The position numbers and the translations under genes are program-made. This document shows, piece by piece, positions 1-64,000 of a stretch of DNA of 64,000 nucleotides. The stretch is from Companilactobacillus alimentarius DSM 20249 (GTDB taxonomy: Bacteria > Bacillota > Bacilli > Lactobacillales > Lactobacillaceae). The notes under the pieces are model-generated. The model was not told where the DNA came from. It searched no databases and was given only the letters and a program-made list of their open reading frames with translations. The stretch is from positions 2,046,001 to 2,110,000 of the forward strand of contig NZ_CP018867.1 in the NCBI RefSeq assembly GCF_002849895.1, read 5' to 3'. The first letter of the stretch is position 1; every line of letters begins with the position of its first letter.

Positions 1-888
1 GGAAATCGAGGTTGACAAAACAGAGCTTATTGAAGCAACACTGAGTTCTCCAGCTTTGATAATGCCAACGATAATAGTTAATAAGACAATTCCAGCAGAA
101 ACTTTCATTAAACTACTGGTTAGTTTTTTGATAGTAGTTTGGAGTGGGGAGGCTTTTTTGTCAGTGTTTTGTAACATGGAGGCAATATTACCTAATTCGG
201 TGTTGTCACCGATTCCCACGACAATTCCCACACCCTGACCGTTAGAGACAGTTGATCCGGAATAACCCATATTGGAACGGTCAGCTAATTGAGTATCCTT
301 AGAAATAGCAGCCGTATCTTTTGAAATGGCATCTGCTTCACCAGTCAAATGGGATTCAATCACTTGAAGCTCGGAACTTTTGATCCACCGCACATCGGCT
401 TCAACGAAATCTCCCATTTTTACTTTGATAAGATCACCAACGACAATATCTTTGGTCGGGATTGTTTGCCATTCTTCGTTTCTTAAGACAACGGTAGTTC
501 GATCATCCATTTCTTTTAAAGCATCAAGACTTTTCTTGGTGCTCATTTCTTGAAAGAAGACGATTGAGGCATTGATGATTACTAAAATTAAGATGGCAAT
601 TGCCTCATAGAGTGCTTCTTTTCCATGCTTTACGTTGTTTTGAAAATTGAAAGCATAGAATGAACTTAAGAGTGACAGAAGGATTGCACCTAAAAGTACA
701 ATAACGATTGGCTCCTGAAATCCTTTGAGAAAAATTTTCCAAGCGGGAGTATCCTTTTTCTCATTTAGTTCATTGGTACCGTATAATTTGCGATTTTCTT
801 GGACTTGTTCGTTCGTAAGGCCAACATTTGAATCGACTAATAGCTTATCTAAAACATCGTCAGTTGTTAGTTGATAGAATTTGGTCAG
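1..888 (-). CDS. Cation-translocating P-type ATPase (Ca2+-ATPase/PMR1-like), 5' part only
   Basis: The N-terminal 296 codons of an ATP-driven cation pump lie in the window; the phosphorylation and ATP-binding domains are beyond the left edge. Residues 1-60 form a cation-ATPase N-terminal domain (LTNEQVQENRKLYGTNEL), followed by two membrane segments, then the actuator domain with GDLIKVKMGDFVEADVR and the dephosphorylation motif TGEA, and a third membrane segment near the edge. This layout is that of the type II (SERCA/PMCA-like) pumps that lactobacilli use for Ca2+ or related cations; the ion cannot be told from this part. No ATG, GTG or TTG is in a good place. CTG at 888-886, nine bases after an AAAGGA ribosome site, is the best start and would be a rare start codon. 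Family call is firm, ion and start are inferred. Confidence 0.88.
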   Translation of the reverse strand, partial: MTKFYQLTTDDVLDKLLVDSNVGLTNEQVQENRKLYGTNELNEKKDTPAWKIFLKGFQEPIVIVLLGAILLSLLSSFYAFNFQNNVKHGKEALYEAIAILILVIINASIVFFQEMSTKKSLDALKEMDDRTTVVLRNEEWQTIPTKDIVVGDLIKVKMGDFVEADVRWIKSSELQVIESHLTGEADAISKDTAAISKDTQLADRSNMGYSGSTVSNGQGVGIVVGIGDNTELGNIASMLQNTDKKASPLQTTIKKLTSSLMKVSAGIVLLTIIVGIIKAGELSVASISSVLSTSIS

Positions 889-1352
889 AAAATCAGTCCT
901 TTCTTAATATTTGATAATATCGCCTATATACAATTTATCATAGGATATATATACCATGTCAATTCAGGCGCCTATTGGATTAGATGGAATCTTGTAGATT
1001 TCTAATCAAAAATGAAAGTATTGTTGTTCACATATACGTAACAACTGTACAGAAATGCCGACACGGAGGCGTTTGTAATACAAATAAATTTAAAAATAAT
1101 TGAATAAGTTTCATTCTAATTTAATTTCATTTTCGTTTAAGCAATCTGTCGATATTTTCTAAAGCCTTAGTCGCAGTTGGATTTGATTTTTAATTCTTTC
1201 TAAGAAAATGTTGTCAATTATTAGAGCTATTTTTTACGATAGGAAAATGGCTGAAAGTAGCGATCTAACGGCTTGTAAATCACTTTTGACCATGGTATTC
1301 TCATCTGTGGACAAAAGGAAATAAACTAAAAAACACTTAAGGGGTGGATGTT
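889..1352. other. Intergenic region, 464 bp, no gene seen
   Basis: AT-rich stretch between the divergent ATPase gene and the small membrane protein gene. It must carry the promoters of both. I see a loose inverted repeat, GTTGTT near 1023 and AACAAC near 1046, that could be an operator, but no convincing -35/-10 pair and no reading frame with a ribosome site. Confidence 0.4.
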
Positions 1353-1538
1353 ATGACAACAAGAAATGTAAAATTTATGAAGGTAGCACTGATGGCGGTA
1401 GTAGTCATGTTGTTAATGGTTTTGGTCGCTTTACAAAGCCGATACATCATTCCCGTTGCTGCTTTTGTAGCAATTGTTTTGGCAGTTTATTCAGAAGACA
1501 ATCTTGCTAAGAAACATACATTTAAATATATAGACTAA
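1353..1538 (+). CDS. Small hydrophobic membrane protein, unknown function
   Basis: A 61-residue protein with two closely spaced hydrophobic stretches (about residues 9-25 and 30-46) and a charged C-terminal tail (SEDNLAKKHTFKYID). ATG at 1353 is chosen over the in-frame GTG at 1344, because the AAGGGG ribosome site at 1339-1344 overlaps the GTG and sits eight bases before the ATG. It stands alone between two intergenic regions and is followed by a stem-loop. I do not recognise the family. Small two-helix proteins like this are common and poorly studied in lactobacilli, so no function is given. Confidence 0.6.
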   Translation: MTTRNVKFMKVALMAVVVMLLMVLVALQSRYIIPVAAFVAIVLAVYSEDNLAKKHTFKYID

Positions 1539-1596
1539 TTCAAAAGAGTATAGCGCGGGATGCAGTTAAACATTGCTTCTTTCGTTGAAATTGGTA

Positions 1597-1627
1597 GCGG
1601 CAGTGATCGAATTATGATTGCTGTCGC
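1597..1627 (+). terminator. Stem-loop after the small membrane protein gene
   Basis: GCGGCAGTGATC (1597-1608) pairs with GATTGCTGTCGC (1616-1627) with G-U pairs. The following bases are T-rich but not a clean T-run, so it is either a weak terminator or a 3'-end stabilising hairpin. Confidence 0.4.
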
Positions 1628-1683
1628 TATTTGTGTTGTGAAATAGTCGTTTTTTGAGAAAAAACTCTAAATTCTTATATTGG

Positions 1684-1692
1684 TGCTATAAT
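1684..1692 (+). promoter_or_regulatory. Extended -10 promoter of the surface protein gene
   Basis: TGCTATAAT matches the extended -10 consensus TGnTATAAT exactly and lies 31 bases before the start codon of the surface protein. No good -35 is seen, as expected for an extended -10 promoter. Confidence 0.6.
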
Positions 1693-1722
1693 TATTCTAA
1701 TTAATTAAGGGGGCCGTTTTAA

Positions 1723-3408
1723 TTGAAAATGGGGCAAAAAAATTGGGGTAAATTGATTATTGCTTTAGGCTTGTCACTTTCTATTTTGGGAACTAGTACC
1801 ACAGTTCATGCTCAAACTAGTGCAGCTTCCTTAGGTGATGAGATGGAATCTTCTACCTCGGAAGTGAAGTATTCAGGAATTGACGGAACTTGTCAGTGGT
1901 ATATTTCAGATGATGACACGCTTCATATCGAAAGTGGAACGTTACAAGCAGGTTCATTGGGGAAGTCCTTAACTTCAAACGAAAATGAATATCCTAATGT
2001 TAAATTCGACAGTATTAAACAAGATATTAAAAAAATTTCGATTGATGGGAACGTTATTTTACCAGCTAATTCTTCTTGGCTATTTACTGGTATAGGTAAT
2101 AATACTAACGGTATCTCCGGTATAACAGAAATTAAAAATGGCGAAAGATTGAATACTAGTAACGTAACTAATATGAGTCATATGTTTGATGGTTTGGGTA
2201 ATTTGACTGTTTTAGATGTTTCGACTTGGGATATTTCCCATGTGTCCAATATGAGTTATATGTTTAGTGATACTGGATTGTCGTTGATTGATGTTTCAAC
2301 TTGGGATACTGGCAATGTTTTAAATATGCGCCATATGTTCAGTGCCGATAATACGACTTCTAATTTACAGCAACTGGATGTTTCCAACTGGAATGTAAGT
2401 AATGTTTCTGATATGTCAGCTATGTTTATGAAAGATCAACAATTGAAGGTATTAGATATTTCCAATTGGGACGTTCACAAAGTAATTAAGATGAATGATA
2501 TGTTCAGTGGAGCCAGTGGACTGAGAAAACTTGATTTCAGTAAATGGCAAAGCAATGCAAAAACAACCGGTTTTTTGACAGGGACTAATCTGAATAGGAT
2601 AAGATTGTCAGCAAATTTTCATCTTAAGAATTCTGGCTTAGGTCAGGATACAAGTGGGAATACAAACCATAAAGAATGGCTAGTGACGAAGAAAGGCAAT
2701 AAATCAATCATTAGTAGCAAAAAGTTACTCAAAGGTAAATATTTGAGTTGGGCCATTAATGCAAAGGGCATTGAAATTTTTGATGTGAATATTCCTAATA
2801 ATTTAAATAAGACTATCTTGAATAAGAACGTTAAAGGTAGCGTAAAAAATGGTATTGCCACTTTAACAATCAAGGTTCCTGAAAGAAATGGTTATAAAGC
2901 TAATAAATCACTTTTAACTTTCACAGTTAATGTTGATAAATTACAAGCAAGCAAAGGTAAGTATGTTATTACTTCACCAGAGAAAGTGACATATAAAAAA
3001 GTTGCTGCAACTAAGAAAGTTAATCAATTAGTGGCAACAAGACCTCAGAGAAAAGTCACGACGCTCTTTGACAACGATACGAAAGCTTTGAGTAACTCGC
3101 TAACTTCTGCTACTAATTGGTTTAGCGATAGGCAAATGAAGTTAAAAGGGGTAACTTATTATCGAGTTGCTACCGATAGATGGGTTAAATCGGGCGATGT
3201 CTATACCTATGAACCACAGAGTGCAACCATTAAAACAGGCGATTTGGATCAGGTTGTTATGAATTCTCAAGGTCAGGTTATTAATAATCGTAAATTGGAT
3301 TCTGAAACTACTTGGAAAACGGATCGTTTGGCTAATATTAATGGGAAAACTTATTATCGAGTCGCCACAAATGAGTTCGTACCAACCAATGATGTAACAA
3401 TCGTTTGA
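1723..3408 (+). CDS. Secreted BspA-type repeat surface protein with C-terminal SLAP-like repeats
   Basis: A 561-residue exported protein. A signal peptide (positive residues, hydrophobic core, cleavage after VHA near residue 30) is followed by a variable region and then, about residues 145-275, five degenerate BspA/DUF285 repeats built on the pattern LDVSxWDxSxVxNMSxMF. The C-terminus (about 435-561) holds two related repeats ending in GVTYYRVATDRWV and GKTYYRVATNEFV, which resemble the SLAP domains that bind lactobacillus wall polymers. No LPxTG motif is present, so attachment would be non-covalent. Such proteins are thought to act in adhesion or aggregation. TTG at 1723 is the start: it lies nine bases after AAGGGGG, while the ATG six bases later is too far away. 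Promoter and downstream terminator indicate a single-gene unit. Confidence 0.85.
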   Translation: MKMGQKNWGKLIIALGLSLSILGTSTTVHAQTSAASLGDEMESSTSEVKYSGIDGTCQWYISDDDTLHIESGTLQAGSLGKSLTSNENEYPNVKFDSIKQDIKKISIDGNVILPANSSWLFTGIGNNTNGISGITEIKNGERLNTSNVTNMSHMFDGLGNLTVLDVSTWDISHVSNMSYMFSDTGLSLIDVSTWDTGNVLNMRHMFSADNTTSNLQQLDVSNWNVSNVSDMSAMFMKDQQLKVLDISNWDVHKVIKMNDMFSGASGLRKLDFSKWQSNAKTTGFLTGTNLNRIRLSANFHLKNSGLGQDTSGNTNHKEWLVTKKGNKSIISSKKLLKGKYLSWAINAKGIEIFDVNIPNNLNKTILNKNVKGSVKNGIATLTIKVPERNGYKANKSLLTFTVNVDKLQASKGKYVITSPEKVTYKKVAATKKVNQLVATRPQRKVTTLFDNDTKALSNSLTSATNWFSDRQMKLKGVTYYRVATDRWVKSGDVYTYEPQSATIKTGDLDQVVMNSQGQVINNRKLDSETTWKTDRLANINGKTYYRVATNEFVPTNDVTIV

Positions 3409-3474
3409 AATTAGTTTTCATTATTTTGGATTGGATGATGGTTATATTGTTCATTTATTTACAAATTATAAAAA

Positions 3475-3540
3475 ATAACCTCTATTTATTAAGTTTCACC
3501 GATTTTAAGAATCGTTTTGAACTTTAAATAGAGGCTATTT
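3475..3540. terminator. Bidirectional terminator
   Basis: AATAACCTCTATTTA (3475-3489) pairs with TAAATAGAGGCTATT (3526-3540) with one mismatch, with A-rich sequence before and T-rich after. It serves the surface protein gene and the convergent HxlR gene. Confidence 0.8.
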
Positions 3541-3571
3541 TTGTTTTTGAGTTACTTGAAATAATTTAATG

Positions 3572-3961
3572 CTAGTCAGCATATGGTAATGCGTCGTTAT
3601 CAACGTCTTGTCGATTTAATAGTAAAATGTTTTCACCTTGTGCTTTGCGACGGTCGATATCCTTTTCTCCCCAAAGACAGAGTTCTTCGAGAATTTTGTT
3701 GAGTGATTGGCCGTAATCAGTTAATGAATATTCCACTTTAGGCGGAATTTGATTGTATACTTTACGATTAACGATGCCGTCATCTTCTAATTCACGTAGC
3801 TGTTGTGTTAACATTTTTTGCGTAATATTAGGGATAGCGCGTCGTAATTGGCCGGTACGCATGATGCCTAATTTGAGATGGCAGAGGATAATTGGTTTCC
3901 ATTTTCCACCAATAATTCTCATGGTATTTTCAACGCCAATATTATAAATTGTTTGCCTCAT
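3572..3961 (-). CDS. HxlR family transcriptional regulator
   Basis: A 129-residue winged-helix regulator. The HxlR signature is clear: IGGKWKPIILCHL near the N-terminus, then FxxLRRAIPNITQKMLTQQLRELEDDGI-type recognition helix (here GQLRRAIPNITQKML) and the wing VEYSLTDYGQSL. ATG at 3961 is chosen because GGAGG lies five bases upstream; a longer frame from 3973 would place that site inside the gene. There is no cysteine near residue 6 as in the redox-sensing YodB, so the signal is open. It is the second gene of an operon with the MFS transporter upstream (37-base gap), so it most likely controls that transporter and itself. Confidence 0.88.
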   Translation of the reverse strand: MRQTIYNIGVENTMRIIGGKWKPIILCHLKLGIMRTGQLRRAIPNITQKMLTQQLRELEDDGIVNRKVYNQIPPKVEYSLTDYGQSLNKILEELCLWGEKDIDRRKAQGENILLLNRQDVDNDALPYAD

Positions 3962-3998
3962 TATGACCTCCATAGTGGTTGTATAGTACCACCATAAT

Positions 3999-5207
3999 TT
4001 AGTCGTAGCAATTTTCTAGGTCTAAAGTTGGTGCAGTTCTTTTTTCAAGACGCATTAGAAAACCAATTAAGATGATTCCAACGATTAGCATACCAATTCC
4101 TAACCAAGGTGTGTTAACTAATTGATTATGGGCCACTGCTTGTCCATCAAGGGCTGATCCTAAAGTGATTCCGACATTGAATGCTGAAATGTTCAAAGCG
4201 GAAGCTAATGGAACTTCGTCAGGGGTATATTTTTCAGCCAATTGAACTATATACAATTGAAGTCCGGGTACGTTCATGAGTGCAAAGAGTCCAAGTAATA
4301 AGACAGCCAATAAACCTAAGAAATGCAAATTAATAGTTAGGCGCATTACGATTAAAGCAATTCCTAATCCGATAAACATTTTCAAAAGGGCAAAGAGAGG
4401 TTTCTTGTTCGCCCATTTGCCACCAATAGTGTTACCAATAGCTACGGCTATTCCGTAGAAAATTAGGATAATAACAATGGCGCTTTGAGACCAGCCCATA
4501 TTCTTATTCAAAATTGTCGTCAAATAAGTATAAACTGGGAAAGTTGCCCCATATCCTAAGGCGGTCACTAATAAGATTAAGAGCAATTGAGGTTGTTTCA
4601 AGATTTTCCAGATACCCTTGACACTAGTTGGATTTGGCAAAGGCAATTTATTAGGTACTAAGAGCATGTTACTGATCAAACCAATTAATCCTAAAACGAT
4701 TAGGAAAATAAATGACATCCGCCAATTGAAAGTTTGTCCAATAAAAGTTCCAATTGGAACGCCAGCGATAGTAGCGACCGTTAAGCCAGTAAACATGATG
4801 GCAATAGCTGAACCACGTTTATTTGGAGTTACTACATTAGCAGCAATTAATGAAGCGATGGTCATAAAAATTCCATGTGACAGAGCGGTGATGATTCGGC
4901 CTGCCAAAAGGATTGTAAAGTTGGGCGCGAAGGTCGCCAATAAATTACCGATGATGAAGCTAATCATAATACCAATCAGTAATTTTTTGCGGTCAAAACG
5001 GTTGGTTACTAATGCTAGAATCGGAGCTCCAAAAATGATACCTGTGGCATAAATTGAAACTGTCAGTCCACCTTGTGTCAAAGAGATACCAAAGGTTTTG
5101 GTTAAAAGTGGGATGATTCCGACGCTGATAAATTCAGTTGATCCAATGGCAAAGGCACTGATTGCCAATGACAAGAGAATCCAAGTTGATGAGACTTTTT
5201 TGTTCAT
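3999..5207 (-). CDS. MFS transporter, DHA1 (drug/sugar exporter) family
   Basis: A 402-residue, 12-helix major facilitator protein. The start FAIGSTEFISVGIIPLL and the loop after helix 2 (NRFDRKKLLIG, the usual motif A) are typical of the AraJ/YdhP/PbuE branch of DHA1 exporters, which move drugs, sugars or purines outward. ATG at 5207 follows a strong GGAGGA site. It is transcribed from its own promoter together with the HxlR regulator gene downstream. HxlR-MFS pairs usually respond to the compound exported, often a quinone, aldehyde or antibiotic, but nothing here shows the substrate. Confidence 0.88.
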   Translation of the reverse strand: MNKKVSSTWILLSLAISAFAIGSTEFISVGIIPLLTKTFGISLTQGGLTVSIYATGIIFGAPILALVTNRFDRKKLLIGIMISFIIGNLLATFAPNFTILLAGRIITALSHGIFMTIASLIAANVVTPNKRGSAIAIMFTGLTVATIAGVPIGTFIGQTFNWRMSFIFLIVLGLIGLISNMLLVPNKLPLPNPTSVKGIWKILKQPQLLLILLVTALGYGATFPVYTYLTTILNKNMGWSQSAIVIILIFYGIAVAIGNTIGGKWANKKPLFALLKMFIGLGIALIVMRLTINLHFLGLLAVLLLGLFALMNVPGLQLYIVQLAEKYTPDEVPLASALNISAFNVGITLGSALDGQAVAHNQLVNTPWLGIGMLIVGIILIGFLMRLEKRTAPTLDLENCYD

Positions 5208-5239
5208 AATTTTTCCTCCTTGATTAATGCATGAGTATC

Positions 5240-5304
5240 ATTATATTGCGTTAGGAGAATTAAACAATTACGTACTTTAAAGTGCAGTAGGGACTAAAAA
5301 GTAC
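5240..5304 (-). promoter_or_regulatory. Promoter of the MFS-hxlR operon with candidate HxlR operator
   Basis: On the minus strand TTGTTT (5267-5262) and TATAAT (5245-5240), 16 bases apart, precede the transporter gene. Just upstream sits the imperfect palindrome GTACTTTAAAGTGC (5272-5285) and a further half-site AAAAAGTAC ending at 5304. Paired TAC/GTA half-sites are what HxlR proteins of the YodB type bind, so self-regulation is likely; binding itself is inferred. Confidence 0.55.
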
Positions 5305-5348
5305 CTATAAGGATTCTGTAAATAAATTAAAATAGTCTAATAAAATTA

Positions 5349-5377
5349 TTGACAGACTAATTATTGAATGTTTTACT
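5349..5377 (+). promoter_or_regulatory. Promoter of the Phe-leader/trpXYZ-like operon
   Basis: A perfect -35 TTGACA (5349-5354) is followed after 17 bases by TTTACT (5372-5377). Transcription would begin near 5384, about 30 bases before the leader peptide start. Confidence 0.6.
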
Positions 5378-5412
5378 AGAGAATGTAAATTGCAAACGAG
5401 GAGAACTTTATT

Positions 5413-5478
5413 ATGAAAATTAATAAACGGTTGTCACAGTTAAATAATCAATTTGCCTTTAGCTTTTTCTTTAGATAG
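5413..5478 (+). CDS. Phenylalanine-rich leader peptide (21 codons), candidate attenuation peptide
   Basis: A short frame, MKINKRLSQLNNQFAFSFFFR, opens at ATG 5413 with a good ribosome site (GAGGAG at 5399-5404, eight bases upstream) and a TTGACA promoter before it. Five of the last eight residues are Phe (codons 14, 16, 18, 19, 20), a pattern like the pheA leader peptide of E. coli. It ends at 5476-5478, exactly where the first arm of a set of alternative hairpins starts; an intrinsic terminator follows and then an ABC importer of the aromatic amino acid type. The arrangement fits ribosome-mediated attenuation by Phe-tRNA. That the frame is translated is inferred from the ribosome site and composition. 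Confidence 0.6.
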   Translation: MKINKRLSQLNNQFAFSFFFR

Positions 5479-5655
5479 CGTTTGTATTCAGTTGCTGGAT
5501 ACGAACGCGGACGTGTTCGTATCTATTGATTGGCTAAAGCTTTTAAATGTGTCGTTAAAGCCAGCGTAGATACAGGGTTAAATCTAGCTGGAGAAAATAT
5601 TTGGGCCCAAGTATAAAACCAGTTAGATTCGATCTGAATCTAGTTGGCTTTTTTT
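5478..5655 (+). promoter_or_regulatory. Leader RNA with mutually exclusive hairpins (candidate attenuator)
   Basis: Arm A (5478-5489) pairs with B (5497-5508) in 12 base pairs; B (5498-5508) pairs instead with C (5513-5523) in 11 base pairs around a 4-base loop, so A:B and B:C exclude each other. Further on, E (5561-5571) pairs with F (5582-5591), F also pairs with G (5619-5629), and G pairs with H (5636-5647) to make the terminator; E can also pair with H. A ribosome stalled on the Phe codons would cover A and change the folding. There is no T-box motif (AGGGTGGNACCGCG), so this is not a recognisable T-box. Pairings are read from the sequence; the switching is inferred. Confidence 0.55.
5619..5655 (+). 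terminator. Intrinsic terminator in the leader of the ABC operon
   Basis: CCAGTTAGATTC (5619-5630) pairs with GAATCTAGTTGG (5636-5647), 12 pairs with two G-U, loop GATCT, followed by CTTTTTTT. It lies 22 bases before the first structural gene, so it can only act as a conditional stop. Confidence 0.8.
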
Positions 5656-5676
5656 ATATTCTGGGAGGAAATATTT

Positions 5677-6642
5677 ATGAGAAAAATTCTAATTTCAATC
5701 ACCGCCATAATGGCAATTTTAGTTTTAACAAGTTGTTCCACCAATTCATCAGTGGACAAGAAAACATTAAATGTAGGAATCCTACAAATTGTGCCCCATG
5801 GTTCCTTAGATGCCGCTAGAAAGGGATTCAAAGAGGAATTGAATAAAGAGGTTAAGGAACATGATAAGTCGCTTAAAATCAATTACAACTATCAAAATGC
5901 TCAAGGCGATCAAGCAAATCTGAGTTCCATGTCACAACAATTAGTTCAAAAAAAAGACGATTTAATTCTAGGAATAGCCACTCCCGCAGCACAGGCGTTA
6001 GCTAAAAAAACTAATTCGACCCCAATTGTTGTGACAGCTGTAACCAACTTGCAGAGCGCAGGATTAGTCAAAGATGATAAAAAGCCACAGACCAATGTCA
6101 CAGGTACAAAGGATCTAGGTCCAGTCGACAAGCAAATAAAACTGTTGACTACTATGACAAAGAGCCAAAAACCTATTGGAGTTTTATATAATTCATCGGA
6201 AGAAAATTCCGTATTACAAGTCAAAATGGTTAAGAAGTATGCGAAGAATCATCATTTGAAATTGAATATCGTTAGTGTAACTAGTACCAATGATGTGGCT
6301 AGCGCTGTCTCAGGGATGGCTAAGAAAGTCTCAGGAATCTACTTGCCAACGGATAATTTGATGGCTAGTTCGATGAAGACCATTGGTAAAAAAGCGCGTG
6401 AAGCTAAGTTACCAGTCGTAACAGGTTCAATTGAAATGGCGGAAGATGGTGGAACGGCTACATATGGGATCAATTATCACGATTTAGGCAAGCAAACCGC
6501 TAAAATGGCTTATCAGATTTTGATTGAAAAAAAGAAGCCTCAAGATATGCCAGTTGAAACTTCACATACTTTAAGACTTTATATCAATAAAACTAATGCT
6601 AAAGCTATCGGAATCAACCCCGATAAAATTATGAAACCATAG
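5677..6642 (+). CDS. trpX: ABC transporter substrate-binding lipoprotein, TrpX-like
   Basis: A 321-residue solute-binding lipoprotein. The signal peptide ends in the lipobox LTSC, so Cys19 would be lipid-anchored outside the membrane. The mature part (VGILQIVPHGSLDAARKGF, later STPIVVTAVTNLQSAGL) is typical of the ABC.X4 / TrpX family with a periplasmic-binding type I fold, which in streptococci imports tryptophan or related aromatic compounds. ATG at 5677 follows GGGAGGA; a longer upstream frame would run through the terminator and is rejected. It is first of three genes with the permease and ATPase. The Phe-rich leader upstream suggests phenylalanine or a mix of aromatic amino acids as substrate; that is an inference. 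Confidence 0.85.
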   Translation: MRKILISITAIMAILVLTSCSTNSSVDKKTLNVGILQIVPHGSLDAARKGFKEELNKEVKEHDKSLKINYNYQNAQGDQANLSSMSQQLVQKKDDLILGIATPAAQALAKKTNSTPIVVTAVTNLQSAGLVKDDKKPQTNVTGTKDLGPVDKQIKLLTTMTKSQKPIGVLYNSSEENSVLQVKMVKKYAKNHHLKLNIVSVTSTNDVASAVSGMAKKVSGIYLPTDNLMASSMKTIGKKAREAKLPVVTGSIEMAEDGGTATYGINYHDLGKQTAKMAYQILIEKKKPQDMPVETSHTLRLYINKTNAKAIGINPDKIMKP

Positions 6643-6651
6643 GAGGAAAAT

Positions 6652-7602
6652 ATGCTGATATCTAGTTTAGGACAAGGATTATTATGGGCACCGTTAGCTA
6701 TTGGTGTTTTTATTACATTTAGAATTTTGGATATTCCTGATTTGACCACTGAAGGAAGTTTTCCCTTTGGCGCTGCTGTGACGGTTAGTTTGATGATCAA
6801 AGGCCAATCAGCTATCATAGCCACTTTGGCGGGATTTTTTGCAGGGTGTATTGCCGGATTAGTAACGGGAATATTGGATACGAAATTAAGAATTCCGTCA
6901 CTTCTAGCAGGAATTTTGACAATGACGGGTCTATATTCCATTAACATCCACATTATGGGCAAATCAAATGTTCCGTTATTGAGTCAAAAAATCTTAACAG
7001 AATATTTGCCAGCAGGTTTAGATGTCGACTTACAGACGATTGTTTTAGGGCTGATCGTAATTTTTATCGTCATAACACTACTCTTCGGACTCTTTAAAAC
7101 CCGTTTAGGATTATCTTTAATGGCTACAGGCAATAACAAGAATATGTCGGCTGCCAACGGAATTAATACCGATGGGATGATTATTTTCGGCTACGTTATC
7201 TCCAATGGCTTTATCGCTTTGTCAGGGGCTCTGATAGCGCAGAGTAATGGTTATGCCGATATTGGTATGGGTATTGGCACAATCGTTATTGGACTAGCCT
7301 CTGTCTTAGTCGGCGAAATTTTCCTACGTAGTCACAACATTTTGACTAGATTATTAGCCATGATCCTAGGAGCAATTATTTACCGATTATTATTAACTTT
7401 TGCGATGGGATTAGGTTTCCCGGCTGATGATCTCAAGATTTTATCGGCAATCATTTTAGTGATCGTAATCTGTGTTCCGATTATTCAGAATCGAATCAGA
7501 ACTAAACGAGAATTGAAAAAATATTTAATACAAGTGGAGGATCAAACTGATGGAAGTCTTACAACTAAAACATCTACAAAAAGTATTCTTTCCCGGGACT
7601 AA
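6652..7602 (+). CDS. trpY: ABC transporter permease, TrpY-like
   Basis: A 316-residue integral membrane permease with eight to nine hydrophobic segments of the BPD_transp_2 type (related to branched-chain amino acid and sugar permeases). The motif GLSLMATGNNKNMSAANGI in the middle resembles the loop that contacts the ATPase. It starts at ATG 6652 after AGGAGGA, nine bases beyond the binding-protein gene. Its 3' end overlaps the ATPase gene by 53 bases, giving a hydrophilic tail (DQTDGSLTTKTSTKSILSRD) that looks unconserved; the protein may have gained this tail by a late stop change. Works with the neighbouring lipoprotein and ATPase as one importer. Confidence 0.85.
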   Translation: MLISSLGQGLLWAPLAIGVFITFRILDIPDLTTEGSFPFGAAVTVSLMIKGQSAIIATLAGFFAGCIAGLVTGILDTKLRIPSLLAGILTMTGLYSINIHIMGKSNVPLLSQKILTEYLPAGLDVDLQTIVLGLIVIFIVITLLFGLFKTRLGLSLMATGNNKNMSAANGINTDGMIIFGYVISNGFIALSGALIAQSNGYADIGMGIGTIVIGLASVLVGEIFLRSHNILTRLLAMILGAIIYRLLLTFAMGLGFPADDLKILSAIILVIVICVPIIQNRIRTKRELKKYLIQVEDQTDGSLTTKTSTKSILSRD

Positions 7603-8305
7603 CAATGAGCGTCACGTTTTAAAAAATATTAATCTCAAAATCAACGATGGTGACTTTATTTCAGTTATCGGCAACAATGGGGCGGGTAAGTCTACATTAT
7701 TGAATACAATTGCTGGTAATTTGCATGTTGACGCTGGTGAAATTGATTTAGTTGATCATGATGTCACAAAAAAATCAATTGCTTACCGTGCACGTTGGAT
7801 GTCACGAGTCTTTCAAGATCCTAAAACGGGAACGGCAGGAGATTTAACTGTTTTGCAGAACCTGGTACTTGCCCAGAGTCATACCCAAACAATCAGTTTA
7901 CATTGGTATCAAAAAAAGACTGATCGAAAATCTTTCAGTCAATTATTAAAAGCTTTAAATATGGGCTTAGAAAATTTTTTAGACACACAAGTAAAATATT
8001 TATCCGGAGGTCAACGACAAGCACTGTCACTTTTAATGGCTACTTTGAGTAAACCTAAATTGTTATTATTAGATGAACATACAGCGGCGCTTGATCCGAA
8101 AACTAGTCAAGAAGTAATGACAATTACTGAAAAAATCGTTCAGGAACAACATTTGACTACGATGATGATCACACACAAAATGTCTGATGCTTTAAAGTAT
8201 GGCAATCGCTTAATAATGGTTCAGGACGGTCAGATTAAGCTGGATATTAGTGGGAAGCAAAAGGCAACTTTAAAGAAGGAAGACTTGTTAAAAGCGTTTA
8301 AATAA
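7550..8305 (+). CDS. trpZ: ABC transporter ATP-binding protein, TrpZ-like
   Basis: A 251-residue ABC ATPase with Walker A GNNGAGKST, signature LSGGQRQ and Walker B LLLLDEHTAAL, where the usual Glu-Pro is Glu-His as in other members of this subfamily. It starts at ATG 7550 after GTGGAGG, within the last 53 bases of the permease gene, which suggests coupled translation. It would power uptake through the TrpY-like permease. The 3' end overlaps the convergent membrane-protein gene by eight bases, so no separate terminator is seen between the two. Confidence 0.88.
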   Translation: MEVLQLKHLQKVFFPGTNNERHVLKNINLKINDGDFISVIGNNGAGKSTLLNTIAGNLHVDAGEIDLVDHDVTKKSIAYRARWMSRVFQDPKTGTAGDLTVLQNLVLAQSHTQTISLHWYQKKTDRKSFSQLLKALNMGLENFLDTQVKYLSGGQRQALSLLMATLSKPKLLLLDEHTAALDPKTSQEVMTITEKIVQEQHLTTMMITHKMSDALKYGNRLIMVQDGQIKLDISGKQKATLKKEDLLKAFK

Positions 8306-9926
8306 TTAAAAATAACCAAGCTAATAAACTTATAACAAAAATTAATTGGAAAGCTGGTACGTCGTAATTAATTTGAATCTTTAATTTATTAAAGTCTGTC
8401 GGCGCCACGAACCTAACTGTGCCACGTTTACTAGGTAAAAGGTCTTCGACTGAACCGTTTAAGCGAATCTTGGTAAAACGGTATCTGACATAAGGTAGAT
8501 CGACTACATCTCCTTTTTTAATATTCGCGAGTTCAAAGTAATTCGTCGAGTTTCTAATACCAGGAATTTGTAGGAATTTTTTACCATTGATGTATCCTAA
8601 GTGCTGTTTGATTTCGGGCAAATATTTTTGGACCTTTTTGGGAATATATTGGTCGAGGTAGTTTTCAGGGATATTGTGTCTATTGACCATTTTTTCGGTA
8701 ATTACCAAATTATCTTGGCTAATAAAAGAATTCACTAACGATTTGTTAAAAGATGAATACCATAAACTACCACTTATTAGTGTCACGGATATGACGGCGA
8801 TTGTGATGCTGAAATGATTATTTTTAATTAAGATTGATAAGGATTTTGCAGCGATAATTGAACTGAATAAAGTTGCAAAGATTAAATTTCTAAAAGGAAA
8901 TTGAATTACCCCAATAGGAGTATTCTGTAGGAATTTCCAAGGAAAGAAGCTGCTTGACATAATAAAAGTCAAAATTGCTAAGGTAAAGATGGCTTTAGTC
9001 GTGAAATCGAATTTCTTAAAAATAATTATTCCTAATAACAAAGCTAATATCAAAATTAGACCAATATTATATATGTGCCCTTCAAATGAACGACCACTTG
9101 TGTTGAGAAAACTAGATGTTATTAATGATAAAAGAGACTTGCCCTTTAATGCTTGTTGACCAGGAATGCCGTAATCTTGTGAAAATTCTTCGATGATGAA
9201 AGGAACGGTAAAAATTAGCGTTGCAAGAATCGTAGTCCCAACCGCTTTGCCGAAATCAAGTAGGCGGTTTTTGCTTAATTTTACTTTAGGAGAAAAGATT
9301 ATCAGAATAAGAACGAATATTAAAAGACACATAAAAGTGGTTAAGATATGTGAAAAAATGATTAGAGACATTCCGATAGCCAAAATTTTCCAGTTTTTAT
9401 TGTCACCGAAAAATAATTCGTAGAATCCTAGAAAACATAGTGGCAAAAAGATAGTGGCTAAATATTCTCCTATTGCGGCTCGAGAGAAGAAGTCAATTAA
9501 ACGATAAGTGCTGAAATTATAAACGACTGCAAAAATAACAGCCTGAAAAGTGCTGTTAGAGAATTTCTTCATGACGTAGTGACTTATTAAGAAGGAAACG
9601 AAGAAATAAAACATTAATCCTAGATAGTAAGCTTGAATCCAACTGGCAGTCAATAATTTAAAAAAGGAAAAGGGAATTAAGGTAATCCATGGATAAAAAA
9701 TATATTGACCATAACCTATTTTTCCAAAAAAGGATGTCGAAACTCCGGATTGTAGTAGACCGTGTTTGAAATTGTCTGATAATCCGATGATTCTTAAAAA
9801 ATGATAATAGGTATCGTCACCATACCAAACAAAGTCTGCTCTAATGGTCCAGTACATTAGAAGGGCTAATATAGCGTATGATATTAAAATATAAAGAGGT
9901 TCATATTTCAAGAGCTTCTTTTTCAT
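8298..9926 (-). CDS. GT-C-like integral membrane protein (PTPS-related / YfhO-like)
   Basis: A 542-residue protein with about 12 hydrophobic segments. Near the N-terminus, after the first helix, it has WYGDDTYYHFLRI and then YGQYIFYPWI, which match the membrane proteins named '6-pyruvoyl-tetrahydropterin synthase-related' (PF10131); these look like GT-C glycosyltransferases with an acidic first loop. The soluble part near the C-terminus (about 410-520) is followed by a last helix. Its reaction is unknown; a role in wall or lipid-linked sugar transfer is plausible. ATG at 9926 is preferred over TTG at 9944 because GGAG-CAGG lies between them. It is convergent with the ABC operon and stands alone. 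Confidence 0.75.
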   Translation of the reverse strand: MKKKLLKYEPLYILISYAILALLMYWTIRADFVWYGDDTYYHFLRIIGLSDNFKHGLLQSGVSTSFFGKIGYGQYIFYPWITLIPFSFFKLLTASWIQAYYLGLMFYFFVSFLISHYVMKKFSNSTFQAVIFAVVYNFSTYRLIDFFSRAAIGEYLATIFLPLCFLGFYELFFGDNKNWKILAIGMSLIIFSHILTTFMCLLIFVLILIIFSPKVKLSKNRLLDFGKAVGTTILATLIFTVPFIIEEFSQDYGIPGQQALKGKSLLSLITSSFLNTSGRSFEGHIYNIGLILILALLLGIIIFKKFDFTTKAIFTLAILTFIMSSSFFPWKFLQNTPIGVIQFPFRNLIFATLFSSIIAAKSLSILIKNNHFSITIAVISVTLISGSLWYSSFNKSLVNSFISQDNLVITEKMVNRHNIPENYLDQYIPKKVQKYLPEIKQHLGYINGKKFLQIPGIRNSTNYFELANIKKGDVVDLPYVRYRFTKIRLNGSVEDLLPSKRGTVRFVAPTDFNKLKIQINYDVPAFQLIFVISLLAWLFLII

Positions 9927-9983
9927 AAAACATACCTGCTCCAATACGATTGTTTATAATTATATTATATTTAGAAGCAGAAA

Positions 9984-10023
9984 AAATAACCATTTACTGA
10001 GGGGAATCAGTGACTGGTTATTT
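9984..10023 (-). terminator. Intrinsic terminator reading leftwards
   Basis: AAATAACCA (9984-9992) pairs with TGGTTATTT (10015-10023), with an inner ACTGA/TCAGT pairing, and a run of six T follows on the minus strand. It would stop transcripts from the tyrosine phosphatase gene. Confidence 0.65.
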
Positions 10024-10032
10024 ACGCGTTTA

Positions 10033-10068
10033 GGTAATCCAAATTTCAGGGAGGAGATATGGATTACT
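10033..10068 (+). repeat. Inverted repeat with a ribosome-site-like loop
   Basis: GGTAATCCA (10033-10041) pairs with TGGATTACT (10060-10068). The 18-base loop contains GGGAGGAG, followed by an ATG and only eight more codons. No real gene follows, so it may be a remnant or part of a small RNA. The rest of the 317-base gap 9927-10243 holds nothing else I can support. Confidence 0.35.
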
Positions 10069-10243
10069 CAGCTTTATATATATTATGAGATTTATCTATT
10101 CAATTTTCTATATCTATGAAGATAATTTTTAAGGGGGGATGTAAGTTAGAGATTTTCTATATCCTTTAACCTACAAATTATATGATAGACAGAAAATGTG
10201 AAGAAAGTGTGATAACAATATTCTAAAAAAAAGAAGTTTAGAA

Positions 10244-11047
10244 TCAGTTCAAATAAATTTTCTTCAAATCTCTTATCTCCGCAGGAGTTACCTGTAATTC
10301 ATCTTTGATATAATTATCAATATTACCAGACAATTTGGCGATTTCTTTTTCAGCTGTGGCAAGATATTCGCTGTGTACAGTCATTAGATCACGAACGGAG
10401 CTGAGCACATTTTTATCGGTATAACCTTTTTTTTGCAAGTTGGTAATTAAGTCGTCAACAAAATTTTTATTAGCTTTATTAGTCAATAAATAGTCCTGTT
10501 TAATTACATCCATTGGTACACCCAGAGCACTCAGTAAGTAAACAGCTCCCATTCCCGTACGATCTTTACCGGCACTACAATGGAATAGTAGGACATCGTC
10601 GTCTTGTTCATTAGTTAATAATTCGTCAAAAAATGTTCGATAAGCGTCTTTAGCTTGGTCGCCTGTGATAATATCACGGTAAACATCTTTCATATGGTCA
10701 AACCCGTTAGTGGGATCGCCGTCAATTTCTGGAATAAAATTCTTATTTTGAACTTTTGAAGCTTCAGTCTCGTCTTGTTCAAAAACGGGAGCAGCAATAT
10801 ATTCAGCATTAGTAGGTAAGCGGTCGGGCTTTTGAGAAATCTCTTCGTGTGAACGAAAATCAATATCATACTTCAAGCCGTAATTGTTCAAAAAATTTAA
10901 ATCATTTGTAGTTAAATCGCTTAGTCCAGCTGATCTAAGTACTTTGTGGAATTTAATGGTTTGGCCATCAACAGTTTGATAACCACCAAGTTCACGAAAG
11001 TTTACACCTTTTTCAAGGTCTAAAACGCGTTTATTATCATTAGTCAT
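10244..11047 (-). CDS. Protein tyrosine/serine phosphatase
   Basis: A 267-residue cytoplasmic phosphatase of the Y_phosphatase3 family. The catalytic P-loop HCSAGKDRTG (Cys-x5-Arg) lies near residue 160. The N-terminal part contains NFRELGGYQTVDGQ and LRSAGLSDLT, the usual start of this family in Firmicutes, and the general acid would be one of the Asp residues before the P-loop. Such enzymes remove phosphate from tyrosine, serine or phosphoinositides; the bacterial target is unknown. ATG at 11047 follows GAGGTAG. It is divergent from the glycerate-kinase-like gene and appears to be transcribed alone to the terminator near 10000. Confidence 0.9.
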   Translation of the reverse strand: MTNDNKRVLDLEKGVNFRELGGYQTVDGQTIKFHKVLRSAGLSDLTTNDLNFLNNYGLKYDIDFRSHEEISQKPDRLPTNAEYIAAPVFEQDETEASKVQNKNFIPEIDGDPTNGFDHMKDVYRDIITGDQAKDAYRTFFDELLTNEQDDDVLLFHCSAGKDRTGMGAVYLLSALGVPMDVIKQDYLLTNKANKNFVDDLITNLQKKGYTDKNVLSSVRDLMTVHSEYLATAEKEIAKLSGNIDNYIKDELQVTPAEIRDLKKIYLN

Positions 11048-11109
11048 ACAGCTACCTCTACATATTTTTTCTATTCATTATTATATCAAAAAGGAAGAGT
11101 CATTCTATC

Positions 11110-12222
11110 ATGAAGTTTATTATTGCACCTGGAAAATATAGTAATAATATTAGTTCGACAAAAATCGGACAAGCGATTTATAGCGGAATCTCACGGGCTA
11201 TGCCAGACGCACAAATAATTACCATGCCTGTCACCGACAGTAAAGATGGAATGCCGGCATTGGTGGAACATACTATTGGTGGACGTTGGAAGAAAGTTTC
11301 CTATTTTGATGCTTTTTGGTCTAATCGAATCGGACATTATTTAATAACTAAGGTCGGTAGTCAAGATACCGCTATTATGGATTCAGAGCAAGTCGTAGGA
11401 ATCGATTTGGCAAAAGAAAAGACCCGCAATGATCTTTTTCATGCGACTAGTTACGGTTTAGGCGAATTTATTATTGATGCAGTAACGGATGGAATTAAAA
11501 ACATTGTACTCTGTTTAGGAAAGACGGCAGTGGCAGATGGTGGTTTAGGGGCTTTGCAGGCTCTAGGAGCGAAGATCTATGATGAAAATGGAGTATTGGT
11601 CCCGGAAGGTGAAAATCCACTTATCAATGCTTTTAGAGTTGATTTGGACGATGTTTATCAATTACTAGGCAGTCGTACCAAAATTACGGTTTTATTAAAC
11701 TATACGACTTCCAATCGGCTTTCACAGACATTGGATTATTTAAATGAAGCTCAAGAAAGCTTTTTAGAGGATAATTTAGTTTTCGTTACAGAAAAATTAA
11801 ATCAGAAGTATAATTTAGACATACACCCAATGCCACATTCTGGATCAATTAAGACACTGGCAGGGGCATTTGCAATGATTAATGCAAGTATTTCCAGATC
11901 ATCTTTTGAATGGGTTGCTAAAGTTACAGGCATGGATGAAACTATCAAGTCTTGTAATATCTTAGTGACTGCAACGGACAGGATCTCTCGTGAGGCTATG
12001 CAAGATGATATGTTAAATCATTTGAGTCGAATAGCAGGGTCGCAGAGGATTCCCACATTTGCTTTATGTAATAATTTTGTTGATGATTTTCAAAGCTATG
12101 AACAACTTTTTACAGGTATTTTTTCGACTCAGATGACGGAGTATGATGATGAAATGACAATGTTTGAGAATTATGAATCGGTTGCTAATCAGTTGGTAAG
12201 GACTCTATTAACTTTCAAATAA
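11110..12222 (+). CDS. Glycerate kinase family protein lacking catalytic motifs (probable pseudoenzyme)
   Basis: A 370-residue protein that aligns over its length with glycerate kinases of the GarK/GlxK family (PF02595), which phosphorylate glycerate. The fold markers are kept (MKFIIAPGKYS..., LGAKIYDENG), but every signature is changed: the usual PVADGGEGT is PVTDSKDGM, GGSATNDGG is GKTAVADGG, CDVTNPL is LNYTTSN, and ITGEGRxD is VTATDRIS. Catalysis as a kinase is therefore unlikely. It may be a binding or regulatory protein, or have a new reaction. The ribosome site is weak (GGAAGAG). It is followed after 84 bases, with its own promoter, by a universal stress protein gene. Confidence 0.75.
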   Translation: MKFIIAPGKYSNNISSTKIGQAIYSGISRAMPDAQIITMPVTDSKDGMPALVEHTIGGRWKKVSYFDAFWSNRIGHYLITKVGSQDTAIMDSEQVVGIDLAKEKTRNDLFHATSYGLGEFIIDAVTDGIKNIVLCLGKTAVADGGLGALQALGAKIYDENGVLVPEGENPLINAFRVDLDDVYQLLGSRTKITVLLNYTTSNRLSQTLDYLNEAQESFLEDNLVFVTEKLNQKYNLDIHPMPHSGSIKTLAGAFAMINASISRSSFEWVAKVTGMDETIKSCNILVTATDRISREAMQDDMLNHLSRIAGSQRIPTFALCNNFVDDFQSYEQLFTGIFSTQMTEYDDEMTMFENYESVANQLVRTLLTFK

Positions 12223-12243
12223 TTGTGTAAAATATTGTATAAT
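12214..12243 (+). promoter_or_regulatory. Promoter of the universal stress protein gene
   Basis: TATAAT at 12238-12243 with TTTCAA (12214-12219) 18 bases upstream, partly inside the preceding gene. It would give a 5' leader of about 55 bases. Confidence 0.45.
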
Positions 12244-12306
12244 ATATATGAATGCATTAATCTTACATTAAGAAGATATTTAATAACTGCATTGGAGGAT
12301 TGAATT

Positions 12307-12783
12307 ATGGAACAAGATTATAAGAAGATTTTGGTTCCTGTAGATGGATCAAAAGAAGCAGAAATGGCTTTTAAGAAGGCCGTTAAAGTTGCACAAATGA
12401 ACGGTGGACATCTAGATGTCTTAACAGTCCTAGATACAAAGCAATTTATTGGTTTGCACGGTGGCATGTTGAATGGCGATGTTATTTATCAACTTTCCGA
12501 AGATGCTCAAAAGTATCTCAACGAATTGAAAGATAGTGCGATCAAGGATGGTCTCAAAGAAGAGGACATCAATATTCACGTTCGTTTCGGGGAACCTAAG
12601 ACTGTAATTTCACAAGAATTCGTTAAAGAATATGAAAATGATTTGATTATGATTGGATCAACCGGTATGAATGCTGTTACAAGATTGTTGGTTGGTTCTG
12701 TTTCTGAATATGTAACGGGAAATGCTAGAACAGATGTAATCATTGTTAGAACTAATACTGACAATGAAGAATTGGCTAAATAA
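12307..12783 (+). CDS. Universal stress protein UspA family
   Basis: A 158-residue UspA-like protein with the alpha/beta nucleotide-binding fold. It starts KKILVPVDGSKEAEMAF, and near the C-terminus has the ATP-binding motif G-x2-G-x9-G-S in GSTGMNAVTRLLVGS, so it probably binds ATP. UspA proteins act in stress survival with mostly unknown biochemistry. ATG at 12307 follows a TTGGAGGA site. It has its own promoter and is closed by a terminator, so it is a single-gene unit. A second, more divergent family member lies at 20751. Confidence 0.92.
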   Translation: MEQDYKKILVPVDGSKEAEMAFKKAVKVAQMNGGHLDVLTVLDTKQFIGLHGGMLNGDVIYQLSEDAQKYLNELKDSAIKDGLKEEDINIHVRFGEPKTVISQEFVKEYENDLIMIGSTGMNAVTRLLVGSVSEYVTGNARTDVIIVRTNTDNEELAK

Positions 12784-12811
12784 TTAATTTTTAATTGTTA
12801 CTTTTCATAAG

Positions 12812-12864
12812 AATCCGATTGGCTAAAACGTAGTGGGTACGTTACTGGGTCAACGGATTTTTTT
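12812..12864 (+). terminator. Intrinsic terminator after the stress protein gene
   Basis: AATCCGATTG (12812-12821) pairs with CAACGGATT (12851-12859) with one bulge, followed by a run of seven T. Confidence 0.7.
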
Positions 12865-12891
12865 ATTTCGAATTATAATTGGAGGAAATGT

Positions 12892-13437
12892 ATGAGATGT
12901 TCATGGGCAGATAGTTCACCAGAAATGCAGGCGTATCACGATAACGAATGGGGCAAACCTAGTCACGATGAACGATATTTTTTTGAGATGTTAACTTTGG
13001 AGGGTGCTCAGGCAGGACTTTCCTGGGCGACAATTATTAAACGTCGTAACAGTTATGAAAAAATTTATGATAATTTTGACGTAGACAAAGTGGCAAATTT
13101 TGATACAAATAAACGTAATTTGATGTTAGAGGATAAGGGAATTATTCGTAACCGTTTGAAGGTTGATTCCTCGATTGACAACGCTAAAATAATTTCAGAA
13201 ATGCATCAAAATAATAAACTTTTTTCCGATTATATTTGGAATTTTGTTGATAATAAGCCAATAATTAATCATTATAGTGATATGAGTGAAGTGCCAGCAC
13301 AAACAAAACTGTCGCAAGATATTAGTAAAGATCTTAAAAAACGTGGTTTTAGGTTTGTTGGACCCACAATCATATATTCGTTTTTACAAGCGGTAGGTGT
13401 GATCAATGACCACCTTGATTCCTGTAATTACAAGTAA
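12892..13437 (+). CDS. tag: DNA-3-methyladenine glycosylase I
   Basis: A 181-residue base-excision repair enzyme that removes 3-methyladenine from alkylated DNA. The family pattern is complete: RCSWAD near the start, YHDNEWGKPSHDERYFFEML, LEGAQAGLSWATII and FVGPTIIYSFLQAVGVINDH near the end, where the last His belongs to the zinc-binding snap seen in Tag enzymes. ATG at 12892 follows GGAGGAAA. The length is usual. It is followed after 36 bases by an unassigned operon that has its own likely -10, so co-transcription is uncertain. Confidence 0.95.
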   Translation: MRCSWADSSPEMQAYHDNEWGKPSHDERYFFEMLTLEGAQAGLSWATIIKRRNSYEKIYDNFDVDKVANFDTNKRNLMLEDKGIIRNRLKVDSSIDNAKIISEMHQNNKLFSDYIWNFVDNKPIINHYSDMSEVPAQTKLSQDISKDLKKRGFRFVGPTIIYSFLQAVGVINDHLDSCNYK

Positions 13438-13473
13438 AAATTAGTATAATGGTATTAAAGACGGAGGATAATT

Positions 13474-13965
13474 ATGAATTCTGAAACTATTAGCAAACTA
13501 GCCGAAGGGCTCTATGAAGATAGAAAGAAATTTGAAGATAAGTCACAAAAATTTGATGCACAAAAAGTCTACGATATTTTGGATTCACTAGAAGTTTTGA
13601 GAAAGCCAATCAAAGAATACTTTGACATGACCGAAGATAGCTATTACCAAAATGAATCAGATCACAGACTAACTTTACAAAATCCTGATCAAAAATTGAG
13701 CCAGTTGCATGACCGTGTTCAAGTTAATCATGTTGATGGTTCTTTAGCTGGACACAATATTAACTTTACTTATAACCACGAGGATCCTTATGCTGGCGGA
13801 GAATACAAAGTTAAGACCGATATCAATTTAGTAAGTTTTGCATTTACCGTTATTGGAGCTGTTTACGATAATACCATTGTCGCCGATGTTAGAAATTCTG
13901 TATCTAAAGATGCAATCCTTTCAATTGGATTAGCAGCAAGAGCCATTGAGGAATGGCAGAAATAA
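13474..13965 (+). CDS. Hypothetical protein, first gene of an ABC-linked operon
   Basis: A 163-residue soluble, acidic protein with no signal peptide or membrane segment that I do not recognise. The N-terminal third is helical and charged (LYEDRKKFEDKSQKF), the middle is rich in polar residues, and the C-terminus has a more hydrophobic block (LVSFAFTVIGAVYDNTIV). ATG at 13474 follows GGAGGATA and a -10 element TATAAT at 13445-13450. Its stop codon overlaps the start of the ABC ATPase gene (TAATG), which shows translational coupling with the transporter, but whether it is a transporter partner is unknown. Confidence 0.65.
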   Translation: MNSETISKLAEGLYEDRKKFEDKSQKFDAQKVYDILDSLEVLRKPIKEYFDMTEDSYYQNESDHRLTLQNPDQKLSQLHDRVQVNHVDGSLAGHNINFTYNHEDPYAGGEYKVKTDINLVSFAFTVIGAVYDNTIVADVRNSVSKDAILSIGLAARAIEEWQK

Positions 13966-14786
13966 TGAAATTATTATCAGTCAATGATTTATCATTGCAA
14001 AATGAGGGCTACTTTGCATTTAAGCATGTAGCTTTTTCTTTATCTCAAAATGAGATAGTCGGCATAAATGGCGATAATGGTAGCGGAAAAACCCAGCTTT
14101 TAGAGGCAATCGCGGATAACAAAAGCGTCGATAGCGGAAAAATACAGTATACTCCCGGCGTTAGAATCGGTTATCTGCCTCAAAATGATCCGCAGGTAAT
14201 TGAACAGACAGTGAGAAAATATCTGGAAGAAGTTAGACGCTTGTCAAAGAAGTTAGCCGTGCGGTCTGATCAGTTAGAAAGTATGGTAACTTATTTGAAA
14301 TTAGCACCATATTTAGATAGAAGTATCAGTCAACTTTCATTAGGATTACAGCGTAGAGTCGGATTTATAGCAGCCGTGGCAGGACATCCCAACGTCTTGT
14401 TGTTAGATGAACCTTTTATTTTTCAACCAAATGAGATAGTTCAAGGCATGGCAAGCATGCTGCAAGACTTAAAGGACAATGGTTCAGGCATAATTATTTC
14501 TCAGACAGAATTCTCAAGCGAGATGCAGTTGTTGTTAGATCAAGGCTATCAATTAAAAAATGGAGCTTTGATTAAGTCCGTTCTGCCTAAAAAGACTGAT
14601 TATTTACTAGTATTTCATATCAATCCTAATTCGATTGCAATTACACATGAAATTACGCCGTATATCGTGAAGAATGCAAATAATCTTTTGGAAATGCGAG
14701 TACCAGTGAATTTAAAAGATATCATGGTAGGAAAAATGATTGCCCTCAATTATCAATTTGAGGAGGCTGAAGAGATTGAAAGTTAA
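13965..14786 (+). CDS. ABC transporter ATP-binding protein, unknown substrate
   Basis: A 273-residue ABC ATPase. Walker A is GDNGSGKT, the signature is the shortened LSLGLQRR in place of LSGGQ, and Walker B is VLLLDEPFIF. The last 60 residues form an extra C-terminal domain (FHINPNSIAITHEITP). The start ATG 13965 overlaps the previous stop codon and has GAGGA 12 bases upstream; an ATG at 13953 has no spacing to that site. It overlaps the next gene, a membrane protein, by 11 bases. The set resembles exporters for peptides or bacteriocin immunity in which the permease has no fused ATPase, but the substrate cannot be named. Confidence 0.8.
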   Translation: MKLLSVNDLSLQNEGYFAFKHVAFSLSQNEIVGINGDNGSGKTQLLEAIADNKSVDSGKIQYTPGVRIGYLPQNDPQVIEQTVRKYLEEVRRLSKKLAVRSDQLESMVTYLKLAPYLDRSISQLSLGLQRRVGFIAAVAGHPNVLLLDEPFIFQPNEIVQGMASMLQDLKDNGSGIIISQTEFSSEMQLLLDQGYQLKNGALIKSVLPKKTDYLLVFHINPNSIAITHEITPYIVKNANNLLEMRVPVNLKDIMVGKMIALNYQFEEAEEIES

Positions 14787-15450
14787 AATTCTACTGAAAA
14801 GTTATTTACAATTTGTTTTCCAGGATTTCTTATACTTAACAATGCTATTTTCAATAATTATTTTTGGATTAACAGCCGATCAGTTGTTAAGTATTGATTA
14901 TCATGAGAAATATAGCCTATTATTACTAGGGATGTTTTTTTTATCACTATTTTCAACTATGAACTTGTATCATAATGATAAAAAATATAATCATTATTTA
15001 AAACAAAAAGTCGACAGCTATTGGGCAGAAGTTTTAAGCCAATTTTTAACGATCTTAATCTTTAATATAATTGCGGGAATATTGATATTTATTTTTAGCT
15101 TGATTCTTGATGGAAATATTTTAATGGACCTATCGGGAATAATTGCTTTGATTTCCGTGGGTATTTTAGGTAGCGCAATTGCAACCCTTTTTAAAACACA
15201 ATGGTATAGCCACTTCAGCTTAGGCCAGATTGGGACATTGGTGATGGTGTATTTAGCCTTATCCGGAAGCGTGATAGAGATTTTTCATCCATTTGAGATA
15301 ATCTTTCCACCGCTTTCTAAAATGATTATTTCACTACACAGCAATATAGCCATCACGCAATTATTACCTCTAAGTGGACAGACAATTATTTATTCGTTGA
15401 TATTGTTTATTGCTAGTTGCTTTATTTATAAAAGGAATAAGAGAAATTAA
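14776..15450 (+). CDS. Six-helix membrane protein, probable ABC permease subunit
   Basis: A 224-residue hydrophobic protein with about six membrane segments, matching ABC-2-like permeases in size. TTG at 14776 is the start: GGAGG at 14762-14766 is nine bases upstream, while a TTG at 14740 has no ribosome site. It overlaps the ATPase gene by 11 bases and is the last gene of the operon. I recognise no family signature beyond its hydrophobic profile; assignment as the partner of the preceding ATPase rests on the overlap. Confidence 0.7.
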   Translation: MKVKILLKSYLQFVFQDFLYLTMLFSIIIFGLTADQLLSIDYHEKYSLLLLGMFFLSLFSTMNLYHNDKKYNHYLKQKVDSYWAEVLSQFLTILIFNIIAGILIFIFSLILDGNILMDLSGIIALISVGILGSAIATLFKTQWYSHFSLGQIGTLVMVYLALSGSVIEIFHPFEIIFPPLSKMIISLHSNIAITQLLPLSGQTIIYSLILFIASCFIYKRNKRN

Positions 15451-15516
15451 AAAAACTATTGCAATGTGGTATTATTTTTTGTTTTAATATCTTGATGAAG
15501 TAAGGAGTGATTACTT

Positions 15517-16041
15517 ATGAGCAATATTTATTTACGTCAAGCCACACTTGACGATTTGCCAAGAATTATTGATATCATCGATGGCGCTAAGAAAACCTTA
15601 CGGGACCGTGGCGTTGACCAATGGCAAGTAGGATATCCTGATCAAAATATATTAAAACAGGATATTCAAGAGGATATAAGTTATGTTTTAATACTAGATG
15701 GTGAGGTAGTCGGAGTAGCTGCTTTGCAACAAGGTTATGATAAGAATTATCAAGATATGACTTCAGGGTCATGGTCAAAGAATTCTGATGTGACTTACTC
15801 GATTATTCACCGAATAGCTGTTGAACCAGGACATCAAGGACAGCATTTATCTGCCTCCTTAATACAGCAGCTGTTGACCATATCGCATTATTTAGGTTAT
15901 CAGGATGTACGTATTGACACGCATCCAGATAATTTAGTAATGCAGCATGTTATTACAAGTAATGGATTCGTTGAAAAGGGTACCATTACGATGGACGAAG
16001 ATCATGGTGTTAGAAAAGCTTATCAGATTCTGTTAAAGTAA
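15517..16041 (+). CDS. GNAT family N-acetyltransferase
   Basis: A 174-residue acetyltransferase. It opens IYLRQATLDDLPRIIDII, and the acetyl-CoA-binding motif A is VEPGHQGQHLSASLIQQLL near residue 105 (V-x-x-x-x-Q/R-G-x-G/H), followed by DVRIDTHPDN and FVEKGTITM, the pattern seen in the YkwB/YitI-like branch of lactobacilli. ATG at 15517 follows TAAGGAG. The acceptor, a small molecule or protein amine, is unknown. It is a single gene ending in a clear terminator. Confidence 0.9.
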   Translation: MSNIYLRQATLDDLPRIIDIIDGAKKTLRDRGVDQWQVGYPDQNILKQDIQEDISYVLILDGEVVGVAALQQGYDKNYQDMTSGSWSKNSDVTYSIIHRIAVEPGHQGQHLSASLIQQLLTISHYLGYQDVRIDTHPDNLVMQHVITSNGFVEKGTITMDEDHGVRKAYQILLK

Positions 16042-16093
16042 GCGTCGAAGGATTATTTTTTCTATCTTTGATATATAATTGAGCCATAACAAG

Positions 16094-16117
16094 ACCATCG
16101 TGGAGATGGTTTTTTTA
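16094..16117 (+). terminator. Intrinsic terminator after the GNAT gene
   Basis: ACCATC (16094-16099) pairs with GATGGT (16105-16110), then a run of T to 16117. Confidence 0.75.
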
Positions 16118-16159
16118 CTATAATGTTTCTATAAGTATTGGATATTGGAGATCATAAAA

Positions 16160-17329
16160 TTGAAAATCAAAAATATTGCAAGAAAGATGTTGACACCAAA
16201 GCCTTCAGAATTTGTATCGGCACAAACTGATATATTTTTAAAACGACTGAAGCCGCGACCCTTTGTTACTGATTACATAAGGGGCGTTTATGACAATAAT
16301 GTAAAACCTAATGTCACAGATGATACAGTTACTCTGTCAGTCCTGACCGATACGCACGCTAAAGCATTAGCTAGTGCCTCGTATTATGGCATAAATGGTG
16401 CTCGTCACATTATTGAAGCTAACAATGTAAGCGACGCTGTTCATCTGGATTTGAATGTTCATCTTGGAGACTTGATCGACGGGAGCGACAAACCAGAGAT
16501 CAGTCGTGGACTATTGCAATTTGCGGTGGAAAACTATCAAAGAAGTAAAGCACCATACTATATTCTTGAAGGAAATCACGACGAGAATGACAAGTATGAT
16601 GAACATAGATTCTTTGGCTCCGCCTCATTCCATCGTGATGATTATGACTCTTTAGTAACTAAATATAATTTTGAGCAGCCAGAGATTCATCGTTTGAATC
16701 CCGTTTCTAAAGTGGGCTGGTATGATAAAAAAGATATTCGAATTATATTCATTGATACAAGTGACATTCCTTATATACTCAGTAACGGTTCGAAAAAATA
16801 CGACTTTAAAAAAGTTCGTGGAGTAAGAGAACAACAGTTAGAAGATTTGACCGCTATTTTAGAGAAGACGATCGACAAACATGTGGTCATGATGGGGCAT
16901 GCTAATATTATTAGTCCCAGTGGTCGCAGTGCGTTGAACTTTAATGGCGATCTTGTTCAAAGATTGTTGGTAGCCTTTAATAATAAAGATTCTGGTCAAT
17001 TGAAGAATGAATTGACTGGAGATTTTGGCGTGAATTTACGCTATGACTTTTCGTCCACCGGCATTTCTAAAGTAACAACGTACATATGTGGTCATATGCA
17101 TTATGAAAAAAACTACAAAGTTTCTGAAATTAATCATATAATATTAAATTGTTCGGCTTTGATGGGCAAGAAACATGGATTAACAACAGATTACAATAAA
17201 AAATGGGATAGACGTTATAATGAAATCTCGGAGTTAGCAGGTTATTTCATTAATATCGACCCGAACAAATTGCGCTTACAAATTTTCGGTTACGGAGCCG
17301 CTACAAGATATGTAAGTTTTGAAATATAA
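16160..17329 (+). CDS. Calcineurin-like metallophosphoesterase
   Basis: A 389-residue cytoplasmic phosphoesterase with a two-metal active site. The five blocks are in order: LTDTH (D-x-H), HLGDLID (GDxxD), GNHDEND (GNHD), MGHAN (GH) and CGHMH (GHxH). Substrate unknown. TTG at 16160 is the start, with GGAG nine bases upstream; the TTG at 16145 lies on that site and is rejected. Only 12 bases separate it from asparagine synthase, so the two are probably co-transcribed. Placed before two wall-modification genes, it could act on a phosphorylated wall precursor, which is a guess. Confidence 0.88.
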   Translation: MKIKNIARKMLTPKPSEFVSAQTDIFLKRLKPRPFVTDYIRGVYDNNVKPNVTDDTVTLSVLTDTHAKALASASYYGINGARHIIEANNVSDAVHLDLNVHLGDLIDGSDKPEISRGLLQFAVENYQRSKAPYYILEGNHDENDKYDEHRFFGSASFHRDDYDSLVTKYNFEQPEIHRLNPVSKVGWYDKKDIRIIFIDTSDIPYILSNGSKKYDFKKVRGVREQQLEDLTAILEKTIDKHVVMMGHANIISPSGRSALNFNGDLVQRLLVAFNNKDSGQLKNELTGDFGVNLRYDFSSTGISKVTTYICGHMHYEKNYKVSEINHIILNCSALMGKKHGLTTDYNKKWDRRYNEISELAGYFINIDPNKLRLQIFGYGAATRYVSFEI

Positions 17330-17341
17330 GGGAGAATTTTT

Positions 17342-19237
17342 ATGTGTGGAATTGTCGGATTCGTAGATAAAAATATTACAGACAAGAAACCTGTAATTGA
17401 AGCTATGATGGATACGATCAAGCATCGTGGTCCAAATAGTTCTGGTGAACTAGAGGACGGCGATACTGCCCTAGGTTTTCGCCGCTTAAGTATTATTGAT
17501 ATTAGTAGTGGTATGCAACCTATTTATAATGAAGATAGATCAAAAGCTGTTATTTTTAACGGTGAGATTTATAACTATAAAGATGTTAGAAAAGAATTAA
17601 AGAAAGCAGGACACATTTTCAGTACAGATACCGATACCGAAGTTCTTCTACATGGTTTTGAAGAATGGGGTATTGAAGGTCTTTTGAAAAAGATTCGTGG
17701 AATGTTTGCCTTCGTAATTTATGATTTAAAAACCGGCGATATCACTGGCGCTAGAGATTTCTTCGGTATCAAACCCTTGTACTACTACAACCGTGAAGGT
17801 ACCTTCATCTTTGGTTCAGAAATTAAGTCGTTCTTGAAGGAACCTAATTTTAAAAAGGAATTAAATAAGTCCGCTTTAAAACCATATTTAACTTTCCAAT
17901 ATTCAGCTTTACACGAGACATTTTTCAAGAATGTCTTCCGTATTCCTGAAGGTCATTACTTTACTTTTAAGAATGGTAAGTTGAGTATCAAGAAGTATTG
18001 GGATATGTCCTTTAAGGAAAATAATCTTTCCTTTGAAGAAACTGTTAAACGGATTGATAAATCAATTCGTGATTCAGTCAATGAACATTCAATTAGTGAT
18101 GTACCAGTTGGCTCATTGTTATCAAGTGGTGTCGATTCAAGCTATGTAACGGCTATTTTAAAGCCACAGCACACGTATTCAATTGATTTTGATACAAGTA
18201 CCTATGAAGAAGGAACAGCTGCTAAGATGTTGGCTGACAAATTAGGACTTGAAAACACTCGTGGTATCGTTACAAAGGAAGAGGCCGTTAAGTCAATTCC
18301 TTTGATCCAATATTACATGGATGAGCCCGACTCTAATCCTTCTTGTATTCCACTTTATTTCCTAACTAAATTAGCAAGTAAAGATGTTACAGTTATTCTT
18401 TCCGGTGAAGGAGCCGATGAATTGTTTGCTGGCTATGCCAACTATGGTTTCCATTCACATTCGAAAGTTATTCGTGTAGTAGCTGAAGATTTGAAACATT
18501 TGCCAAAGGGCGTTAAGTACAAGTTGGCTCATGGTTTGAAGAAAATGCCTAACTTCCCAGGTCGTTTGCATTTGTATGAATCAACGGCTAAGGCTGAAGA
18601 GTTCTTTATTGGACAAGCTAAGATTTTCACCGAAAAAGAAGCCGCTGATCTGGTTAAACCAGAATTTGAGAAGTCTCGTTCTGTCAAAGATATCGTTATG
18701 AGAAGCTATCGTAAAGTTAGTGGCTATAGCGATGAGGTTAAGAAGATGCAATATCTTGATCTTCACCAATTCATGTCAAATGATATCTTGTTAAAGGCCG
18801 ATCGAATGAGTATGGCTAACTCAATGGAATTACGTGTACCATTCCTTGATAAAGAAGTTGCCAAAGTAGCTGCGGGCATTCCTACAAAATATCTTTTGAA
18901 TAGTAAAGATAGTAAGTATGCTTTGCGTGTCGCTGCTGAGCGTGCTTTGCCTGATGAATGGGCTAAGCGTGAAAAACTTGGCTTCCCAGTGCCAATTCGT
19001 GATTGGATTAAGACTAAGGAAGTTTACGATAAGTTCCGTGCACTATTTAGTGCTGACTTTGCTGGTGAATTCTTTGATCAGGATGCCATTTTAAAGATGC
19101 TTGATGGCTGTTATAAGGGTGAAAATGATGATCGTCGTAAAGTTTGGACAATCTATACCTTCTTAGTTTGGTATAAAGTCTTCTTTATTGATGACGGTAA
19201 GAAACCTGACGTAGATCCTCAAGTAGTTGTTGATTAA
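17342..19237 (+). CDS. asnB: Asparagine synthase (glutamine-hydrolysing), probably amidates wall D-Asp
   Basis: A 631-residue class II amidotransferase. It begins MCGIVGF, so Cys2 is the glutaminase nucleophile, and has RGPNSSGE and NGEIYNY of that domain. The synthetase domain carries the pyrophosphate loop SSGVDSS near residue 260 and SGEGADELFAGY. Length and motifs fit AsnB/AsnH. In lactococci and lactobacilli the AsnH branch amidates the D-Asp of the peptidoglycan cross-bridge rather than free aspartate; the D-aspartate-ligase-like gene just downstream favours that role here, but the sequence alone does not exclude free asparagine synthesis. ATG at 17342 follows GGGAGAA. A hairpin at 19259-19296 ends the unit. 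Confidence 0.92.
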   Translation: MCGIVGFVDKNITDKKPVIEAMMDTIKHRGPNSSGELEDGDTALGFRRLSIIDISSGMQPIYNEDRSKAVIFNGEIYNYKDVRKELKKAGHIFSTDTDTEVLLHGFEEWGIEGLLKKIRGMFAFVIYDLKTGDITGARDFFGIKPLYYYNREGTFIFGSEIKSFLKEPNFKKELNKSALKPYLTFQYSALHETFFKNVFRIPEGHYFTFKNGKLSIKKYWDMSFKENNLSFEETVKRIDKSIRDSVNEHSISDVPVGSLLSSGVDSSYVTAILKPQHTYSIDFDTSTYEEGTAAKMLADKLGLENTRGIVTKEEAVKSIPLIQYYMDEPDSNPSCIPLYFLTKLASKDVTVILSGEGADELFAGYANYGFHSHSKVIRVVAEDLKHLPKGVKYKLAHGLKKMPNFPGRLHLYESTAKAEEFFIGQAKIFTEKEAADLVKPEFEKSRSVKDIVMRSYRKVSGYSDEVKKMQYLDLHQFMSNDILLKADRMSMANSMELRVPFLDKEVAKVAAGIPTKYLLNSKDSKYALRVAAERALPDEWAKREKLGFPVPIRDWIKTKEVYDKFRALFSADFAGEFFDQDAILKMLDGCYKGENDDRRKVWTIYTFLVWYKVFFIDDGKKPDVDPQVVVD

Positions 19238-19258
19238 TAATTAAGTAAATACATACAC

Positions 19259-19296
19259 AAAGACCGCAAATTCATCTTTATGGGTTTGCGGTCTTT
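19259..19296. terminator. Perfect palindrome, likely terminator after asnB
   Basis: AAAGACCGCAAA (19259-19270) pairs exactly with TTTGCGGTCTTT (19285-19296). The T-run after it is short, but the stem is strong. Confidence 0.65.
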
Positions 19297-19452
19297 ACGT
19301 TGAATAGGCCATAAAATTAATATTATAATTTAAGAAAATAATAAGCCTGTTTAATTTAATACAAATGACGGACTCGTTGTGCTAAATTGAGTATGGTATA
19401 ATTTTGTGTGAAATGTGTGTAATTTTAAAAATAGAATTAATATAGTAAGAGG

Positions 19453-20733
19453 TTGATCCCTATCGAAACTGAATCAGGAAAAAAATTCACACCCATACTT
19501 TTGGGTAGTGATATGAATGTTTACGGAATGGCACGTGCTTTCCATGAACTTTATGGGGGCACTGTTAAGGCCTATGCCGAAATACAATTGGCACCGACAA
19601 GATATACAAAAATCTTAAACTTAACTCTTCACCCAGGCTTTTCTGAAGACCCTGTTTTTATTGAAAAAATGCGTGAAATTGCTAAAGTTTACCAAGACCA
19701 TAAAGAACCAGTTATTTTAATTGGTTGTGGGGATGGTTATGCCGAACTAATTAGCAAACATAAAGAAGAGTTATCTAAGACATTCGTATGTCCATACGTC
19801 GATTATGATTTATTGAAATCATTAAATAATAAAGAAAGCTTTTATCACGTTGCTGATAAGCATAATCTGCCACATCCATTGACGAAAATCATTACTAAAG
19901 ATATGTATGAAAATAAGACTGACATGGATGTTCCATTTGAATTCCCAGTGGCTTTGAAGCCAGCTAACAGTGTGGAGTGGTTGGATATTCATTTTGAAGG
20001 ACGTAAAAAAGCTTTCACAATTCATTCACAAGATGAATATATGACTATCGTTGGTAAGATTTATGATAATGGTTATAAGTCAGATTTGATCCTTCAAGAC
20101 TTTATTCCAGGTGACGATTCTAATATGCGTGTGCTCAATGCTTATGTTGACCAAGAGCATCACGTCAAAATGATGTGTTTAGGACATCCTATTTTGGAAG
20201 ACCCAACGCCACAATCAATCGGGAATTATGTGGCTATCATTCCCGAATTTAACCAAGATGTTTATGATCAAGTACAAAAATTCCTTGAAGATATTGAATT
20301 CACTGGTTACGCTAATTTTGATATGAAATATGATTCACGTGACAAGACATTTAAGTTCTTCGAAATTAACTTACGTCAAGGAAGAAGTAGTTTCTTTGTG
20401 ACGCTCAATGGTTATAATCTTGCCAAATATGTGGTGGAAGATTATATTGAGGGTAGCTTAGAAAATGAACCAACTGTTTACGCTAACAAGAACAAAGCAC
20501 AACACAAGCTTTGGCTAGGTGTGCCGGTCAAAGTCTTTACTAAGTACGCTGCTGATAATGAAGCTACTAAGTATGCTGACGAGTTGATCAAGCAAGATCG
20601 AGTTGGTACAACTGTTTTCTATAGCAAAGATAATTCCTTTAGACGTTGGTTGTTATTGACATATATGTTCCACAACTATGTGAAGAGATTCGATCAATAC
20701 TTCCAAGAGAATAAAGGACGCGACTTCAAATAA
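19453..20733 (+). CDS. ATP-grasp ligase, D-aspartate ligase-like (peptidoglycan cross-bridge)
   Basis: A protein of about 426 residues of the ATP-grasp superfamily. The start region FTPILLGSDMNVYGMARAFHELYG matches the opening of D-aspartate ligases (Asl) of enterococci and lactococci, which attach D-Asp to the lysine side chain of the UDP-linked pentapeptide. ATP-grasp features follow: FPVALKPANSVEW, LQDFIPGDDSNMRV and FFEINLRQGRSSF. TTG at 19453 is the only start upstream of the conserved opening, yet AAGAGG touches it with no spacer; a rarer start a few codons on is possible. It follows asnB, whose product could amidate the D-Asp. D-Asp supply by a racemase is not encoded in this window. 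Confidence 0.82.
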   Translation: MIPIETESGKKFTPILLGSDMNVYGMARAFHELYGGTVKAYAEIQLAPTRYTKILNLTLHPGFSEDPVFIEKMREIAKVYQDHKEPVILIGCGDGYAELISKHKEELSKTFVCPYVDYDLLKSLNNKESFYHVADKHNLPHPLTKIITKDMYENKTDMDVPFEFPVALKPANSVEWLDIHFEGRKKAFTIHSQDEYMTIVGKIYDNGYKSDLILQDFIPGDDSNMRVLNAYVDQEHHVKMMCLGHPILEDPTPQSIGNYVAIIPEFNQDVYDQVQKFLEDIEFTGYANFDMKYDSRDKTFKFFEINLRQGRSSFFVTLNGYNLAKYVVEDYIEGSLENEPTVYANKNKAQHKLWLGVPVKVFTKYAADNEATKYADELIKQDRVGTTVFYSKDNSFRRWLLLTYMFHNYVKRFDQYFQENKGRDFK

Positions 20734-20750
20734 CTTGAGGGGGTTTTTAG

Positions 20751-21215
20751 ATGGACGAATTAAAGGAATACAAAGTAAGAAAAATTGAGTATTCTAAGAT
20801 TTTGATCTGTGTAGATTCAGATGATTTTGAGTCATCAAAAAATGCATTTAACTATGCTTGCTCTTTGGCAAAGCATTATGGTGCTGAATTAGGTATCGTT
20901 TCGGTACTTGAGACAGGTGACTTAAATATTTTTCAATCGCTAGACCCAGATGTACTAGCACAACGTCGAGAAGAGATTAAGGAACTTCTTGAAGTTTATG
21001 GTAAAAAAGCAAAAGACTACGGTGTAGAAAATGTTCACTTGATGGTTACAGAAGGTGGACCTGGCGCAGTCATTGCGGATAAAGTTATTCCTAAGTTTGG
21101 ACCCGATTTGGTTATTGTGGGTGTGGAAAAGAAGAACCGCAACCGTAATACTATTGGTTCACAAGCTTCTAAGATCGTTAATGGTTCTGATGTTTCAGTC
21201 AGTGTCATTAGATAA
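20751..21215 (+). CDS. Universal stress protein family, degenerate ATP motif
   Basis: A 154-residue UspA-fold protein (KILICVDSDDFESSKNAFNYA... pattern, GPDLVIVGVEKK near the C-terminus). Unlike the protein at 12307, the loop is GVEKKNRNRNTIGS, so the first glycine pair of the G-x2-G-x9-G-S motif is lost and ATP binding is doubtful. ATG at 20751 follows GAGGGGG, 17 bases after the ligase-like gene, so it is probably translated from the same message. Its presence in a wall-synthesis operon hints at a regulatory or stress link, which is inference. Confidence 0.87.
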   Translation: MDELKEYKVRKIEYSKILICVDSDDFESSKNAFNYACSLAKHYGAELGIVSVLETGDLNIFQSLDPDVLAQRREEIKELLEVYGKKAKDYGVENVHLMVTEGGPGAVIADKVIPKFGPDLVIVGVEKKNRNRNTIGSQASKIVNGSDVSVSVIR

Positions 21216-21243
21216 AAAAAGTATATTTATTTCAATTAATTAA

Positions 21244-21275
21244 AAGATGTTGATGAAAAATCAGCGTCTTTTTTT
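21244..21275 (+). terminator. Intrinsic terminator after the second stress protein gene
   Basis: AAGATGTTGA (21244-21253) pairs with TCAGCGTCTT (21261-21270) with two G-U pairs, then TTTTT. Confidence 0.75.
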
Positions 21276-21365
21276 GATTCTAAATATGAGATAAAAATGA
21301 AAATTATTCTAATAAAAGGTAATTAGTGATATAGTATTCTTTAAAAATATTAGGCGGTGAAGAAT

Positions 21366-23309
21366 TTGTTAATGAATAAAGTTATCGGTGGTGCAGGGGA
21401 TTTAATCAATGCTAAGCCTGCCGATTATAAGGATAATTTGTATTTAGCTGTCAACGGGGCTTGGCAACAAAAGGCTACTATTCCAGCTGACAAATCTCGG
21501 ACTGGTGGCTTCACAGACCTTGATGAGGGTGTTGAAAAGACACTTATGAAAGATTTCCACGAGTTTGCTAACGATGAGGACAAAGTGGAAGATGCTAGAC
21601 TTTTACAAGCAGTGAAATTATATCGCCTAGCCAATAATGTGGAACATTTAAGCAAGTTTCATCAACAACCAATTCTTAAGGATATGCAACGGATTACTGA
21701 TTTGAAGAGCATTGATGATTTAGGCAAGAATTTAGCCCAATTATCAAAAAATGGTTTTCCATTGCCAATTGATATCAGTATTGAAGCCGATATGAAAGAT
21801 ACATCTAAAAATGTCGTTTATGTTAACGGTGCAGGTTTGATCTTGCCAGACAAGACATATTATGATGAAAAAAATGAATCAGGTAAGCAATTACTTGCTA
21901 AATATGCAGATGTTTCAGGACGCTTGTTATCTATGATTGGTTACCAATTGGATGAGGCTAAGGAAATCGTTGAAAAAGCTTTGAAATTTGATAAATCCTT
22001 AGTTCCAATCGTAAAGAGTTCCGAAGAATGGGCTGATTATACTAAATCTTATAACCCAATGAAATTTGATGAATTTGTAAATAAATCAAATATTTTAGAT
22101 TTAAAGAATTTAGTAGTTGATCTAGTCAATGATACGCCAGAAAAAGTTATTATCACCGAACCAAGATATTTAGATAACTTAAACAAATTAGTTAATGCTG
22201 ATACATTCGAGAATATTAAAGCATGGATGATGGTTAAGTTCTTAACTGGCAATGCCTCAATCCTTGATGAAGAATTCCGTCAAGTTATCGGCGAGTATAA
22301 TTTAGCTTTAAGCGGTGCTAAAGAATTAAAGAACCGTACGAAGTATGCATATAATTTTGCTGCCGGAATTTTCAGTGAAGTCGTTGGCTTTTATTATGGT
22401 CAAAAATACTTTGGTCAAAAAGCCAAAGAAGACGTTCGTAGCATGGTTAAGAAAATGATTTCCATTTACGAACAAAGACTTTCTGAAAATACTTGGTTGA
22501 GTGAAGATACTAAGAAGAAAGCCATCGTTAAATTGGATAAGATTGTTATTAAAGTTGGCTATCCAGATAAGATTGATGAAGTTTATAGCAAATTTGAGAT
22601 CAATGAAAATGATTCCTTGTATGATAACGTATCACGTATTAAAAAGATCATGACCCAAGATCAATTAGATCAATACAAGAAACCAGTTGATAGAACTAAG
22701 TGGTTAATGCCAGGACACATGGTCAACGCTTGCTATGATCCATCAAGAAACGATATCACCTTCCCAGCAGCCATTTTGCAAGCACCATTCTATAGCTTGG
22801 AACAAACAAGTACCCAAAACTTCGGTGGAATCGGAGCCGTTATCGCCCATGAAATTTCTCATGCCTTCGATAACAACGGTGCTCAGTTTGACGAATATGG
22901 AAATATGAACAACTGGTGGACTAAAGAAGATTACGCTAAGTTCAAGAAGTTAACACAAAAGATGATTGACGAATTCGAAGGCATCCCTTATGCCGGACAT
23001 AAAGTTAACGGAAAATTAGTAGTCAGCGAAAATGTAGCCGACGTCGGTGGATTGAGATGTGCCTTAGAAGCAGCTAAGTCAGAATCAGATTTTGATGACA
23101 AAGCATTCTTCATCAATTGGGCTAGAGTTTGGAGAAACAAGTCAACACAACAATTGACAGAAATGTTCCTATCAATCGACGTCCACGCTCCAGCACCATT
23201 AAGAGCCAACGTCCAAGCACAAAACATGGACGAATTCTATGACGCCTTTAACGTTACAGAAAAAGACGGCATGTGGTTAGATAAAGATAAGAGAGTTAAT
23301 ATCTGGTAA
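21366..23309 (+). CDS. pepO: Neutral endopeptidase PepO (M13 family), first copy
   Basis: A 647-residue zinc metalloendopeptidase of the neprilysin family that cuts oligopeptides inside the cell; no signal peptide. The zinc site HEISHAFD begins at residue 495, the third ligand lies in ENVADVGG about 60 residues on, and the protein ends in the family's invariant RVNIW (final Trp). Start: AGGCGGTGA overlaps GTG 21357, while TTG at 21366 has nine bases spacing from GGCGG. The paralogue downstream has TTG in the aligned place, and both then give exactly 647 residues, so TTG is chosen. The gene is unlinked to a transporter and is followed by palindromic repeats. Confidence 0.93.
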   Translation: MLMNKVIGGAGDLINAKPADYKDNLYLAVNGAWQQKATIPADKSRTGGFTDLDEGVEKTLMKDFHEFANDEDKVEDARLLQAVKLYRLANNVEHLSKFHQQPILKDMQRITDLKSIDDLGKNLAQLSKNGFPLPIDISIEADMKDTSKNVVYVNGAGLILPDKTYYDEKNESGKQLLAKYADVSGRLLSMIGYQLDEAKEIVEKALKFDKSLVPIVKSSEEWADYTKSYNPMKFDEFVNKSNILDLKNLVVDLVNDTPEKVIITEPRYLDNLNKLVNADTFENIKAWMMVKFLTGNASILDEEFRQVIGEYNLALSGAKELKNRTKYAYNFAAGIFSEVVGFYYGQKYFGQKAKEDVRSMVKKMISIYEQRLSENTWLSEDTKKKAIVKLDKIVIKVGYPDKIDEVYSKFEINENDSLYDNVSRIKKIMTQDQLDQYKKPVDRTKWLMPGHMVNACYDPSRNDITFPAAILQAPFYSLEQTSTQNFGGIGAVIAHEISHAFDNNGAQFDEYGNMNNWWTKEDYAKFKKLTQKMIDEFEGIPYAGHKVNGKLVVSENVADVGGLRCALEAAKSESDFDDKAFFINWARVWRNKSTQQLTEMFLSIDVHAPAPLRANVQAQNMDEFYDAFNVTEKDGMWLDKDKRVNIW

Positions 23310-23510
23310 AGAGGGCGTAGCAGGGGCGATTAACCCACGAGGATTTGCCTAAGGATTGAAATTGCACGCGTTTCTTGCGTGTGATTCCAATCCTGTAGCA
23401 AAGCACAGGAAGGTGTTGTCAAAAACGCTTATGTCGCATACTTGGAAAGAAGCGGGCAGAAAAGCCCCAGGCACTAAAAAACTTCTATGCGTATAATATT
23501 CTGTAACAAG
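23310..23510 (+). repeat. Palindromic intergenic repeat block after pepO copy 1
   Basis: Starts with GAGGGCGTAGCAGGGGCG, then a long hairpin (AGGATTGAAATTGCACGC at 23351-23368 against GCGTGTGATTCCAATCCT at 23377-23394), then the 28-base unit CTGTAGCAAAG...GTTGTC (23393-23420) and an 80-base tail with CTTCTATGCGTATAATATTCTGTA. The same elements recur after the second pepO. No ribosome site or gene is present. Confidence 0.7.
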
Positions 23511-23543
23511 GCTCTATATGACTTACAAAAATAATCTAAAAAA

Positions 23544-23574
23544 AAGGAACAGGGAAAATCCCCGTTCCTTTTTT
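23544..23574 (+). terminator. Intrinsic terminator
   Basis: AAGGAAC (23544-23550) pairs with GTTCCTT (23564-23570), with inner GGG/CCC, followed by TTTTTT. It closes the first pepO unit, after the repeat block. Confidence 0.8.
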
Positions 23575-23650
23575 ATACATTAAAGCTATTTTAATTATAT
23601 TAGAGCAAGTGTTATAGTATTCATTAATTTAAATTATGGGGTGAATGAGA

Positions 23651-25594
23651 TTGTTTACAAAGAAGATAATAGGTGGAGCTGGAGATTTAACTAACGGTGC
23701 ACCAACAGATTACAAAGATAATTTATATTTAGCCGTAAATGGGGCTTGGCAAGAGAAGGCTGAAATACCAGCAGATAAGTCTAGTGCTGGAGCTTCAATG
23801 GATTTGGATATGTTAATTGAAAAAGAATTAATGAAAGATTTTAAAAATTTGGCAGCGGATGATCAACAAATCAAAAGCAGTGAGTTTTTACAAGCTATCA
23901 AGTTGTACCGTTTAGCTAAAAATGTTGGTTTTCTCAAGGAGTTTCACGAAAAAACAATTCTAAAAGATTTGAAACGACTCGAAGATTTGAAGAATCTAGA
24001 AGATTTTAATCAAAATATTGCACAATTAGCCGAGGATAATTTTATTCTACCGACAAATATTTGGATTAGTGCTGACATGAAGAATACCTCTAAAAATGCT
24101 GCATATGTTGATGGTGCCGATTTGATTTTGCCCGATAATAATTATTATGCACCAGATAATGAATCAGGTAAGAAATTGCTTGCCAAATATGCAGAAGTTG
24201 CTCAAAAACTTTTGACGATGGTTGGCTATAGTTTAGAAAACGCTGAATCAACTGTTGAAAAGGCTTTGAAATTTGATAAAACACTCGTCCCTATCGTTAA
24301 GACATCAGAGGAGTGGGCAGAATATTCCAAAATTTATAACCCGATGGATTTCTCAGAATTTGTAACAAAGTCAAAGAATCTAGATTTAAAGAAATTAGTT
24401 GTTGATCAAATAAAAACAACGCCCGATAAAGTAATCATAGTTCAACCTAGATTTTTGGAGAATACTGATAAATTAGTAAATGATGATACTTTTGAAAATA
24501 TGAAAGCTTGGATGATTGTCAGATATTTGGTTTCCAATAGTAAAAATTTGGATGAAACTTTCCGTCAAACTGTGGGTGAATATGATTTAGCTTTCAGCGG
24601 CGCTAAAGAGTTACCAACTAGAACTAAATTTGCTTATCATTTGTCTGAAGATACCTATGATGAGGTTATCGGAGTTTACTATGGCAAGAAATATTTTGGT
24701 GAAAAAGCTAAAGCTGACGTGCGCCAAATGGTAGTTCGAATGATTGAAATTTATAAACAACGTTTGACTGACAATACATGGTTAAGTCAAGATACAAAGG
24801 ATAAGGCTATTTTGAAATTGAATAAGATGGTGATTAAAGTAGGCTATCCAGACAAAATTCGAGATATTTCCCAAAAATTAAATGTCGATGAGACTGAGTC
24901 CTTATATGATAATTCCGTAAAATTATTGAAAGTTATTCGTCAGGATAATTTAGATAGCTTCAAAAAGCCAGTGGATCGGACTGTTTGGCTAATGCCAGGA
25001 GAAGAAGTCAACGCCTGCTATGATCCATCAAGAAATGACATCACATTCCCAGCAGGAATTTTACAAGCGCCATTCTATAGTTTGCAACAAACAAGCAGTG
25101 AAAACTTTGGTGGAATCGGCGCAACCTTTGCCCATGAAATTTCCCATGCCTTTGATAATGATGGAGCCAAATTTGATGAGTATGGAAACATGAAGAATTG
25201 GTGGACTAAAGAAGATTACGCAAAATTTGAAAAATTGACCCAAAGGATGATAGATCAATTTGACGGCATTCCGTTTTCCGGAGGCAAAGTTAATGGCAAA
25301 TTAGTTGTCGGAGAAAATATTGCTGACGTTGGTGGACTAAGATGTGCCATAGAAGCAGCCAAAATGGATAAAGATTATAACCCCAAGGAGTTCTTCATCA
25401 CATGGGCCAAAACATGGTGCTTCAAAGCAACACCAGAATATAATGAAAGATTATTAGCGGTTGATGTTCATGCACCCCAACCATTAAGAGCTAACGTTAT
25501 GGCACAGGATATAGACGAATTTTACGACGCCTTTAACGTTACACAAAAAGATGGCATGTGGTTAGATGAAGATAAGAGAGTTAATATCTGGTAA
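23651..25594 (+). CDS. pepO2: Neutral endopeptidase PepO (M13 family), second copy
   Basis: A 647-residue paralogue of the upstream PepO, clearly alike throughout. It keeps the zinc site HEISHAFD at residue 495, the third ligand in ENIADVGG and the final RVNIW. ATG at 23645 lies only three bases after GGGG, while TTG at 23651 has nine bases spacing and aligns with the start of the first copy. A terminator and its own upstream sequence separate it from copy 1, so it is transcribed independently. Tandem duplication probably included the downstream repeat block. Differences in the substrate pocket may give the two copies different peptide preferences; that is untested. Confidence 0.92.
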   Translation: MFTKKIIGGAGDLTNGAPTDYKDNLYLAVNGAWQEKAEIPADKSSAGASMDLDMLIEKELMKDFKNLAADDQQIKSSEFLQAIKLYRLAKNVGFLKEFHEKTILKDLKRLEDLKNLEDFNQNIAQLAEDNFILPTNIWISADMKNTSKNAAYVDGADLILPDNNYYAPDNESGKKLLAKYAEVAQKLLTMVGYSLENAESTVEKALKFDKTLVPIVKTSEEWAEYSKIYNPMDFSEFVTKSKNLDLKKLVVDQIKTTPDKVIIVQPRFLENTDKLVNDDTFENMKAWMIVRYLVSNSKNLDETFRQTVGEYDLAFSGAKELPTRTKFAYHLSEDTYDEVIGVYYGKKYFGEKAKADVRQMVVRMIEIYKQRLTDNTWLSQDTKDKAILKLNKMVIKVGYPDKIRDISQKLNVDETESLYDNSVKLLKVIRQDNLDSFKKPVDRTVWLMPGEEVNACYDPSRNDITFPAGILQAPFYSLQQTSSENFGGIGATFAHEISHAFDNDGAKFDEYGNMKNWWTKEDYAKFEKLTQRMIDQFDGIPFSGGKVNGKLVVGENIADVGGLRCAIEAAKMDKDYNPKEFFITWAKTWCFKATPEYNERLLAVDVHAPQPLRANVMAQDIDEFYDAFNVTQKDGMWLDEDKRVNIW

Positions 25595-25990
25595 AGAGGG
25601 CGTAGCGGGGGCGGTTAACCCAGGCGAATTTGCCTAAGGATTGAAATTGCACGCGTTTTTTGCGTGTGATTCCAATCCTGTAGCAAACCGGAATGGGTTG
25701 CCCCTACGGAGCCCGTTTAAAGAGCGTGGAAGACAACGGGAGCTTTCGAGCTTGCCTGAGAGCCACAATTATTCGCCGAATTTGCGAATAGTTGCGGTTC
25801 TGTAGCAAAGCACAGGAAGGTGTTGTCTGGAACGCGTTTATGCCGCATACTTCGAAAGAAGCAGGCAGGAAAGCCAAAGGCACCAAAGGGCTTCTATGTG
25901 TATAGTATTCTGTAGCAAAGCACAGGAAGGTGTTGTCAAAAACTTATGTTGCATACTTTGAAAAAAGTGGAAAAACACCATGCTTCCCAT
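25595..25990 (+). repeat. Palindromic intergenic repeat block after pepO copy 2
   Basis: A longer version of the block after copy 1. It starts with the same GAGGGCGTAGC and AGGATTG...CAATCCT hairpin (25636-25679), holds a second unrelated-arm hairpin GCCACAATTATTCGC (25762-25776) against GCGAATAGTTGCGGT (25784-25798), and two full copies of the 28-base CTGTAGCAAAG...GTTGTC unit (25800-25827 and 25910-25937), 110 bases apart, plus a partial copy at 25678. Each full unit directly follows a hairpin or the CTTCTATGTGTATAGTATT element. This fits a REP- or MITE-like non-coding repeat family. Confidence 0.7.
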
Positions 25991-26006
25991 TAGAATACAT
26001 TGATGA

Positions 26007-26675
26007 TTACAAATTAATACCTTGAATGGCATTTTCATAAGTCCACTCCAGTATTTCATTTACATTTCCTGTTTTATAGAATTCACTAATTAGTTCATTC
26101 CATTTTGACCATAAATCTAGTGGTACATTGATAAGTCCTGCGCCATTGTCAATCATGTATTTATTTGCAATCAGGGTAGCAGTACGTTTATTACCATCCC
26201 AAAATAGTTGGTTACGCATATTGTGATACATTAATCGCAATGAGATTTCTGTAGCTGATTTTCCACTAGTTAGCAGTGAATCTAAAAACTTTGTTTCTTC
26301 ATCAACGTCAACATCGTCTGGTCTAAAGAGTTCGTTTGAACCGATATTTACTCCGCCTTGTCCTGTCCTGAATTCTCCAGGGGCGAGTGAGTCATTCTTC
26401 GCTACAATAGCATTGATTTGCTTTTCTAGATCGAGGGATATTTCAGAATCATTATTGGTAATGAATTCCCACCCTCTTTTAATTTGAACAATTGTATTGA
26501 TATCATCAATTGAGACGCCATCTACACCTAAACCATCCATGATTGTTTGCGTTTGAGGAAGGGTGGTGTTGATACCTTCAAAGCGAGCATTTGTGTGAAC
26601 TAAGTTAGTAAAGTTCATTTTTGCAAAACGCCGATTTTGATCTTTAATTAGATGAAACTTATCTTTTAAAATCAT
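26007..26675 (-). CDS. Fic-domain protein with catalytic His replaced by Gln
   Basis: A 222-residue Fic-like protein. Fic enzymes transfer AMP or related groups to target proteins using the motif HxFx(D/E)GNxRxxR. Here the motif reads QLFWDGNKRTATLIAN: the nucleotide-binding loop DGNKR is kept, but the catalytic His is Gln156 (codon CAA). The N-terminal part has TNARFEGI, like the inhibitory helix of Fic proteins, with Asn in the usual Ser/Thr place. It is thus probably inactive in standard AMP transfer or uses another chemistry. ATG at 26675 has AGAGGATAA upstream. It stands alone next to a repeat block, which may mark a variable locus. No antitoxin gene adjoins it. Confidence 0.8.
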   Translation of the reverse strand: MILKDKFHLIKDQNRRFAKMNFTNLVHTNARFEGINTTLPQTQTIMDGLGVDGVSIDDINTIVQIKRGWEFITNNDSEISLDLEKQINAIVAKNDSLAPGEFRTGQGGVNIGSNELFRPDDVDVDEETKFLDSLLTSGKSATEISLRLMYHNMRNQLFWDGNKRTATLIANKYMIDNGAGLINVPLDLWSKWNELISEFYKTGNVNEILEWTYENAIQGINL

Positions 26676-26728
26676 TTTTATCCTCTTTTATCTGAGTTAT
26701 TATTCTTTATTTTAGATATTAGATTATT

Positions 26729-26756
26729 GTGAATCAAGATGAAGAGATTGATTCAC
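26729..26756. repeat. Inverted repeat between fic and the ABC exporter
   Basis: GTGAATCAA (26729-26737) and TTGATTCAC (26748-26756) match perfectly with a 10-base spacer, in the middle of the divergent region. It could be an operator for either gene or the stem of a terminator, since T-rich sequence follows on the plus strand. Confidence 0.5.
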
Positions 26757-26862
26757 ACTAATCTTTTTTTGTACAAAAAATTAAACGTAATTTCAATAAG
26801 AGAAATAAATTCTATAAAAATATTTTCTGCTTTTTACCTTTAAAGCCGTATCCGTTTTCCAC

Positions 26863-26868
26863 TATAAT
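26863..26868 (+). promoter_or_regulatory. -10 element of the ABC/FtsX operon
   Basis: TATAAT 34 bases before the ATPase start; the -35 region (TTAAAG, 17 bases upstream) is poor, so an activator or weak promoter is likely. Confidence 0.45.
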
Positions 26869-26896
26869 AGAAATATTAAGAAAGGTGAGGGACGTA

Positions 26897-27598
26897 ATGG
26901 CATATATCGAAGTGAAGGACGAATCGAAAAAGTATCAAATGGGCGAAACAACGATCATCGCCAATGATAAGTTAACTTTTGATGTTGATAAAGGAAAGTT
27001 GACGGTTATTTTAGGACCTAGTGGAGCGGGAAAATCAACCGTTCTAAATATTTTAGGTGGTATGGATACGCCAACTGATGGTCAAATCATTGTTGATGGG
27101 ACTGATATTGGTAAATTTTCCGAACGAGAATTGACTACTTACCGTCGTAATGACGTTGGATTTATTTTCCAATTTTATAATCTAATTCCTAATTTAACGA
27201 CTAAAGAAAATGTTGAACTGGCTTCAGCTATCGTTAAGGACGCCTTGGATGCGACTGACACATTAAAAGCTGTTGGTTTGGGGAATCGAATTGACAATTT
27301 TCCGTCCCAATTATCCGGTGGTGAACAGCAACGTGTAGCGATTGCTCGTGCCTTAGCTAAGAATCCTAAACTTTTGTTGTGTGACGAACCAACCGGAGCA
27401 TTGGATTATGAAACTGGTAAGCAAGTTTTGACGTTACTTCAAAATGCCAGTCATAAAGATAACAAAACAGTTATCGTGATTACCCACAATTCTGCCTTAG
27501 CTAAGATGGCTGACCGCGTGATTCGGATTCATGATGCCAAGGTTCAATCAATTGAAGATAATCCTAAACCTACACCAGTAAAGGATATTGAGTGGTAA
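26897..27598 (+). CDS. ABC transporter ATP-binding protein (MacB/LolD/BceA type)
   Basis: A 233-residue ABC ATPase. Walker A GPSGAGKS, signature LSGGEQQ, Walker [12 protein letters not shown] and the H-loop Thr-His are intact. This is the subfamily that pairs with FtsX-type permeases to export peptides, lipids or antibiotics. ATG at 26897 follows AGGTGAGG; an in-frame GTG at 26885 lies on that site. The stop codon is one base away from the start of the FtsX-type permease, so the two are coupled. No two-component system adjoins them, unlike most Bce-type modules. Confidence 0.9.
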
Positions 27599-27599
27599 T

Positions 27600-30122
27600 A
27601 TGAAACCTTTAACAAAAAATATGTTGCGTAGTATCAACCAAGCCAAGGGACGTTTCATTGCGATTATTCTGATCATCATGCTAGGAGTATTAATCTTTGT
27701 CGGTGTCAAAGCTACTGGTCCTAGTTTGAATAATTCTTTGAATAAAACGGTTGCGGATAAAAATCTTTCAGACGTGCAAGTTGTTTCAACGACGGGATTT
27801 GATAAAAAAGATATTAAATTAGCTGAGAAGGTCAAGGGCGCCAAAGCTGAAACGACGAAGTTCAAGTATGTCATGGGTGGCAAGTCGAAGGTTGCCATTG
27901 CTTTGTACGGTTATGACAAGGATTCTAAGCAGAATCAGTTGATTGTGAGAAATGGACGTCTGCCTAAGAATAGTCATGAAATCGTCTTGGATAAAAATGC
28001 TCGAAATAAATATGATTATAAGTTGGGCGATACTTTTAAATTTTCCAAGAGTGCTGATTTGAAGCGGCAATCATATAAAATTGTAGGATTTGTCGACTCA
28101 CCACAATACATTGATAATCAATCTCGTGGGGTGACGAATATTGCTGATGGTCAGGTCAGTCTGTTTGCTTATATACCTAAAAAGCAAATGAATTTGGCAA
28201 CTGACACTATGTTGAATGTGCGCTTTAATTCTTTGAAGAGCAAAAATACTTTTAGTAAGGATTATAAAAACGCTGTTAATGCGAAAGTTAAAAAGCTCAA
28301 AAAAGAGTTCAAAGGTCGAGCAAAGCAGCGGACGAATGAGGTAGCAAGTACTTACTTATCTACTTTGAATCAACAACAAAAACAACTCGATCAATTAAAA
28401 GCTGTTAATCCAACTGCGGTCGCCATTCAACAGCAGAAGTTGGATACTGCTAAAGAGAAAATCTTGAAGCAAGCTAAAACTACTTACACTTGGCAAACTA
28501 GACAGGATCTGACTGGATTTTCAGCCTACGGCGAAAGTTCTGATCGAATTGCTGCTATTGCTAATGTTTTCCCAGTTTTCTTCTTCCTGATTGCCGCTTT
28601 GATAACATTTACGACGATTACACGAATGGTCGAAGAGGCTCGTGGGGAAATTGGAACTTTTAAAGCATTTGGTTATACCAAGTGGGAAATTGCTAAGAAT
28701 TATTTCTACTATGCATTATCGGCAGGTTTGATTGGAGCAGTTTTGGGTGCAGTCATTGGAACTGAGACTTTGCCACGGATTGTTTTGTCGATGTATAAAC
28801 AATACATTGCTTTGGATTGGGTAATTAGTTCGACTTGGCAGACGTTATTGATTGCTGTTATTTTCTCTCTTTTGGCGACGGTCGGTGCAGCACTTTTAGT
28901 TGTCAGAAGAGAACTAGGGGAAGGCCCAGCTGCTTTGATGCGTCCCAAAGCTCCCAAGTCAGCTAAGAAGATTCTTTTGGAAAGAATCAAACCTCTATGG
29001 AATCATTTAAGCTTTAATAGTAAGGTCAGCTATCGAAATCTTTTTCGCTTCAAATCGAGAATGTTTATGACTATTATTGGAATTGCCGGCGGAACTGCTT
29101 TGATTTTGACTGGCTTTGGAATTCAAAATTCAATTACTGCCAGTGGTAATCAACAGTATAAAGATATTTTTAGCTATCAAGCGGTTGTAAAGTTAAACGA
29201 AAATGCTAATCTTTCAAAAGTTGATAGAATTTTAAATAAGGATAAAAACTATCGTAGTAATACTCGAATTAATTCAACGACAGCCAAATTAAATTACGAT
29301 AAGAAGCAGGTCAATGATGTTAATGTCTATACGCCAACTTCTGCTAAAGATTTTAAAAAATATGTCCATTTGACAACTAATTTGGATAAAAATAAGGTAG
29401 CTTTGACTAAGAAGACAGCTCAATTATTGAATGTGAAGACTGGCGATAAAGTTAAAGTAACATTGACTAGTGGTAAGAAAGTAAATCTCAAAGTTGGAGC
29501 AATAACTGAAAATTATGTAGGACATTATTTGTACTTGAGTCCTAAAACTTATCGTCAAAAATTTGGTAAGTTAAAAACTAACACATTATTATTGAGCTTG
29601 AAGAATCAAACTAGTGCTCAGCGAAAGCATTTAGCCAATAAGTTATTGGATTCTAAACAAGTTATGGGTACTAGTTACACCTATGATGTCTCTGATACTG
29701 TGTCAAAGATGTCAACGCTCTTGCGACCTATCATTTTGATTTTAATTTTGTTATCAGGGATATTGTCATTTGTAGTACTTTATAATTTGACGAATATTAA
29801 TGTTTCTGAAAGAATTAGAGAACTCTCAACGATCAAAGTCTTAGGTTTCTATAATAATGAAGTAACTATGTATGTTGTGAGAGAAAATATAATTTTAACA
29901 ATAGTTGGTATTATTCTTGGATATGGAGTCGGTAATTTATTAACGGCCTATATCTTGAATCAAGCCGCGACAGAACAGGTTATCTTCCCATTAACGATTC
30001 ATTGGATCGGCTATGTTGTAGCAACATTGTTGATGATAATTTTTACAGCAATTGTTATGCTAGTTACACACAGAAAATTGAAACACATCGACATGATCGG
30101 TGCATTAAAATCTAATGAATGA
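27600..30122 (+). CDS. ABC transporter permease with two FtsX domains
   Basis: An 840-residue permease. A first membrane helix (residues about 12-32) is followed by an extracellular domain of roughly 250 residues, three helices of an FtsX domain (PVFFFLIAALITFTTI onward), a linker, a further helix and second outside domain (about 490-690), and a second FtsX domain at the C-terminus (LRPIILILILLSGILSF). It would export or mechanically transmit with the ATPase just upstream. ATG at 27600 is used; the ribosome site is weak and translation likely depends on coupling to the preceding gene. The SDR gene 15 bases on is in the same direction and may share the message. Confidence 0.88.
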   Translation: MKPLTKNMLRSINQAKGRFIAIILIIMLGVLIFVGVKATGPSLNNSLNKTVADKNLSDVQVVSTTGFDKKDIKLAEKVKGAKAETTKFKYVMGGKSKVAIALYGYDKDSKQNQLIVRNGRLPKNSHEIVLDKNARNKYDYKLGDTFKFSKSADLKRQSYKIVGFVDSPQYIDNQSRGVTNIADGQVSLFAYIPKKQMNLATDTMLNVRFNSLKSKNTFSKDYKNAVNAKVKKLKKEFKGRAKQRTNEVASTYLSTLNQQQKQLDQLKAVNPTAVAIQQQKLDTAKEKILKQAKTTYTWQTRQDLTGFSAYGESSDRIAAIANVFPVFFFLIAALITFTTITRMVEEARGEIGTFKAFGYTKWEIAKNYFYYALSAGLIGAVLGAVIGTETLPRIVLSMYKQYIALDWVISSTWQTLLIAVIFSLLATVGAALLVVRRELGEGPAALMRPKAPKSAKKILLERIKPLWNHLSFNSKVSYRNLFRFKSRMFMTIIGIAGGTALILTGFGIQNSITASGNQQYKDIFSYQAVVKLNENANLSKVDRILNKDKNYRSNTRINSTTAKLNYDKKQVNDVNVYTPTSAKDFKKYVHLTTNLDKNKVALTKKTAQLLNVKTGDKVKVTLTSGKKVNLKVGAITENYVGHYLYLSPKTYRQKFGKLKTNTLLLSLKNQTSAQRKHLANKLLDSKQVMGTSYTYDVSDTVSKMSTLLRPIILILILLSGILSFVVLYNLTNINVSERIRELSTIKVLGFYNNEVTMYVVRENIILTIVGIILGYGVGNLLTAYILNQAATEQVIFPLTIHWIGYVVATLLMIIFTAIVMLVTHRKLKHIDMIGALKSNE

Positions 30123-30137
30123 TTGAGGGTAAAAGTT

Positions 30138-30842
30138 ATGTCTTTAGAAAATGATAAAGTCCTAGTGATTGGTGGAACTTCTGGATTTGGTAAAGAAGTT
30201 GCCATCATGGCACAGCACAAGGATGCTGATGTTTATGTCATTGGACGTGATCAAGAACGAGTGAATCAATTACGTTATGAAGAAAATATTCAGGGAAGTT
30301 CATTAGACGCACAAGATTCTAATCAATTGAAGCATTTCTTTGAAAAATATGGATCATTTGATCACGTTGTTTCGATGTTAGGCGGAGCAATGAGCGGTGG
30401 CTTCCTAGATAGTTCACTAGAAACAATCAGAAAAGCAATTGATGATAAGTTCTTTGCTAATTTGCAGTTAGCTCAAATTGCTAATAAGTATTTGAAGAAA
30501 AATGGTTCTATTATATTTACTTCTGGATCTGGCGGTCATCCTTACGATGCTTCCGGTGCTATTGTTGGGAATCAAGCAATCAACACGATGGTAGCTGGTT
30601 TAGCGGTTGAAATGGCCCCTGATTTCCGTATTAATGCAGTATCGCCGACTTGGACTCCGACAGGATTATGGCGAGATCTGAATTCAAAACAATTGTCGAA
30701 ACAAAAGCATAATTTTGCTGAAAATGTGCCATTAGGAAGAGTCGCAACTATTGAAGAGGTAGCTTCCGCCTACATTTATTTGATGGAGAACGATTTTATC
30801 ACCGGACAAGTTTTAAGAGTTGATGGTGGAGTAGATTTATAG
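30138..30842 (+). CDS. SDR-family oxidoreductase without the Tyr-Lys catalytic pair
   Basis: A 234-residue short-chain dehydrogenase/reductase fold. The dinucleotide site GGTSGFGKE and the C-terminal NAVSPTWT and GQVLRVDGG are kept. The catalytic YxxxK is not: the aligned stretch is AIVGNQAIN, so Tyr and Lys are replaced, while the Ser of FTSGS remains. A subgroup of SDRs with such a change is known, and their reaction is unclear. ATG at 30138 follows GAGGG. It may be co-transcribed with the MerR gene 42 bases downstream, which suggests regulation of or by its substrate. Confidence 0.82.
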   Translation: MSLENDKVLVIGGTSGFGKEVAIMAQHKDADVYVIGRDQERVNQLRYEENIQGSSLDAQDSNQLKHFFEKYGSFDHVVSMLGGAMSGGFLDSSLETIRKAIDDKFFANLQLAQIANKYLKKNGSIIFTSGSGGHPYDASGAIVGNQAINTMVAGLAVEMAPDFRINAVSPTWTPTGLWRDLNSKQLSKQKHNFAENVPLGRVATIEEVASAYIYLMENDFITGQVLRVDGGVDL

Positions 30843-30884
30843 AAGGTGTTATACTTGAAGCCGACTTTAAGTAGAGGTGGAATT

Positions 30885-31364
30885 ATGGCAACAAAACCAA
30901 TTGCAGAAACTAGGTATCGTATCGGAGACTTTGCTGAAATAGTAGGCTTGAATAGTCCAACTTTGAGATATTATGAAAAAGAAGGATTAATTAACCCACA
31001 TCGAACGGAAAACGGTATTCGTTACTATACACAACAAGACGTAACATGGGTCAATTTCCTTTTACATTTAAAGAGCACAGGGATGACGATTGAACAATTA
31101 AAGCGATATGTTAAACTGCGTGCACAAGGCGATTCAACCATCAATCAACGAATCGAATTGTTAGAAGAAGTACGAAAGAATTTTGAATTGGAATATCAAA
31201 GATTGCAAGAAGGTTGGACAATCTTGAATGATAAGTTGGACTGGTACAAAGGAAAAGAAGGCGGTCATATTGAAGACAGCGAGAGTTTTTCCGAGTACCT
31301 CCAAAGTTTAAACCATGAATATTTAGAGAGAACGGAACATGAACGGTCAGCTTCTGAGGATTAA
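30885..31364 (+). CDS. MerR family transcriptional regulator
   Basis: A 159-residue MerR regulator. The N-terminal helix-turn-helix reads YRIGDFAEIVGLNSPTLRYYEKEGLI, followed by RYYTQQDVTWVNFLLHLKSTGM and a coiled-coil dimer helix (about 80-120). No cysteine or other metal-binding site is in the C-terminal part, so it is of the organic-compound or aldehyde type. ATG at 30885 follows AGAGGTGG. Its probable target is the promoter of the carboxymuconolactone-decarboxylase-like gene downstream, which has the 19-base spacer and palindrome that MerR proteins act on. The last 27 bases of the gene are repeated 112 bases downstream. Confidence 0.9.
   Translation: MATKPIAETRYRIGDFAEIVGLNSPTLRYYEKEGLINPHRTENGIRYYTQQDVTWVNFLLHLKSTGMTIEQLKRYVKLRAQGDSTINQRIELLEEVRKNFELEYQRLQEGWTILNDKLDWYKGKEGGHIEDSESFSEYLQSLNHEYLERTEHERSASED
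31338..31364 (+). repeat. 27-bp direct repeat, copy 1 (3' end of the MerR gene)
   Basis: CATGAACGGTCAG...GGATTAA, identical to 31450-31476. This copy encodes the last residues of the MerR protein. Confidence 0.85.
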
Positions 31365-31449
31365 GACCATTTTCGGGCAACTAAAATAGTTGGTTGAAAA
31401 ATTGACTTAACCGGAAGAAGTTGTTCATGAGGAGTTCGTTTGATAAAAG

Positions 31450-31476
31450 CATGAACGGTCAGCTTCTGAGGATTAA
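31450..31476 (+). repeat. 27-bp direct repeat, copy 2
   Basis: Exact copy of the 3' end of the MerR gene, 112 bases downstream and outside any gene. The 85 bases between the copies do not match the gene, so it may be a relic of recombination or duplication. Confidence 0.85.
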
Positions 31477-31481
31477 AAAAG

Positions 31482-31525
31482 TGAGCCTAATAACTTAATT
31501 TTTGAGTTATTAAGCTCATTTTTTT
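31482..31525 (+). terminator. Intrinsic terminator after the MerR gene
   Basis: TGAGCCTAATAACTT (31482-31496) pairs with GAGTTATTAAGCTCA (31504-31518) with one mismatch, followed by TTTTTTT. Confidence 0.8.
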
Positions 31526-31536
31526 ATTCTTTTCTC

Positions 31537-31567
31537 TTGACTTAAAGTTAACTTCAAGTTGTTTAAT
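31537..31567 (+). promoter_or_regulatory. MerR-type promoter with operator palindrome
   Basis: TTGACT (31537-31542) and TTTAAT (31562-31567) are 19 bases apart, the long spacer typical of MerR-activated promoters. Between them lies the near-perfect 18-base palindrome CTTAAAGTTAACTTCAAG (31541-31558). The MerR protein encoded just upstream is the likely activator. Confidence 0.75.
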
Positions 31568-31601
31568 GTAGTTATCAACTTGAATCGAGGAGGAATTGAT
31601 T

Positions 31602-31925
31602 ATGGCAAAGAAACAAACTGCTGGTCGTGATATGTTGGGAGATTTTGCTCCACAATTCGCAGCACTAAATGATGACGTATTGTTTGGAGAAGTTTGGAGC
31701 AAGGAAAACGAACTTTCTGCTCATGATCGTTCATTGATTACAATTGCAAGTATTATATCTGCTGGAAATCTTGAACAATTGGATGCCCATTTAAAGATTG
31801 GTAAGAAAAATGGTATCACTAAAGATGAAATTGTCGCTGAAATTACTCATCTATCATTTTATGCAGGCTGGCCTAAGGCTTGGAGTGCTTTCAATCGTGC
31901 AAAAGAAATCTGGAAGGAAGATTAA
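31602..31925 (+). CDS. Carboxymuconolactone decarboxylase (AhpD-like) family protein
   Basis: A 107-residue all-helical protein of the CMD family (DFAPQFAALNDDVLFGEVW, HDRSLITIAS, LEQLDAHLKIGKKNGITKDEIVAEITHLSFYAGWP pattern). It lacks the CxxC of AhpD, so it is not an alkyl-hydroperoxidase partner; members of this type are thought to be lactone decarboxylases or detoxification proteins. ATG at 31602 follows GGAGG by eight bases. It is under the MerR-type promoter and is followed five bases on by the cupin gene, forming a two-gene stress-response unit. Confidence 0.87.
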   Translation: MAKKQTAGRDMLGDFAPQFAALNDDVLFGEVWSKENELSAHDRSLITIASIISAGNLEQLDAHLKIGKKNGITKDEIVAEITHLSFYAGWPKAWSAFNRAKEIWKED

Positions 31926-31930
31926 TTAAT

Positions 31931-32341
31931 ATGGCAAAAAATGAAGATTTAAAAACAAACGGCGTTTTCCCCGTTGGAGATAAAAATGACGCTTATGCAC
32001 AATATTTTATTGGTCAAAGTTATTTAAATAGTTTGGTAAGTCCTGAGGATAATATTGATTTTGGTGTTGGTAATGTAACTTTTGAACCTGGTTGTCGTAA
32101 TGATTGGCACATTCATCACGATGGTTTCCAAATTCTTTTGGTAACTGGTGGCGAAGGCTGGTATCAAGAATGGGGCAAACCTGCTCAATTGTTGAAACAA
32201 GGTGACGTAGTCGTTATCAAAGAAGGCGTTAAACATTGGCATGGTGCAACTAAGGACAGCTGGTTCAGCCATGTTGCCATCACTAAAGGAACTTCTGAAT
32301 GGCTTGAAAAAGTTACTGATGAAGAATATGACAAGTTATAA
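31931..32341 (+). CDS. Cupin domain protein
   Basis: A 136-residue single-domain cupin. The metal-binding motif 1 is GCRNDWHIHHDGFQILLVTGGEGWYQEWG (two His, one Gln/Glu place), and motif 2 is VVIKEGVKHWHGA. The pair of His clusters suggests a metal-dependent small-molecule enzyme. ATG at 31931 has GGAAGGAAG about ten bases upstream. It pairs with the CMD-like gene; CMD plus cupin pairs under MerR control are common in Firmicutes and are thought to handle quinones or reactive carbonyls. Confidence 0.88.
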   Translation: MAKNEDLKTNGVFPVGDKNDAYAQYFIGQSYLNSLVSPEDNIDFGVGNVTFEPGCRNDWHIHHDGFQILLVTGGEGWYQEWGKPAQLLKQGDVVVIKEGVKHWHGATKDSWFSHVAITKGTSEWLEKVTDEEYDKL

Positions 32342-32387
32342 TACAAAACTTAATAACTTTACGATAGTAATGTAAAGAAATAATGAA

Positions 32388-32415
32388 AAAGAGACTGAAA
32401 AGGTCTCTTTTTTTT
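32388..32415 (+). terminator. Intrinsic terminator after the cupin gene
   Basis: AAAGAGAC (32388-32395) pairs with GTCTCTTT (32403-32410), followed by a T-run. Confidence 0.82.
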
Positions 32416-32497
32416 ACACATTTTTTACATTAAATAGATTATATATATACATAAATCTCCCATACTGTAACTAATGAATTATATGGAGGGGTTAGAA

Positions 32498-33583
32498 ATG
32501 ACTACACTATTAACAAATGTTTGTAAGCAATATGATGATCAGGGGAAGACGGTATTAAAAAATGTTACCGCTAAAATTGAAACGGGAGAATTCTTCGTTA
32601 TTGTGGGACCATCTGGTTGCGGTAAGAGTACCTTACTAAGAATGATTGCAGGTTTAACACAAATTAGTAATGGTGAAATCAGTATCGACGGACAGATAGT
32701 TAATAATTTACCACCAAAAGATCGTAATTTAACGATGGTTTTCCAAAGCTATGCTTTATTTCCGTTCTTGAGTGTTTGGGACAATGTTGCCTTTGGATTA
32801 AGGGCTCGAAAGCATGAACAAAGTGAAATTGAAGAACGGGTCAATAATGCCTTGAAAATGGTTAATTTGGAAGATCTAAAAGAAAGAAAGCCACGTGAAT
32901 TATCTGGTGGACAAAGACAACGTGTAGCTTTAGCTCGAGCAGTTGCTAGTGATGCCAAAATTTGTTTAATGGACGAACCACTATCTAATTTGGACGCTCA
33001 ATTGAGAATTAAAATGCGTCAAGAAATCTATGCATTGCAAAGAAAATTAGGAATTATTCTGATTTATGTTACCCATGATCAAGTAGAGGCTATGACTATG
33101 GCTGATCATATCATGGTTTTACATGATTCTATGGTTCAACAAATTGGTACACCAGCTGAAATTTATAAGGCTCCCGCTAACGAATTTGTGGCCGGTTTCT
33201 TTGGAGTTCCACCAATCAATATTCTCTTTGCGACAAAAGTGGGTGATCATTCAATTAAAGTTAATAATAATTTTCAAGTTGAAGTTGAACAAATTGTTAC
33301 TGAGAAAGAAATGAAGGTAGGAATTAGACCAAACGAGTTAATTGTGGAAAAAGCTGACGAGTTATCTGCTAATGCTACGGTACAAAATATTGAATTTTTA
33401 GGTGATGAGAAAATCATTCACGCGACGTTTAATAATGGCGGGAATGTTTCAGCAATTGTACCAGGAATTGCTAAATTCGATATCTTTGAAATGGTTAAAA
33501 TAACTTCATCTAATAATGTTTTATTATTCAATCAGAATGGTATTAATATTACTGAAAATAAGGGGGATTTGATCAATGCTTAA
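32498..33583 (+). CDS. ugpC: ABC importer ATPase, UgpC/MalK type
   Basis: A 361-residue ABC ATPase of the CUT1 importer class. Walker A GPSGCGKS, signature LSGGQRQ, Walker B CLMDEPLSNLD, then the C-terminal OB-type domain (about 240-361) that in MalK/UgpC binds regulators. ATG at 32498 follows GGAGGGG; the ATG 24 bases upstream is rejected because that site lies within it. First gene of a five-gene operon with two permeases and two binding proteins. The binding proteins point to sn-glycerol-3-phosphate or a related compound. Confidence 0.88.
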   Translation: MTTLLTNVCKQYDDQGKTVLKNVTAKIETGEFFVIVGPSGCGKSTLLRMIAGLTQISNGEISIDGQIVNNLPPKDRNLTMVFQSYALFPFLSVWDNVAFGLRARKHEQSEIEERVNNALKMVNLEDLKERKPRELSGGQRQRVALARAVASDAKICLMDEPLSNLDAQLRIKMRQEIYALQRKLGIILIYVTHDQVEAMTMADHIMVLHDSMVQQIGTPAEIYKAPANEFVAGFFGVPPINILFATKVGDHSIKVNNNFQVEVEQIVTEKEMKVGIRPNELIVEKADELSANATVQNIEFLGDEKIIHATFNNGGNVSAIVPGIAKFDIFEMVKITSSNNVLLFNQNGINITENKGDLINA

Positions 33584-34517
33584 GACTTCTGCGCCTGATA
33601 TTATCCCTGCAAAAAAGATTAAAGAGAAGACGAAGACTAAATTCAAATTAACTACTAACGATAAATATTATGATTCAATTTTTGTAGGTCCTTCTTTATT
33701 TCTTTTAGGACTGTTCGTATTCTACCCCATGATTAGAACTCTTTATATCAGTCTCTTTTTAACTAATACCTTTGGTAATACGACTCTTTTTGTGGGATTA
33801 GAGAATTACGTTAAACTAATTAGTTCACCTGATTTTGTTTCCAGTATGTGGGTCACTTTGGTTTATGTGGTCGGGGTTACTTTCTTCACTATTGCACTTG
33901 GACTTTTATTAGCTCGTTTAGCTAGTCAAAAATTACCAGGTATTGCTATTTTTAGAACTCTCTATTCAGTGACAATGGGAGTCTCAGTTTCTGTCGCCGC
34001 TATTTTCTGGTTATTTATATTTAATCCGTCCGCAGGATTTTTCACTCTTTTAACTAAATTATTGAATCTTCCTACTATCAATTGGTTAGCTGATCCGACT
34101 AATGCAATGTGGGCCATTATTATTACAACCGTTTGGATGCATTTAGGATTTGTCTTCTTAGTTTTCCTTGGTGCTATTGAATCAGTACCAACAACACTTT
34201 ATGAGGCTGCCGATGTTGAAGGAGTTTCGAAGCATTATCAATTTTTCCATATTACCTTACCAATGATTTCTCCAACATTATTTTTTATCTCTACGATTAC
34301 GATTATTAGTTCATTTAAGAGTTTTGGTTTAATTGATTTGATAACTAAAGGTGGCCCTACTAACGCTACTAATATGCTAGTTTACCGTATTTATAATGAT
34401 GCATTCTTTGGTGGCAACTATGCTAAATCAAGTGCGGAGGCAATCATTTTAACGATTATTATTGCTTTCTTTACTTACTTACAATTTAAATTTTTAGAAA
34501 AGAAGGTAAATTATTAA
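33576..34517 (+). CDS. ugpA: ABC importer permease, UgpA type
   Basis: A 313-residue permease with six membrane segments. The ATPase-contact EAA loop is EAADVEGVSKHYQFFHITLP near residue 210. It overlaps the ATPase gene by eight bases; ATG at 33576 follows AAGGGGG. Pairs with the UgpE-like permease to form the membrane channel of a CUT1 importer. Confidence 0.87.
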   Translation: MLKTSAPDIIPAKKIKEKTKTKFKLTTNDKYYDSIFVGPSLFLLGLFVFYPMIRTLYISLFLTNTFGNTTLFVGLENYVKLISSPDFVSSMWVTLVYVVGVTFFTIALGLLLARLASQKLPGIAIFRTLYSVTMGVSVSVAAIFWLFIFNPSAGFFTLLTKLLNLPTINWLADPTNAMWAIIITTVWMHLGFVFLVFLGAIESVPTTLYEAADVEGVSKHYQFFHITLPMISPTLFFISTITIISSFKSFGLIDLITKGGPTNATNMLVYRIYNDAFFGGNYAKSSAEAIILTIIIAFFTYLQFKFLEKKVNY

Positions 34518-35347
34518 TGGCTGAAATTGATGAGCAAAAGGTGCTTAAAAATCTTTTTAGTTATTTTCTTTTAATCTTATTAGCAGTAGTCATTTTGACA
34601 CCATTTTTCATTGGAATTTGGACTAGCTTTTTGCCAACAGCTGATATTCTTAAAGGAAACTATTTTAATACTAATATTTCACTGACAAATTACTTTGATG
34701 CGTTTACTAAAACACCAATTTTACGCTATCTAGGCAACACCATTGTAGTAGCGACAATTACCATGTTTGCCCACTTACTATTCTGCTCGATGAGTGCCTA
34801 TGCCTTTGTCTTTCTAGATTTTAAATATAAGAAGTTTTTCTTTGCACTTTTTATGATTACGATGATGTTACCATCTGAAGCAGCCATTATACCGAATTTT
34901 CAAACCGTAAAGGCACTGGGATTGCTGGATCATTATTCGGCAATGATCGTACCATCTTTGACCTCGGCTTTTGGAACTTTCATGTTACGTCAAGCGTTTC
35001 TACAAACTCCGAAAGAATTAAAAGAAGCTGCTGATATTGAAGGCTTGAACCACTTGCAGATTTTTTGGAAAGTGGTTTTGCCATACAATCGAATTAGTTT
35101 AATCACTTTAGGTGCGTATAGTTTTCTTGGCGCTTGGAATTCATATCTTTGGCCAATTCTAGTTACTTTCAGTAATAATTCCCGTGTAATTCAGAATGGT
35201 TTGAAACAGCTGCAATCAGAAGAAACTTTTAATAATTGGGGGATGATTCAAGCCAGTGCCGCCATCATCGTTATTCCAACTATCATTGTTTTATTTATTG
35301 GTCAACACTATTTCAAATCAGGGTTAAATGAAGGGGCGGTTAAATAA
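34517..35347 (+). CDS. ugpE: ABC importer permease, UgpE type
   Basis: A 276-residue permease with six membrane segments. The EAA loop is EAADIEGLNHLQIFWKVVLP near residue 175. Its ATG shares a base with the previous stop codon (TAATG), showing tight coupling. The partner is the UgpA-type permease. Confidence 0.87.
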   Translation: MAEIDEQKVLKNLFSYFLLILLAVVILTPFFIGIWTSFLPTADILKGNYFNTNISLTNYFDAFTKTPILRYLGNTIVVATITMFAHLLFCSMSAYAFVFLDFKYKKFFFALFMITMMLPSEAAIIPNFQTVKALGLLDHYSAMIVPSLTSAFGTFMLRQAFLQTPKELKEAADIEGLNHLQIFWKVVLPYNRISLITLGAYSFLGAWNSYLWPILVTFSNNSRVIQNGLKQLQSEETFNNWGMIQASAAIIVIPTIIVLFIGQHYFKSGLNEGAVK

Positions 35348-36702
35348 TGTCAAAATATAAAAAGCTTTTCCTGCCTTTAATTTTAGTATTAGGAATTCTT
35401 TTCATTATTTTCTTTGGCAGGACAGTTTCAACTAAATCTGCTGCTGTAAAAGATAATCGTACTGAGGTTGTCTTTTGGCACGAAATGGGTGGACCAGCAG
35501 AAAAATCATTGATGAAAATTGTTGATGGATTTAATAAATCACAAACTAAATATCGAGTGGTCCCTAAGTATCAAGGATCATACGATGCAGCAATTCAAAA
35601 GATTTTACAAACGCATGGGACAAGTACTTCACCTGCAGTATTTCAGGCATTTGATATTTCAGCAGCTCAAATGATGCACAGTAAATTCACTGTACCAGTA
35701 CAGCATTTTATTGACGAAGATAACTTTGACATCAGTAAGATTTCACCAGTTGCACGCTCATTTTATTCAAACAATAATCAACAACAAGCAATGCCATTTA
35801 ATACTTCACAGCCGGTTCTATATTATAATGCTAGTTTATTAGAGAAGTATGGCATCAACCCACCACCAACATCGCCTTCATATAGTGATATTACCCGAGT
35901 TGCTAAAGAGATCTATGAAAAATCTCATCATCAAGTTAAAGGAATGACAGTACAAATCTATGGTTGGTTATTAGAGCAGGCTATGGCTAATTCTGGCGTA
36001 GGTTTAACTAACAATAACGATGGACACACAGGGATTCCAACTAAAGCGACTATTAATAATCCAGCCTCAAAAGAGTTCTTTGAGTGGGTTCGTGAAAATC
36101 AAAAAAGTGGCGACTTTATGAATTATGGCTCTGGTGCAATGGCAGGAACTAATCAAACAACCGGTTTCTTGAATGGAAAAATTGGAATGTTCATTCAGTC
36201 ATCGGCAAGCATAAGTCAATTGAATAAAAAGAATAAGAATAAATTAGGAATTACATACTTCCCACATCCTGATGGTAGGAAAGCTAACGGAGTTGCCATC
36301 GGTGGGGCTGCGCTTTGGATCTCTAACGATAAGTCTAAAGATGTTCAAAGAGGTGCTTTTGAATTTATTAAATATACCCTTAAACCAGAAATTCAAGCAC
36401 AATGGCAAAAGGATACTGGTTACCTTGCTTTGAATAAAGATTCTCAAGAGACCAAGACTCTTAAAGAACTTTATAAGAAGAATCCTGAATCTAAAGTATC
36501 AAGTAAGCAATTACAGGAAGCCATTCCCAATAATTTCAATTCTGGTATCTTGATGGAAGGAATGCAAAAGACTCGTCAAATTGAGCAATTTGCCATGGAA
36601 AGTATTTATAACGGCGGAGATATTACTCGTGCTTTAAAAGATGCAGATCAGAAGATTGATGATAATTTAACAACGACTAATCGAGCTAATGGTTATCACT
36701 AG
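35347..36702 (+). CDS. ugpB: ABC importer substrate-binding protein 1, UgpB-like
   Basis: A 451-residue extracellular binding protein of the CUT1 class. The N-terminus is a single hydrophobic helix (residues about 8-25) with no lipobox Cys, so it would be held by an uncleaved helix or released. The mature part opens VVFWHEMGGPAEKSLMKIVDGFN, with FNKSQ and MPFNTSQPVLYYN as in UgpB (glycerol-3-phosphate binding). ATG at 35347 shares a base with the stop of the UgpE-type gene. A second, closely related copy follows 26 bases on. Confidence 0.85.
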   Translation: MSKYKKLFLPLILVLGILFIIFFGRTVSTKSAAVKDNRTEVVFWHEMGGPAEKSLMKIVDGFNKSQTKYRVVPKYQGSYDAAIQKILQTHGTSTSPAVFQAFDISAAQMMHSKFTVPVQHFIDEDNFDISKISPVARSFYSNNNQQQAMPFNTSQPVLYYNASLLEKYGINPPPTSPSYSDITRVAKEIYEKSHHQVKGMTVQIYGWLLEQAMANSGVGLTNNNDGHTGIPTKATINNPASKEFFEWVRENQKSGDFMNYGSGAMAGTNQTTGFLNGKIGMFIQSSASISQLNKKNKNKLGITYFPHPDGRKANGVAIGGAALWISNDKSKDVQRGAFEFIKYTLKPEIQAQWQKDTGYLALNKDSQETKTLKELYKKNPESKVSSKQLQEAIPNNFNSGILMEGMQKTRQIEQFAMESIYNGGDITRALKDADQKIDDNLTTTNRANGYH

Positions 36703-36728
36703 ATACTCAGCATAAGGGATGGTATTTC

Positions 36729-38081
36729 ATGTCTAAGTATAAAAAGTTAATAGTAGCTTTAACCGTTATTATCAGCATCATTTTGGTAGGGATATTTGGA
36801 AAAACAATTATTGCACAATCAATTTCAAAGGATAACCGAATCCAAATTGTTTTTTGGCATGAAATGGGTGGTCCTGCTGAAAAGACGCTGATAAAAATGG
36901 TCAATGATTTTAATAGTTCACAAGATAAATATCAGGTTGTACCCAAATATCAAGGATCATATGATACAGCCATTCAAAAAATCTTTCAGACACATGGAAC
37001 CAGCACTTCTCCAGCAGTATTCCAATCTTCAAACATATCAACAGCTCAAGTTTTAAAAAGTGGCTATACAACCCCAGTTCAAAAGTTCGTGAATCGAGAT
37101 CATTTTGATTTGAATAAAATATCTCCAGTAGCTAGGGCTTTTCATGCTCAGGGTGGCGAGCAGCAAGCAATGCCATTCAATACGTCTCAACCAGTTCTTT
37201 ATTACAATGCGACACTATTGGAGAAGTATGGTATTACACCACCATCAACGTCGCCTTCCTATAGTGAGATTACTAAAATTTCTGAAGAACTCTATGAAAA
37301 ATCTCATCATCAAGTTAAAGGAATGACAGTGCAAATTTATGGTTGGCTATTAGAAGAAGCAATTGCCAATAATGGTGGAATGTTCACTAATCAAAATGAT
37401 GGGCATACGGGTAATCCTACTAAGGTAAGTATTAATAGCCCTGAGGCAATCGCATTCTTTAAGTGGATTCGTAAAAACATCAAAAATGGTGATTTTATGG
37501 ATTATGGATCCGGTACAATGGCAAGTACTAACCAGACCTCTGGATTCTTGACTAATAAAGTTGGAATGTATATTCAATCATCTGCAAGTATGAGTCAGTT
37601 GAACAAGAAGAATAAGAACAAACTTGGAGTTACTTACTTCCCACATGCTGATGGAAAAGCAGCCAACGGAGTTTCCATTGGTGGCGCTGCGCTTTGGATT
37701 TCAAACGATAAGCCACAAGAAATTCAACAAGGTGCTTATGAGTTTATTAAGTATACTGTTAAACCAGAGGTACAAGCTCAATGGCAAAAATCAACAGGCT
37801 ATATGGCTTTAAATAAGAATTCTAAAGATACTAAAATTTTAAAACAATTTTACGCTAAACATTCAGAGGGAAAAATTCCTAGTCAACAATTACAGAATAC
37901 TATTCCTAATTATGGTAATTCAGGTATTCTACTGGAGGGAATGCAAGGCATTCGAAAGTTAGAAGAAAATGCAATGGAGAAAATTTATCGTGGAGGAGAT
38001 ATTGAAAAAGTACTCCAACAAAATGAAGACGCAATTAACGAAATTATCTATAATCAGAATCGAGCTAACGGATACAAATAA
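36729..38081 (+). CDS. ABC importer substrate-binding protein 2, tandem UgpB-like copy
   Basis: A 450-residue paralogue of the preceding binding protein, alike from end to end (FWHEMGGPAEKTLIKMVNDFN, MPFNTSQPVLYYNATLLEKYG). It too has an uncleaved-type N-terminal helix and no lipobox Cys. ATG at 36729 follows AAGGGATGG. Two binding proteins with one channel suggest two substrates or affinities through a shared permease. Confidence 0.85.
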   Translation: MSKYKKLIVALTVIISIILVGIFGKTIIAQSISKDNRIQIVFWHEMGGPAEKTLIKMVNDFNSSQDKYQVVPKYQGSYDTAIQKIFQTHGTSTSPAVFQSSNISTAQVLKSGYTTPVQKFVNRDHFDLNKISPVARAFHAQGGEQQAMPFNTSQPVLYYNATLLEKYGITPPSTSPSYSEITKISEELYEKSHHQVKGMTVQIYGWLLEEAIANNGGMFTNQNDGHTGNPTKVSINSPEAIAFFKWIRKNIKNGDFMDYGSGTMASTNQTSGFLTNKVGMYIQSSASMSQLNKKNKNKLGVTYFPHADGKAANGVSIGGAALWISNDKPQEIQQGAYEFIKYTVKPEVQAQWQKSTGYMALNKNSKDTKILKQFYAKHSEGKIPSQQLQNTIPNYGNSGILLEGMQGIRKLEENAMEKIYRGGDIEKVLQQNEDAINEIIYNQNRANGYK

Positions 38082-38230
38082 TAAAGAATTCTGATGTAGT
38101 GATAAAATTCAATTATTAAAATTCAACTTCTTTTGAATAGATATTATACATTGTGATGTATTTAACATGGAATATAAAGGTATTATTATTTTTGATAAAT
38201 AGAAAATGAATTTTATAAGCAAGGAGACAA

Positions 38231-38919
38231 ATGATGAGATTAATGAGAAATAAAATATTTTCAATTAATTTAATTTTGTTAACTTGTTTAGTATTCTTAA
38301 GTGGATGCTCCAATAAAATATTTGTAACGTCAAAAAGTGATACAGGTCAAGCAACTGAGAAAAAGGTTAAATAAATTGACACCGGGAAAGGTTTTTTCGG
38401 ATGACGCTATTGTTATTCAAGGAACAGTAATTAATCTGGCAGAAATGAAAGATAAACAATTTAGTCCGAGAATTAAAGCTACACTACTAGTGAATAAAGT
38501 TGTACTTGGGGATACGTCGCTCAAAGGTAAAAGAATTAAAACTGAATTTGGGGGAGGTATTGCTAAAACAAAGGAAATTTATACGGATATTGAGGGTAAT
38601 TACTTAAGAAAAGATTACGGATATACTAATCCGCAAACAAGGGTGTTTGTATCTTATTCTAGTTTTCCGATTCCTCAAATTTTCTATTGTCACAAAAATC
38701 AAAAAATATTCCGAGAAGAATAAATATCAGGCAAAAATGTACAAACAAAACTATGGGTTAACAACTAGGAACTTTTATATAATTAGAGATCCATATATTT
38801 TATTTTGGGTTAAAAAGAAAGGTGAATATTATCCTAATAATCCACAATTAAGGAAAAGTGGAAATAGTCGCATGACTGACTTGAATAAATTTGTAAATAA
38901 AAAGACTAATAATAAGTAA
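38231..38919 (+). pseudogene. Lipoprotein gene broken by two frameshifts
   Basis: Three frames read on as one protein. Frame one starts at ATG 38231 after AAGGAG with a signal peptide and lipobox LSGC (Cys26), and stops at 38374. Frame two takes up the reading (LTPGKVFSDDAIVIQGTVINL, through 38723), and frame three continues (EKNKYQAKMYKQNYG, to 38919). The shifts fall near runs of A (38360-38364 and around 38695-38705). This is either a true pseudogene or two indel errors in homopolymers. I do not recognise the lipoprotein. Confidence 0.75.
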
Positions 38920-38996
38920 AAATATAGACATGAATATCTCTTGTTGTACTTGGTTTTATCACCGTACTGTGTTGAGAAAATTCATGCCTATTATTT

Positions 38997-39917
38997 TTAA
39001 TCCTTATTTTTATATCGAAATTTTAAATGAAATAAATTAGGTGGCAAAGCCTGTAAAAATGTGATTCCTAAAATCAACAATGCACCAATTAATTCAGCAC
39101 CACTGATTTTAGTATTCAAGATGGTTACAGCTAAAATTGTTGCAGTCAAAGGCTCAAAAGCACTCAACATTCCGGTTGTAGATGGGGATAAGTAATTGAG
39201 ACTTTGCAGATAAAATAGATAAGAAAACATTGTTCCACCTGTAACAATGAAAATAATTGAAATCCATGCTGTCGAAGTCATAGCAGGAACATTTGTCAGA
39301 TCCGCAAAGGGAGCAAAGACAATCCCACCTAAAAGCATTGACCAGCCGGTGACGATTCGTGCGTCAAATCTTTTTAATAAGCCACGAGGCAGCAATGTGT
39401 ATGAAGCCTGACTCAATCCCGAGCCGACACCCCAAAAGATTGCTGCTGGTGATAACATTAATTGTCCTAAATGTCCGTGTGTCACTAGAAGAAAAGTTCC
39501 TAAAAGAGCTAAAACAATAGAGATTAAGTCAATTCTTCTAGGCAATTCTAATTTGCGTAGTGAAAGGTAAATGATAATGAACAGCGGTCCTAGAAATTGT
39601 AAAACAGTGGCAGTAGGAGCATTGCCGTATTTGATAGCCATAAAGTAAGTGTATTGTGCGGGCAACATTCCTAGTAATCCAAACGCTAATAATTGAATGA
39701 TATATCGCGGCTTTTTTAGGATGGCGAAGAGTTCTTTGGAATCTGAAAAATAGCACCAAATAACTAACATTAATCCTGCAAAGATTAAACGAATCCCTAC
39801 GATCCAGTGGGTAGGAATGCTTTCTTCTGTAAATAAATATTGCGCGATACTCCCCGAGAATCCCCAAAGAACTGGACCCATAATGGCATAGAAAAACCCC
39901 TTTTGCTTATCAGTCAT
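38997..39917 (-). CDS. EamA/DMT family transporter
   Basis: A 306-residue protein with ten membrane segments in two EamA repeats (GPVLWGFSGSIAQYLF at the start and, halfway, SPAAIFWGVGSGLSQASYTLLPR). EamA proteins export amino acids or nucleotide precursors, or take up metabolites; no substrate marker is visible. ATG at 39917 follows GGGGAGA. It is transcribed alone, towards the lipoprotein pseudogene. Confidence 0.88.
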   Translation of the reverse strand: MTDKQKGFFYAIMGPVLWGFSGSIAQYLFTEESIPTHWIVGIRLIFAGLMLVIWCYFSDSKELFAILKKPRYIIQLLAFGLLGMLPAQYTYFMAIKYGNAPTATVLQFLGPLFIIIYLSLRKLELPRRIDLISIVLALLGTFLLVTHGHLGQLMLSPAAIFWGVGSGLSQASYTLLPRGLLKRFDARIVTGWSMLLGGIVFAPFADLTNVPAMTSTAWISIIFIVTGGTMFSYLFYLQSLNYLSPSTTGMLSAFEPLTATILAVTILNTKISGAELIGALLILGITFLQALPPNLFHLKFRYKNKD

Positions 39918-40042
39918 AGATAAATCTCCCCTAAACTAATATTAAGTAATACTCTAACACAAGTTATTTCATAAAAAAGTAGTCGACTTAGTAAAAGAAC
40001 AAGGTTATTCCTGTATAATTCAAATTAATAGGGAGGGAATCG

Positions 40043-40939
40043 ATGCTAAAAATAGATAATATCAGCAAAAAATTCGATAAGCTACAAGCATTAGACCAAG
40101 TATCGTTTAATGTTGAAGATGGTCAAATATTGGGATTGATTGGTCAAAATGGTGCCGGTAAATCAACAACATTTCACAGTATTTTAAACTTTTTACATTA
40201 TCAGGGAACGATTACTTGGAATGATGAAACAATTAATGAGAAATCCTTTGATGAAATTGGATACCTGCCAGAAGAGCGGAGCTTGATGCCTAAATTGACG
40301 ATTGAGCAACAAATTATTTACTTGGCTCGTTTAAAAGATAAGTCAGCTAAAGAGATTCGTCCACAAATTGATGATTGGCTGAAGAAGTTTGCCGTTAAAG
40401 GGGATAAAAAAGATAAAATTAAGGATTTATCTAAAGGTAACCAACAAAAGGTTCAATTAATCTGTACTCTGATTCATAATCCTAAATTGATTATATTAGA
40501 TGAACCGTTCAGTGGATTAGATCCAGTTAATTCCGATTTGCTTAAGCAAGCTATTATTACGGCAAAAGAAAATGGAGCAGCTATTATTTTCTCTAGTCAT
40601 GATATGGAAAACGTAGAAGAAATATGTGATAAATTAGTAATGCTTCGCAATGGAAAAGTCGTTTTGAATGGAACAGTGGAAGAAGTCAGACAAGCTTTTG
40701 GTAAAACTAGAGTTTATGTTACGACCGATAAGAAAATTGAAGAATTAGCACAATTGCCACACGTTGTGGCTGCCAAACCATTGGAGAATCGGCGTTTTAT
40801 TTTATATTTGGACGAAGAGGATTCTGGAAAGATTCTTTTCGATGAATTGACTCATGGAAAATATATTGAAGAGTTCAGTCAACAGCCACCGACTTTAAAT
40901 GAGATCTTTAGAAGAAAGGCGGGGGAAAAAGATGAATAA
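40043..40939 (+). CDS. natA: ABC exporter ATPase, NatA type
   Basis: A 298-residue ABC ATPase. Walker A GQNGAGKS, the signature LSKGNQQK typical of DrrA/NatA-like exporters, Walker B LIILDEPFSGLDPVN, and a C-terminal domain of 80 residues. It overlaps the following permease gene by eight bases. NatAB exports Na+ in bacilli; the substrate here may differ. Confidence 0.85.
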   Translation: MLKIDNISKKFDKLQALDQVSFNVEDGQILGLIGQNGAGKSTTFHSILNFLHYQGTITWNDETINEKSFDEIGYLPEERSLMPKLTIEQQIIYLARLKDKSAKEIRPQIDDWLKKFAVKGDKKDKIKDLSKGNQQKVQLICTLIHNPKLIILDEPFSGLDPVNSDLLKQAIITAKENGAAIIFSSHDMENVEEICDKLVMLRNGKVVLNGTVEEVRQAFGKTRVYVTTDKKIEELAQLPHVVAAKPLENRRFILYLDEEDSGKILFDELTHGKYIEEFSQQPPTLNEIFRRKAGEKDE

Positions 40940-42155
40940 ATTGTGGATCGTAACTTTCGAAACCTTTTTGAGACAAGTCAAATCGTGGAGTTTTGTAATG
41001 CTGGTCTTAGGACCATTCTTGATGTTTGCTCTTACAATAGGAGCCGGCTATGTGGGGGCTTCTGGTGCAGATAATAGTGATAGTATTGCAGTTATTAGTT
41101 CGAATAAGCAACTGAAAGATAGTTTTGTTAAGGCTAATAAAGATGACGTTAAAGCCAATATTTCTGATAAGAAAACAGCTATTAAGAAAATGAATAAAGG
41201 AAATTTAGCTGGTTATTTAGTTTTAAAAACTGATGCTAAAAAAGTAACAGCCAAGTATTATGGGACGAATTCTTTAGACTCTTCTTTGAAGTCAAAAATT
41301 AATAGTTTTTTGTTAACGTCACAACAACAGTTGAATTTTGCTAATGCTAAACTGTCTAAGACGCAGTCGCAGTCACTTCAACAACAACCAAAATTAACAG
41401 AAAAAATTCAAAAGAAGACGGGAACAGCTAATTTAGCTAAGATTATTTCATTTTGGATTACAGTCATCATGGTCTATATGATTTTGATTACTTATACAAG
41501 TATTACATCACAAGAAATTGCCTCGGAAAAAGGTACTAAAATCATGGAAATTATCTTTTCTAGTACAACGGCAGTTAAGTATTTCCTGGGTAAAATATTT
41601 GGAGTTTTGTTAGTCATTTTGACGCAAATCTTGGTCTACTTAGTAGGTGGCTGGGGTGCGTACGTCTTTGCGGAACATTCTTCACTAACGAAGTCGTTTA
41701 TTAATGATTATCAATCGTTGATTACTTCAGTTTTACATAATTTGTTAAGTGTCAATTTAGTTTATCTATTGTTGGGAGTGGTTATTTATACGATTCTAGC
41801 AGCGTTTTGCGGTGCATTAGTTGCTAAAGTCGAGGATGCTTCTAAGGCAGCGCAGCCAGTCATTATGCTGAATTTAGTAGCGTTTTTCATCACATTCCCA
41901 TTCCAAAACAATGTTGATTCTATTTTTGCCAAAATCTTATCCTATGTACCATTTTTCTCATCATATTTCATGCCTTTACGTTTGATCAATAACAATGCTA
42001 GTGGATTAGAAGTAACGATTTCTTTATTGATTCTTCTAGTAAGTATTGTTTTATTGGCGATGTATATTGGGAAAATTTATCAAGGATTGATGTTACAGAC
42101 AGATGATTCCAGTTTTTGGAAGAGATTCAAACGAGGAATATCATATAGTAAATAA
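40932..42155 (+). CDS. natB: ABC exporter permease, NatB type
   Basis: A 407-residue permease. One N-terminal helix, an outside domain of about 120 residues, then five or six membrane segments (from IISFWITVIMVYMILI) with TKIMEIIFSSTTAVKYFLGKI, typical of NatB/ABC-2 proteins. ATG at 40932 lies within the end of the ATPase gene after GGCGGGGGA. Confidence 0.85.
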   Translation: MNKLWIVTFETFLRQVKSWSFVMLVLGPFLMFALTIGAGYVGASGADNSDSIAVISSNKQLKDSFVKANKDDVKANISDKKTAIKKMNKGNLAGYLVLKTDAKKVTAKYYGTNSLDSSLKSKINSFLLTSQQQLNFANAKLSKTQSQSLQQQPKLTEKIQKKTGTANLAKIISFWITVIMVYMILITYTSITSQEIASEKGTKIMEIIFSSTTAVKYFLGKIFGVLLVILTQILVYLVGGWGAYVFAEHSSLTKSFINDYQSLITSVLHNLLSVNLVYLLLGVVIYTILAAFCGALVAKVEDASKAAQPVIMLNLVAFFITFPFQNNVDSIFAKILSYVPFFSSYFMPLRLINNNASGLEVTISLLILLVSIVLLAMYIGKIYQGLMLQTDDSSFWKRFKRGISYSK

Positions 42156-42174
42156 AGTGTAAGATATCAAAATA

Positions 42175-42211
42175 AAAACGTCAGGTAATCATATTGATTA
42201 CCTGACGTTTT
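42175..42211. terminator. Bidirectional terminator
   Basis: AAAACGTCAGGTAATC (42175-42190) and GATTACCTGACGTTTT (42196-42211) match perfectly around a 5-base loop; serves the NatB-type gene and the convergent glycerol facilitator gene. Confidence 0.85.
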
Positions 42212-42237
42212 ACTTTTTACTTTAAACAAAAATAATT

Positions 42238-42957
42238 TTAGAAGAAAGCTCCGTATAATTTAACGGCACAAATTGCACCAAGAATTGGAGCTAGAACTGG
42301 CACCCAACTGTATTTCCATTGGGATGAACCTTTTGGATCTAAAGGCAATATTGCATGCAATAGACGTGGACCCAAGTCACGAGCAGGGTTCAAGGCTGGT
42401 CCAGTTGGTCCACCAAAGGATACAACCAAACACATAACCAAGAATCCTAATCCGATAAAGTCAGCACGAGGATCGATGTGATCTGATGTCAAAGCAACGG
42501 CACCAAAAACCAGAATAAATGTTCCAATAAATTCATTGATAAAACCATTGATACGACTGTTCTCAGCATCGATTGTTGAGAATGTTCCTAAAATACTTTC
42601 AACGTTTTCTGTCTTGTTGTAATAAGGTTTGTAGGCCGCTACGATCATCAATTGACCAAAGATAGCTCCTAAAAATTGAGCAATGATATATGGACCAACT
42701 TCAGCCCATGGGAATTCACCATTAAAAGCTAAAGCCAAAGTCATCGCTGGATTGATTTGACCACCTGAAATGGGACCAAACATCATGGCTGGTACCATAA
42801 CACCGATACCATAACCAAATCCAATTAAGATCCACCCACCGTGGAAACCTTTTGTTCCTTTTAATTCAACGTTGGCAACAGAACCATTACCAAGGGCAAC
42901 CATGATGGCTGTTCCGATAAATTCAGCAACGCAACGTACTAACAACGTATAGTGCAT
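42238..42957 (-). CDS. glpF: Glycerol uptake facilitator (MIP family)
   Basis: A 239-residue channel with six helices and two half-helix loops carrying the NPA boxes: GGQINPAMTLALAF and ALNPARDLGPR. The Asp after the second NPAR marks the glycerol-conducting branch rather than water-only aquaporins. ATG at 42957 has a weak GGGGTAG site. It gives glycerol to the cell; the glycerol-3-phosphate-like importer lies 4 kb away. Confidence 0.92.
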   Translation of the reverse strand: MHYTLLVRCVAEFIGTAIMVALGNGSVANVELKGTKGFHGGWILIGFGYGIGVMVPAMMFGPISGGQINPAMTLALAFNGEFPWAEVGPYIIAQFLGAIFGQLMIVAAYKPYYNKTENVESILGTFSTIDAENSRINGFINEFIGTFILVFGAVALTSDHIDPRADFIGLGFLVMCLVVSFGGPTGPALNPARDLGPRLLHAILPLDPKGSSQWKYSWVPVLAPILGAICAVKLYGAFF

Positions 42958-43295
42958 AATAAATACTACCCCTAAATGTAATTAAATTTTCTCACTATGT
43001 CTAAGTTACTATCAGCAAAACACGAATATTAAAAATCACTCAAAAATGGGTCAGCTATTCAAGATTCGTTCTAATTTGTCTTTAATGAGTGAATATTTTC
43101 CAAATTTCACATTAAAAAATTGCCCCATCAATAAAGGGCAATTTTCACTAACATAAATAGTAAAATAAATCAAATAATGAGCAACGTTTAATATTGTATC
43201 ATACATTCCGAATATTTTTTGGCAATCCAGTAAAAATTGAGAAGTATTTGCTATATAGTAATAATATAACCTAAATTTAAAAATGAGGTAGAAAG
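42958..43295. other. Divergent region with palindrome
   Basis: 338 bases between glpF and the dehydrogenase gene. AAAATTGCCC (43117-43126) pairs with GGGCAATTTT (43136-43145), a strong hairpin with T/A runs on both sides, perhaps a terminator insulating the divergent units. No convincing cre site or gene is seen. Confidence 0.5.
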
Positions 43296-44240
43296 ATGAA
43301 AGTTCTTAGTTTAGTTAATTTAACCAAAAAGCAAAAAGAGAAAGTTGAATCAATCAGTAATGTTGATCTAAAAATTATTTCTCCAAAGCAAGTTACACCA
43401 AAAGATTTAGATGGTGTTGAGGTACTTTATGATTGGTCCAATACATTAAAGGATGCAGTTCTAAAAAGTGATACGTTGAATTGGATCCAAGTAGTTCGTG
43501 CAGGAGTTGATGCTTTGCCATTACCCGAATTGAATGATAAAGGGGTTATTTTAACTAATGGTTCAGGTGCTAATGCGATTAATATTGCCGAACAGACCTT
43601 GACTTATATGTTGATGTTTGAACGTCGAATGAATTTGACTGCTCGTCATCAAGATGAAAAACTTTGGAAACATGACGAAGGTTATGATGAGGTTTATAAC
43701 AAGACCGTCATGATTGTTGGAGTTGGCCATATTGGAAGTCTGATTGCCAAATATGCTAAAGCTTTGGGTATGAAAACTATCGGAGTTCGTCACAGCGATA
43801 AGCCTGTTGAATACATTGATGAAATGATTCCAATGTCAGAACTTTCGCAAAGAATTAACGAAGTGCATTTTGTGGTTAATTCTTTGCCTGATACTGAAGA
43901 GACGATTGGCATGTTTAATCAAGATCTCTTTAATTCTATGTCTAAGAAGGCTTATTACATCAATATTGGTCGTGGTAAAACAACTAATATGGATGATTTA
44001 GTTACTGCTTTAGATAATGATGAAATTGCTGGAGCTGGATTGGATGTTACAACACCTGAGCCACTACCAACTAGCAGTCCACTTTGGGATATGTCCAATG
44101 TAATCATTACTCCACATGATGCAGGCATGAGCGTACACTATGAGGAACGTGCTTTTGATATTTTCAAACGTAATTTGAAGTCATATGTTGAAAATGGCGA
44201 AGTCGTCGAGAATGTCGTTAATTATTCAATGGGGTATTAA
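43296..44240 (+). CDS. D-2-hydroxyacid dehydrogenase
   Basis: A 314-residue NAD(P)-dependent enzyme. The dinucleotide site VGVGHIGSLIAKYAKALGM is preceded by a catalytic-domain half; the conserved RxGxD-like VRAGVDALP, the NIGRGK loop, the Glu in TTPEPLP and the His in ITPHDA are all present, giving the Arg-Glu-His set. It reduces a 2-keto acid to a D-hydroxyacid or the reverse; the substrate is open. ATG at 43296 follows GAGGTAG. The small membrane protein gene follows after 68 bases. Confidence 0.9.
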   Translation: MKVLSLVNLTKKQKEKVESISNVDLKIISPKQVTPKDLDGVEVLYDWSNTLKDAVLKSDTLNWIQVVRAGVDALPLPELNDKGVILTNGSGANAINIAEQTLTYMLMFERRMNLTARHQDEKLWKHDEGYDEVYNKTVMIVGVGHIGSLIAKYAKALGMKTIGVRHSDKPVEYIDEMIPMSELSQRINEVHFVVNSLPDTEETIGMFNQDLFNSMSKKAYYINIGRGKTTNMDDLVTALDNDEIAGAGLDVTTPEPLPTSSPLWDMSNVIITPHDAGMSVHYEERAFDIFKRNLKSYVENGEVVENVVNYSMGY

Positions 44241-44308
44241 TAAAAATCTGACTTGAGAAATAAACACGATGTAGATAGAATTAGACTAGATTGACGAAAG
44301 GAAAAACG

Positions 44309-44722
44309 ATGTTATCTAGTGACTATTTTATAGGCTTCATGTTAGTTTTCTTGTTTTGGCTACTTTTACTACTTTTGGAAATAATTTTGAACATGAGAAA
44401 CACGATAATAGAATTATCTTTCTTTTCTGATGAAAAATTGAGTACTTTAGATAAGAAACTCGATCAGCGATTTGGTGCCCACTTTCAGGGTCTGTTTGAA
44501 ATATTAGAGTTCATAATTATCGGATATATCGTTTACTCGATATTGACAGACTTGAGATTTCAAGGAGTCCAATTGGATCAACATTCGTTGGGTCAGATTA
44601 TCTTCTTGTCGGTGATTGTTGTCGCAGTCATTGTAGGAGATGTGATTCTGATCACTAAGGATTTACATATTTATAAATTTATCAAACATTCCGTTGCTTT
44701 GTCGCAAAAGAATGCCAATTGA
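44309..44722 (+). CDS. Membrane protein of unknown function, three helices
   Basis: A 137-residue protein with hydrophobic segments at about 5-27, 68-84 and 97-118. ATG at 44309 has GAAAGGA seven bases upstream; a TTG at 44291 lies before that site and is rejected. Not recognised. It lies after the dehydrogenase gene and before a terminator, so it may be co-transcribed with it. Confidence 0.6.
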   Translation: MLSSDYFIGFMLVFLFWLLLLLLEIILNMRNTIIELSFFSDEKLSTLDKKLDQRFGAHFQGLFEILEFIIIGYIVYSILTDLRFQGVQLDQHSLGQIIFLSVIVVAVIVGDVILITKDLHIYKFIKHSVALSQKNAN

Positions 44723-44742
44723 TTGAAATATTTGCAAGTATC

Positions 44743-44792
44743 AAAACAGGGAAGCTGGTAATCATAATTGATTACTCGGCTCCCCTGTTTTT
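44743..44792. terminator. Bidirectional terminator
   Basis: AAAACAGGG (44743-44751) pairs with CCCTGTTTT (44783-44791), with inner TAATCA/TGATTA, flanked by A and T runs. Confidence 0.75.
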
Positions 44793-44803
44793 TAATAAAA
44801 ATT

Positions 44804-46249
44804 TTAGATTAATTCTTCACGTTTTTGTTCGCGTTTACGAAGCCATGGCATTACAAAACCAAGCCCGAATAGAACGATTACCGTGATAAAGTTCAAAAGT
44901 AGCTGATGGTTGAAAGCACCAGTACCAAATTTAGCTTCCTGAGGGATGAATCCTAAGGTAGCACAGATAAAGGTAAAGGCTAAACACCAGCCACCAACAA
45001 TTAAGGCACCAGTTTTATTCTTGATGAAAGTATAATCTGAATGGAATTTATCTTGGTGCAATCTCATAGCGACGAAGGCAAAGAAGACCCAACAAGTTTT
45101 ATATGGCGAAATAATTCCATTAATGTTTAATAGCCAATTATAAATAGTATTGATATTTGGCAATGTTCCTGTCAGTAACAGTAAGAATAAACTTAAACCG
45201 GTTGTCATAGTGTAACTGTGAATAGGACGACCATTTTTATTTTTCTTAGTTAACCATTTAGGCATAAATTTATCCGCCACATCTCCGGCAAAGACTCGAC
45301 TAGAAGCATCCAATAGAACAGCCAGTTGTGCCATCATAAAGATTGCTTGAACGACGGCGAAGATGTACATCAATAATTTACCGACGCCCAAACTATTTCC
45401 TAGAAGTTGGAAGGCGTAGTAAGGACCATTCATCTTGAAGTCATGAGGAATGTTGTGGGCGTTGAAGAACATTGCTAAGGCTAATGTTCCAAAGATTGTT
45501 AAGAAACCAGTCATGATAGCTAATAGCCACATAGCTTTAGGAAATTCATGTTTTGGATCACGCATCTGTACAACGTATGGAGCAGCCAATTCAGCACCAG
45601 ACATGGCAAAAATCAATAGTCCCGTCGTTGAGAAATATTTCAGACTGAAACTAGGTTTAAAAGCACCCCAGTTGAACGGCTGCGTAGCGATATGATGTCC
45701 GTGCATAACGGCGTAAGCGGCCAGCATAACGAACAGAAACGACATAATGAACATTGCGCCACCACCGATGAGTGACAGTAATTCTAGTGAATTCTTGATA
45801 ACATTTTCTAATAAGATGAAAACTAAAATAATAATAAAAGTTAAAATACCAAACCAAAACGTCGACATTCTCTTGTCTAATGTGTTGTTGCCTAAAAACA
45901 TCCAGCTGAACGAAACGATAACTGAGTTGGAAACGTCAACGATATAAGGGACGCTTTGTACCCAATACATCCATGATGTCCAATAACCTAAGGTATCATT
46001 GCTACTGTGCCGTACCCATGACGCAAGTCCTCCGGCTTGGTTATTGAAGGTAAGACTCATTTGACTAGAAATTAAAGCATAAGGAATAACGTAAGAGAAG
46101 AGTAGGAAAATCCATGATATGACCACGGAGAGTCCTTGATTTTGAAAAGGATAAAAGATGTTTTCAAAACTAATAATGGTTACGAAGTCGATCAAGGCGA
46201 TGACCGGCCAACTTAAAAAGTGTTTCTTATTTGGTTCTAATGATTCCAA
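44804..46249 (-). CDS. APC-family amino acid antiporter, likely partner of ornithine decarboxylase
   Basis: A 481-residue, 12-helix permease of the APC superfamily, glutamate:GABA/YjeM-like branch (IALIDFVTIISFENIFYPF near the start, AMSGAELAAPYVVQMRDPKHEFPKA near residue 215). TTG at 46249 is the start, ten bases after GGGGG. It is divergent from the ornithine decarboxylase gene, and such pairs exchange the amino acid for the amine (here ornithine for putrescine), yielding pH rise and proton motive force. It is not of the PotE branch by the motifs I can see, so the pairing rests on position. Confidence 0.8.
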   Translation of the reverse strand: MESLEPNKKHFLSWPVIALIDFVTIISFENIFYPFQNQGLSVVISWIFLLFSYVIPYALISSQMSLTFNNQAGGLASWVRHSSNDTLGYWTSWMYWVQSVPYIVDVSNSVIVSFSWMFLGNNTLDKRMSTFWFGILTFIIILVFILLENVIKNSLELLSLIGGGAMFIMSFLFVMLAAYAVMHGHHIATQPFNWGAFKPSFSLKYFSTTGLLIFAMSGAELAAPYVVQMRDPKHEFPKAMWLLAIMTGFLTIFGTLALAMFFNAHNIPHDFKMNGPYYAFQLLGNSLGVGKLLMYIFAVVQAIFMMAQLAVLLDASSRVFAGDVADKFMPKWLTKKNKNGRPIHSYTMTTGLSLFLLLLTGTLPNINTIYNWLLNINGIISPYKTCWVFFAFVAMRLHQDKFHSDYTFIKNKTGALIVGGWCLAFTFICATLGFIPQEAKFGTGAFNHQLLLNFITVIVLFGLGFVMPWLRKREQKREELI

Positions 46250-46343
46250 TTTTATTTTCCCCCGAATTGTTTAGAAGTCTTGTTATACTAGGCTTTTTTA
46301 CGTTAGGGGGCTTTAGTGTAAGTAAAGAACTATTGATTTTCAC

Positions 46344-46373
46344 TTGTTTATAACCTCAATATGTAGATATAAT
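46344..46373 (+). promoter_or_regulatory. Promoter of the decarboxylase gene
   Basis: TTGTTT (46344-46349) and TATAAT (46368-46373) with an 18-base spacer, giving a leader of about 105 bases. Confidence 0.5.
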
Positions 46374-46486
46374 CAATGCCGTAATAATTTTTCGTAAAAT
46401 GAAAAAAACATACTCAGAAAATTATAGATATTTATACATTATTTGCAATACCTTTTTGTGATTTTCTGAAATAATAGGGGGATACT

Positions 46487-48574
46487 ATGGACTTTCTAAA
46501 AATTGCCATCGGTGAAAATGTTAAGCTGAGTCACGCGATTGAATGGCCAGTTGTGCCATTTTCTAAGCAATCTAATCCATCAGAATTGGGCGTTATTGTT
46601 TTAAACGACCATGATTTAGCTGATCTAAAACTTGCTAGAAATCTACAAGAAACATCAGGTCTGGGTATCCCTATTATTCAGACTAATTCGGTTGATGATG
46701 TGACCGATAAAGTAATAAATGCAATTAAAGCGTACCAAAATAAAATGGTTCCAGGTTTTTTAAATGATTTGATTCAATTTGCTGAGGATAAGCCAATTAG
46801 TTTTACAACTCCAGGACATCATAACGGTCAATACTACGAAAAACATCCCGCAGGAGTAGTCTTCAATCGCTTCTTTGGTAAAAACTTAATGTTTGCCGAT
46901 ACGAGCGATACGGTTGATGAATTGGGCGATACGATGACCCATGGTGGAACGCCGCTAACAGCTGAACAGAAGGCAGCACAGACGTATAACGCTGATAAGG
47001 TCTACTTTTGTACGAATGGAACGACCAGCTCTAATTCAATCTGTGCGAGTGCTTTATTGTCGAAAGATGATTTAGTTTTGTTCGATCGAAATAATCACAA
47101 ATCCTTATATAACAGTGCTTTATTAATGAGCGGTGCCAAACCAGTTTATGTTCCAACGGATAGAAATCCCTTAGGGTTGATTGGGGAAATGGATCCTGAG
47201 GCTTTAAACGAGGAAAATATTAGACGCGAGATTTCTAAGGTTGATCCTCAAAAGGCTCATGCCAAAAGACCGTTTAGATTAGCTATTTTACAGTTAGAGA
47301 CTTATGATGGAGTCTTTTATGACGCTAAATGGATTATCGAAAAAATTGGAAAACTCTGCGATTATATTTTATTTGATTGTGCTTGGGGCGGCTTTGAGCA
47401 ATTTGTTCCTATTATGAAACACCTTTCACCGTTGGAATTGGACTATGGTCCACAAGATCCAGGAATCCTAGTGACCCAATCGCTGCACAAACAACAAGCA
47501 GGCTTGGCCCAAACGTCACAGATTTTGAAAAAGGATGCTCACATCAAAGGTCAGAGTCGTTACGTTGATCATAAGCATTTTAATAATGCTTACTTAAAAT
47601 TTGTGACTTCAAGTTATTCTTATCCAATATATGCATCGCTAACGGTTAATGCTTATTTGACGGCTGGTAAAGGAAACAAGCTTTGGTGGGATAAAATATT
47701 ACGTTTGGGTATAGAGTGGCGTAAGGAATTATTACAAAAGTCGCAATTATTCCGTCCCTTAGTTCCAGATAACTTTGCCAAATTCAGTACTGATTATTTA
47801 GCGACACACAGTGAATGTTGGAATTTAACTAGGAATGATAATTGGCATGGATTTCAAAAGATAGCTGACGGGCAAGCAATGCTTGATCCTTTAAAAATTA
47901 CCGTTATAACGCCGGGAATTGATATTAAAAAAGCTGAATATCAAAAAGATGGAATACCTGGTCCGGTGGTGGCAGAATTCTTAATGGAAAAACGGATTAT
48001 TCGTGCTAAAGATGATTTGAATTCACTCTTATTTTTATTAACGCCCGGCGATACGAAAGCAGAATTAGATATTTTATTGCAAGCGTTTTTGGAATTTGAA
48101 AAGTTGTATTTGGCGGATGCACCGTTGAATGAAGTGCTGCCTAAGTTAGTAAAACAGTATCCGAAGCGTTATCGAAACTATACATTAAAGCAATTGTGCC
48201 AAGAGATGCACCAGTATTATCAAAAGAATCAGACTTTTACTCTACAAAGAGAATTATTTGCTAAAACCGATATGCAAGATTATACGATGGCGCCATCACA
48301 GGCAGATCAATTGTTTATGAAGAACCAAAGTGAATTGGTCGATTTAAAGGATGTTGAAGGTCGAATTGCAGCAGAGGGCGCGTTGCCATATCCTCCCGGC
48401 GTCTTCATCGTAGCTCCTGGTGAAAAGTGGCAGAAAGTTGATTTGAAATATTTTGAGGACCTAGTAGGAGCGATTGAACGCTTTCCTGGTTTTGTGCCAG
48501 AGATTCAAGGTGTATATTGGGATAAGAATGCCGATGGAACCATTTTTGTTCAAGCTGAAGTTTTGAAAAAGTAA
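46487..48574 (+). CDS. odcI: Ornithine decarboxylase (inducible type)
   Basis: A 695-residue PLP enzyme of decarboxylase group III. A short N-terminal wing domain precedes the PLP domain with FTTPGHHNGQYYEKHPAG, TMTHGGTPL, FDRNNHKSLYNSALL and, as PLP-binding lysine, K335 in QSLHKQQAGLAQTSQI. The last part (HIKGQSRYV) and the C-terminal PYPPGVFIVAPGE match ornithine decarboxylases SpeC/SpeF/OdcI better than lysine or arginine types. It turns ornithine into putrescine and CO2. ATG at 46487 follows AGGGGGAT. The divergent antiporter and the usual acid induction fit an acid-resistance role. Confidence 0.88.
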   Translation: MDFLKIAIGENVKLSHAIEWPVVPFSKQSNPSELGVIVLNDHDLADLKLARNLQETSGLGIPIIQTNSVDDVTDKVINAIKAYQNKMVPGFLNDLIQFAEDKPISFTTPGHHNGQYYEKHPAGVVFNRFFGKNLMFADTSDTVDELGDTMTHGGTPLTAEQKAAQTYNADKVYFCTNGTTSSNSICASALLSKDDLVLFDRNNHKSLYNSALLMSGAKPVYVPTDRNPLGLIGEMDPEALNEENIRREISKVDPQKAHAKRPFRLAILQLETYDGVFYDAKWIIEKIGKLCDYILFDCAWGGFEQFVPIMKHLSPLELDYGPQDPGILVTQSLHKQQAGLAQTSQILKKDAHIKGQSRYVDHKHFNNAYLKFVTSSYSYPIYASLTVNAYLTAGKGNKLWWDKILRLGIEWRKELLQKSQLFRPLVPDNFAKFSTDYLATHSECWNLTRNDNWHGFQKIADGQAMLDPLKITVITPGIDIKKAEYQKDGIPGPVVAEFLMEKRIIRAKDDLNSLLFLLTPGDTKAELDILLQAFLEFEKLYLADAPLNEVLPKLVKQYPKRYRNYTLKQLCQEMHQYYQKNQTFTLQRELFAKTDMQDYTMAPSQADQLFMKNQSELVDLKDVEGRIAAEGALPYPPGVFIVAPGEKWQKVDLKYFEDLVGAIERFPGFVPEIQGVYWDKNADGTIFVQAEVLKK

Positions 48575-48591
48575 TTATTGAGGAGTTTATT

Positions 48592-49854
48592 ATGTCATTA
48601 TTATGGACAGACGATTTACCAGAGGATTTAAAAAATAAAGTGGACAAAGTTGAGAAGTTGATTCAACCGCGGCTAAAAGAGATTGATCAACAAGTTTTAT
48701 ATAACCAACAGCGAGTATTGAATTTATTCAGAAAACATCGTGTTGGCGAAGAGGATTTAGTGCCATCAACTGGGTATGGCTACGATGATATTGGTCGTGA
48801 TAAAATTGAGGCGATTTATGCTGATTACTTCAAGGCTGATGATGCCTTGGTTCGTCCACAATTTGCATCAGGGACGCATGCTATTTCTATAGCTTTATTT
48901 AGTATGTTGCGTCCAGGCAATACGCTTTATTATTTAACGGGAACTCCTTACGATACGATTCAAGAGGTTATTGGACTAGCTGGAAACAAGCGAGGCAATA
49001 TGAAGGAGTATGGTATTAACTTTAAAACAACGGAATTGTTAGATAATGGTGCTGTTAACTATGATCAAGCTCAAAAGGATTTACAAGACGATTCTATCAA
49101 AGTCGTAGCAATTCAACGCTCGCGTGGTTATGCGGTTCGTGATAGCTTTACGGTTGAAAAGATTAGTAAAATGATTGAATTTGTTAAATCAATTAGACCA
49201 GATGTTAATATTTTTATTGATAATTGCTATGGCGAGTTCTCTGAAAAAGAGGAACCAACTTTTTATGGGGCTGATCTTATGGCAGGGTCGCTCTATAAGA
49301 ATGCTGGAGCTGGTCTAGTTAAAAGTGGGGCTTACGTTGTTGGCCGAGAAGACTTAGTTGATGGAGCTGGTTCACGACTGACTGTTCCCGGTGCTGGTAA
49401 GGGCGAAGGAGCTACTTGGGGTTATTTGCGTGACTTCTATCAAGGCTTCTTCATGGCCGCACATACGACAGGTGAAGCTTTAAAAGGGATGATATTCACC
49501 TCAGCCTTATGCGAGGAAATGGGAATGAATGTTTCTCCAAAATGGGATGCCCCTAGAACGGATATCGTGCAGACGGTATCTTTTGGTAAGCCTGATCCAA
49601 TGGTAAAATTCTGTGCTGCTATTCAACATTATTCGCCAATGAATTCATTCGTTGATCCAATCCCTAGTCATCAAGATGGTTATGAAGATGATGTGGTTAT
49701 GGCTTCGGGAAGTTTTGTCGAAGGTTCAACAATCGAATTGTCGTCAGATGGACCAATTAGACCACCATATTCACTTTATATTCAAGGTGGATTATCGTAC
49801 GCACATGTACAAATTGCGATTACACAAGCAGTTAATGAAACCTTTTATAAGTAA
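48592..49854 (+). CDS. ynbB: YnbB-type PLP protein (aluminium resistance / methionine gamma-lyase family)
   Basis: A 420-residue PLP-dependent enzyme (PF06838 type). Conserved blocks are RPQFASGTHAI, TGTPYDTIQEVIG, RGYAVRDS, IDNCYGEF with the PLP Asp, and the lysine in GSLYKNAGAGL. These proteins resemble cystathionine-type lyases but their substrate is not known. ATG at 48592 follows GAGGAG. It lies 17 bases after the decarboxylase gene, probably on the same message, though in other genomes it is next to glnR. Confidence 0.88.
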   Translation: MSLLWTDDLPEDLKNKVDKVEKLIQPRLKEIDQQVLYNQQRVLNLFRKHRVGEEDLVPSTGYGYDDIGRDKIEAIYADYFKADDALVRPQFASGTHAISIALFSMLRPGNTLYYLTGTPYDTIQEVIGLAGNKRGNMKEYGINFKTTELLDNGAVNYDQAQKDLQDDSIKVVAIQRSRGYAVRDSFTVEKISKMIEFVKSIRPDVNIFIDNCYGEFSEKEEPTFYGADLMAGSLYKNAGAGLVKSGAYVVGREDLVDGAGSRLTVPGAGKGEGATWGYLRDFYQGFFMAAHTTGEALKGMIFTSALCEEMGMNVSPKWDAPRTDIVQTVSFGKPDPMVKFCAAIQHYSPMNSFVDPIPSHQDGYEDDVVMASGSFVEGSTIELSSDGPIRPPYSLYIQGGLSYAHVQIAITQAVNETFYK

Positions 49855-49860
49855 AACAAA

Positions 49861-49906
49861 AATACCAGAACAACAACTTTTTACGATTGTTGTACTGGTA
49901 TTTTTT
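49861..49906. terminator. Intrinsic terminator
   Basis: AATACCAGAACAACAA (49861-49876) pairs with TTGTTGTACTGGTATT, followed by a T-run; A-rich on the other side, so it may also serve the convergent GNAT gene. Confidence 0.82.
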
Positions 49907-49908
49907 GA

Positions 49909-50379
49909 TTAATCGAGATTTTTTCTTAATCGGATCATGTCCTTTAAAACTAATTTGTTTTCAATAATAGGCTCGTCATAGTTATCAACAAAGAAGTTGG
50001 TATCAATGTTAACAACTCGAAAGCCGCATTTTTGATACAAATAGAGCTGTGCAAAACTAGTACTGCCGGTTCCAATTTCAACTGTATGATATTGGTGTTT
50101 TTTAGCCCAAGTTAATCCAAAATTAACTAATCGTTCACCGTAGCCTTGGTTTTGGAATCTTTCGTCCACGGCTAAATTAACAATTTCCACTGTTTTTGGT
50201 CGCGTGTCGATTAACAAAATGACACCTAACAAATCTTTTCCACAGACTAGTTCGTATTTGTAAGCACGATCTAGATAACTTGCAATAATTTTCTTAGATG
50301 GATCGGCTTCTAAAAATAATTGATAGTGTTTTTCTGTGATTTGGGAAATCTTTTTTATTTTACTTTCTAATTTGTCCAT
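49909..50379 (-). CDS. GNAT family N-acetyltransferase
   Basis: A 156-residue acetyltransferase. The acetyl-CoA loop is VDERFQNQGYGERLV near residue 75, followed by VEIGTGSTSFAQLYLYQKCGFRVV. It resembles the YvbK-like small-molecule acetyltransferases. ATG at 50379 lies inside the 3' end of proA, overlapping it by 20 bases, so it is translated after proA on one message; its substrate is unknown. Confidence 0.87.
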   Translation of the reverse strand: MDKLESKIKKISQITEKHYQLFLEADPSKKIIASYLDRAYKYELVCGKDLLGVILLIDTRPKTVEIVNLAVDERFQNQGYGERLVNFGLTWAKKHQYHTVEIGTGSTSFAQLYLYQKCGFRVVNIDTNFFVDNYDEPIIENKLVLKDMIRLRKNLD

Positions 50380-51607
50380 CGCCTTGCACCAGATATTTCG
50401 TTGTGGTCAATTCGTTGGCACCCATAGGGCCTCGAGCGTGTAATTTTTGTGTACTGATTCCAATTTCAGCACCGAAGCCGAATTGTTGGCCATCGGTAAA
50501 TCTTGTTGAGGCGTTTGTATAAACTACGGCAGCATCAATTTGTTTCATAAACTTGCGACTGGCTGAATAGTTCTCCGTTATAATGGCTTCACTGTGTTTA
50601 GTATTGTATTTGTTGATGTGCTTGATGGCGTCATCCAGTGAATCGACTATCTTAATAGCAATGATGTAGTCGTCATATTCAGTATTCCAATCGTCTTTTG
50701 TGGCAGGGACAATATCAGGCACGATAGCACGACAGAGAATATCCCCACGAACCTCGACGCTATTGGCACGCAAAGCGTCATATAGATCGGGTAAAAACTG
50801 ATTAGCAATATCCTTGTGCAAAACTACTTTTTCAGCGGCATTGCAGACAGAAGGGCGTTGGACTTTTGCATTGATAATAATTTTTAAAGCCTTGTCCAAA
50901 TCAGCATCCTTGTCAACGAAGATGTGGCAATTACCCGCTCCAGTTTCGATGATTGGCACCTTACTTTTATCGACAACCATCTTGATAAATTTGCCACTGC
51001 CACGTGGAATCAAGACGTCAATGTAGTCAGTCAATTCCATCATTTTTTGGGCAGTTTCGTGGCTGACGTCGTCAATCAATTGAACAGCGTTAGAGTTGAT
51101 ACCAACTTCTTTTAAGGCCTGACGAAGGGTCTCTGATAAGGCAATATTAGAGTTGATAGCCTCCTTTCCACCACGTAGGATTACGGCATTGCCAGCTTTG
51201 AAACAGAGCCCAGCTGCATCAACTGTAACGTTAGGGCGTGCTTCATAGATCATCCCGATAACACCTAAAGGGACTCGCTCTTGTGTAATATCTAAGCCGG
51301 AAACTGTTTCCCAACCGCGATCAATTTTTCCAATGGGATCAGGCAAGTCGACAACTTGACGCAAACTATCAGCCATGTCATTGATACGATCGGGCGTCAA
51401 TAATAGTCGATCGAGCATAGCTTTTTTCATGCCGTTTTTTTGTGCATTTTCATAATCTTCTTTATTTGCTTCAATAATTTGTTTGGTATTTAAAACTAAA
51501 CTATTAGCCATTTGTAAAAGGGCAGCATTCTTTACTTTGGAACCTAATTGGCCTAATTCAAAGGCAGCATCTTGGGCTTTTTGACCCATATTATTTAAAT
51601 CAGTCAT
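50360..51607 (-). CDS. proA: Glutamate-5-semialdehyde dehydrogenase (gamma-glutamyl phosphate reductase)
   Basis: A 415-residue NADPH-dependent enzyme that reduces gamma-glutamyl phosphate to glutamate semialdehyde in proline synthesis. Conserved elements are QERVPLGVIGMIYEARPNVTVDAA, LRGGKEA, PRGSGKF, and the catalytic Cys in QRPSVCNAAEKV. The usual end GRGPMGxxxLTTxKY is present as ARGPMGANELTTTKY. ATG at 51607 follows CAGGAGTG. A MarR gene with a terminator separates it from proB, so it needs its own promoter. Confidence 0.96.
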   Translation of the reverse strand: MTDLNNMGQKAQDAAFELGQLGSKVKNAALLQMANSLVLNTKQIIEANKEDYENAQKNGMKKAMLDRLLLTPDRINDMADSLRQVVDLPDPIGKIDRGWETVSGLDITQERVPLGVIGMIYEARPNVTVDAAGLCFKAGNAVILRGGKEAINSNIALSETLRQALKEVGINSNAVQLIDDVSHETAQKMMELTDYIDVLIPRGSGKFIKMVVDKSKVPIIETGAGNCHIFVDKDADLDKALKIIINAKVQRPSVCNAAEKVVLHKDIANQFLPDLYDALRANSVEVRGDILCRAIVPDIVPATKDDWNTEYDDYIIAIKIVDSLDDAIKHINKYNTKHSEAIITENYSASRKFMKQIDAAVVYTNASTRFTDGQQFGFGAEIGISTQKLHARGPMGANELTTTKYLVQGDGQIRK

Positions 51608-51668
51608 TCTATCACTCCTGAAACGCTTTCTATTTTCTAAGTATAGCAGTATTGATCAAAATTAAGAC

Positions 51669-51703
51669 AAAAAAATAACAGATTGGCTATATCTGTTATT
51701 TTT
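51669..51703 (-). terminator. Intrinsic terminator after the MarR gene, leftward
   Basis: AAATAACAGAT (51673-51683) and ATCTGTTATTT (51691-51701) pair; on the minus strand a T-run follows. It separates the MarR gene from proA. Confidence 0.75.
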
Positions 51704-51804
51704 CCGTCTAAGTAAAATTAAATTTTTAGTGTCGTTGAATTTGTGTTGCTGTCAACGTATTAATCATTGTATCGCAAATTATGTGGTTGTCAACATAGTT
51801 TGCT

Positions 51805-52224
51805 CTAATTATTAATATTTTTAATAATGTGAGCCATCATTTCCAAGAAGAGGCGTTTCTCTTCGGTACTTAGACCTGCAGTAGCCTTATTTTCCATTTC
51901 TAAGCAAATAGCTTGGATCTCAGAGGCTAATTGGCGACCCTTTGGAGTCAAACTTACCAAAGTGATACGTTTATCTTCTTTTGACTTATGCGTTTCGATT
52001 AAACCCGATTTGCTCATCCGATTAACTGATTTAGCAATTGTCGAGTGATCAACACATAAAGTTGTCACTAGTTGATTTTGTGAAATATTATTATTCTTTG
52101 ATAATTCTAACAGAATCATATCCTGACCCGGGTATAATCCTAATGAACGCAATTTCTTAGTAGCGGAATTCTTATAGCTAGCAATAAGTGTAATGATAGC
52201 TTTAGCAATCGGGTAGTCGTTCAT
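51805..52224 (-). CDS. MarR family transcriptional regulator
   Basis: A 139-residue winged-helix regulator. The DNA-binding core NNISQNQLVTTLCVDHSTIAKSVNRMSKSGLIETHKSKEDKRITLVSLTPKGRQL is canonical, with the DKR wing intact. ATG at 52224 follows GGAGGGC. It sits between proB (14 bases upstream) and proA, which is unusual because proB and proA normally adjoin. Likely co-transcribed with proB; its target is unknown. Confidence 0.9.
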   Translation of the reverse strand: MNDYPIAKAIITLIASYKNSATKKLRSLGLYPGQDMILLELSKNNNISQNQLVTTLCVDHSTIAKSVNRMSKSGLIETHKSKEDKRITLVSLTPKGRQLASEIQAICLEMENKATAGLSTEEKRLFLEMMAHIIKNINN

Positions 52225-52238
52225 CTTGAGCCCTCCAA

Positions 52239-53048
52239 TTAAATATTTTTTGAAAAAAGTGTCCCGATAGGGTCGCCAGCTAAAAGATTAAAAATGATTT
52301 CCGGATCTTTACCATTCGTTAAAATCATTTGCTGATTGTGTTTTAAAATCAATTCGGCCGCTTTTAATTTCGTAGTCATTCCGCCGGTTCCATATTTTGT
52401 ACCGTGGCCACCTGCAGCTGCGATAATTTCTGGGTCGATTTGTTTGATAGTGTCAATTAATGTTGCGTCTGAAACCTTTAGCGGATTGGCGGAATAGAAA
52501 CCATCAATATCTGACAACATAATCAATAAATCAGCGTCGACTAAATTGGTAACAATTGCGGAAAGTTGATCGTTATCGCCAAATTTAGTGTGATGATCTA
52601 ATTCTGAAACTGTGACAGTATCATTTTCATTCACGATAGGAATTGTATTGTCCATAGAAAGTAATTCTTGAAAACTATTCATAACGTTAGTGTGACTTTC
52701 GGGATAATCGATTATATCACGTGTGATCAGAATTTGGGCAACTGACATACCGTATTCGTGGAAGGCTTCGTTATAGATTTGCATCAATTCAGCTTGTCCC
52801 ACAGCAGCAACGGCTTGTTGTTTGGATATTTTGATGGGACGTTGGTCAATATTAAGAACGCCCATGCCGACGCCAATAGCACCAGATGAGACTAGGACAA
52901 CGTCTTTGCCATTTTTCTTTAAAGTGCTTAAAACATAAGCCAGCTTTTTAATAACGGGTAAATTGATTTGACTATTTTGGCGAATCAAGGTACTGGTACC
53001 GACTTTAATGACGATTCGGTCGGCTGATATTTGTCGCTTATTTTGCAT
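52239..53048 (-). CDS. proB: Glutamate 5-kinase
   Basis: A 269-residue kinase catalysing the first step of proline synthesis. The motifs IVIKVGTSTL, LVSSGAIGVGMG, VNENDTVTV, FGDNDQLSAIVTNLVDADLLIMLSDIDG and KYGTGGMTTKLKAA are all present. The C-terminal PUA domain found in longer versions is absent, as in many lactic bacteria. ATG at 53048 follows AGGAAAAG; an upstream frame to 53099 is rejected. The 3' end is 14 bases from the MarR gene. Confidence 0.95.
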   Translation of the reverse strand: MQNKRQISADRIVIKVGTSTLIRQNSQINLPVIKKLAYVLSTLKKNGKDVVLVSSGAIGVGMGVLNIDQRPIKISKQQAVAAVGQAELMQIYNEAFHEYGMSVAQILITRDIIDYPESHTNVMNSFQELLSMDNTIPIVNENDTVTVSELDHHTKFGDNDQLSAIVTNLVDADLLIMLSDIDGFYSANPLKVSDATLIDTIKQIDPEIIAAAGGHGTKYGTGGMTTKLKAAELILKHNQQMILTNGKDPEIIFNLLAGDPIGTLFSKNI

Positions 53049-53151
53049 TATTCTTTTCCTCTGAAAATTAATTGGTGAAGTTTGTTGACTAATTAACACT
53101 AATATTATTATGCTAAAGCAAGAAGTGAAATAAGAAAAGGGTGTATTTAAA

Positions 53152-53430
53152 TTGTATAAAGTATTAATCGTGCTCCATGAAGGTGACGACTATATTAGAA
53201 TGAACAAAGTCTACATTGAAAGTATGCCTGTTGCCGGACAATATATCATTCATTCCGACGGATTAGCCTATTATGTTGAAGAAGTAACAACTTTTGTAGG
53301 CTATGTCAGCAGTAAGGGAGCTATTGCTATCGTGGTTGTCCATCCCGCTCCTAAGGATTCAGAAGTTAACAGACTCTATGGGATGGATATTGAAAAGGAT
53401 CTAGATGATCCGGAATATAATAAGAAATAA
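53152..53430 (+). CDS. Conserved-looking small protein, unknown function
   Basis: A 92-residue soluble acidic protein with a beta-rich opening (YKVLIVLHEGDDYIRM) and a charged tail. TTG at 53152 follows AAAAGGGTG with eight bases spacing. It is divergent from proB, ends in a good terminator and stands alone. Not recognised. Confidence 0.65.
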   Translation: MYKVLIVLHEGDDYIRMNKVYIESMPVAGQYIIHSDGLAYYVEEVTTFVGYVSSKGAIAIVVVHPAPKDSEVNRLYGMDIEKDLDDPEYNKK

Positions 53431-53461
53431 ACGACTCCATTAATTACCAAGTCATTGTGAC

Positions 53462-53505
53462 AATAATCTTCTAGATTCCTTGAGAATTGGAAGATTATTT
53501 TTTTT
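53462..53505 (+). terminator. Intrinsic terminator
   Basis: AATAATCTTCTAGATTC (53462-53478) pairs with GAATTGGAAGATTATT, followed by a run of eight T. Confidence 0.8.
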
Positions 53506-53518
53506 GTATTAGTAAATG

Positions 53519-53556
53519 AATGTCCAAATTGTATAAAACAAGCTGGATTGGACATT
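53519..53556. repeat. Inverted repeat in the 53.4-54.1 kb gap
   Basis: AATGTCCAA (53519-53527) and TTGGACATT (53548-53556) match perfectly with a 20-base spacer: an operator or hairpin with no gene nearby to assign it to. Confidence 0.5.
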
Positions 53557-53681
53557 AATAATTAAAAAATGAACCTACATTTTCTTGTATTTTGCGATAA
53601 AAATATATTTTTTGTCTATATTTGTAAACTTTTTTTACCAGAATTGGTCTTTACCAACTGTAGCAAGGGATTGAGAGCAAA

Positions 53682-53750
53682 AAAATAAAGGCCTACCACT
53701 AGCCTTTATTTTGCGAGAAATTAAATCAGAGCCTACCACTAACCCTGATT
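53682..53750. ncRNA. Two stem-loops with the same loop sequence (candidate small RNA)
   Basis: Hairpin 1: AAAATAAAGGC (53682-53692) with GCCTTTATTTT (53702-53712). Hairpin 2: AATCAG (53724-53729) with CTGATT (53745-53750). Both stems are different but enclose the same 11 bases GCCTACCACTA (53691-53701 and 53731-53741). On the minus strand the loops read TAGTGGTAG after C/T, containing the YUNR U-turn pattern seen in antisense RNAs, and hairpin 1 is then a good terminator with a run of seven T. Strand, promoter and function are not settled. Confidence 0.4.
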
Positions 53751-53791
53751 CCTAAGCAGTTGAGAAGGAGTACTACTCTAAAAGGATAACA

Positions 53792-53908
53792 ATGAAATAT
53801 TGTCAGGTTAATACATCTCGCTTATATAACCAAATTAATTATAAAACGTATATAAAAGTTTTTCTACAATCCAGAAAAAATAATTTGATTAAAAAAACAA
53901 AATATTAA
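53792..53908 (+). CDS. Possible 38-residue basic peptide
   Basis: ATG 53792 with AAAGGAT six bases upstream opens a frame of 38 residues, rich in Lys, Tyr and Asn (ends NNLIKKTKY), not hydrophobic. It follows the hairpin pair. The frame could be chance in AT-rich DNA. Apart from this and the structures above, the 710-base gap 53431-54140 shows no gene. Confidence 0.25.
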   Translation: MKYCQVNTSRLYNQINYKTYIKVFLQSRKNNLIKKTKY

Positions 53909-54140
53909 AAAGATTCATAAATTAAATACACTATCTTGTCGTATTTGGAAATAGGCATGACAGATTTTTCTAAAAATGTCATAATTTAATATATAGAGAA
54001 TGCTGATAGTATATAAATGGTTCAGAAAAGTATAATCATTTTATATAAAACTGAAAGCATCTCGGCACTTTTATGTTCCATAATAAGTGACGATAAGAGA
54101 GATTATTGCATGTTGAGGATATTTTGTAGAGAAGGGTGGT

Positions 54141-54422
54141 ATGACTTTGAAAGAAGTAAGAGTTTCCAATGTAGAACGAGATAATTTTATTCGTTCGATG
54201 GAAGAGTCTGTCGGTTCCTTCAATTTGGGTTGCGAAGGATCATTAATAAACCTAGTATTTAAACATCTTAAGTTGCTTGAATATGATGATAGTTTAGAAG
54301 ATGAGCTAGGCAAGTTTAGACACGACTTGATTAAGTATGATATTGATACTGGTCATCGTCATAATCGTGATGTCGAAGAGTTACTTTTTAAAATTAAAAA
54401 TCGTAATTTACCATATATATAA
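54141..54422 (+). CDS. Small protein of unknown function
   Basis: A 93-residue soluble acidic protein (LKEVRVSNVERDNFIRSMEE at the start; HRHNRDVEELLFKIKNR at the end). ATG at 54141 follows GAAGGGTGG. Not recognised. A strong terminator follows. Confidence 0.6.
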   Translation: MTLKEVRVSNVERDNFIRSMEESVGSFNLGCEGSLINLVFKHLKLLEYDDSLEDELGKFRHDLIKYDIDTGHRHNRDVEELLFKIKNRNLPYI

Positions 54423-54450
54423 GAATATTAATAATTATTAAAAGAAAAAT

Positions 54451-54497
54451 GGTACCTACAAAGAGTGTGTTTCAAGCTCTTTGTAGGTACTATTTTT
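54451..54497 (+). terminator. Intrinsic terminator
   Basis: GTACCTACAAAGAG (54452-54465) pairs with CTCTTTGTAGGTAC (54477-54490), followed by TATTTTT. Confidence 0.82.
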
Positions 54498-54559
54498 GAA
54501 TGGAGTAGAAGTCTGCAATTTTAGATTGTCTGAGATATGATTTTCATGAGGTGCAAAAA

Positions 54560-55312
54560 ATGTTAAAAATATATTCACGAATTATTCAAGACGTTCCTAC
54601 GCTAGAAGTAGTTAAGGAAGAATTAACTGATCAAGCTTTACCATTAGTCATTTTTTACCACGGCTGGCGTTCAGCTAAAGAACAAGTTTTGACACAAGCA
54701 AGAAAGCTCGCTCGAAAAAATATTCGTGTGCTTTTGCCAGACGCGATCAATCACGGACAAAGGCATGCGGATGTTTCGTCTATCCCATCGTTTACCTTTT
54801 GGAATAGTATTCAGGGAAACATTTCCGAATTTTCATTATTGAGGGAATATTACCAAAGAAGAGATCTAATTAAGGACCAAAAAATCGGTGTCGGTGGCTA
54901 TTCCATGGGTGGGATGACGACTTCGGCACTTTTAACAAGACATCCGGAAATCACCGCTGCCGCAGTCATTATGGGAACCCCTAATCTCAACGCTTATGCC
55001 CGCTTAGTTCGTGAAGATGCAGCCAAGAGAAAAATGTATTACCCTAAGGATTTAGAATTATTAACTAGTTGGATTAAATACTATGATCTTAACAGTCAAC
55101 CAGAAAAGATTGCTCACCGACCAGTCTTATTTTGGCATGGAACCAGTGATCCAAGAATTCCTTACCGTCAATCAAAGGATTTCTTTGATCGAATCCAAGG
55201 AGAAGACTACGCTCAACAAGTTGCCTTCATTACTGGATATAAAGCTGGACACTTGGTGGAGCCTCGTTTGATGGATAAAATTGCTAATTTCTTTGAGTAC
55301 TATTTAGAATGA
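54560..55312 (+). CDS. Alpha/beta hydrolase (esterase/peptidase type)
   Basis: A 250-residue serine hydrolase. Nucleophile elbow GYSMGG near residue 115, acid Asp in HGTSDPRIP, and the final His in AGHLVEP; the oxyanion part is FYHGWRS. This is the YitV-like esterase family of lactobacilli, acting on short-chain esters. ATG at 54560 lies after GAGGTG; GTG at 54551 sits on that site. The 3' end overlaps the convergent MFS gene by 13 bases. Confidence 0.9.
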   Translation: MLKIYSRIIQDVPTLEVVKEELTDQALPLVIFYHGWRSAKEQVLTQARKLARKNIRVLLPDAINHGQRHADVSSIPSFTFWNSIQGNISEFSLLREYYQRRDLIKDQKIGVGGYSMGGMTTSALLTRHPEITAAAVIMGTPNLNAYARLVREDAAKRKMYYPKDLELLTSWIKYYDLNSQPEKIAHRPVLFWHGTSDPRIPYRQSKDFFDRIQGEDYAQQVAFITGYKAGHLVEPRLMDKIANFFEYYLE

Positions 55313-56688
55313 TTGGTTCTTGGAACAGCAAAGAAGAGAATAATAAAATTGATCAATCCTAAAACTACTAGCAAGATAAAAGCATGTTGAGAACCAATAG
55401 CGGTAGAAACCTTTGTGGACAATTGTGCGTTATTTTGACTTTGAGCAATAATGGTAGAAACAATGGAGGTACCAGTTGCTCCAGCAAATTGCTGCAAAGT
55501 ATTGAAGAAGGCATTACCGTCAGCTTGATCTTGGTCAGTTAAGTATTTGAGTCCATCGGTCATGATGTTTCCAAATGACATCCCCATTCCGAACATATAG
55601 ATAATATAGATCCAAATAATCATCGTATTGGTCAGATTTAGGCTTAAAAAGGTAAAGGCAAGCAGTGAAATGTCAGCTAAAGCGACCCCACTGAGAATAG
55701 GAATTCGAGCTCCAACTTCATCCAAAATTTTACCGCCTAGAGGAGCCAGGATTGCGCCCACAACACCGGCAGGAAGAACCGCTAAGCCAGCAATTGTAGC
55801 GTTGTCGTTGTTAACTAGTTGAATATAGTTAGGCAAAATGAAAGCGAAGCCTAATGATAAGATTTGGAAAAGAAAGAAGCTTAGTAGATGACCGCTGAAA
55901 ATTTTATTTTTCAAAACATTGAGGTTCAATAACGGCTCAGAAATTTTTTGTGAACGGATAATGAAGCCTACTAAACCAATGATACCTAGAACAAAGGCTG
56001 TTATAACTAGAGGACTCATTTGGCTCATATTACTGAATCCAAAGATTAAACCAGTAAATGTCAAAATTAAAGCTAATAAACCGATAACGTCAAATTTGGA
56101 TTTTCGAATTTGACTTTTTTGTTGAATATTTTTAATACCAAGGAAAAATGAAATAATCAGAATTGGTAATAGGATAACGAAAATATAACGCCAGCCCCAA
56201 GCACTAACGACTAATCCACCAAAGGTAGGACCAATAGCGGGAGCTACAGCAGTGATCAGAGTTCCTAATCCCATCATCAGACCAGTTTTACTTTCGGGAA
56301 CACTTTCTAAAATGATATTAAACATTAATGGCAAAGCAATTCCAGTTCCTAATCCTTGAATGACTCGACCAAGTAATAATAGTGAAAATATTGGTGCGAC
56401 AGCGTCGATCAAGACTCCAAAAATGAAGAAGAGATTGGCGTAAATAAAGAGAGTCTTTGTCTTAAAATTATGTTTAAAAAACGAAGATAATGGCACAATG
56501 ATGGCGACTACTAGTAAATAAATTGTTGTCATCCATTGGACTGTAGAAGTTGTAACATTGAATTCTTTCATCAATGTAGGGAAGGAAATGTTCATTGATG
56601 TTTCGACGATTACCCCGCAAAAGGACATTAATCCTGTGGCAATAACCGCCAATAAAACTCGTAATGGTATTTTTTCTTGTTTTTCCAT
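55300..56688 (-). CDS. MFS drug exporter, DHA2 (EmrB/QacA) family
   Basis: A 462-residue, 14-helix multidrug exporter. Motif VETSMNISFPTLMKEF in helix 1 and the DHA2 motif GPTFGGLVVSAWGWRYIF in helix 5 are typical. The gene follows the MarR gene directly, the start sharing one base with its stop, so one operon. Expected to be induced when the MarR protein releases DNA on binding a drug or phenolic compound. Confidence 0.9.
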   Translation of the reverse strand: MEKQEKIPLRVLLAVIATGLMSFCGVIVETSMNISFPTLMKEFNVTTSTVQWMTTIYLLVVAIIVPLSSFFKHNFKTKTLFIYANLFFIFGVLIDAVAPIFSLLLLGRVIQGLGTGIALPLMFNIILESVPESKTGLMMGLGTLITAVAPAIGPTFGGLVVSAWGWRYIFVILLPILIISFFLGIKNIQQKSQIRKSKFDVIGLLALILTFTGLIFGFSNMSQMSPLVITAFVLGIIGLVGFIIRSQKISEPLLNLNVLKNKIFSGHLLSFFLFQILSLGFAFILPNYIQLVNNDNATIAGLAVLPAGVVGAILAPLGGKILDEVGARIPILSGVALADISLLAFTFLSLNLTNTMIIWIYIIYMFGMGMSFGNIMTDGLKYLTDQDQADGNAFFNTLQQFAGATGTSIVSTIIAQSQNNAQLSTKVSTAIGSQHAFILLVVLGLINFIILFFAVPRTNHSK

Positions 56689-57116
56689 TATTCGACCTCC
56701 TTAAAATCTTTTTGAAATTGTAAAAATTTTTTAATGGTTTTGAGTTCGTCTGAACTGAAATTATTTTCGAGAATTTCTTGTTGATGAATCATGTAAGCCT
56801 TGATTTCTTTTTCTAATAAACGTGCCTTATCAGTGAGAAAAACTGATTTCTGCCGAGCATCTTTTTTGGCAGGTTGGCGATAAATCAGTTGCTTTTTCTC
56901 CATACGTTGTAGCGCGATTGTAGCTGTGGAGCGTTGAATAAAAAATTCATTTTCAATGTCACGTTGATAAAGTTCTTCATCTTGATGATGGCTTAAGAAA
57001 TCAATGATCGACATCTGAACCCAAGTTGTATCGTATTTTTTGGCGAAAGCGTCGAAACGACGAGAAATTTGATTTGAAGCAATTTTAAGTAAAGTGTTAA
57101 TATTTGTCCTTGTCAT
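56688..57116 (-). CDS. MarR family transcriptional regulator
   Basis: A 142-residue winged-helix regulator (RDIENEFFIQRSTATIALQRMEKKQLIYRQPAKKDARQKSVFLTDKA, with the DAR wing). ATG at 57116 lies after the weak site GGGGGC. First gene of an operon with the DHA2 exporter, which it most likely represses. Confidence 0.9.
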   Translation of the reverse strand: MTRTNINTLLKIASNQISRRFDAFAKKYDTTWVQMSIIDFLSHHQDEELYQRDIENEFFIQRSTATIALQRMEKKQLIYRQPAKKDARQKSVFLTDKARLLEKEIKAYMIHQQEILENNFSSDELKTIKKFLQFQKDFKEVE

Positions 57117-57222
57117 ATTTGCCCCCTGTTTAATTAACGTTAGATGGCTAACAATTAATTATGCTACTACGAAAAAAAATAAAAAGCAATAGTAAGTCGT
57201 ACAGTATAAATTTCTGTATATT

Positions 57223-57273
57223 AAAACAAATGGACAAGGTAATTATGCTTTGATTACCTTGTCCATTTGTTTT
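57223..57273. terminator. Bidirectional palindrome/terminator
   Basis: AAAACAAATGGACAAGGTAAT (57223-57243) pairs with its complement at 57253-57273 perfectly. It serves the left-going AMP-binding gene or insulates the MarR promoter. Confidence 0.7.
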
Positions 57274-57319
57274 AATGCTCGAAAGTGGGCTATATTATGT
57301 CCTACTTTCGTATTAACAT

Positions 57320-58780
57320 TTAAATAATTTTATAATTCAACTGTAAAAGCTTAGTATGAAGAATTTTGCCACTGGTTGTCTTAGGCATTTTGTCGATCAG
57401 TCGAAATTCTACTGGAATCTGATAGTCTATCAAATTGTGACGACCAAATTCTTTGAGAGTAGCACTAGATAAGTAAGCATTTTTTTGTAACTCTAAATAG
57501 GCGACAGGTACTTGATCATCGCCACCGTTTGGGGAACCGACAATACAAATATCGTTAATTCCATTGATACTGCGATAAGTGTTTTCCACTTCTTTGGGAT
57601 AAATAATTTTATTGCCACGATAAATCAATTCTTCTTTACGACCCTTGAGATAAAGAAAATTGTCCTCATCCAAATAACCCATATCACCAGTTTTGAAGAA
57701 ACCATCTTTAGTAAATCGAGAACGGTATAATTGTTGTTTATTCAAGTAACCGATAGCAATTGTAGGTGATTTCACTTCAATAGAGCCAATATTATCTTGA
57801 TTGATTTCAGCAATCCTGATTTGTTCGGTGAAGAATGGTTGACCACAGGAACCAGCTTTATTTTCGGCGTCGTTAAAACTTAAAGCAGCAATATTGGAAG
57901 TGGTTTCGGTCATACCATAGGATTGCAAGACCGGTATTCCTAACATATTGCAACGTAACAGTGTCCAGTTGTCGACTAGACCATAACCTAAAAAGACGCA
58001 TCTAAATTTAGAATTATAGTTTTGTCCCTGAGGCAGCGCATTGAGTAGTTCGCGTAACATTGAAGGTGTTAACGAAATAATCGTAGCACGTTCGTTGATC
58101 AAAGCCTTGTTCAACTGTTCGACATTGAAACCATCAATAAGATAGACGGCAATGCCGTAGATTAGAGAGCGCATGATAATAGAGAATCCGGGTGTATTAA
58201 AAATAGGAACGGTCAAGATCCAGATATCTTCCTGATTGACTCCTAGATTCAAAGAGGTTCCCATAGCTGAGAAAAAATAATTGCCATAAGTCAGCATAAC
58301 GCCAATATCATTGTTATCATTATGATTAGGGGTGTAAAGAATTGAGGCCACCTGATTGTTATCAAATTCCGTGATTGGATGATAGTCTGAACTTTTGTTG
58401 AGACTTAAAATATCGGAAATCATGGTTTGATTCCAAGCAACTTTTTTTATTTCGGCAGTTGGGGCAGAATCGCTGATAAGAATCGTCTTAGGCTTGCAGT
58501 CATTTATTTGATAATCTAAGGAATCAAAGGATAGTTCAGTATCGAGCATGATTATCCGAGCTCCTAGCTGTTGAAGTGCTAGAATGGCAACGTAGCCATT
58601 AAAACAATTATCGGAAAATAAGGCGATGGGATCATTTTTACGAATGCCGCTAGTGAACAATTTGCTGGCAAATAGTTGGACGCATGAATTGAGTTCTTGA
58701 AAGGTAAAATCGGCATGCTCTAAGATTAAAGCCACTTTGTTAGGATCTAATTTTGCACGTTTGATTAACCAATTTTCCAA
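57320..58780 (-). CDS. Acyl-CoA ligase family (MenE-like) with degenerate P-loop
   Basis: A 486-residue adenylate-forming enzyme. Conserved parts are QSYGMTET (A5), KTGDMGYLDEDNFLYLKGRKEELIYRGNKI (A7-A8) and PKTTSGKI with the C-terminal Lys. The nucleotide loop A3, normally SGTTGxPKG, reads TPNHNDNNDIG (residues 150-160), so the Thr/Ser/Gly and Lys are gone. The related MenE makes o-succinylbenzoyl-CoA, but no other menaquinone gene is nearby. It is divergent from a hotdog thioesterase gene. Adenylation may be slow, altered or lost. ATG at 58780 has GGAAAAG upstream. Confidence 0.75.
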   Translation of the reverse strand: MENWLIKRAKLDPNKVALILEHADFTFQELNSCVQLFASKLFTSGIRKNDPIALFSDNCFNGYVAILALQQLGARIIMLDTELSFDSLDYQINDCKPKTILISDSAPTAEIKKVAWNQTMISDILSLNKSSDYHPITEFDNNQVASILYTPNHNDNNDIGVMLTYGNYFFSAMGTSLNLGVNQEDIWILTVPIFNTPGFSIIMRSLIYGIAVYLIDGFNVEQLNKALINERATIISLTPSMLRELLNALPQGQNYNSKFRCVFLGYGLVDNWTLLRCNMLGIPVLQSYGMTETTSNIAALSFNDAENKAGSCGQPFFTEQIRIAEINQDNIGSIEVKSPTIAIGYLNKQQLYRSRFTKDGFFKTGDMGYLDEDNFLYLKGRKEELIYRGNKIIYPKEVENTYRSINGINDICIVGSPNGGDDQVPVAYLELQKNAYLSSATLKEFGRHNLIDYQIPVEFRLIDKMPKTTSGKILHTKLLQLNYKII

Positions 58781-58893
58781 AATATGGCCTCTTTTCCTTT
58801 AGTAATTTGATATTATTAAAATTGCTATGACTTGATTGTAGAACACTTGCATAATAAAATTCTAAGTAATTATGAAAAAAATTGAGGTACAAA

Positions 58894-59262
58894 ATGAGTT
58901 TGCTAAAAGATATGGGTATCGAAGTAGTTGAACAGGGAAAACATAAAGTGGTTTTACAGATGGAAATCAGTGAAGATCATTTAGAGATGGAATCAAAAAA
59001 AGCCGGTAGTATTGCCGCAATGTTATCAGAAACAGCCGCCAGTATTGGAGGTAACTTAAATATTGAGGGCGATGGGACTGCAGCCATTTTGAGTGTGTCC
59101 TTGCATAACTTAAATTCGTTGAAATTAGGTCGAATTGTTGTCGAAGCCATCTCAATTAGAAATGGTAGCAATATTCAAACTTGGCAAGCCACTATCCATT
59201 ATGATAACAGTGCGATCACTAACAGCTTAAGTACAATAACGTTAAAAAAAATCCAGATCTAA
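58894..59262 (+). CDS. Hotdog-fold thioesterase (PaaI/MenI-like)
   Basis: A 122-residue thioesterase of the hotdog fold (KAGSIAAMLSETAASIGGNLN as the helix, with the catalytic acid in SETAA). ATG at 58894 follows GAGGT; a TTG at 58882 is rejected. It cuts acyl-CoA or aryl-CoA. It is divergent from the MenE-like ligase-type gene, suggesting both handle the same acid. The 3' end overlaps the convergent membrane-protein gene by four bases. Confidence 0.82.
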   Translation: MSLLKDMGIEVVEQGKHKVVLQMEISEDHLEMESKKAGSIAAMLSETAASIGGNLNIEGDGTAAILSVSLHNLNSLKLGRIVVEAISIRNGSNIQTWQATIHYDNSAITNSLSTITLKKIQI

Positions 59263-59780
59263 TGACGATAGATTCTGGAATTTATGATTTCAAAGAAAGC
59301 TAGTGCAATTAAGCTTAATCCGAATAATTGATAAATAAAAATAATTGTTTTAGAAGGGTTCAAAATAAATACAATTCCTGCCAGCATTAACAAAGCTGAA
59401 TAGAGATAATCTAGGTAGGGTTTTATTTGAACTCTTTTTGTCATCTCATGGGAATCCCGAAACTGGTTGATGCCGTTAACCAATAAAATAATACCTAAGA
59501 CAGGTGGAACCAAACTTACAAAGAATTTTGCGAATAGAAGCACTCCTAAGGCTAAAAAGAGTGCACCAATTCCTAAACCGATAGCGATATTATTTTCGCC
59601 AGTACTTTTACGAATACTCAAACCATCAATTATGGATAGAATCCCATAAATAGCGATATAACTTGAAACAATATAAATAATAATATTGAAACTTTTTATA
59701 GGAGCAATGACGATTAGTATTCCTGCCGCTAATAAAAAGAAAAAGCGTAACCAGCGATAAAGCTGGAACTGTTTGACCAT
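59259..59780 (-). CDS. HdeD/DUF308 family membrane protein
   Basis: A 173-residue membrane protein with six hydrophobic segments in pairs (FFLLAAGILIVIAPIKS, then GLGIGALFLALGVLLFA, ALLMLAGIVFILNP). HdeD-like proteins are linked to acid stress in enterobacteria; the role here is unknown. ATG at 59780 follows AGGGGGAT; a frame to 59804 is rejected. Confidence 0.82.
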   Translation of the reverse strand: MVKQFQLYRWLRFFFLLAAGILIVIAPIKSFNIIIYIVSSYIAIYGILSIIDGLSIRKSTGENNIAIGLGIGALFLALGVLLFAKFFVSLVPPVLGIILLVNGINQFRDSHEMTKRVQIKPYLDYLYSALLMLAGIVFILNPSKTIIFIYQLFGLSLIALAFFEIINSRIYRH

Positions 59781-59921
59781 ATTTATAAATCCCCCTGCAA
59801 ACATCTAAGTACATAATAACAGAAAATCACGAAAATAGAATTAGTCATAATATATTATTCACAAACTTGTTTATCGAAATATAAGCGAGCCGATATGGCA
59901 ACTGTGAGCAAATCACTTTTA

Positions 59922-59949
59922 TTGTGAAAACGATGTGGTACGGTATAAG
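59922..59949 (+). promoter_or_regulatory. Promoter of pyruvate oxidase with a cre-like site
   Basis: TTGTGA (59922-59927) and TATAAG (59944-59949) are 16 bases apart. Overlapping them, TGAAAACGATGTGG (59925-59938) matches the CcpA consensus TGWNANCGNTNWCA at 12 of 14 positions. Repression by glucose through CcpA is known for pyruvate oxidase of L. plantarum. Confidence 0.6.
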
Positions 59950-59974
59950 TAAATAGATACAAGGGGGAACCATC

Positions 59975-61699
59975 ATGAGTGTTCGTGCATCTGATAAAAT
60001 GATTGAAGTATTAGAAAAATGGGGCGTCAATAATATTTATGGACTGCCCGGGGATTCCGTTGATACGACAATCGATGCTCTTTACCGTGCTCAAGATAAA
60101 ATAAAATTTACACATGTCTTGCATGAAGAGGTAGCCGCTTTAGCAGCTTCAGCTCATGCTAAATTAACTGGGAAATTAGGCGTTTGTTTGTCGATTGGTG
60201 GTCCTGGCGCAATTCATCTACTTAATGGATTGTACGATGCCAAAATGGATCACGCACCAGTTTTGGCAATTTTAGGACAAGTCCAATCCAAACTTTTGAA
60301 TACTGATTTCTTCCAAGAAGTTGACACGCATGTGTTGTTCGATGATGTTGCCGTCTACAATAAAATCATTATGGACCCACAATCTTTGCCAAGAATCGCT
60401 GATGAAGCTATCAGAACCGCTATTGCCAAGAAAGGTGTAGCTGTTTTAACGATTCCTGATGATATACCAGCCCATATGATCAAAGATAATTTCACACCGA
60501 GCGTTGATAAATTTAAGTTAGATGATTACAAGGTTGACGATGACAAAATCAAAGCGGCTTTGGAAATGATGAAGATTCACTCCAACCCAATTGTTTTGGC
60601 TGGCGTCGGAATCAAAAATGCTAAAGCTGAAACAAAAGAATTCATTGAAAAATACAAGTTGCCGATTATTTTAACCATGCCAGCTAAGGGCTTGGTTGAT
60701 GATGATCATCCATATAATTTGGGACAATTAGGTAAATTAGGAACTAAACCCGCTTTTGAAATGATGCAAAAAGCTGATTTGGTAATAATGCTTGGAACTG
60801 ATTATCCTTACGCACCATATCTGAATAAAAAAGTTGACGCCATTCAAGTAGATATCAACGCCGATAGAATAGGCAAGCGTCGCCATATTAATTTAGCTAT
60901 TCAAGGCGATACTAAAGAGGTTTTGAGTCGCTTGAATGCCTTGGGAGAACCCGTCAAAGAACGTCATTTCTTAGATTTAGCCGTTTCTAAGATGGGACAA
61001 TGGCGTAGTTGGATGCATGATGTTTATACCAAAAAACACGAGGGCGTCTTGCCTTCATTGATGTTCCATAACATTAGTAAGAGTGCTCCAAGTGATACTG
61101 TTTGGTCAATTGATGTTGGAACTTCAACAGCCTTTGGTGCTAGATTTTTGACTGCTAAATCATCCCAGATGTATACAATTTCAGCTTGGCTAGGAACAAT
61201 GGGTTGTGCTTTGCCAGGAGCAATTGCCGCAAAAATGGATATGCCCGATCGGCCAGTGTATGCTATTGCTGGAGATGGTGCTTTTTCCATGGTTATGCAG
61301 GATTTTGCCACAGCGGTAAGATACAATCTTCCAATGTTGTTTGTAGTTTTGAATAATAAACTATTAGCCTTTATTGAGTACGAACAACAGTCAGCAGGTC
61401 AACAAAATTATGGTATCAGTTTACCAAGTATTGATTTCGCTAAATTTGCTGAAGCTTGTGGTGGTATTGGCGAGAGAATAACCACTGATAAGGAATTCAG
61501 TGAAGCAATTGAGAAGTATCGTAATCCTGAAAAACCAGTTTTGTTGGATGTAGCCGTTAACGATGAAGCCCCACTTCCAGGAAAGATTATGATGGACGAA
61601 GCTCATGGCTATGCTAAATTTGGCTTAGGTCACGTTATTGACAAGAAGAGTCTTCCAGAATTACCACCAATGAAAGAGATCTTACGTTCATTCTTATAA
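59975..61699 (+). CDS. poxB: Pyruvate oxidase
   Basis: A 574-residue TPP- and FAD-dependent enzyme. It starts ASDKMIEVLEKWGVNNIYGLPGDSVD, with the catalytic Glu in HEEVAALAASAHAKLTG; the TPP site is AGDGAFSMVMQDFATAVRYNLPMLFVVLNN (GDG...NN). It turns pyruvate, phosphate and oxygen into acetyl phosphate, CO2 and hydrogen peroxide, giving ATP under aeration. ATG at 59975 follows AAGGGGGAA. The length is somewhat shorter than the L. plantarum enzyme. Confidence 0.93.
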   Translation: MSVRASDKMIEVLEKWGVNNIYGLPGDSVDTTIDALYRAQDKIKFTHVLHEEVAALAASAHAKLTGKLGVCLSIGGPGAIHLLNGLYDAKMDHAPVLAILGQVQSKLLNTDFFQEVDTHVLFDDVAVYNKIIMDPQSLPRIADEAIRTAIAKKGVAVLTIPDDIPAHMIKDNFTPSVDKFKLDDYKVDDDKIKAALEMMKIHSNPIVLAGVGIKNAKAETKEFIEKYKLPIILTMPAKGLVDDDHPYNLGQLGKLGTKPAFEMMQKADLVIMLGTDYPYAPYLNKKVDAIQVDINADRIGKRRHINLAIQGDTKEVLSRLNALGEPVKERHFLDLAVSKMGQWRSWMHDVYTKKHEGVLPSLMFHNISKSAPSDTVWSIDVGTSTAFGARFLTAKSSQMYTISAWLGTMGCALPGAIAAKMDMPDRPVYAIAGDGAFSMVMQDFATAVRYNLPMLFVVLNNKLLAFIEYEQQSAGQQNYGISLPSIDFAKFAEACGGIGERITTDKEFSEAIEKYRNPEKPVLLDVAVNDEAPLPGKIMMDEAHGYAKFGLGHVIDKKSLPELPPMKEILRSFL

Positions 61700-61711
61700 A
61701 AGTTAAATGTG

Positions 61712-61760
61712 AAAATACCTGTGTTAGTTGATAAATTTCAATTAATACGGGTATTTTATT
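61712..61760 (+). terminator. Intrinsic terminator after pyruvate oxidase
   Basis: AAAATACC (61712-61719) pairs with GGTATTTT (61750-61757) with further pairing inside, T-rich after. Confidence 0.65.
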
Positions 61761-61954
61761 ATCTTCAAGGTGAATCATAAAGTTTTATCTTAAACAAATT
61801 TTAATAATTGGATTGATTCAATAAAATGGTTAATCACGCGATAATATCGGGATTGCTTATGCTTATACCAGTTTTAAAAATTATAAAAATCTTGCAAGTA
61901 AATTAAAAAACTATTAAAATAGTTAATATTTCAATTTCGAAATAGAGTTGTAAT

Positions 61955-62000
61955 TAATTAGAGTATCAATCCCGACAGAAATATTGATATTTTCTAATTA
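61955..62000 (+). promoter_or_regulatory. Hairpin directly before the ribosome site of the amino acid permease
   Basis: TAATTAGA (61955-61962) with TCTAATTA (61993-62000), and TATCAAT (61964-61970) with ATTGATA (61983-61989), form one stem ending three bases before GAGGAG at 62003. It may adjust translation. The rest of the gap 61761-61954 has only short palindromes (AACTATTAAAATAGTT at 61909-61924). Confidence 0.45.
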
Positions 62001-62015
62001 TTGAGGAGTATGTGT

Positions 62016-63461
62016 ATGAGTAACTTTTTTAAGCGATTGACTTTAAAGGAAGATCCAAGTATTTATGAGGATAAAGACTCACATTTAGCTAGAGTCTTAA
62101 CAGTAAAAGACTTTTTAGCCCTGGGTGTTGGGACAATTGTCTCGACTTCAATTTTTACTTTGCCAGGGGTAGTTGCGGCACAACACACTGGTCCATCAGT
62201 GGTGTTCTCGTTTATTATTGCTGCAATCGTAGCCGGCTTAGTGGCATTCGCCTATGCGGAAATGGCGGCAGCAATGCCTTTTGCAGGTTCAGCGTATTCG
62301 TGGATCAATGTGATGTTTGGTGAGTTCTTCGGCTGGGTAGCTGGTTGGGCCTTGTTGGCCGAATACTTTATTGCCTTGGCGTTTGTCGGTTCAGGATTAT
62401 CGGCTAATTTTCGAGGCTTAATGGCACCTTTAGGGGTTCATTTTCCCAATGCTATTGCTAATACTTTGGGAAGTAATGGTGGAGTTTTAGATCTAGTAGC
62501 TGTAGTTGTGATTGCAGCGGTAGCTTGGTTGCTTTCTCACGGTGTCAGTGGTGCTGCTAAGGTAGAAAATGTTTTAGTTGTCTTAAAAGTTTTGGCAATT
62601 TTAGCTTTTATTGTAGTTGGCTTGACAGCTATTCACGTAAAGAATTATTTCCCATTTGTTCCTAAATATCATCTTAATAGTGATGGAACAGCCTTTGGTG
62701 GTTGGCAAGGGATTTATGCTGGTGTTTCAATGATCTTTTTGTCATATATTGGTTTTGATTCAATTGCAGCCAATTCAGCTGAAGCTAAGAATCCCGGTAA
62801 AACAATGCCACGGGGAATCCTAGGTTCACTGTTGATTGCTGTGACTTTGTTTATTGCCGTAGCTTTAGTTTTAGTAGGAATGTTTAATTATTCTTCCTAT
62901 ACGAATAATGCGGAACCAGTTGGCTGGGCACTTCGTCAAGCAGGACATCCAGTTGTTGCAAGTGTGATTCAGGCAATTGCGGTTATCGGGATGTTCACAG
63001 CTTTGATTGGAATGATGTTGGCAGGTTCTAGATTGATTTATTCATTTGGACGTGACGGAATGCTGCCTAAGTGGCTCGGTAAATTAAATGATAAGAATTT
63101 GCCTAATAATGCACTTTTAGTTCTTTCCATCGTGGGAATCATTTTAGGAGCAGTTTGTCCCTTTTCCTTTTTAGCTCAATTGATTTCAGCAGGAACCTTG
63201 ATTGCCTTTATGTTTGTTTCTTTAGGAATTTATCCGTTAAGAAAACGTGAAGGAAAGGACATCCAAGATCCTGATTTCAAGGTGCCATTTTATCCAGTTT
63301 TACCAGCGTTAGGATTTTTAGGATCATTGGTAGTTTTCTGGGGCTTGGATATTCAAGCTAAACTGTATGCTGGCGGTTGGTTCGCCATTGGATTAATCAT
63401 TTATTTTGCTTATGGAATTAGACATTCAACCCTCGGAAAGAAGTCCAAAAAGAAAAAATAA
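62016..63461 (+). CDS. APC-family amino acid permease (YfnA/CAT type)
   Basis: A 481-residue permease with 12 membrane segments. LTVKDFLALGVGTIVSTSIFTLPGVVAAQHTGPSV at the start (here split by short variants) and FLSYIGFDSIAANSAEAKNPGKTMPRGI in the middle are typical of cationic amino acid transporters. ATG at 62016 has GAGGAG seven bases upstream, unlike ATG at 62010. Substrate probably a neutral or basic amino acid; it stands alone. Confidence 0.9.
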   Translation: MSNFFKRLTLKEDPSIYEDKDSHLARVLTVKDFLALGVGTIVSTSIFTLPGVVAAQHTGPSVVFSFIIAAIVAGLVAFAYAEMAAAMPFAGSAYSWINVMFGEFFGWVAGWALLAEYFIALAFVGSGLSANFRGLMAPLGVHFPNAIANTLGSNGGVLDLVAVVVIAAVAWLLSHGVSGAAKVENVLVVLKVLAILAFIVVGLTAIHVKNYFPFVPKYHLNSDGTAFGGWQGIYAGVSMIFLSYIGFDSIAANSAEAKNPGKTMPRGILGSLLIAVTLFIAVALVLVGMFNYSSYTNNAEPVGWALRQAGHPVVASVIQAIAVIGMFTALIGMMLAGSRLIYSFGRDGMLPKWLGKLNDKNLPNNALLVLSIVGIILGAVCPFSFLAQLISAGTLIAFMFVSLGIYPLRKREGKDIQDPDFKVPFYPVLPALGFLGSLVVFWGLDIQAKLYAGGWFAIGLIIYFAYGIRHSTLGKKSKKKK

Positions 63462-63559
63462 TGCCAATTGCAACAATAATAAAAAATAATGATCATTTAT
63501 TGTGTCACTTTTCCAGAATAGAACTATAATGAACTCGTAACTAAGGAGGTTGTTGAATT

Positions 63560-63808
63560 ATGGCAGAAGTAGATCCATCAAAGATGGCTGATGCAGCCAT
63601 TGCAAAAGAACCAGAAGTATTAAACCTAAAGATGAGCGAGGCTTTCGACTGGAGTGACGATAAGACAGTTGTCCGTGATGCTATTTGGGATTATTTCATG
63701 GAAAACAACAATCACGACACAGTTAAAACCGAAGAAGCTGAAAAGCCATTCTTGGACATGAAGGATGCCGACGTTCGTGACTGGGCCGAAAAGAACCTTA
63801 AGAAGTAG
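63560..63808 (+). CDS. Small acidic protein, unknown function
   Basis: An 82-residue soluble acidic protein (EVLNLKMSEAFDWSDD, FLDMKDADVRDWAEKNL). ATG at 63560 follows AAGGAGG. Not recognised; it has its own upstream region and terminator. Confidence 0.65.
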   Translation: MAEVDPSKMADAAIAKEPEVLNLKMSEAFDWSDDKTVVRDAIWDYFMENNNHDTVKTEEAEKPFLDMKDADVRDWAEKNLKK

Positions 63809-63840
63809 AACTGATCTTTAAATTTAACTTGTTTCAACAT

Positions 63841-63880
63841 TCCTTTAGAGTACGAGAAGCGTTCTCTAAAGGATTTTTTT
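63841..63880 (+). terminator. Intrinsic terminator
   Basis: TCCTTTAGAG (63841-63850) pairs with CTCTAAAGGA (63864-63873), then a run of T. Confidence 0.82.
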
Positions 63881-63888
63881 GTGCAAAA

Positions 63889-63932
63889 AAAGGGTGAATC
63901 TAGAAGACAATTGTCTTTTAGATTCACCCTTT
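63889..63932. terminator. Bidirectional palindrome/terminator
   Basis: AAAGGGTGAATCTA (63889-63902) and TAGATTCACCCTTT (63919-63932), with inner AAGACAATTGTCTT, form a long stem; it closes the gene entering from the right edge. Confidence 0.8.
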
Positions 63933-63937
63933 GAAAA

Positions 63938-64000
63938 TTATTTAAGAATACGTTGATACCCGAAGACATGATCCTTCCAGTAAGGAGCGTTTTGTTGATT
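63938..64000 (-). CDS. C-terminal end of a gene cut by the window edge
   Basis: The last 20 codons, ending ...WKDHVFGYQRILK and TAA, followed by a terminator on the same strand. Too short to identify. Confidence 0.5.
   Translation of the reverse strand, partial: NQQNAPYWKDHVFGYQRILK

Follow-up and report, generated by a model that had tools for sequence, protein, structure and literature searches.

A leader RNA rich in phenylalanine codons most likely lets a lactobacillus respond to phenylalanine shortage by turning on an amino acid importer. The leader occupies positions 5349-5680 of the window (the 64,000-nucleotide stretch of Companilactobacillus alimentarius DNA analyzed here) and is followed by the genes of an ABC importer. 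It is very probable that this importer is controlled by ribosome-mediated transcription attenuation via charged tRNA-Phe, for which we infer ribosome stalling, tRNA-Phe as the signal, the direction of the response and Phe as the main substrate.

Architecture of the leader

The promoter, the ribosome site, the Phe-rich 21-codon open reading frame (ORF) and the pairings A:B, B:C, E:F, F:G and G:H were all found where a first-pass annotation of this DNA had described them (Table 1). The promoter aligns in those relatives whose sequence slice reaches that far and is absent from the list of a consensus promoter scan. Phe is encoded by codons 14, 16, 18, 19 and 20 of the leader peptide MKINKRLSQLNNQFAFSFFFR, i.e. 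by five of its last eight codons. The stem of the G:H terminator comprises 11/11 base pairs according to the pair check and 13 bp according to the terminator scan.

The pair check of the window revealed two pairings beyond this first description, that of L1 with C/D, in which the leader strands are CUUUAGC and UAGAUA, and that of C/D with E. L1:C/D and C/D:E join both halves of the leader into a single chain that runs from the ribosome to the terminator and in which each helix excludes the next. The folding z-scores are −6.12 for 5374-5660 and −6.60 for 5476-5660, and none of 200 shuffles folded equally well. At the sequence level, the leader thus displays (i) an ORF with a ribosome site and clustered regulatory codons and (ii) mutually exclusive pairings that include an intrinsic terminator, as expected of an attenuator.

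The ORFs listed for the permease and the ATPase share 53 nt (7550-7602), and the ATPase may start later.

Table 1 Elements of the leader, the importer genes that follow it and the second leader of the same genome. Numbers are window positions unless a contig or locus is named.
Feature	Coordinates	Strand	Details
Promoter	5349..5377	+	−35 TTGACA 5349-5354, weak −10 TTTACT 5372-5377, spacer 17 nt
Shine-Dalgarno GAGGAGA of leader ORF	5398..5404	+	sequence
Leader ORF MKINKRLSQLNNQFAFSFFFR	5413..5478	+	ATG 5413, TAG 5476-5478, 21 codons
L1, leader codons pairing with C/D	5457..5477	+	5457-5464:5532-5539 8/8 bp; 5472-5477:5520-5525 6/6 bp
Segment A, partner B	5478..5489	+	12/12 bp; first base is the final base of the stop codon
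Segment B, partner A or C	5497..5508	+	pair check and covariation
Segment C, partner B	5512..5523	+	11/11 bp
Segment C/D, partner L1 or E	5520..5539	+	12/12 bp with E
Segment E, partner C/D or F	5559..5572	+	pair check and covariation
Segment F, partner E or G	5581..5591	+	E:F 10/10 bp, F:G 11/11 bp
Intrinsic terminator	5619..5655	+	G 5619-5629, H 5637-5647, T7 5649-5655
Substrate-binding protein, TrpX-like paralogue	5677..6642	+	324.8 bits to NF041285, cut-off 390
ABC permease	6652..7602	+	ORF list and profile search
ABC ATPase	7550..8305	+	true start may lie within the listed ORF
Second leader-peptide attenuator, Trp type, before TrpX	G000:C1:1644595-1644823 = L227:1161-1389		

Relation to known RNA families

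The same genome carries 20 T-box matches at E ≤ 0.001, five of them over the cut-off and none at the window leader. Those in front of pheS, tyrS and trpS stay below the cut-off of 93 bits (79.4, 82.7 and 49.2 bits) and lend some color to the idea that a T-box or a metabolite riboswitch acts at the leader as well. A covariance scan of 5200-5720 at E ≤ 5, which included the T-box model RF00230 as the first-pass annotation had suggested, returned no match to either, and the conserved core of the leader is a coding frame; this reading has next to no chance of being right. The Rfam Phe-leader had no match in the cmscan of 5200-5720 either, and the other Rfam families contributed just a sub-threshold match to RF02863 and a weak antisense match to RF02960.

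The RF02863 match (sRNA_2410) spans the model end to end (1-196) with an E value of 5e-5, and its score of 39.3 bits lies below the gathering score of 61. The kinship of the window leader with RF02863 therefore rests on an alignment of 81 leaders (A2) and on a covariance model (R1) built with the window among these 81 rows, both described below. Rfam types sRNA_2410 as an sRNA gene, which we read here as a leader. In Enterococcus faecium, RNA-seq and Northern blot showed it as two transcripts, and the main text of that report contains neither "leader" nor "attenuat" (PMC5593968). These transcripts could be taken at face value, with the name sRNA_2410 being correct and the leader region constituting an independent, trans-acting regulator. 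A terminated leader would resemble a short RNA just as well, however, and the leader ORF, the terminator and the type of downstream gene are all conserved, which makes an independent small RNA very improbable. The leader RNA could conceivably have a trans role in addition to attenuation.

Conservation and the wider leader family

A search for related loci, chosen through the importer, yielded 18 loci, all in Companilactobacillus, or 19 with the window. The tail QFAFSFFFR and the stop codon are kept in 19/19 of these orthologous loci (18 by sequence slices; the L055 slice began inside the ORF, and its tail was read from the alignment), which means that the Phe tail was not lost in relatives that keep the importer. 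In L055 (Companilactobacillus mindensis), several tandem copies of a ~60-nt repeat lie between the terminator and the importer, with the leader intact upstream.

RF02863 had matches at E ≤ 0.01 in at least 162 of the 295 Lactobacillales genomes sampled, at least 71 of them above the cut-off, given the strict filters of this search, and leaders from many other genera score above the RF02863 cut-off. The mechanism, which the first-pass annotation had regarded as unusual in a lactobacillus, is therefore anything but rare, if these related leaders work alike. For closer reading, 110 RF02863 matches (30 + 80 loci) were picked to spread over genera and, combined with the 19 Companilactobacillus loci, gave a set of 129.

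A fast whole-genome RF02863 search of the C. alimentarius genome gave no matches and missed the window site. As RF02863 misses this site, we built R1, which matched one site in this genome, 32/36 genomes of the genus and 87/201 genomes of the family. In the phylum sample, it matched 4/398 genomes: this one, two further genomes from the order, and G837, which belongs to another class. The family and phylum samples were searched with stricter filters. Reading 40 of the R1 matches listed for genus and family, mostly weaker ones, extended the set to 169 loci (129 + 40), of which all except L126 contain a leader ORF (168/169). Trp leaders have a shorter chain in which E:F is the terminator itself. 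The locus in G837 (L152) is a minimal element with the leader MNYINNFNLKIQIFFNNHFR and E:F as the terminator; by eye, the protein downstream of it looks like a transporter of the sodium-coupled neurotransmitter-symporter type.

Covariation of the alternative helices

From the 129 loci, we retained 81 leaders less than 90% alike as alignment A2. An unsupervised search of A2 for paired columns ranked B:C, L1:C/D, A:B and C/D:E at the top. In the structure composed of L1:C/D and A:B, 95.4% of cells are paired and 16/28 pairs show double-sided changes; the two L1:C/D helices reach 94.4% and 98.1%, and A:B reaches 94.8% with double-sided changes in 8/12 pairs. The combination of A:B and C/D:E has 93.0% of cells paired and double-sided changes in 11/24 pairs, with 92.7% and 89.1% for C/D:E. 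The corresponding values for B:C plus E:F are 85.3% and 13/23 pairs, where B:C alone pairs in 91.8% of cells and E:F alone in 76.7%; the inner columns of E:F pair poorly in A2. Sliding the pairing partner lowers the fraction of paired cells to 24-52%.

For each of these three structures, none of 500 shuffles, which ignore kinship, attained an equally high covariation score; for B:C plus E:F, one shuffle in 500 reached the observed count of doubly changed pairs. The compensatory changes that the first-pass annotation had proposed to look for are thus present, as the helices covary in 81 non-redundant leaders.

A script detected the terminator hairpin in 80/81 leaders (weakly in L092 and L127); it missed the terminator of the window, which a separate terminator scan found. 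In the 80 leaders other than the window, F:G formed with a leader's own G has −11.7 kcal/mol compared to −8.0 kcal/mol with the G of others (Wilcoxon p 1e-11, indicative for such related sequences).

Leader codons serve as codons and as a pairing strand

The L1 bases appear to be selected as codons beyond their role in pairing. With the frame fixed, Phe, Tyr and Trp account for 54.5% of tail residues in the leader frame versus 6.2% and 14.5% in the other two frames of the 81 leaders. This test served as a control for a contrast over the last nine residues (52.7% versus 3.4% elsewhere), which is biased as the script took the frame richest in Phe, Tyr and Trp. The leader frame is free of stops in 81/81 leaders, and the two edge codons of the paired core encode an aromatic residue in 73/81 and 75/81 of them, with TTT, TTC, TAT and TAC all in use.

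Codon changes are often answered in the pairing partner, as in L075 (CTACAGC/GCTGTGG) and L096 (TTATAGT/ACTATAA). L1:C/D is not kept universally: in L070, TTTAGC has become TATAGC with no answering change in C/D. In one group of leaders, by our own reading, the C/D partner matches the switched base in 4/4 Phe leaders and in 6/10 Tyr leaders; in the remaining 4/10 Tyr leaders, an A stands opposite a C at this base.

Leader type and downstream gene

Comparison with five seed proteins identified the nearest recognized gene at each of the 129 loci as an ABC importer in 95 cases and as aroE/DAHP synthase in 34. This breaks down into 93 TrpX-like binding proteins, 31 loci with aroE followed by DAHP synthase, three with DAHP synthase, one with a permease-ATPase pair, and L143, the first gene of which encodes a family 3 binding protein of another ABC system according to Pfam. 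The gene starts at most 700 nt away in 128/129 loci. Leaving aside the 19 Companilactobacillus loci, which were chosen by their importer, the count is 74 + 31 + 3 + 1 + 1 = 110. The genes of the 40 further loci were named by eye; Pfam was used for ten examples, L143 included.

These 40 loci share the layout of the others but combine it with different leader peptides and genes. TrpX-like proteins have the leaders NRWQSR and RQFWQSQH, and a class I/II aminotransferase has SFYFWYFR. An MFS transporter with a fused type II chorismate mutase domain (L165:522-1967) has YYFDFAYFK as its leader, a 2-hydroxyacid dehydrogenase has NYLYFRLFC, a transketolase NTYYYYWFFK, an amino acid permease YAFAFSLFG and aroE YYYYWFMK. 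At L166:1632-1870, a T-box (123 bits) lies directly downstream of a 2-hydroxyacid dehydrogenase gene that has an aromatic leader. Small look-alike proteins follow the leaders FFGFANFR (and variants), NFGFSSFR and KFSFSNFS at L155-L159, L173 and L182. The 176-aa protein of L155 (leader FFGFANFR) has no match in Pfam, NCBIfam or the PDB sequences; our impression is that it resembles prephenate dehydratase.

The C. alimentarius genome itself contains two leader types. Its second PF04392 protein, which passes the TrpX cut-off with 448.1 bits, is preceded by the Trp-type leader MTKTYSLNIANIRWQSR, with its ATG at G000:C1:1644595. Only one match of R1 in this genome has E ≤ 0.1, so that the model misses the Trp leader, which became apparent on inspection of the sequence before the second PF04392 protein. 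In this genome, TrpX thus stands behind a Trp leader and the window importer behind a Phe leader. Prephenate dehydratase and type I DAHP synthase have no match in it, although 14/14 and 11/14 control genomes, respectively, were positive; import of Phe is therefore probably needed.

The scores of the binding proteins against the TrpX equivalog model NF041285 follow the leader type. Five of the six proteins behind Trp leaders were tested, and all five pass the cut-off of 390 (452.7, 451.9, 439.9, 454.4 and 448.1 bits), the value of 454.4 belonging to one half of a fused ORF in L154. Nine of the 99 proteins behind Phe/Tyr leaders were tested, and none passes: the window protein has 324.8 bits and the others 345.2, 338.2, 331.9, 302.3, 372.7, 327.7, 311.0 and 325.1 bits. 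At L154:1707-3146, two TrpX-like binding domains are apparently fused in one ORF behind the Trp leader QRTWQNWRR.

The five Trp-leader proteins cluster together (100/99) in a tree of 104 binding proteins, in a part where the program warns of long branches, and the proteins with the Phe-only leaders QFAFSFFFR/EFAFSFFFR form a group of 21 rows (100/100). The solved structures closest to the window protein are 3lft, 6hni and 3lkv, which we take to be Trp-, Tyr- and Phe-bound members, respectively. The substrate of the importer, which the leader was proposed to name, is narrowed, short of proof: the score excludes curated TrpX, and Phe is likely.

Tyr-only and Phe-only leaders, e.g. YYYGYYG and FFFGFFR, precede importer paralogues within each of eight genomes (G377, G164, G442, G478, G461, G440, G095 and G338), among which G478/G461, G440/G095 and G377/G164 are close relatives. 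The two leaders are ~1.35-1.9 kb apart in seven of the genomes and far apart in G338. A Tyr-richer and a Phe-richer leader occur in G222, G418, G330, G396, G354, G375 and G040. On the tree of one group of 20 proteins, the leader type changes twice compared to about seven times when shuffled (0/500), a contrast to which near-copies contribute.

Codon identity thus tracks the downstream gene (Trp, Tyr or Phe paralogue), as sensing of charged tRNA predicts, and, judged from sequence, regulatory codons across the family agree with the substrate or the pathway of the gene under control. Attenuation by Phe-tRNA, as put forward in the first-pass annotation, is supported by (i) the absence of a T-box, (ii) the Phe tail in 19/19 orthologues and (iii) the way in which the codons follow the paralogue.

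The tail FAFSFFFR could also stall the ribosome by itself, perhaps with free Phe as a co-effector, in the manner of TnaC. The tail is nearly invariant within clades, and Ser and Arg are present in 80/81 and 81/81 leaders of A2, as such a nascent-peptide arrest would have it. The same bases pair with C/D, however, and this dual coding accounts for the invariance. Moreover, the leaders exchange one aromatic residue for another (Phe, Tyr or Trp) according to the downstream gene (FFFGFFR, YYYGYYG, NRWQSR), which an arrest motif should not tolerate, and both Ser and Arg are substituted in several leaders beyond A2. We consider arrest by the nascent peptide improbable and continue with sensing of charged tRNA-Phe.

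A model of the switch

We propose the following logic for the leader. When Phe is scarce, the ribosome would stall at the Phe codons and cover L1, upon which A:B would form and leave C/D free for E. Formation of C/D:E would in turn free F for G, G:H would be blocked, and the importer would be transcribed. When Phe is plentiful, the ribosome would reach the stop codon and cover A, so that B:C, E:F and G:H could form and transcription would end. Upon release of the ribosome, L1 may re-pair with C/D, which would also favor E:F; computation backs this step in part.

Position-dependent folding of a transcript ending at 5600 gives A:B together with C/D:E at 0.86-0.96 when codons 12-15 are in the A site, and B:C at 0.99-1.00 together with E:F at 0.87-0.95 from codon 19 to the stop. 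At codons 16-18, C/D:E amounts to 0.19, 0.16 and 0.55 for the transcript end 5600, which is not clearly antiterminating, and to 0.80, 0.93 and 0.95 for the end 5612, which is. This outcome shifts with the assumed ribosome footprint. With no ribosome, E:F and C/D:E are at 0.61 and 0.33 for the end 5600 and at 0.34 and 0.61 for the end 5612. The energies of fixed states favor the antiterminator in the stalled condition (−36.4 versus −32.6) and the terminator otherwise (−35.5 versus −27.9).

Equilibrium folding of the full-length leader gives F:G at 0.99 for every ribosome position and does not by itself reproduce the on/off logic. Termination therefore requires that E:F persist kinetically, which is plausible given a computed barrier of 11.6 kcal/mol for the transition from E:F to F:G.

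A probable aromatic regulon of Lactobacillales

Considering the family as a whole, we think it likely that Lactobacillales possess an order-wide aromatic regulon that operates by leader-peptide attenuation beside T-boxes. It would employ one homologous RNA architecture in which the codons are set to Phe, Tyr, Trp or mixtures of these and a codon switch is often answered in the pairing partner. The leader would thereby reveal the substrate or pathway of its targets, namely importers, aroE/DAHP synthase, aminotransferases, transketolases, 2-hydroxyacid dehydrogenases and MFS transporters (one with a chorismate mutase fusion). The terminated transcript of this architecture would be the orphan sRNA_2410. 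If so, an RNA family that is catalogued without a function and matched in 162/295 sampled Lactobacillales genomes would be explained, Lactobacillales would gain a large peptide-based counterpart of T-boxes for aromatic amino acids, and the Phe/Tyr/Trp codon code would predict the substrates of many importers that look TrpX-like. The couples of Phe-only and Tyr-only leaders within a genome constitute a natural experiment in which the regulatory codon and its RNA partner change jointly.

Comparison with known systems

Enterobacteria offer the classical case of ribosome-mediated attenuation by Phe leaders (pheL/pheA, pheST). The window leader shares with these systems a Phe-rich leader peptide, mutually exclusive hairpins and an intrinsic terminator; unlike them, it has a longer pairing chain, codons that pair with C/D and an importer as its target. 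TnaC, too, is a leader peptide with an aromatic amino acid as its signal, as proposed here for the window leader; it acts by stalling through a fixed nascent peptide plus free Trp.

In Streptococcus suis, the homologous importer trpXYZ is likewise attenuated at the level of transcription in response to an aromatic amino acid, there by a Trp T-box (PMC9382623). The tRNA binds the RNA of this T-box directly, and the passages of PMC9382623 that concern it describe no leader peptide. A search of the open-access literature, with subscription papers outside its scope, found no description of the present leader family. The closest published case that we found is the uORFC-13-1 motif, a predicted Phe uORF and terminator upstream of aroF in Acholeplasma, with 24 representatives given there from Acholeplasma and environmental sequences only (PMC8632094). 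Compared by its description in that source, uORFC-13-1 shares with the present family a Phe uORF and a terminator before DAHP synthase. The principle is thus known; the RNA family, the clade, the targets and the codons that double as a pairing strand are new.
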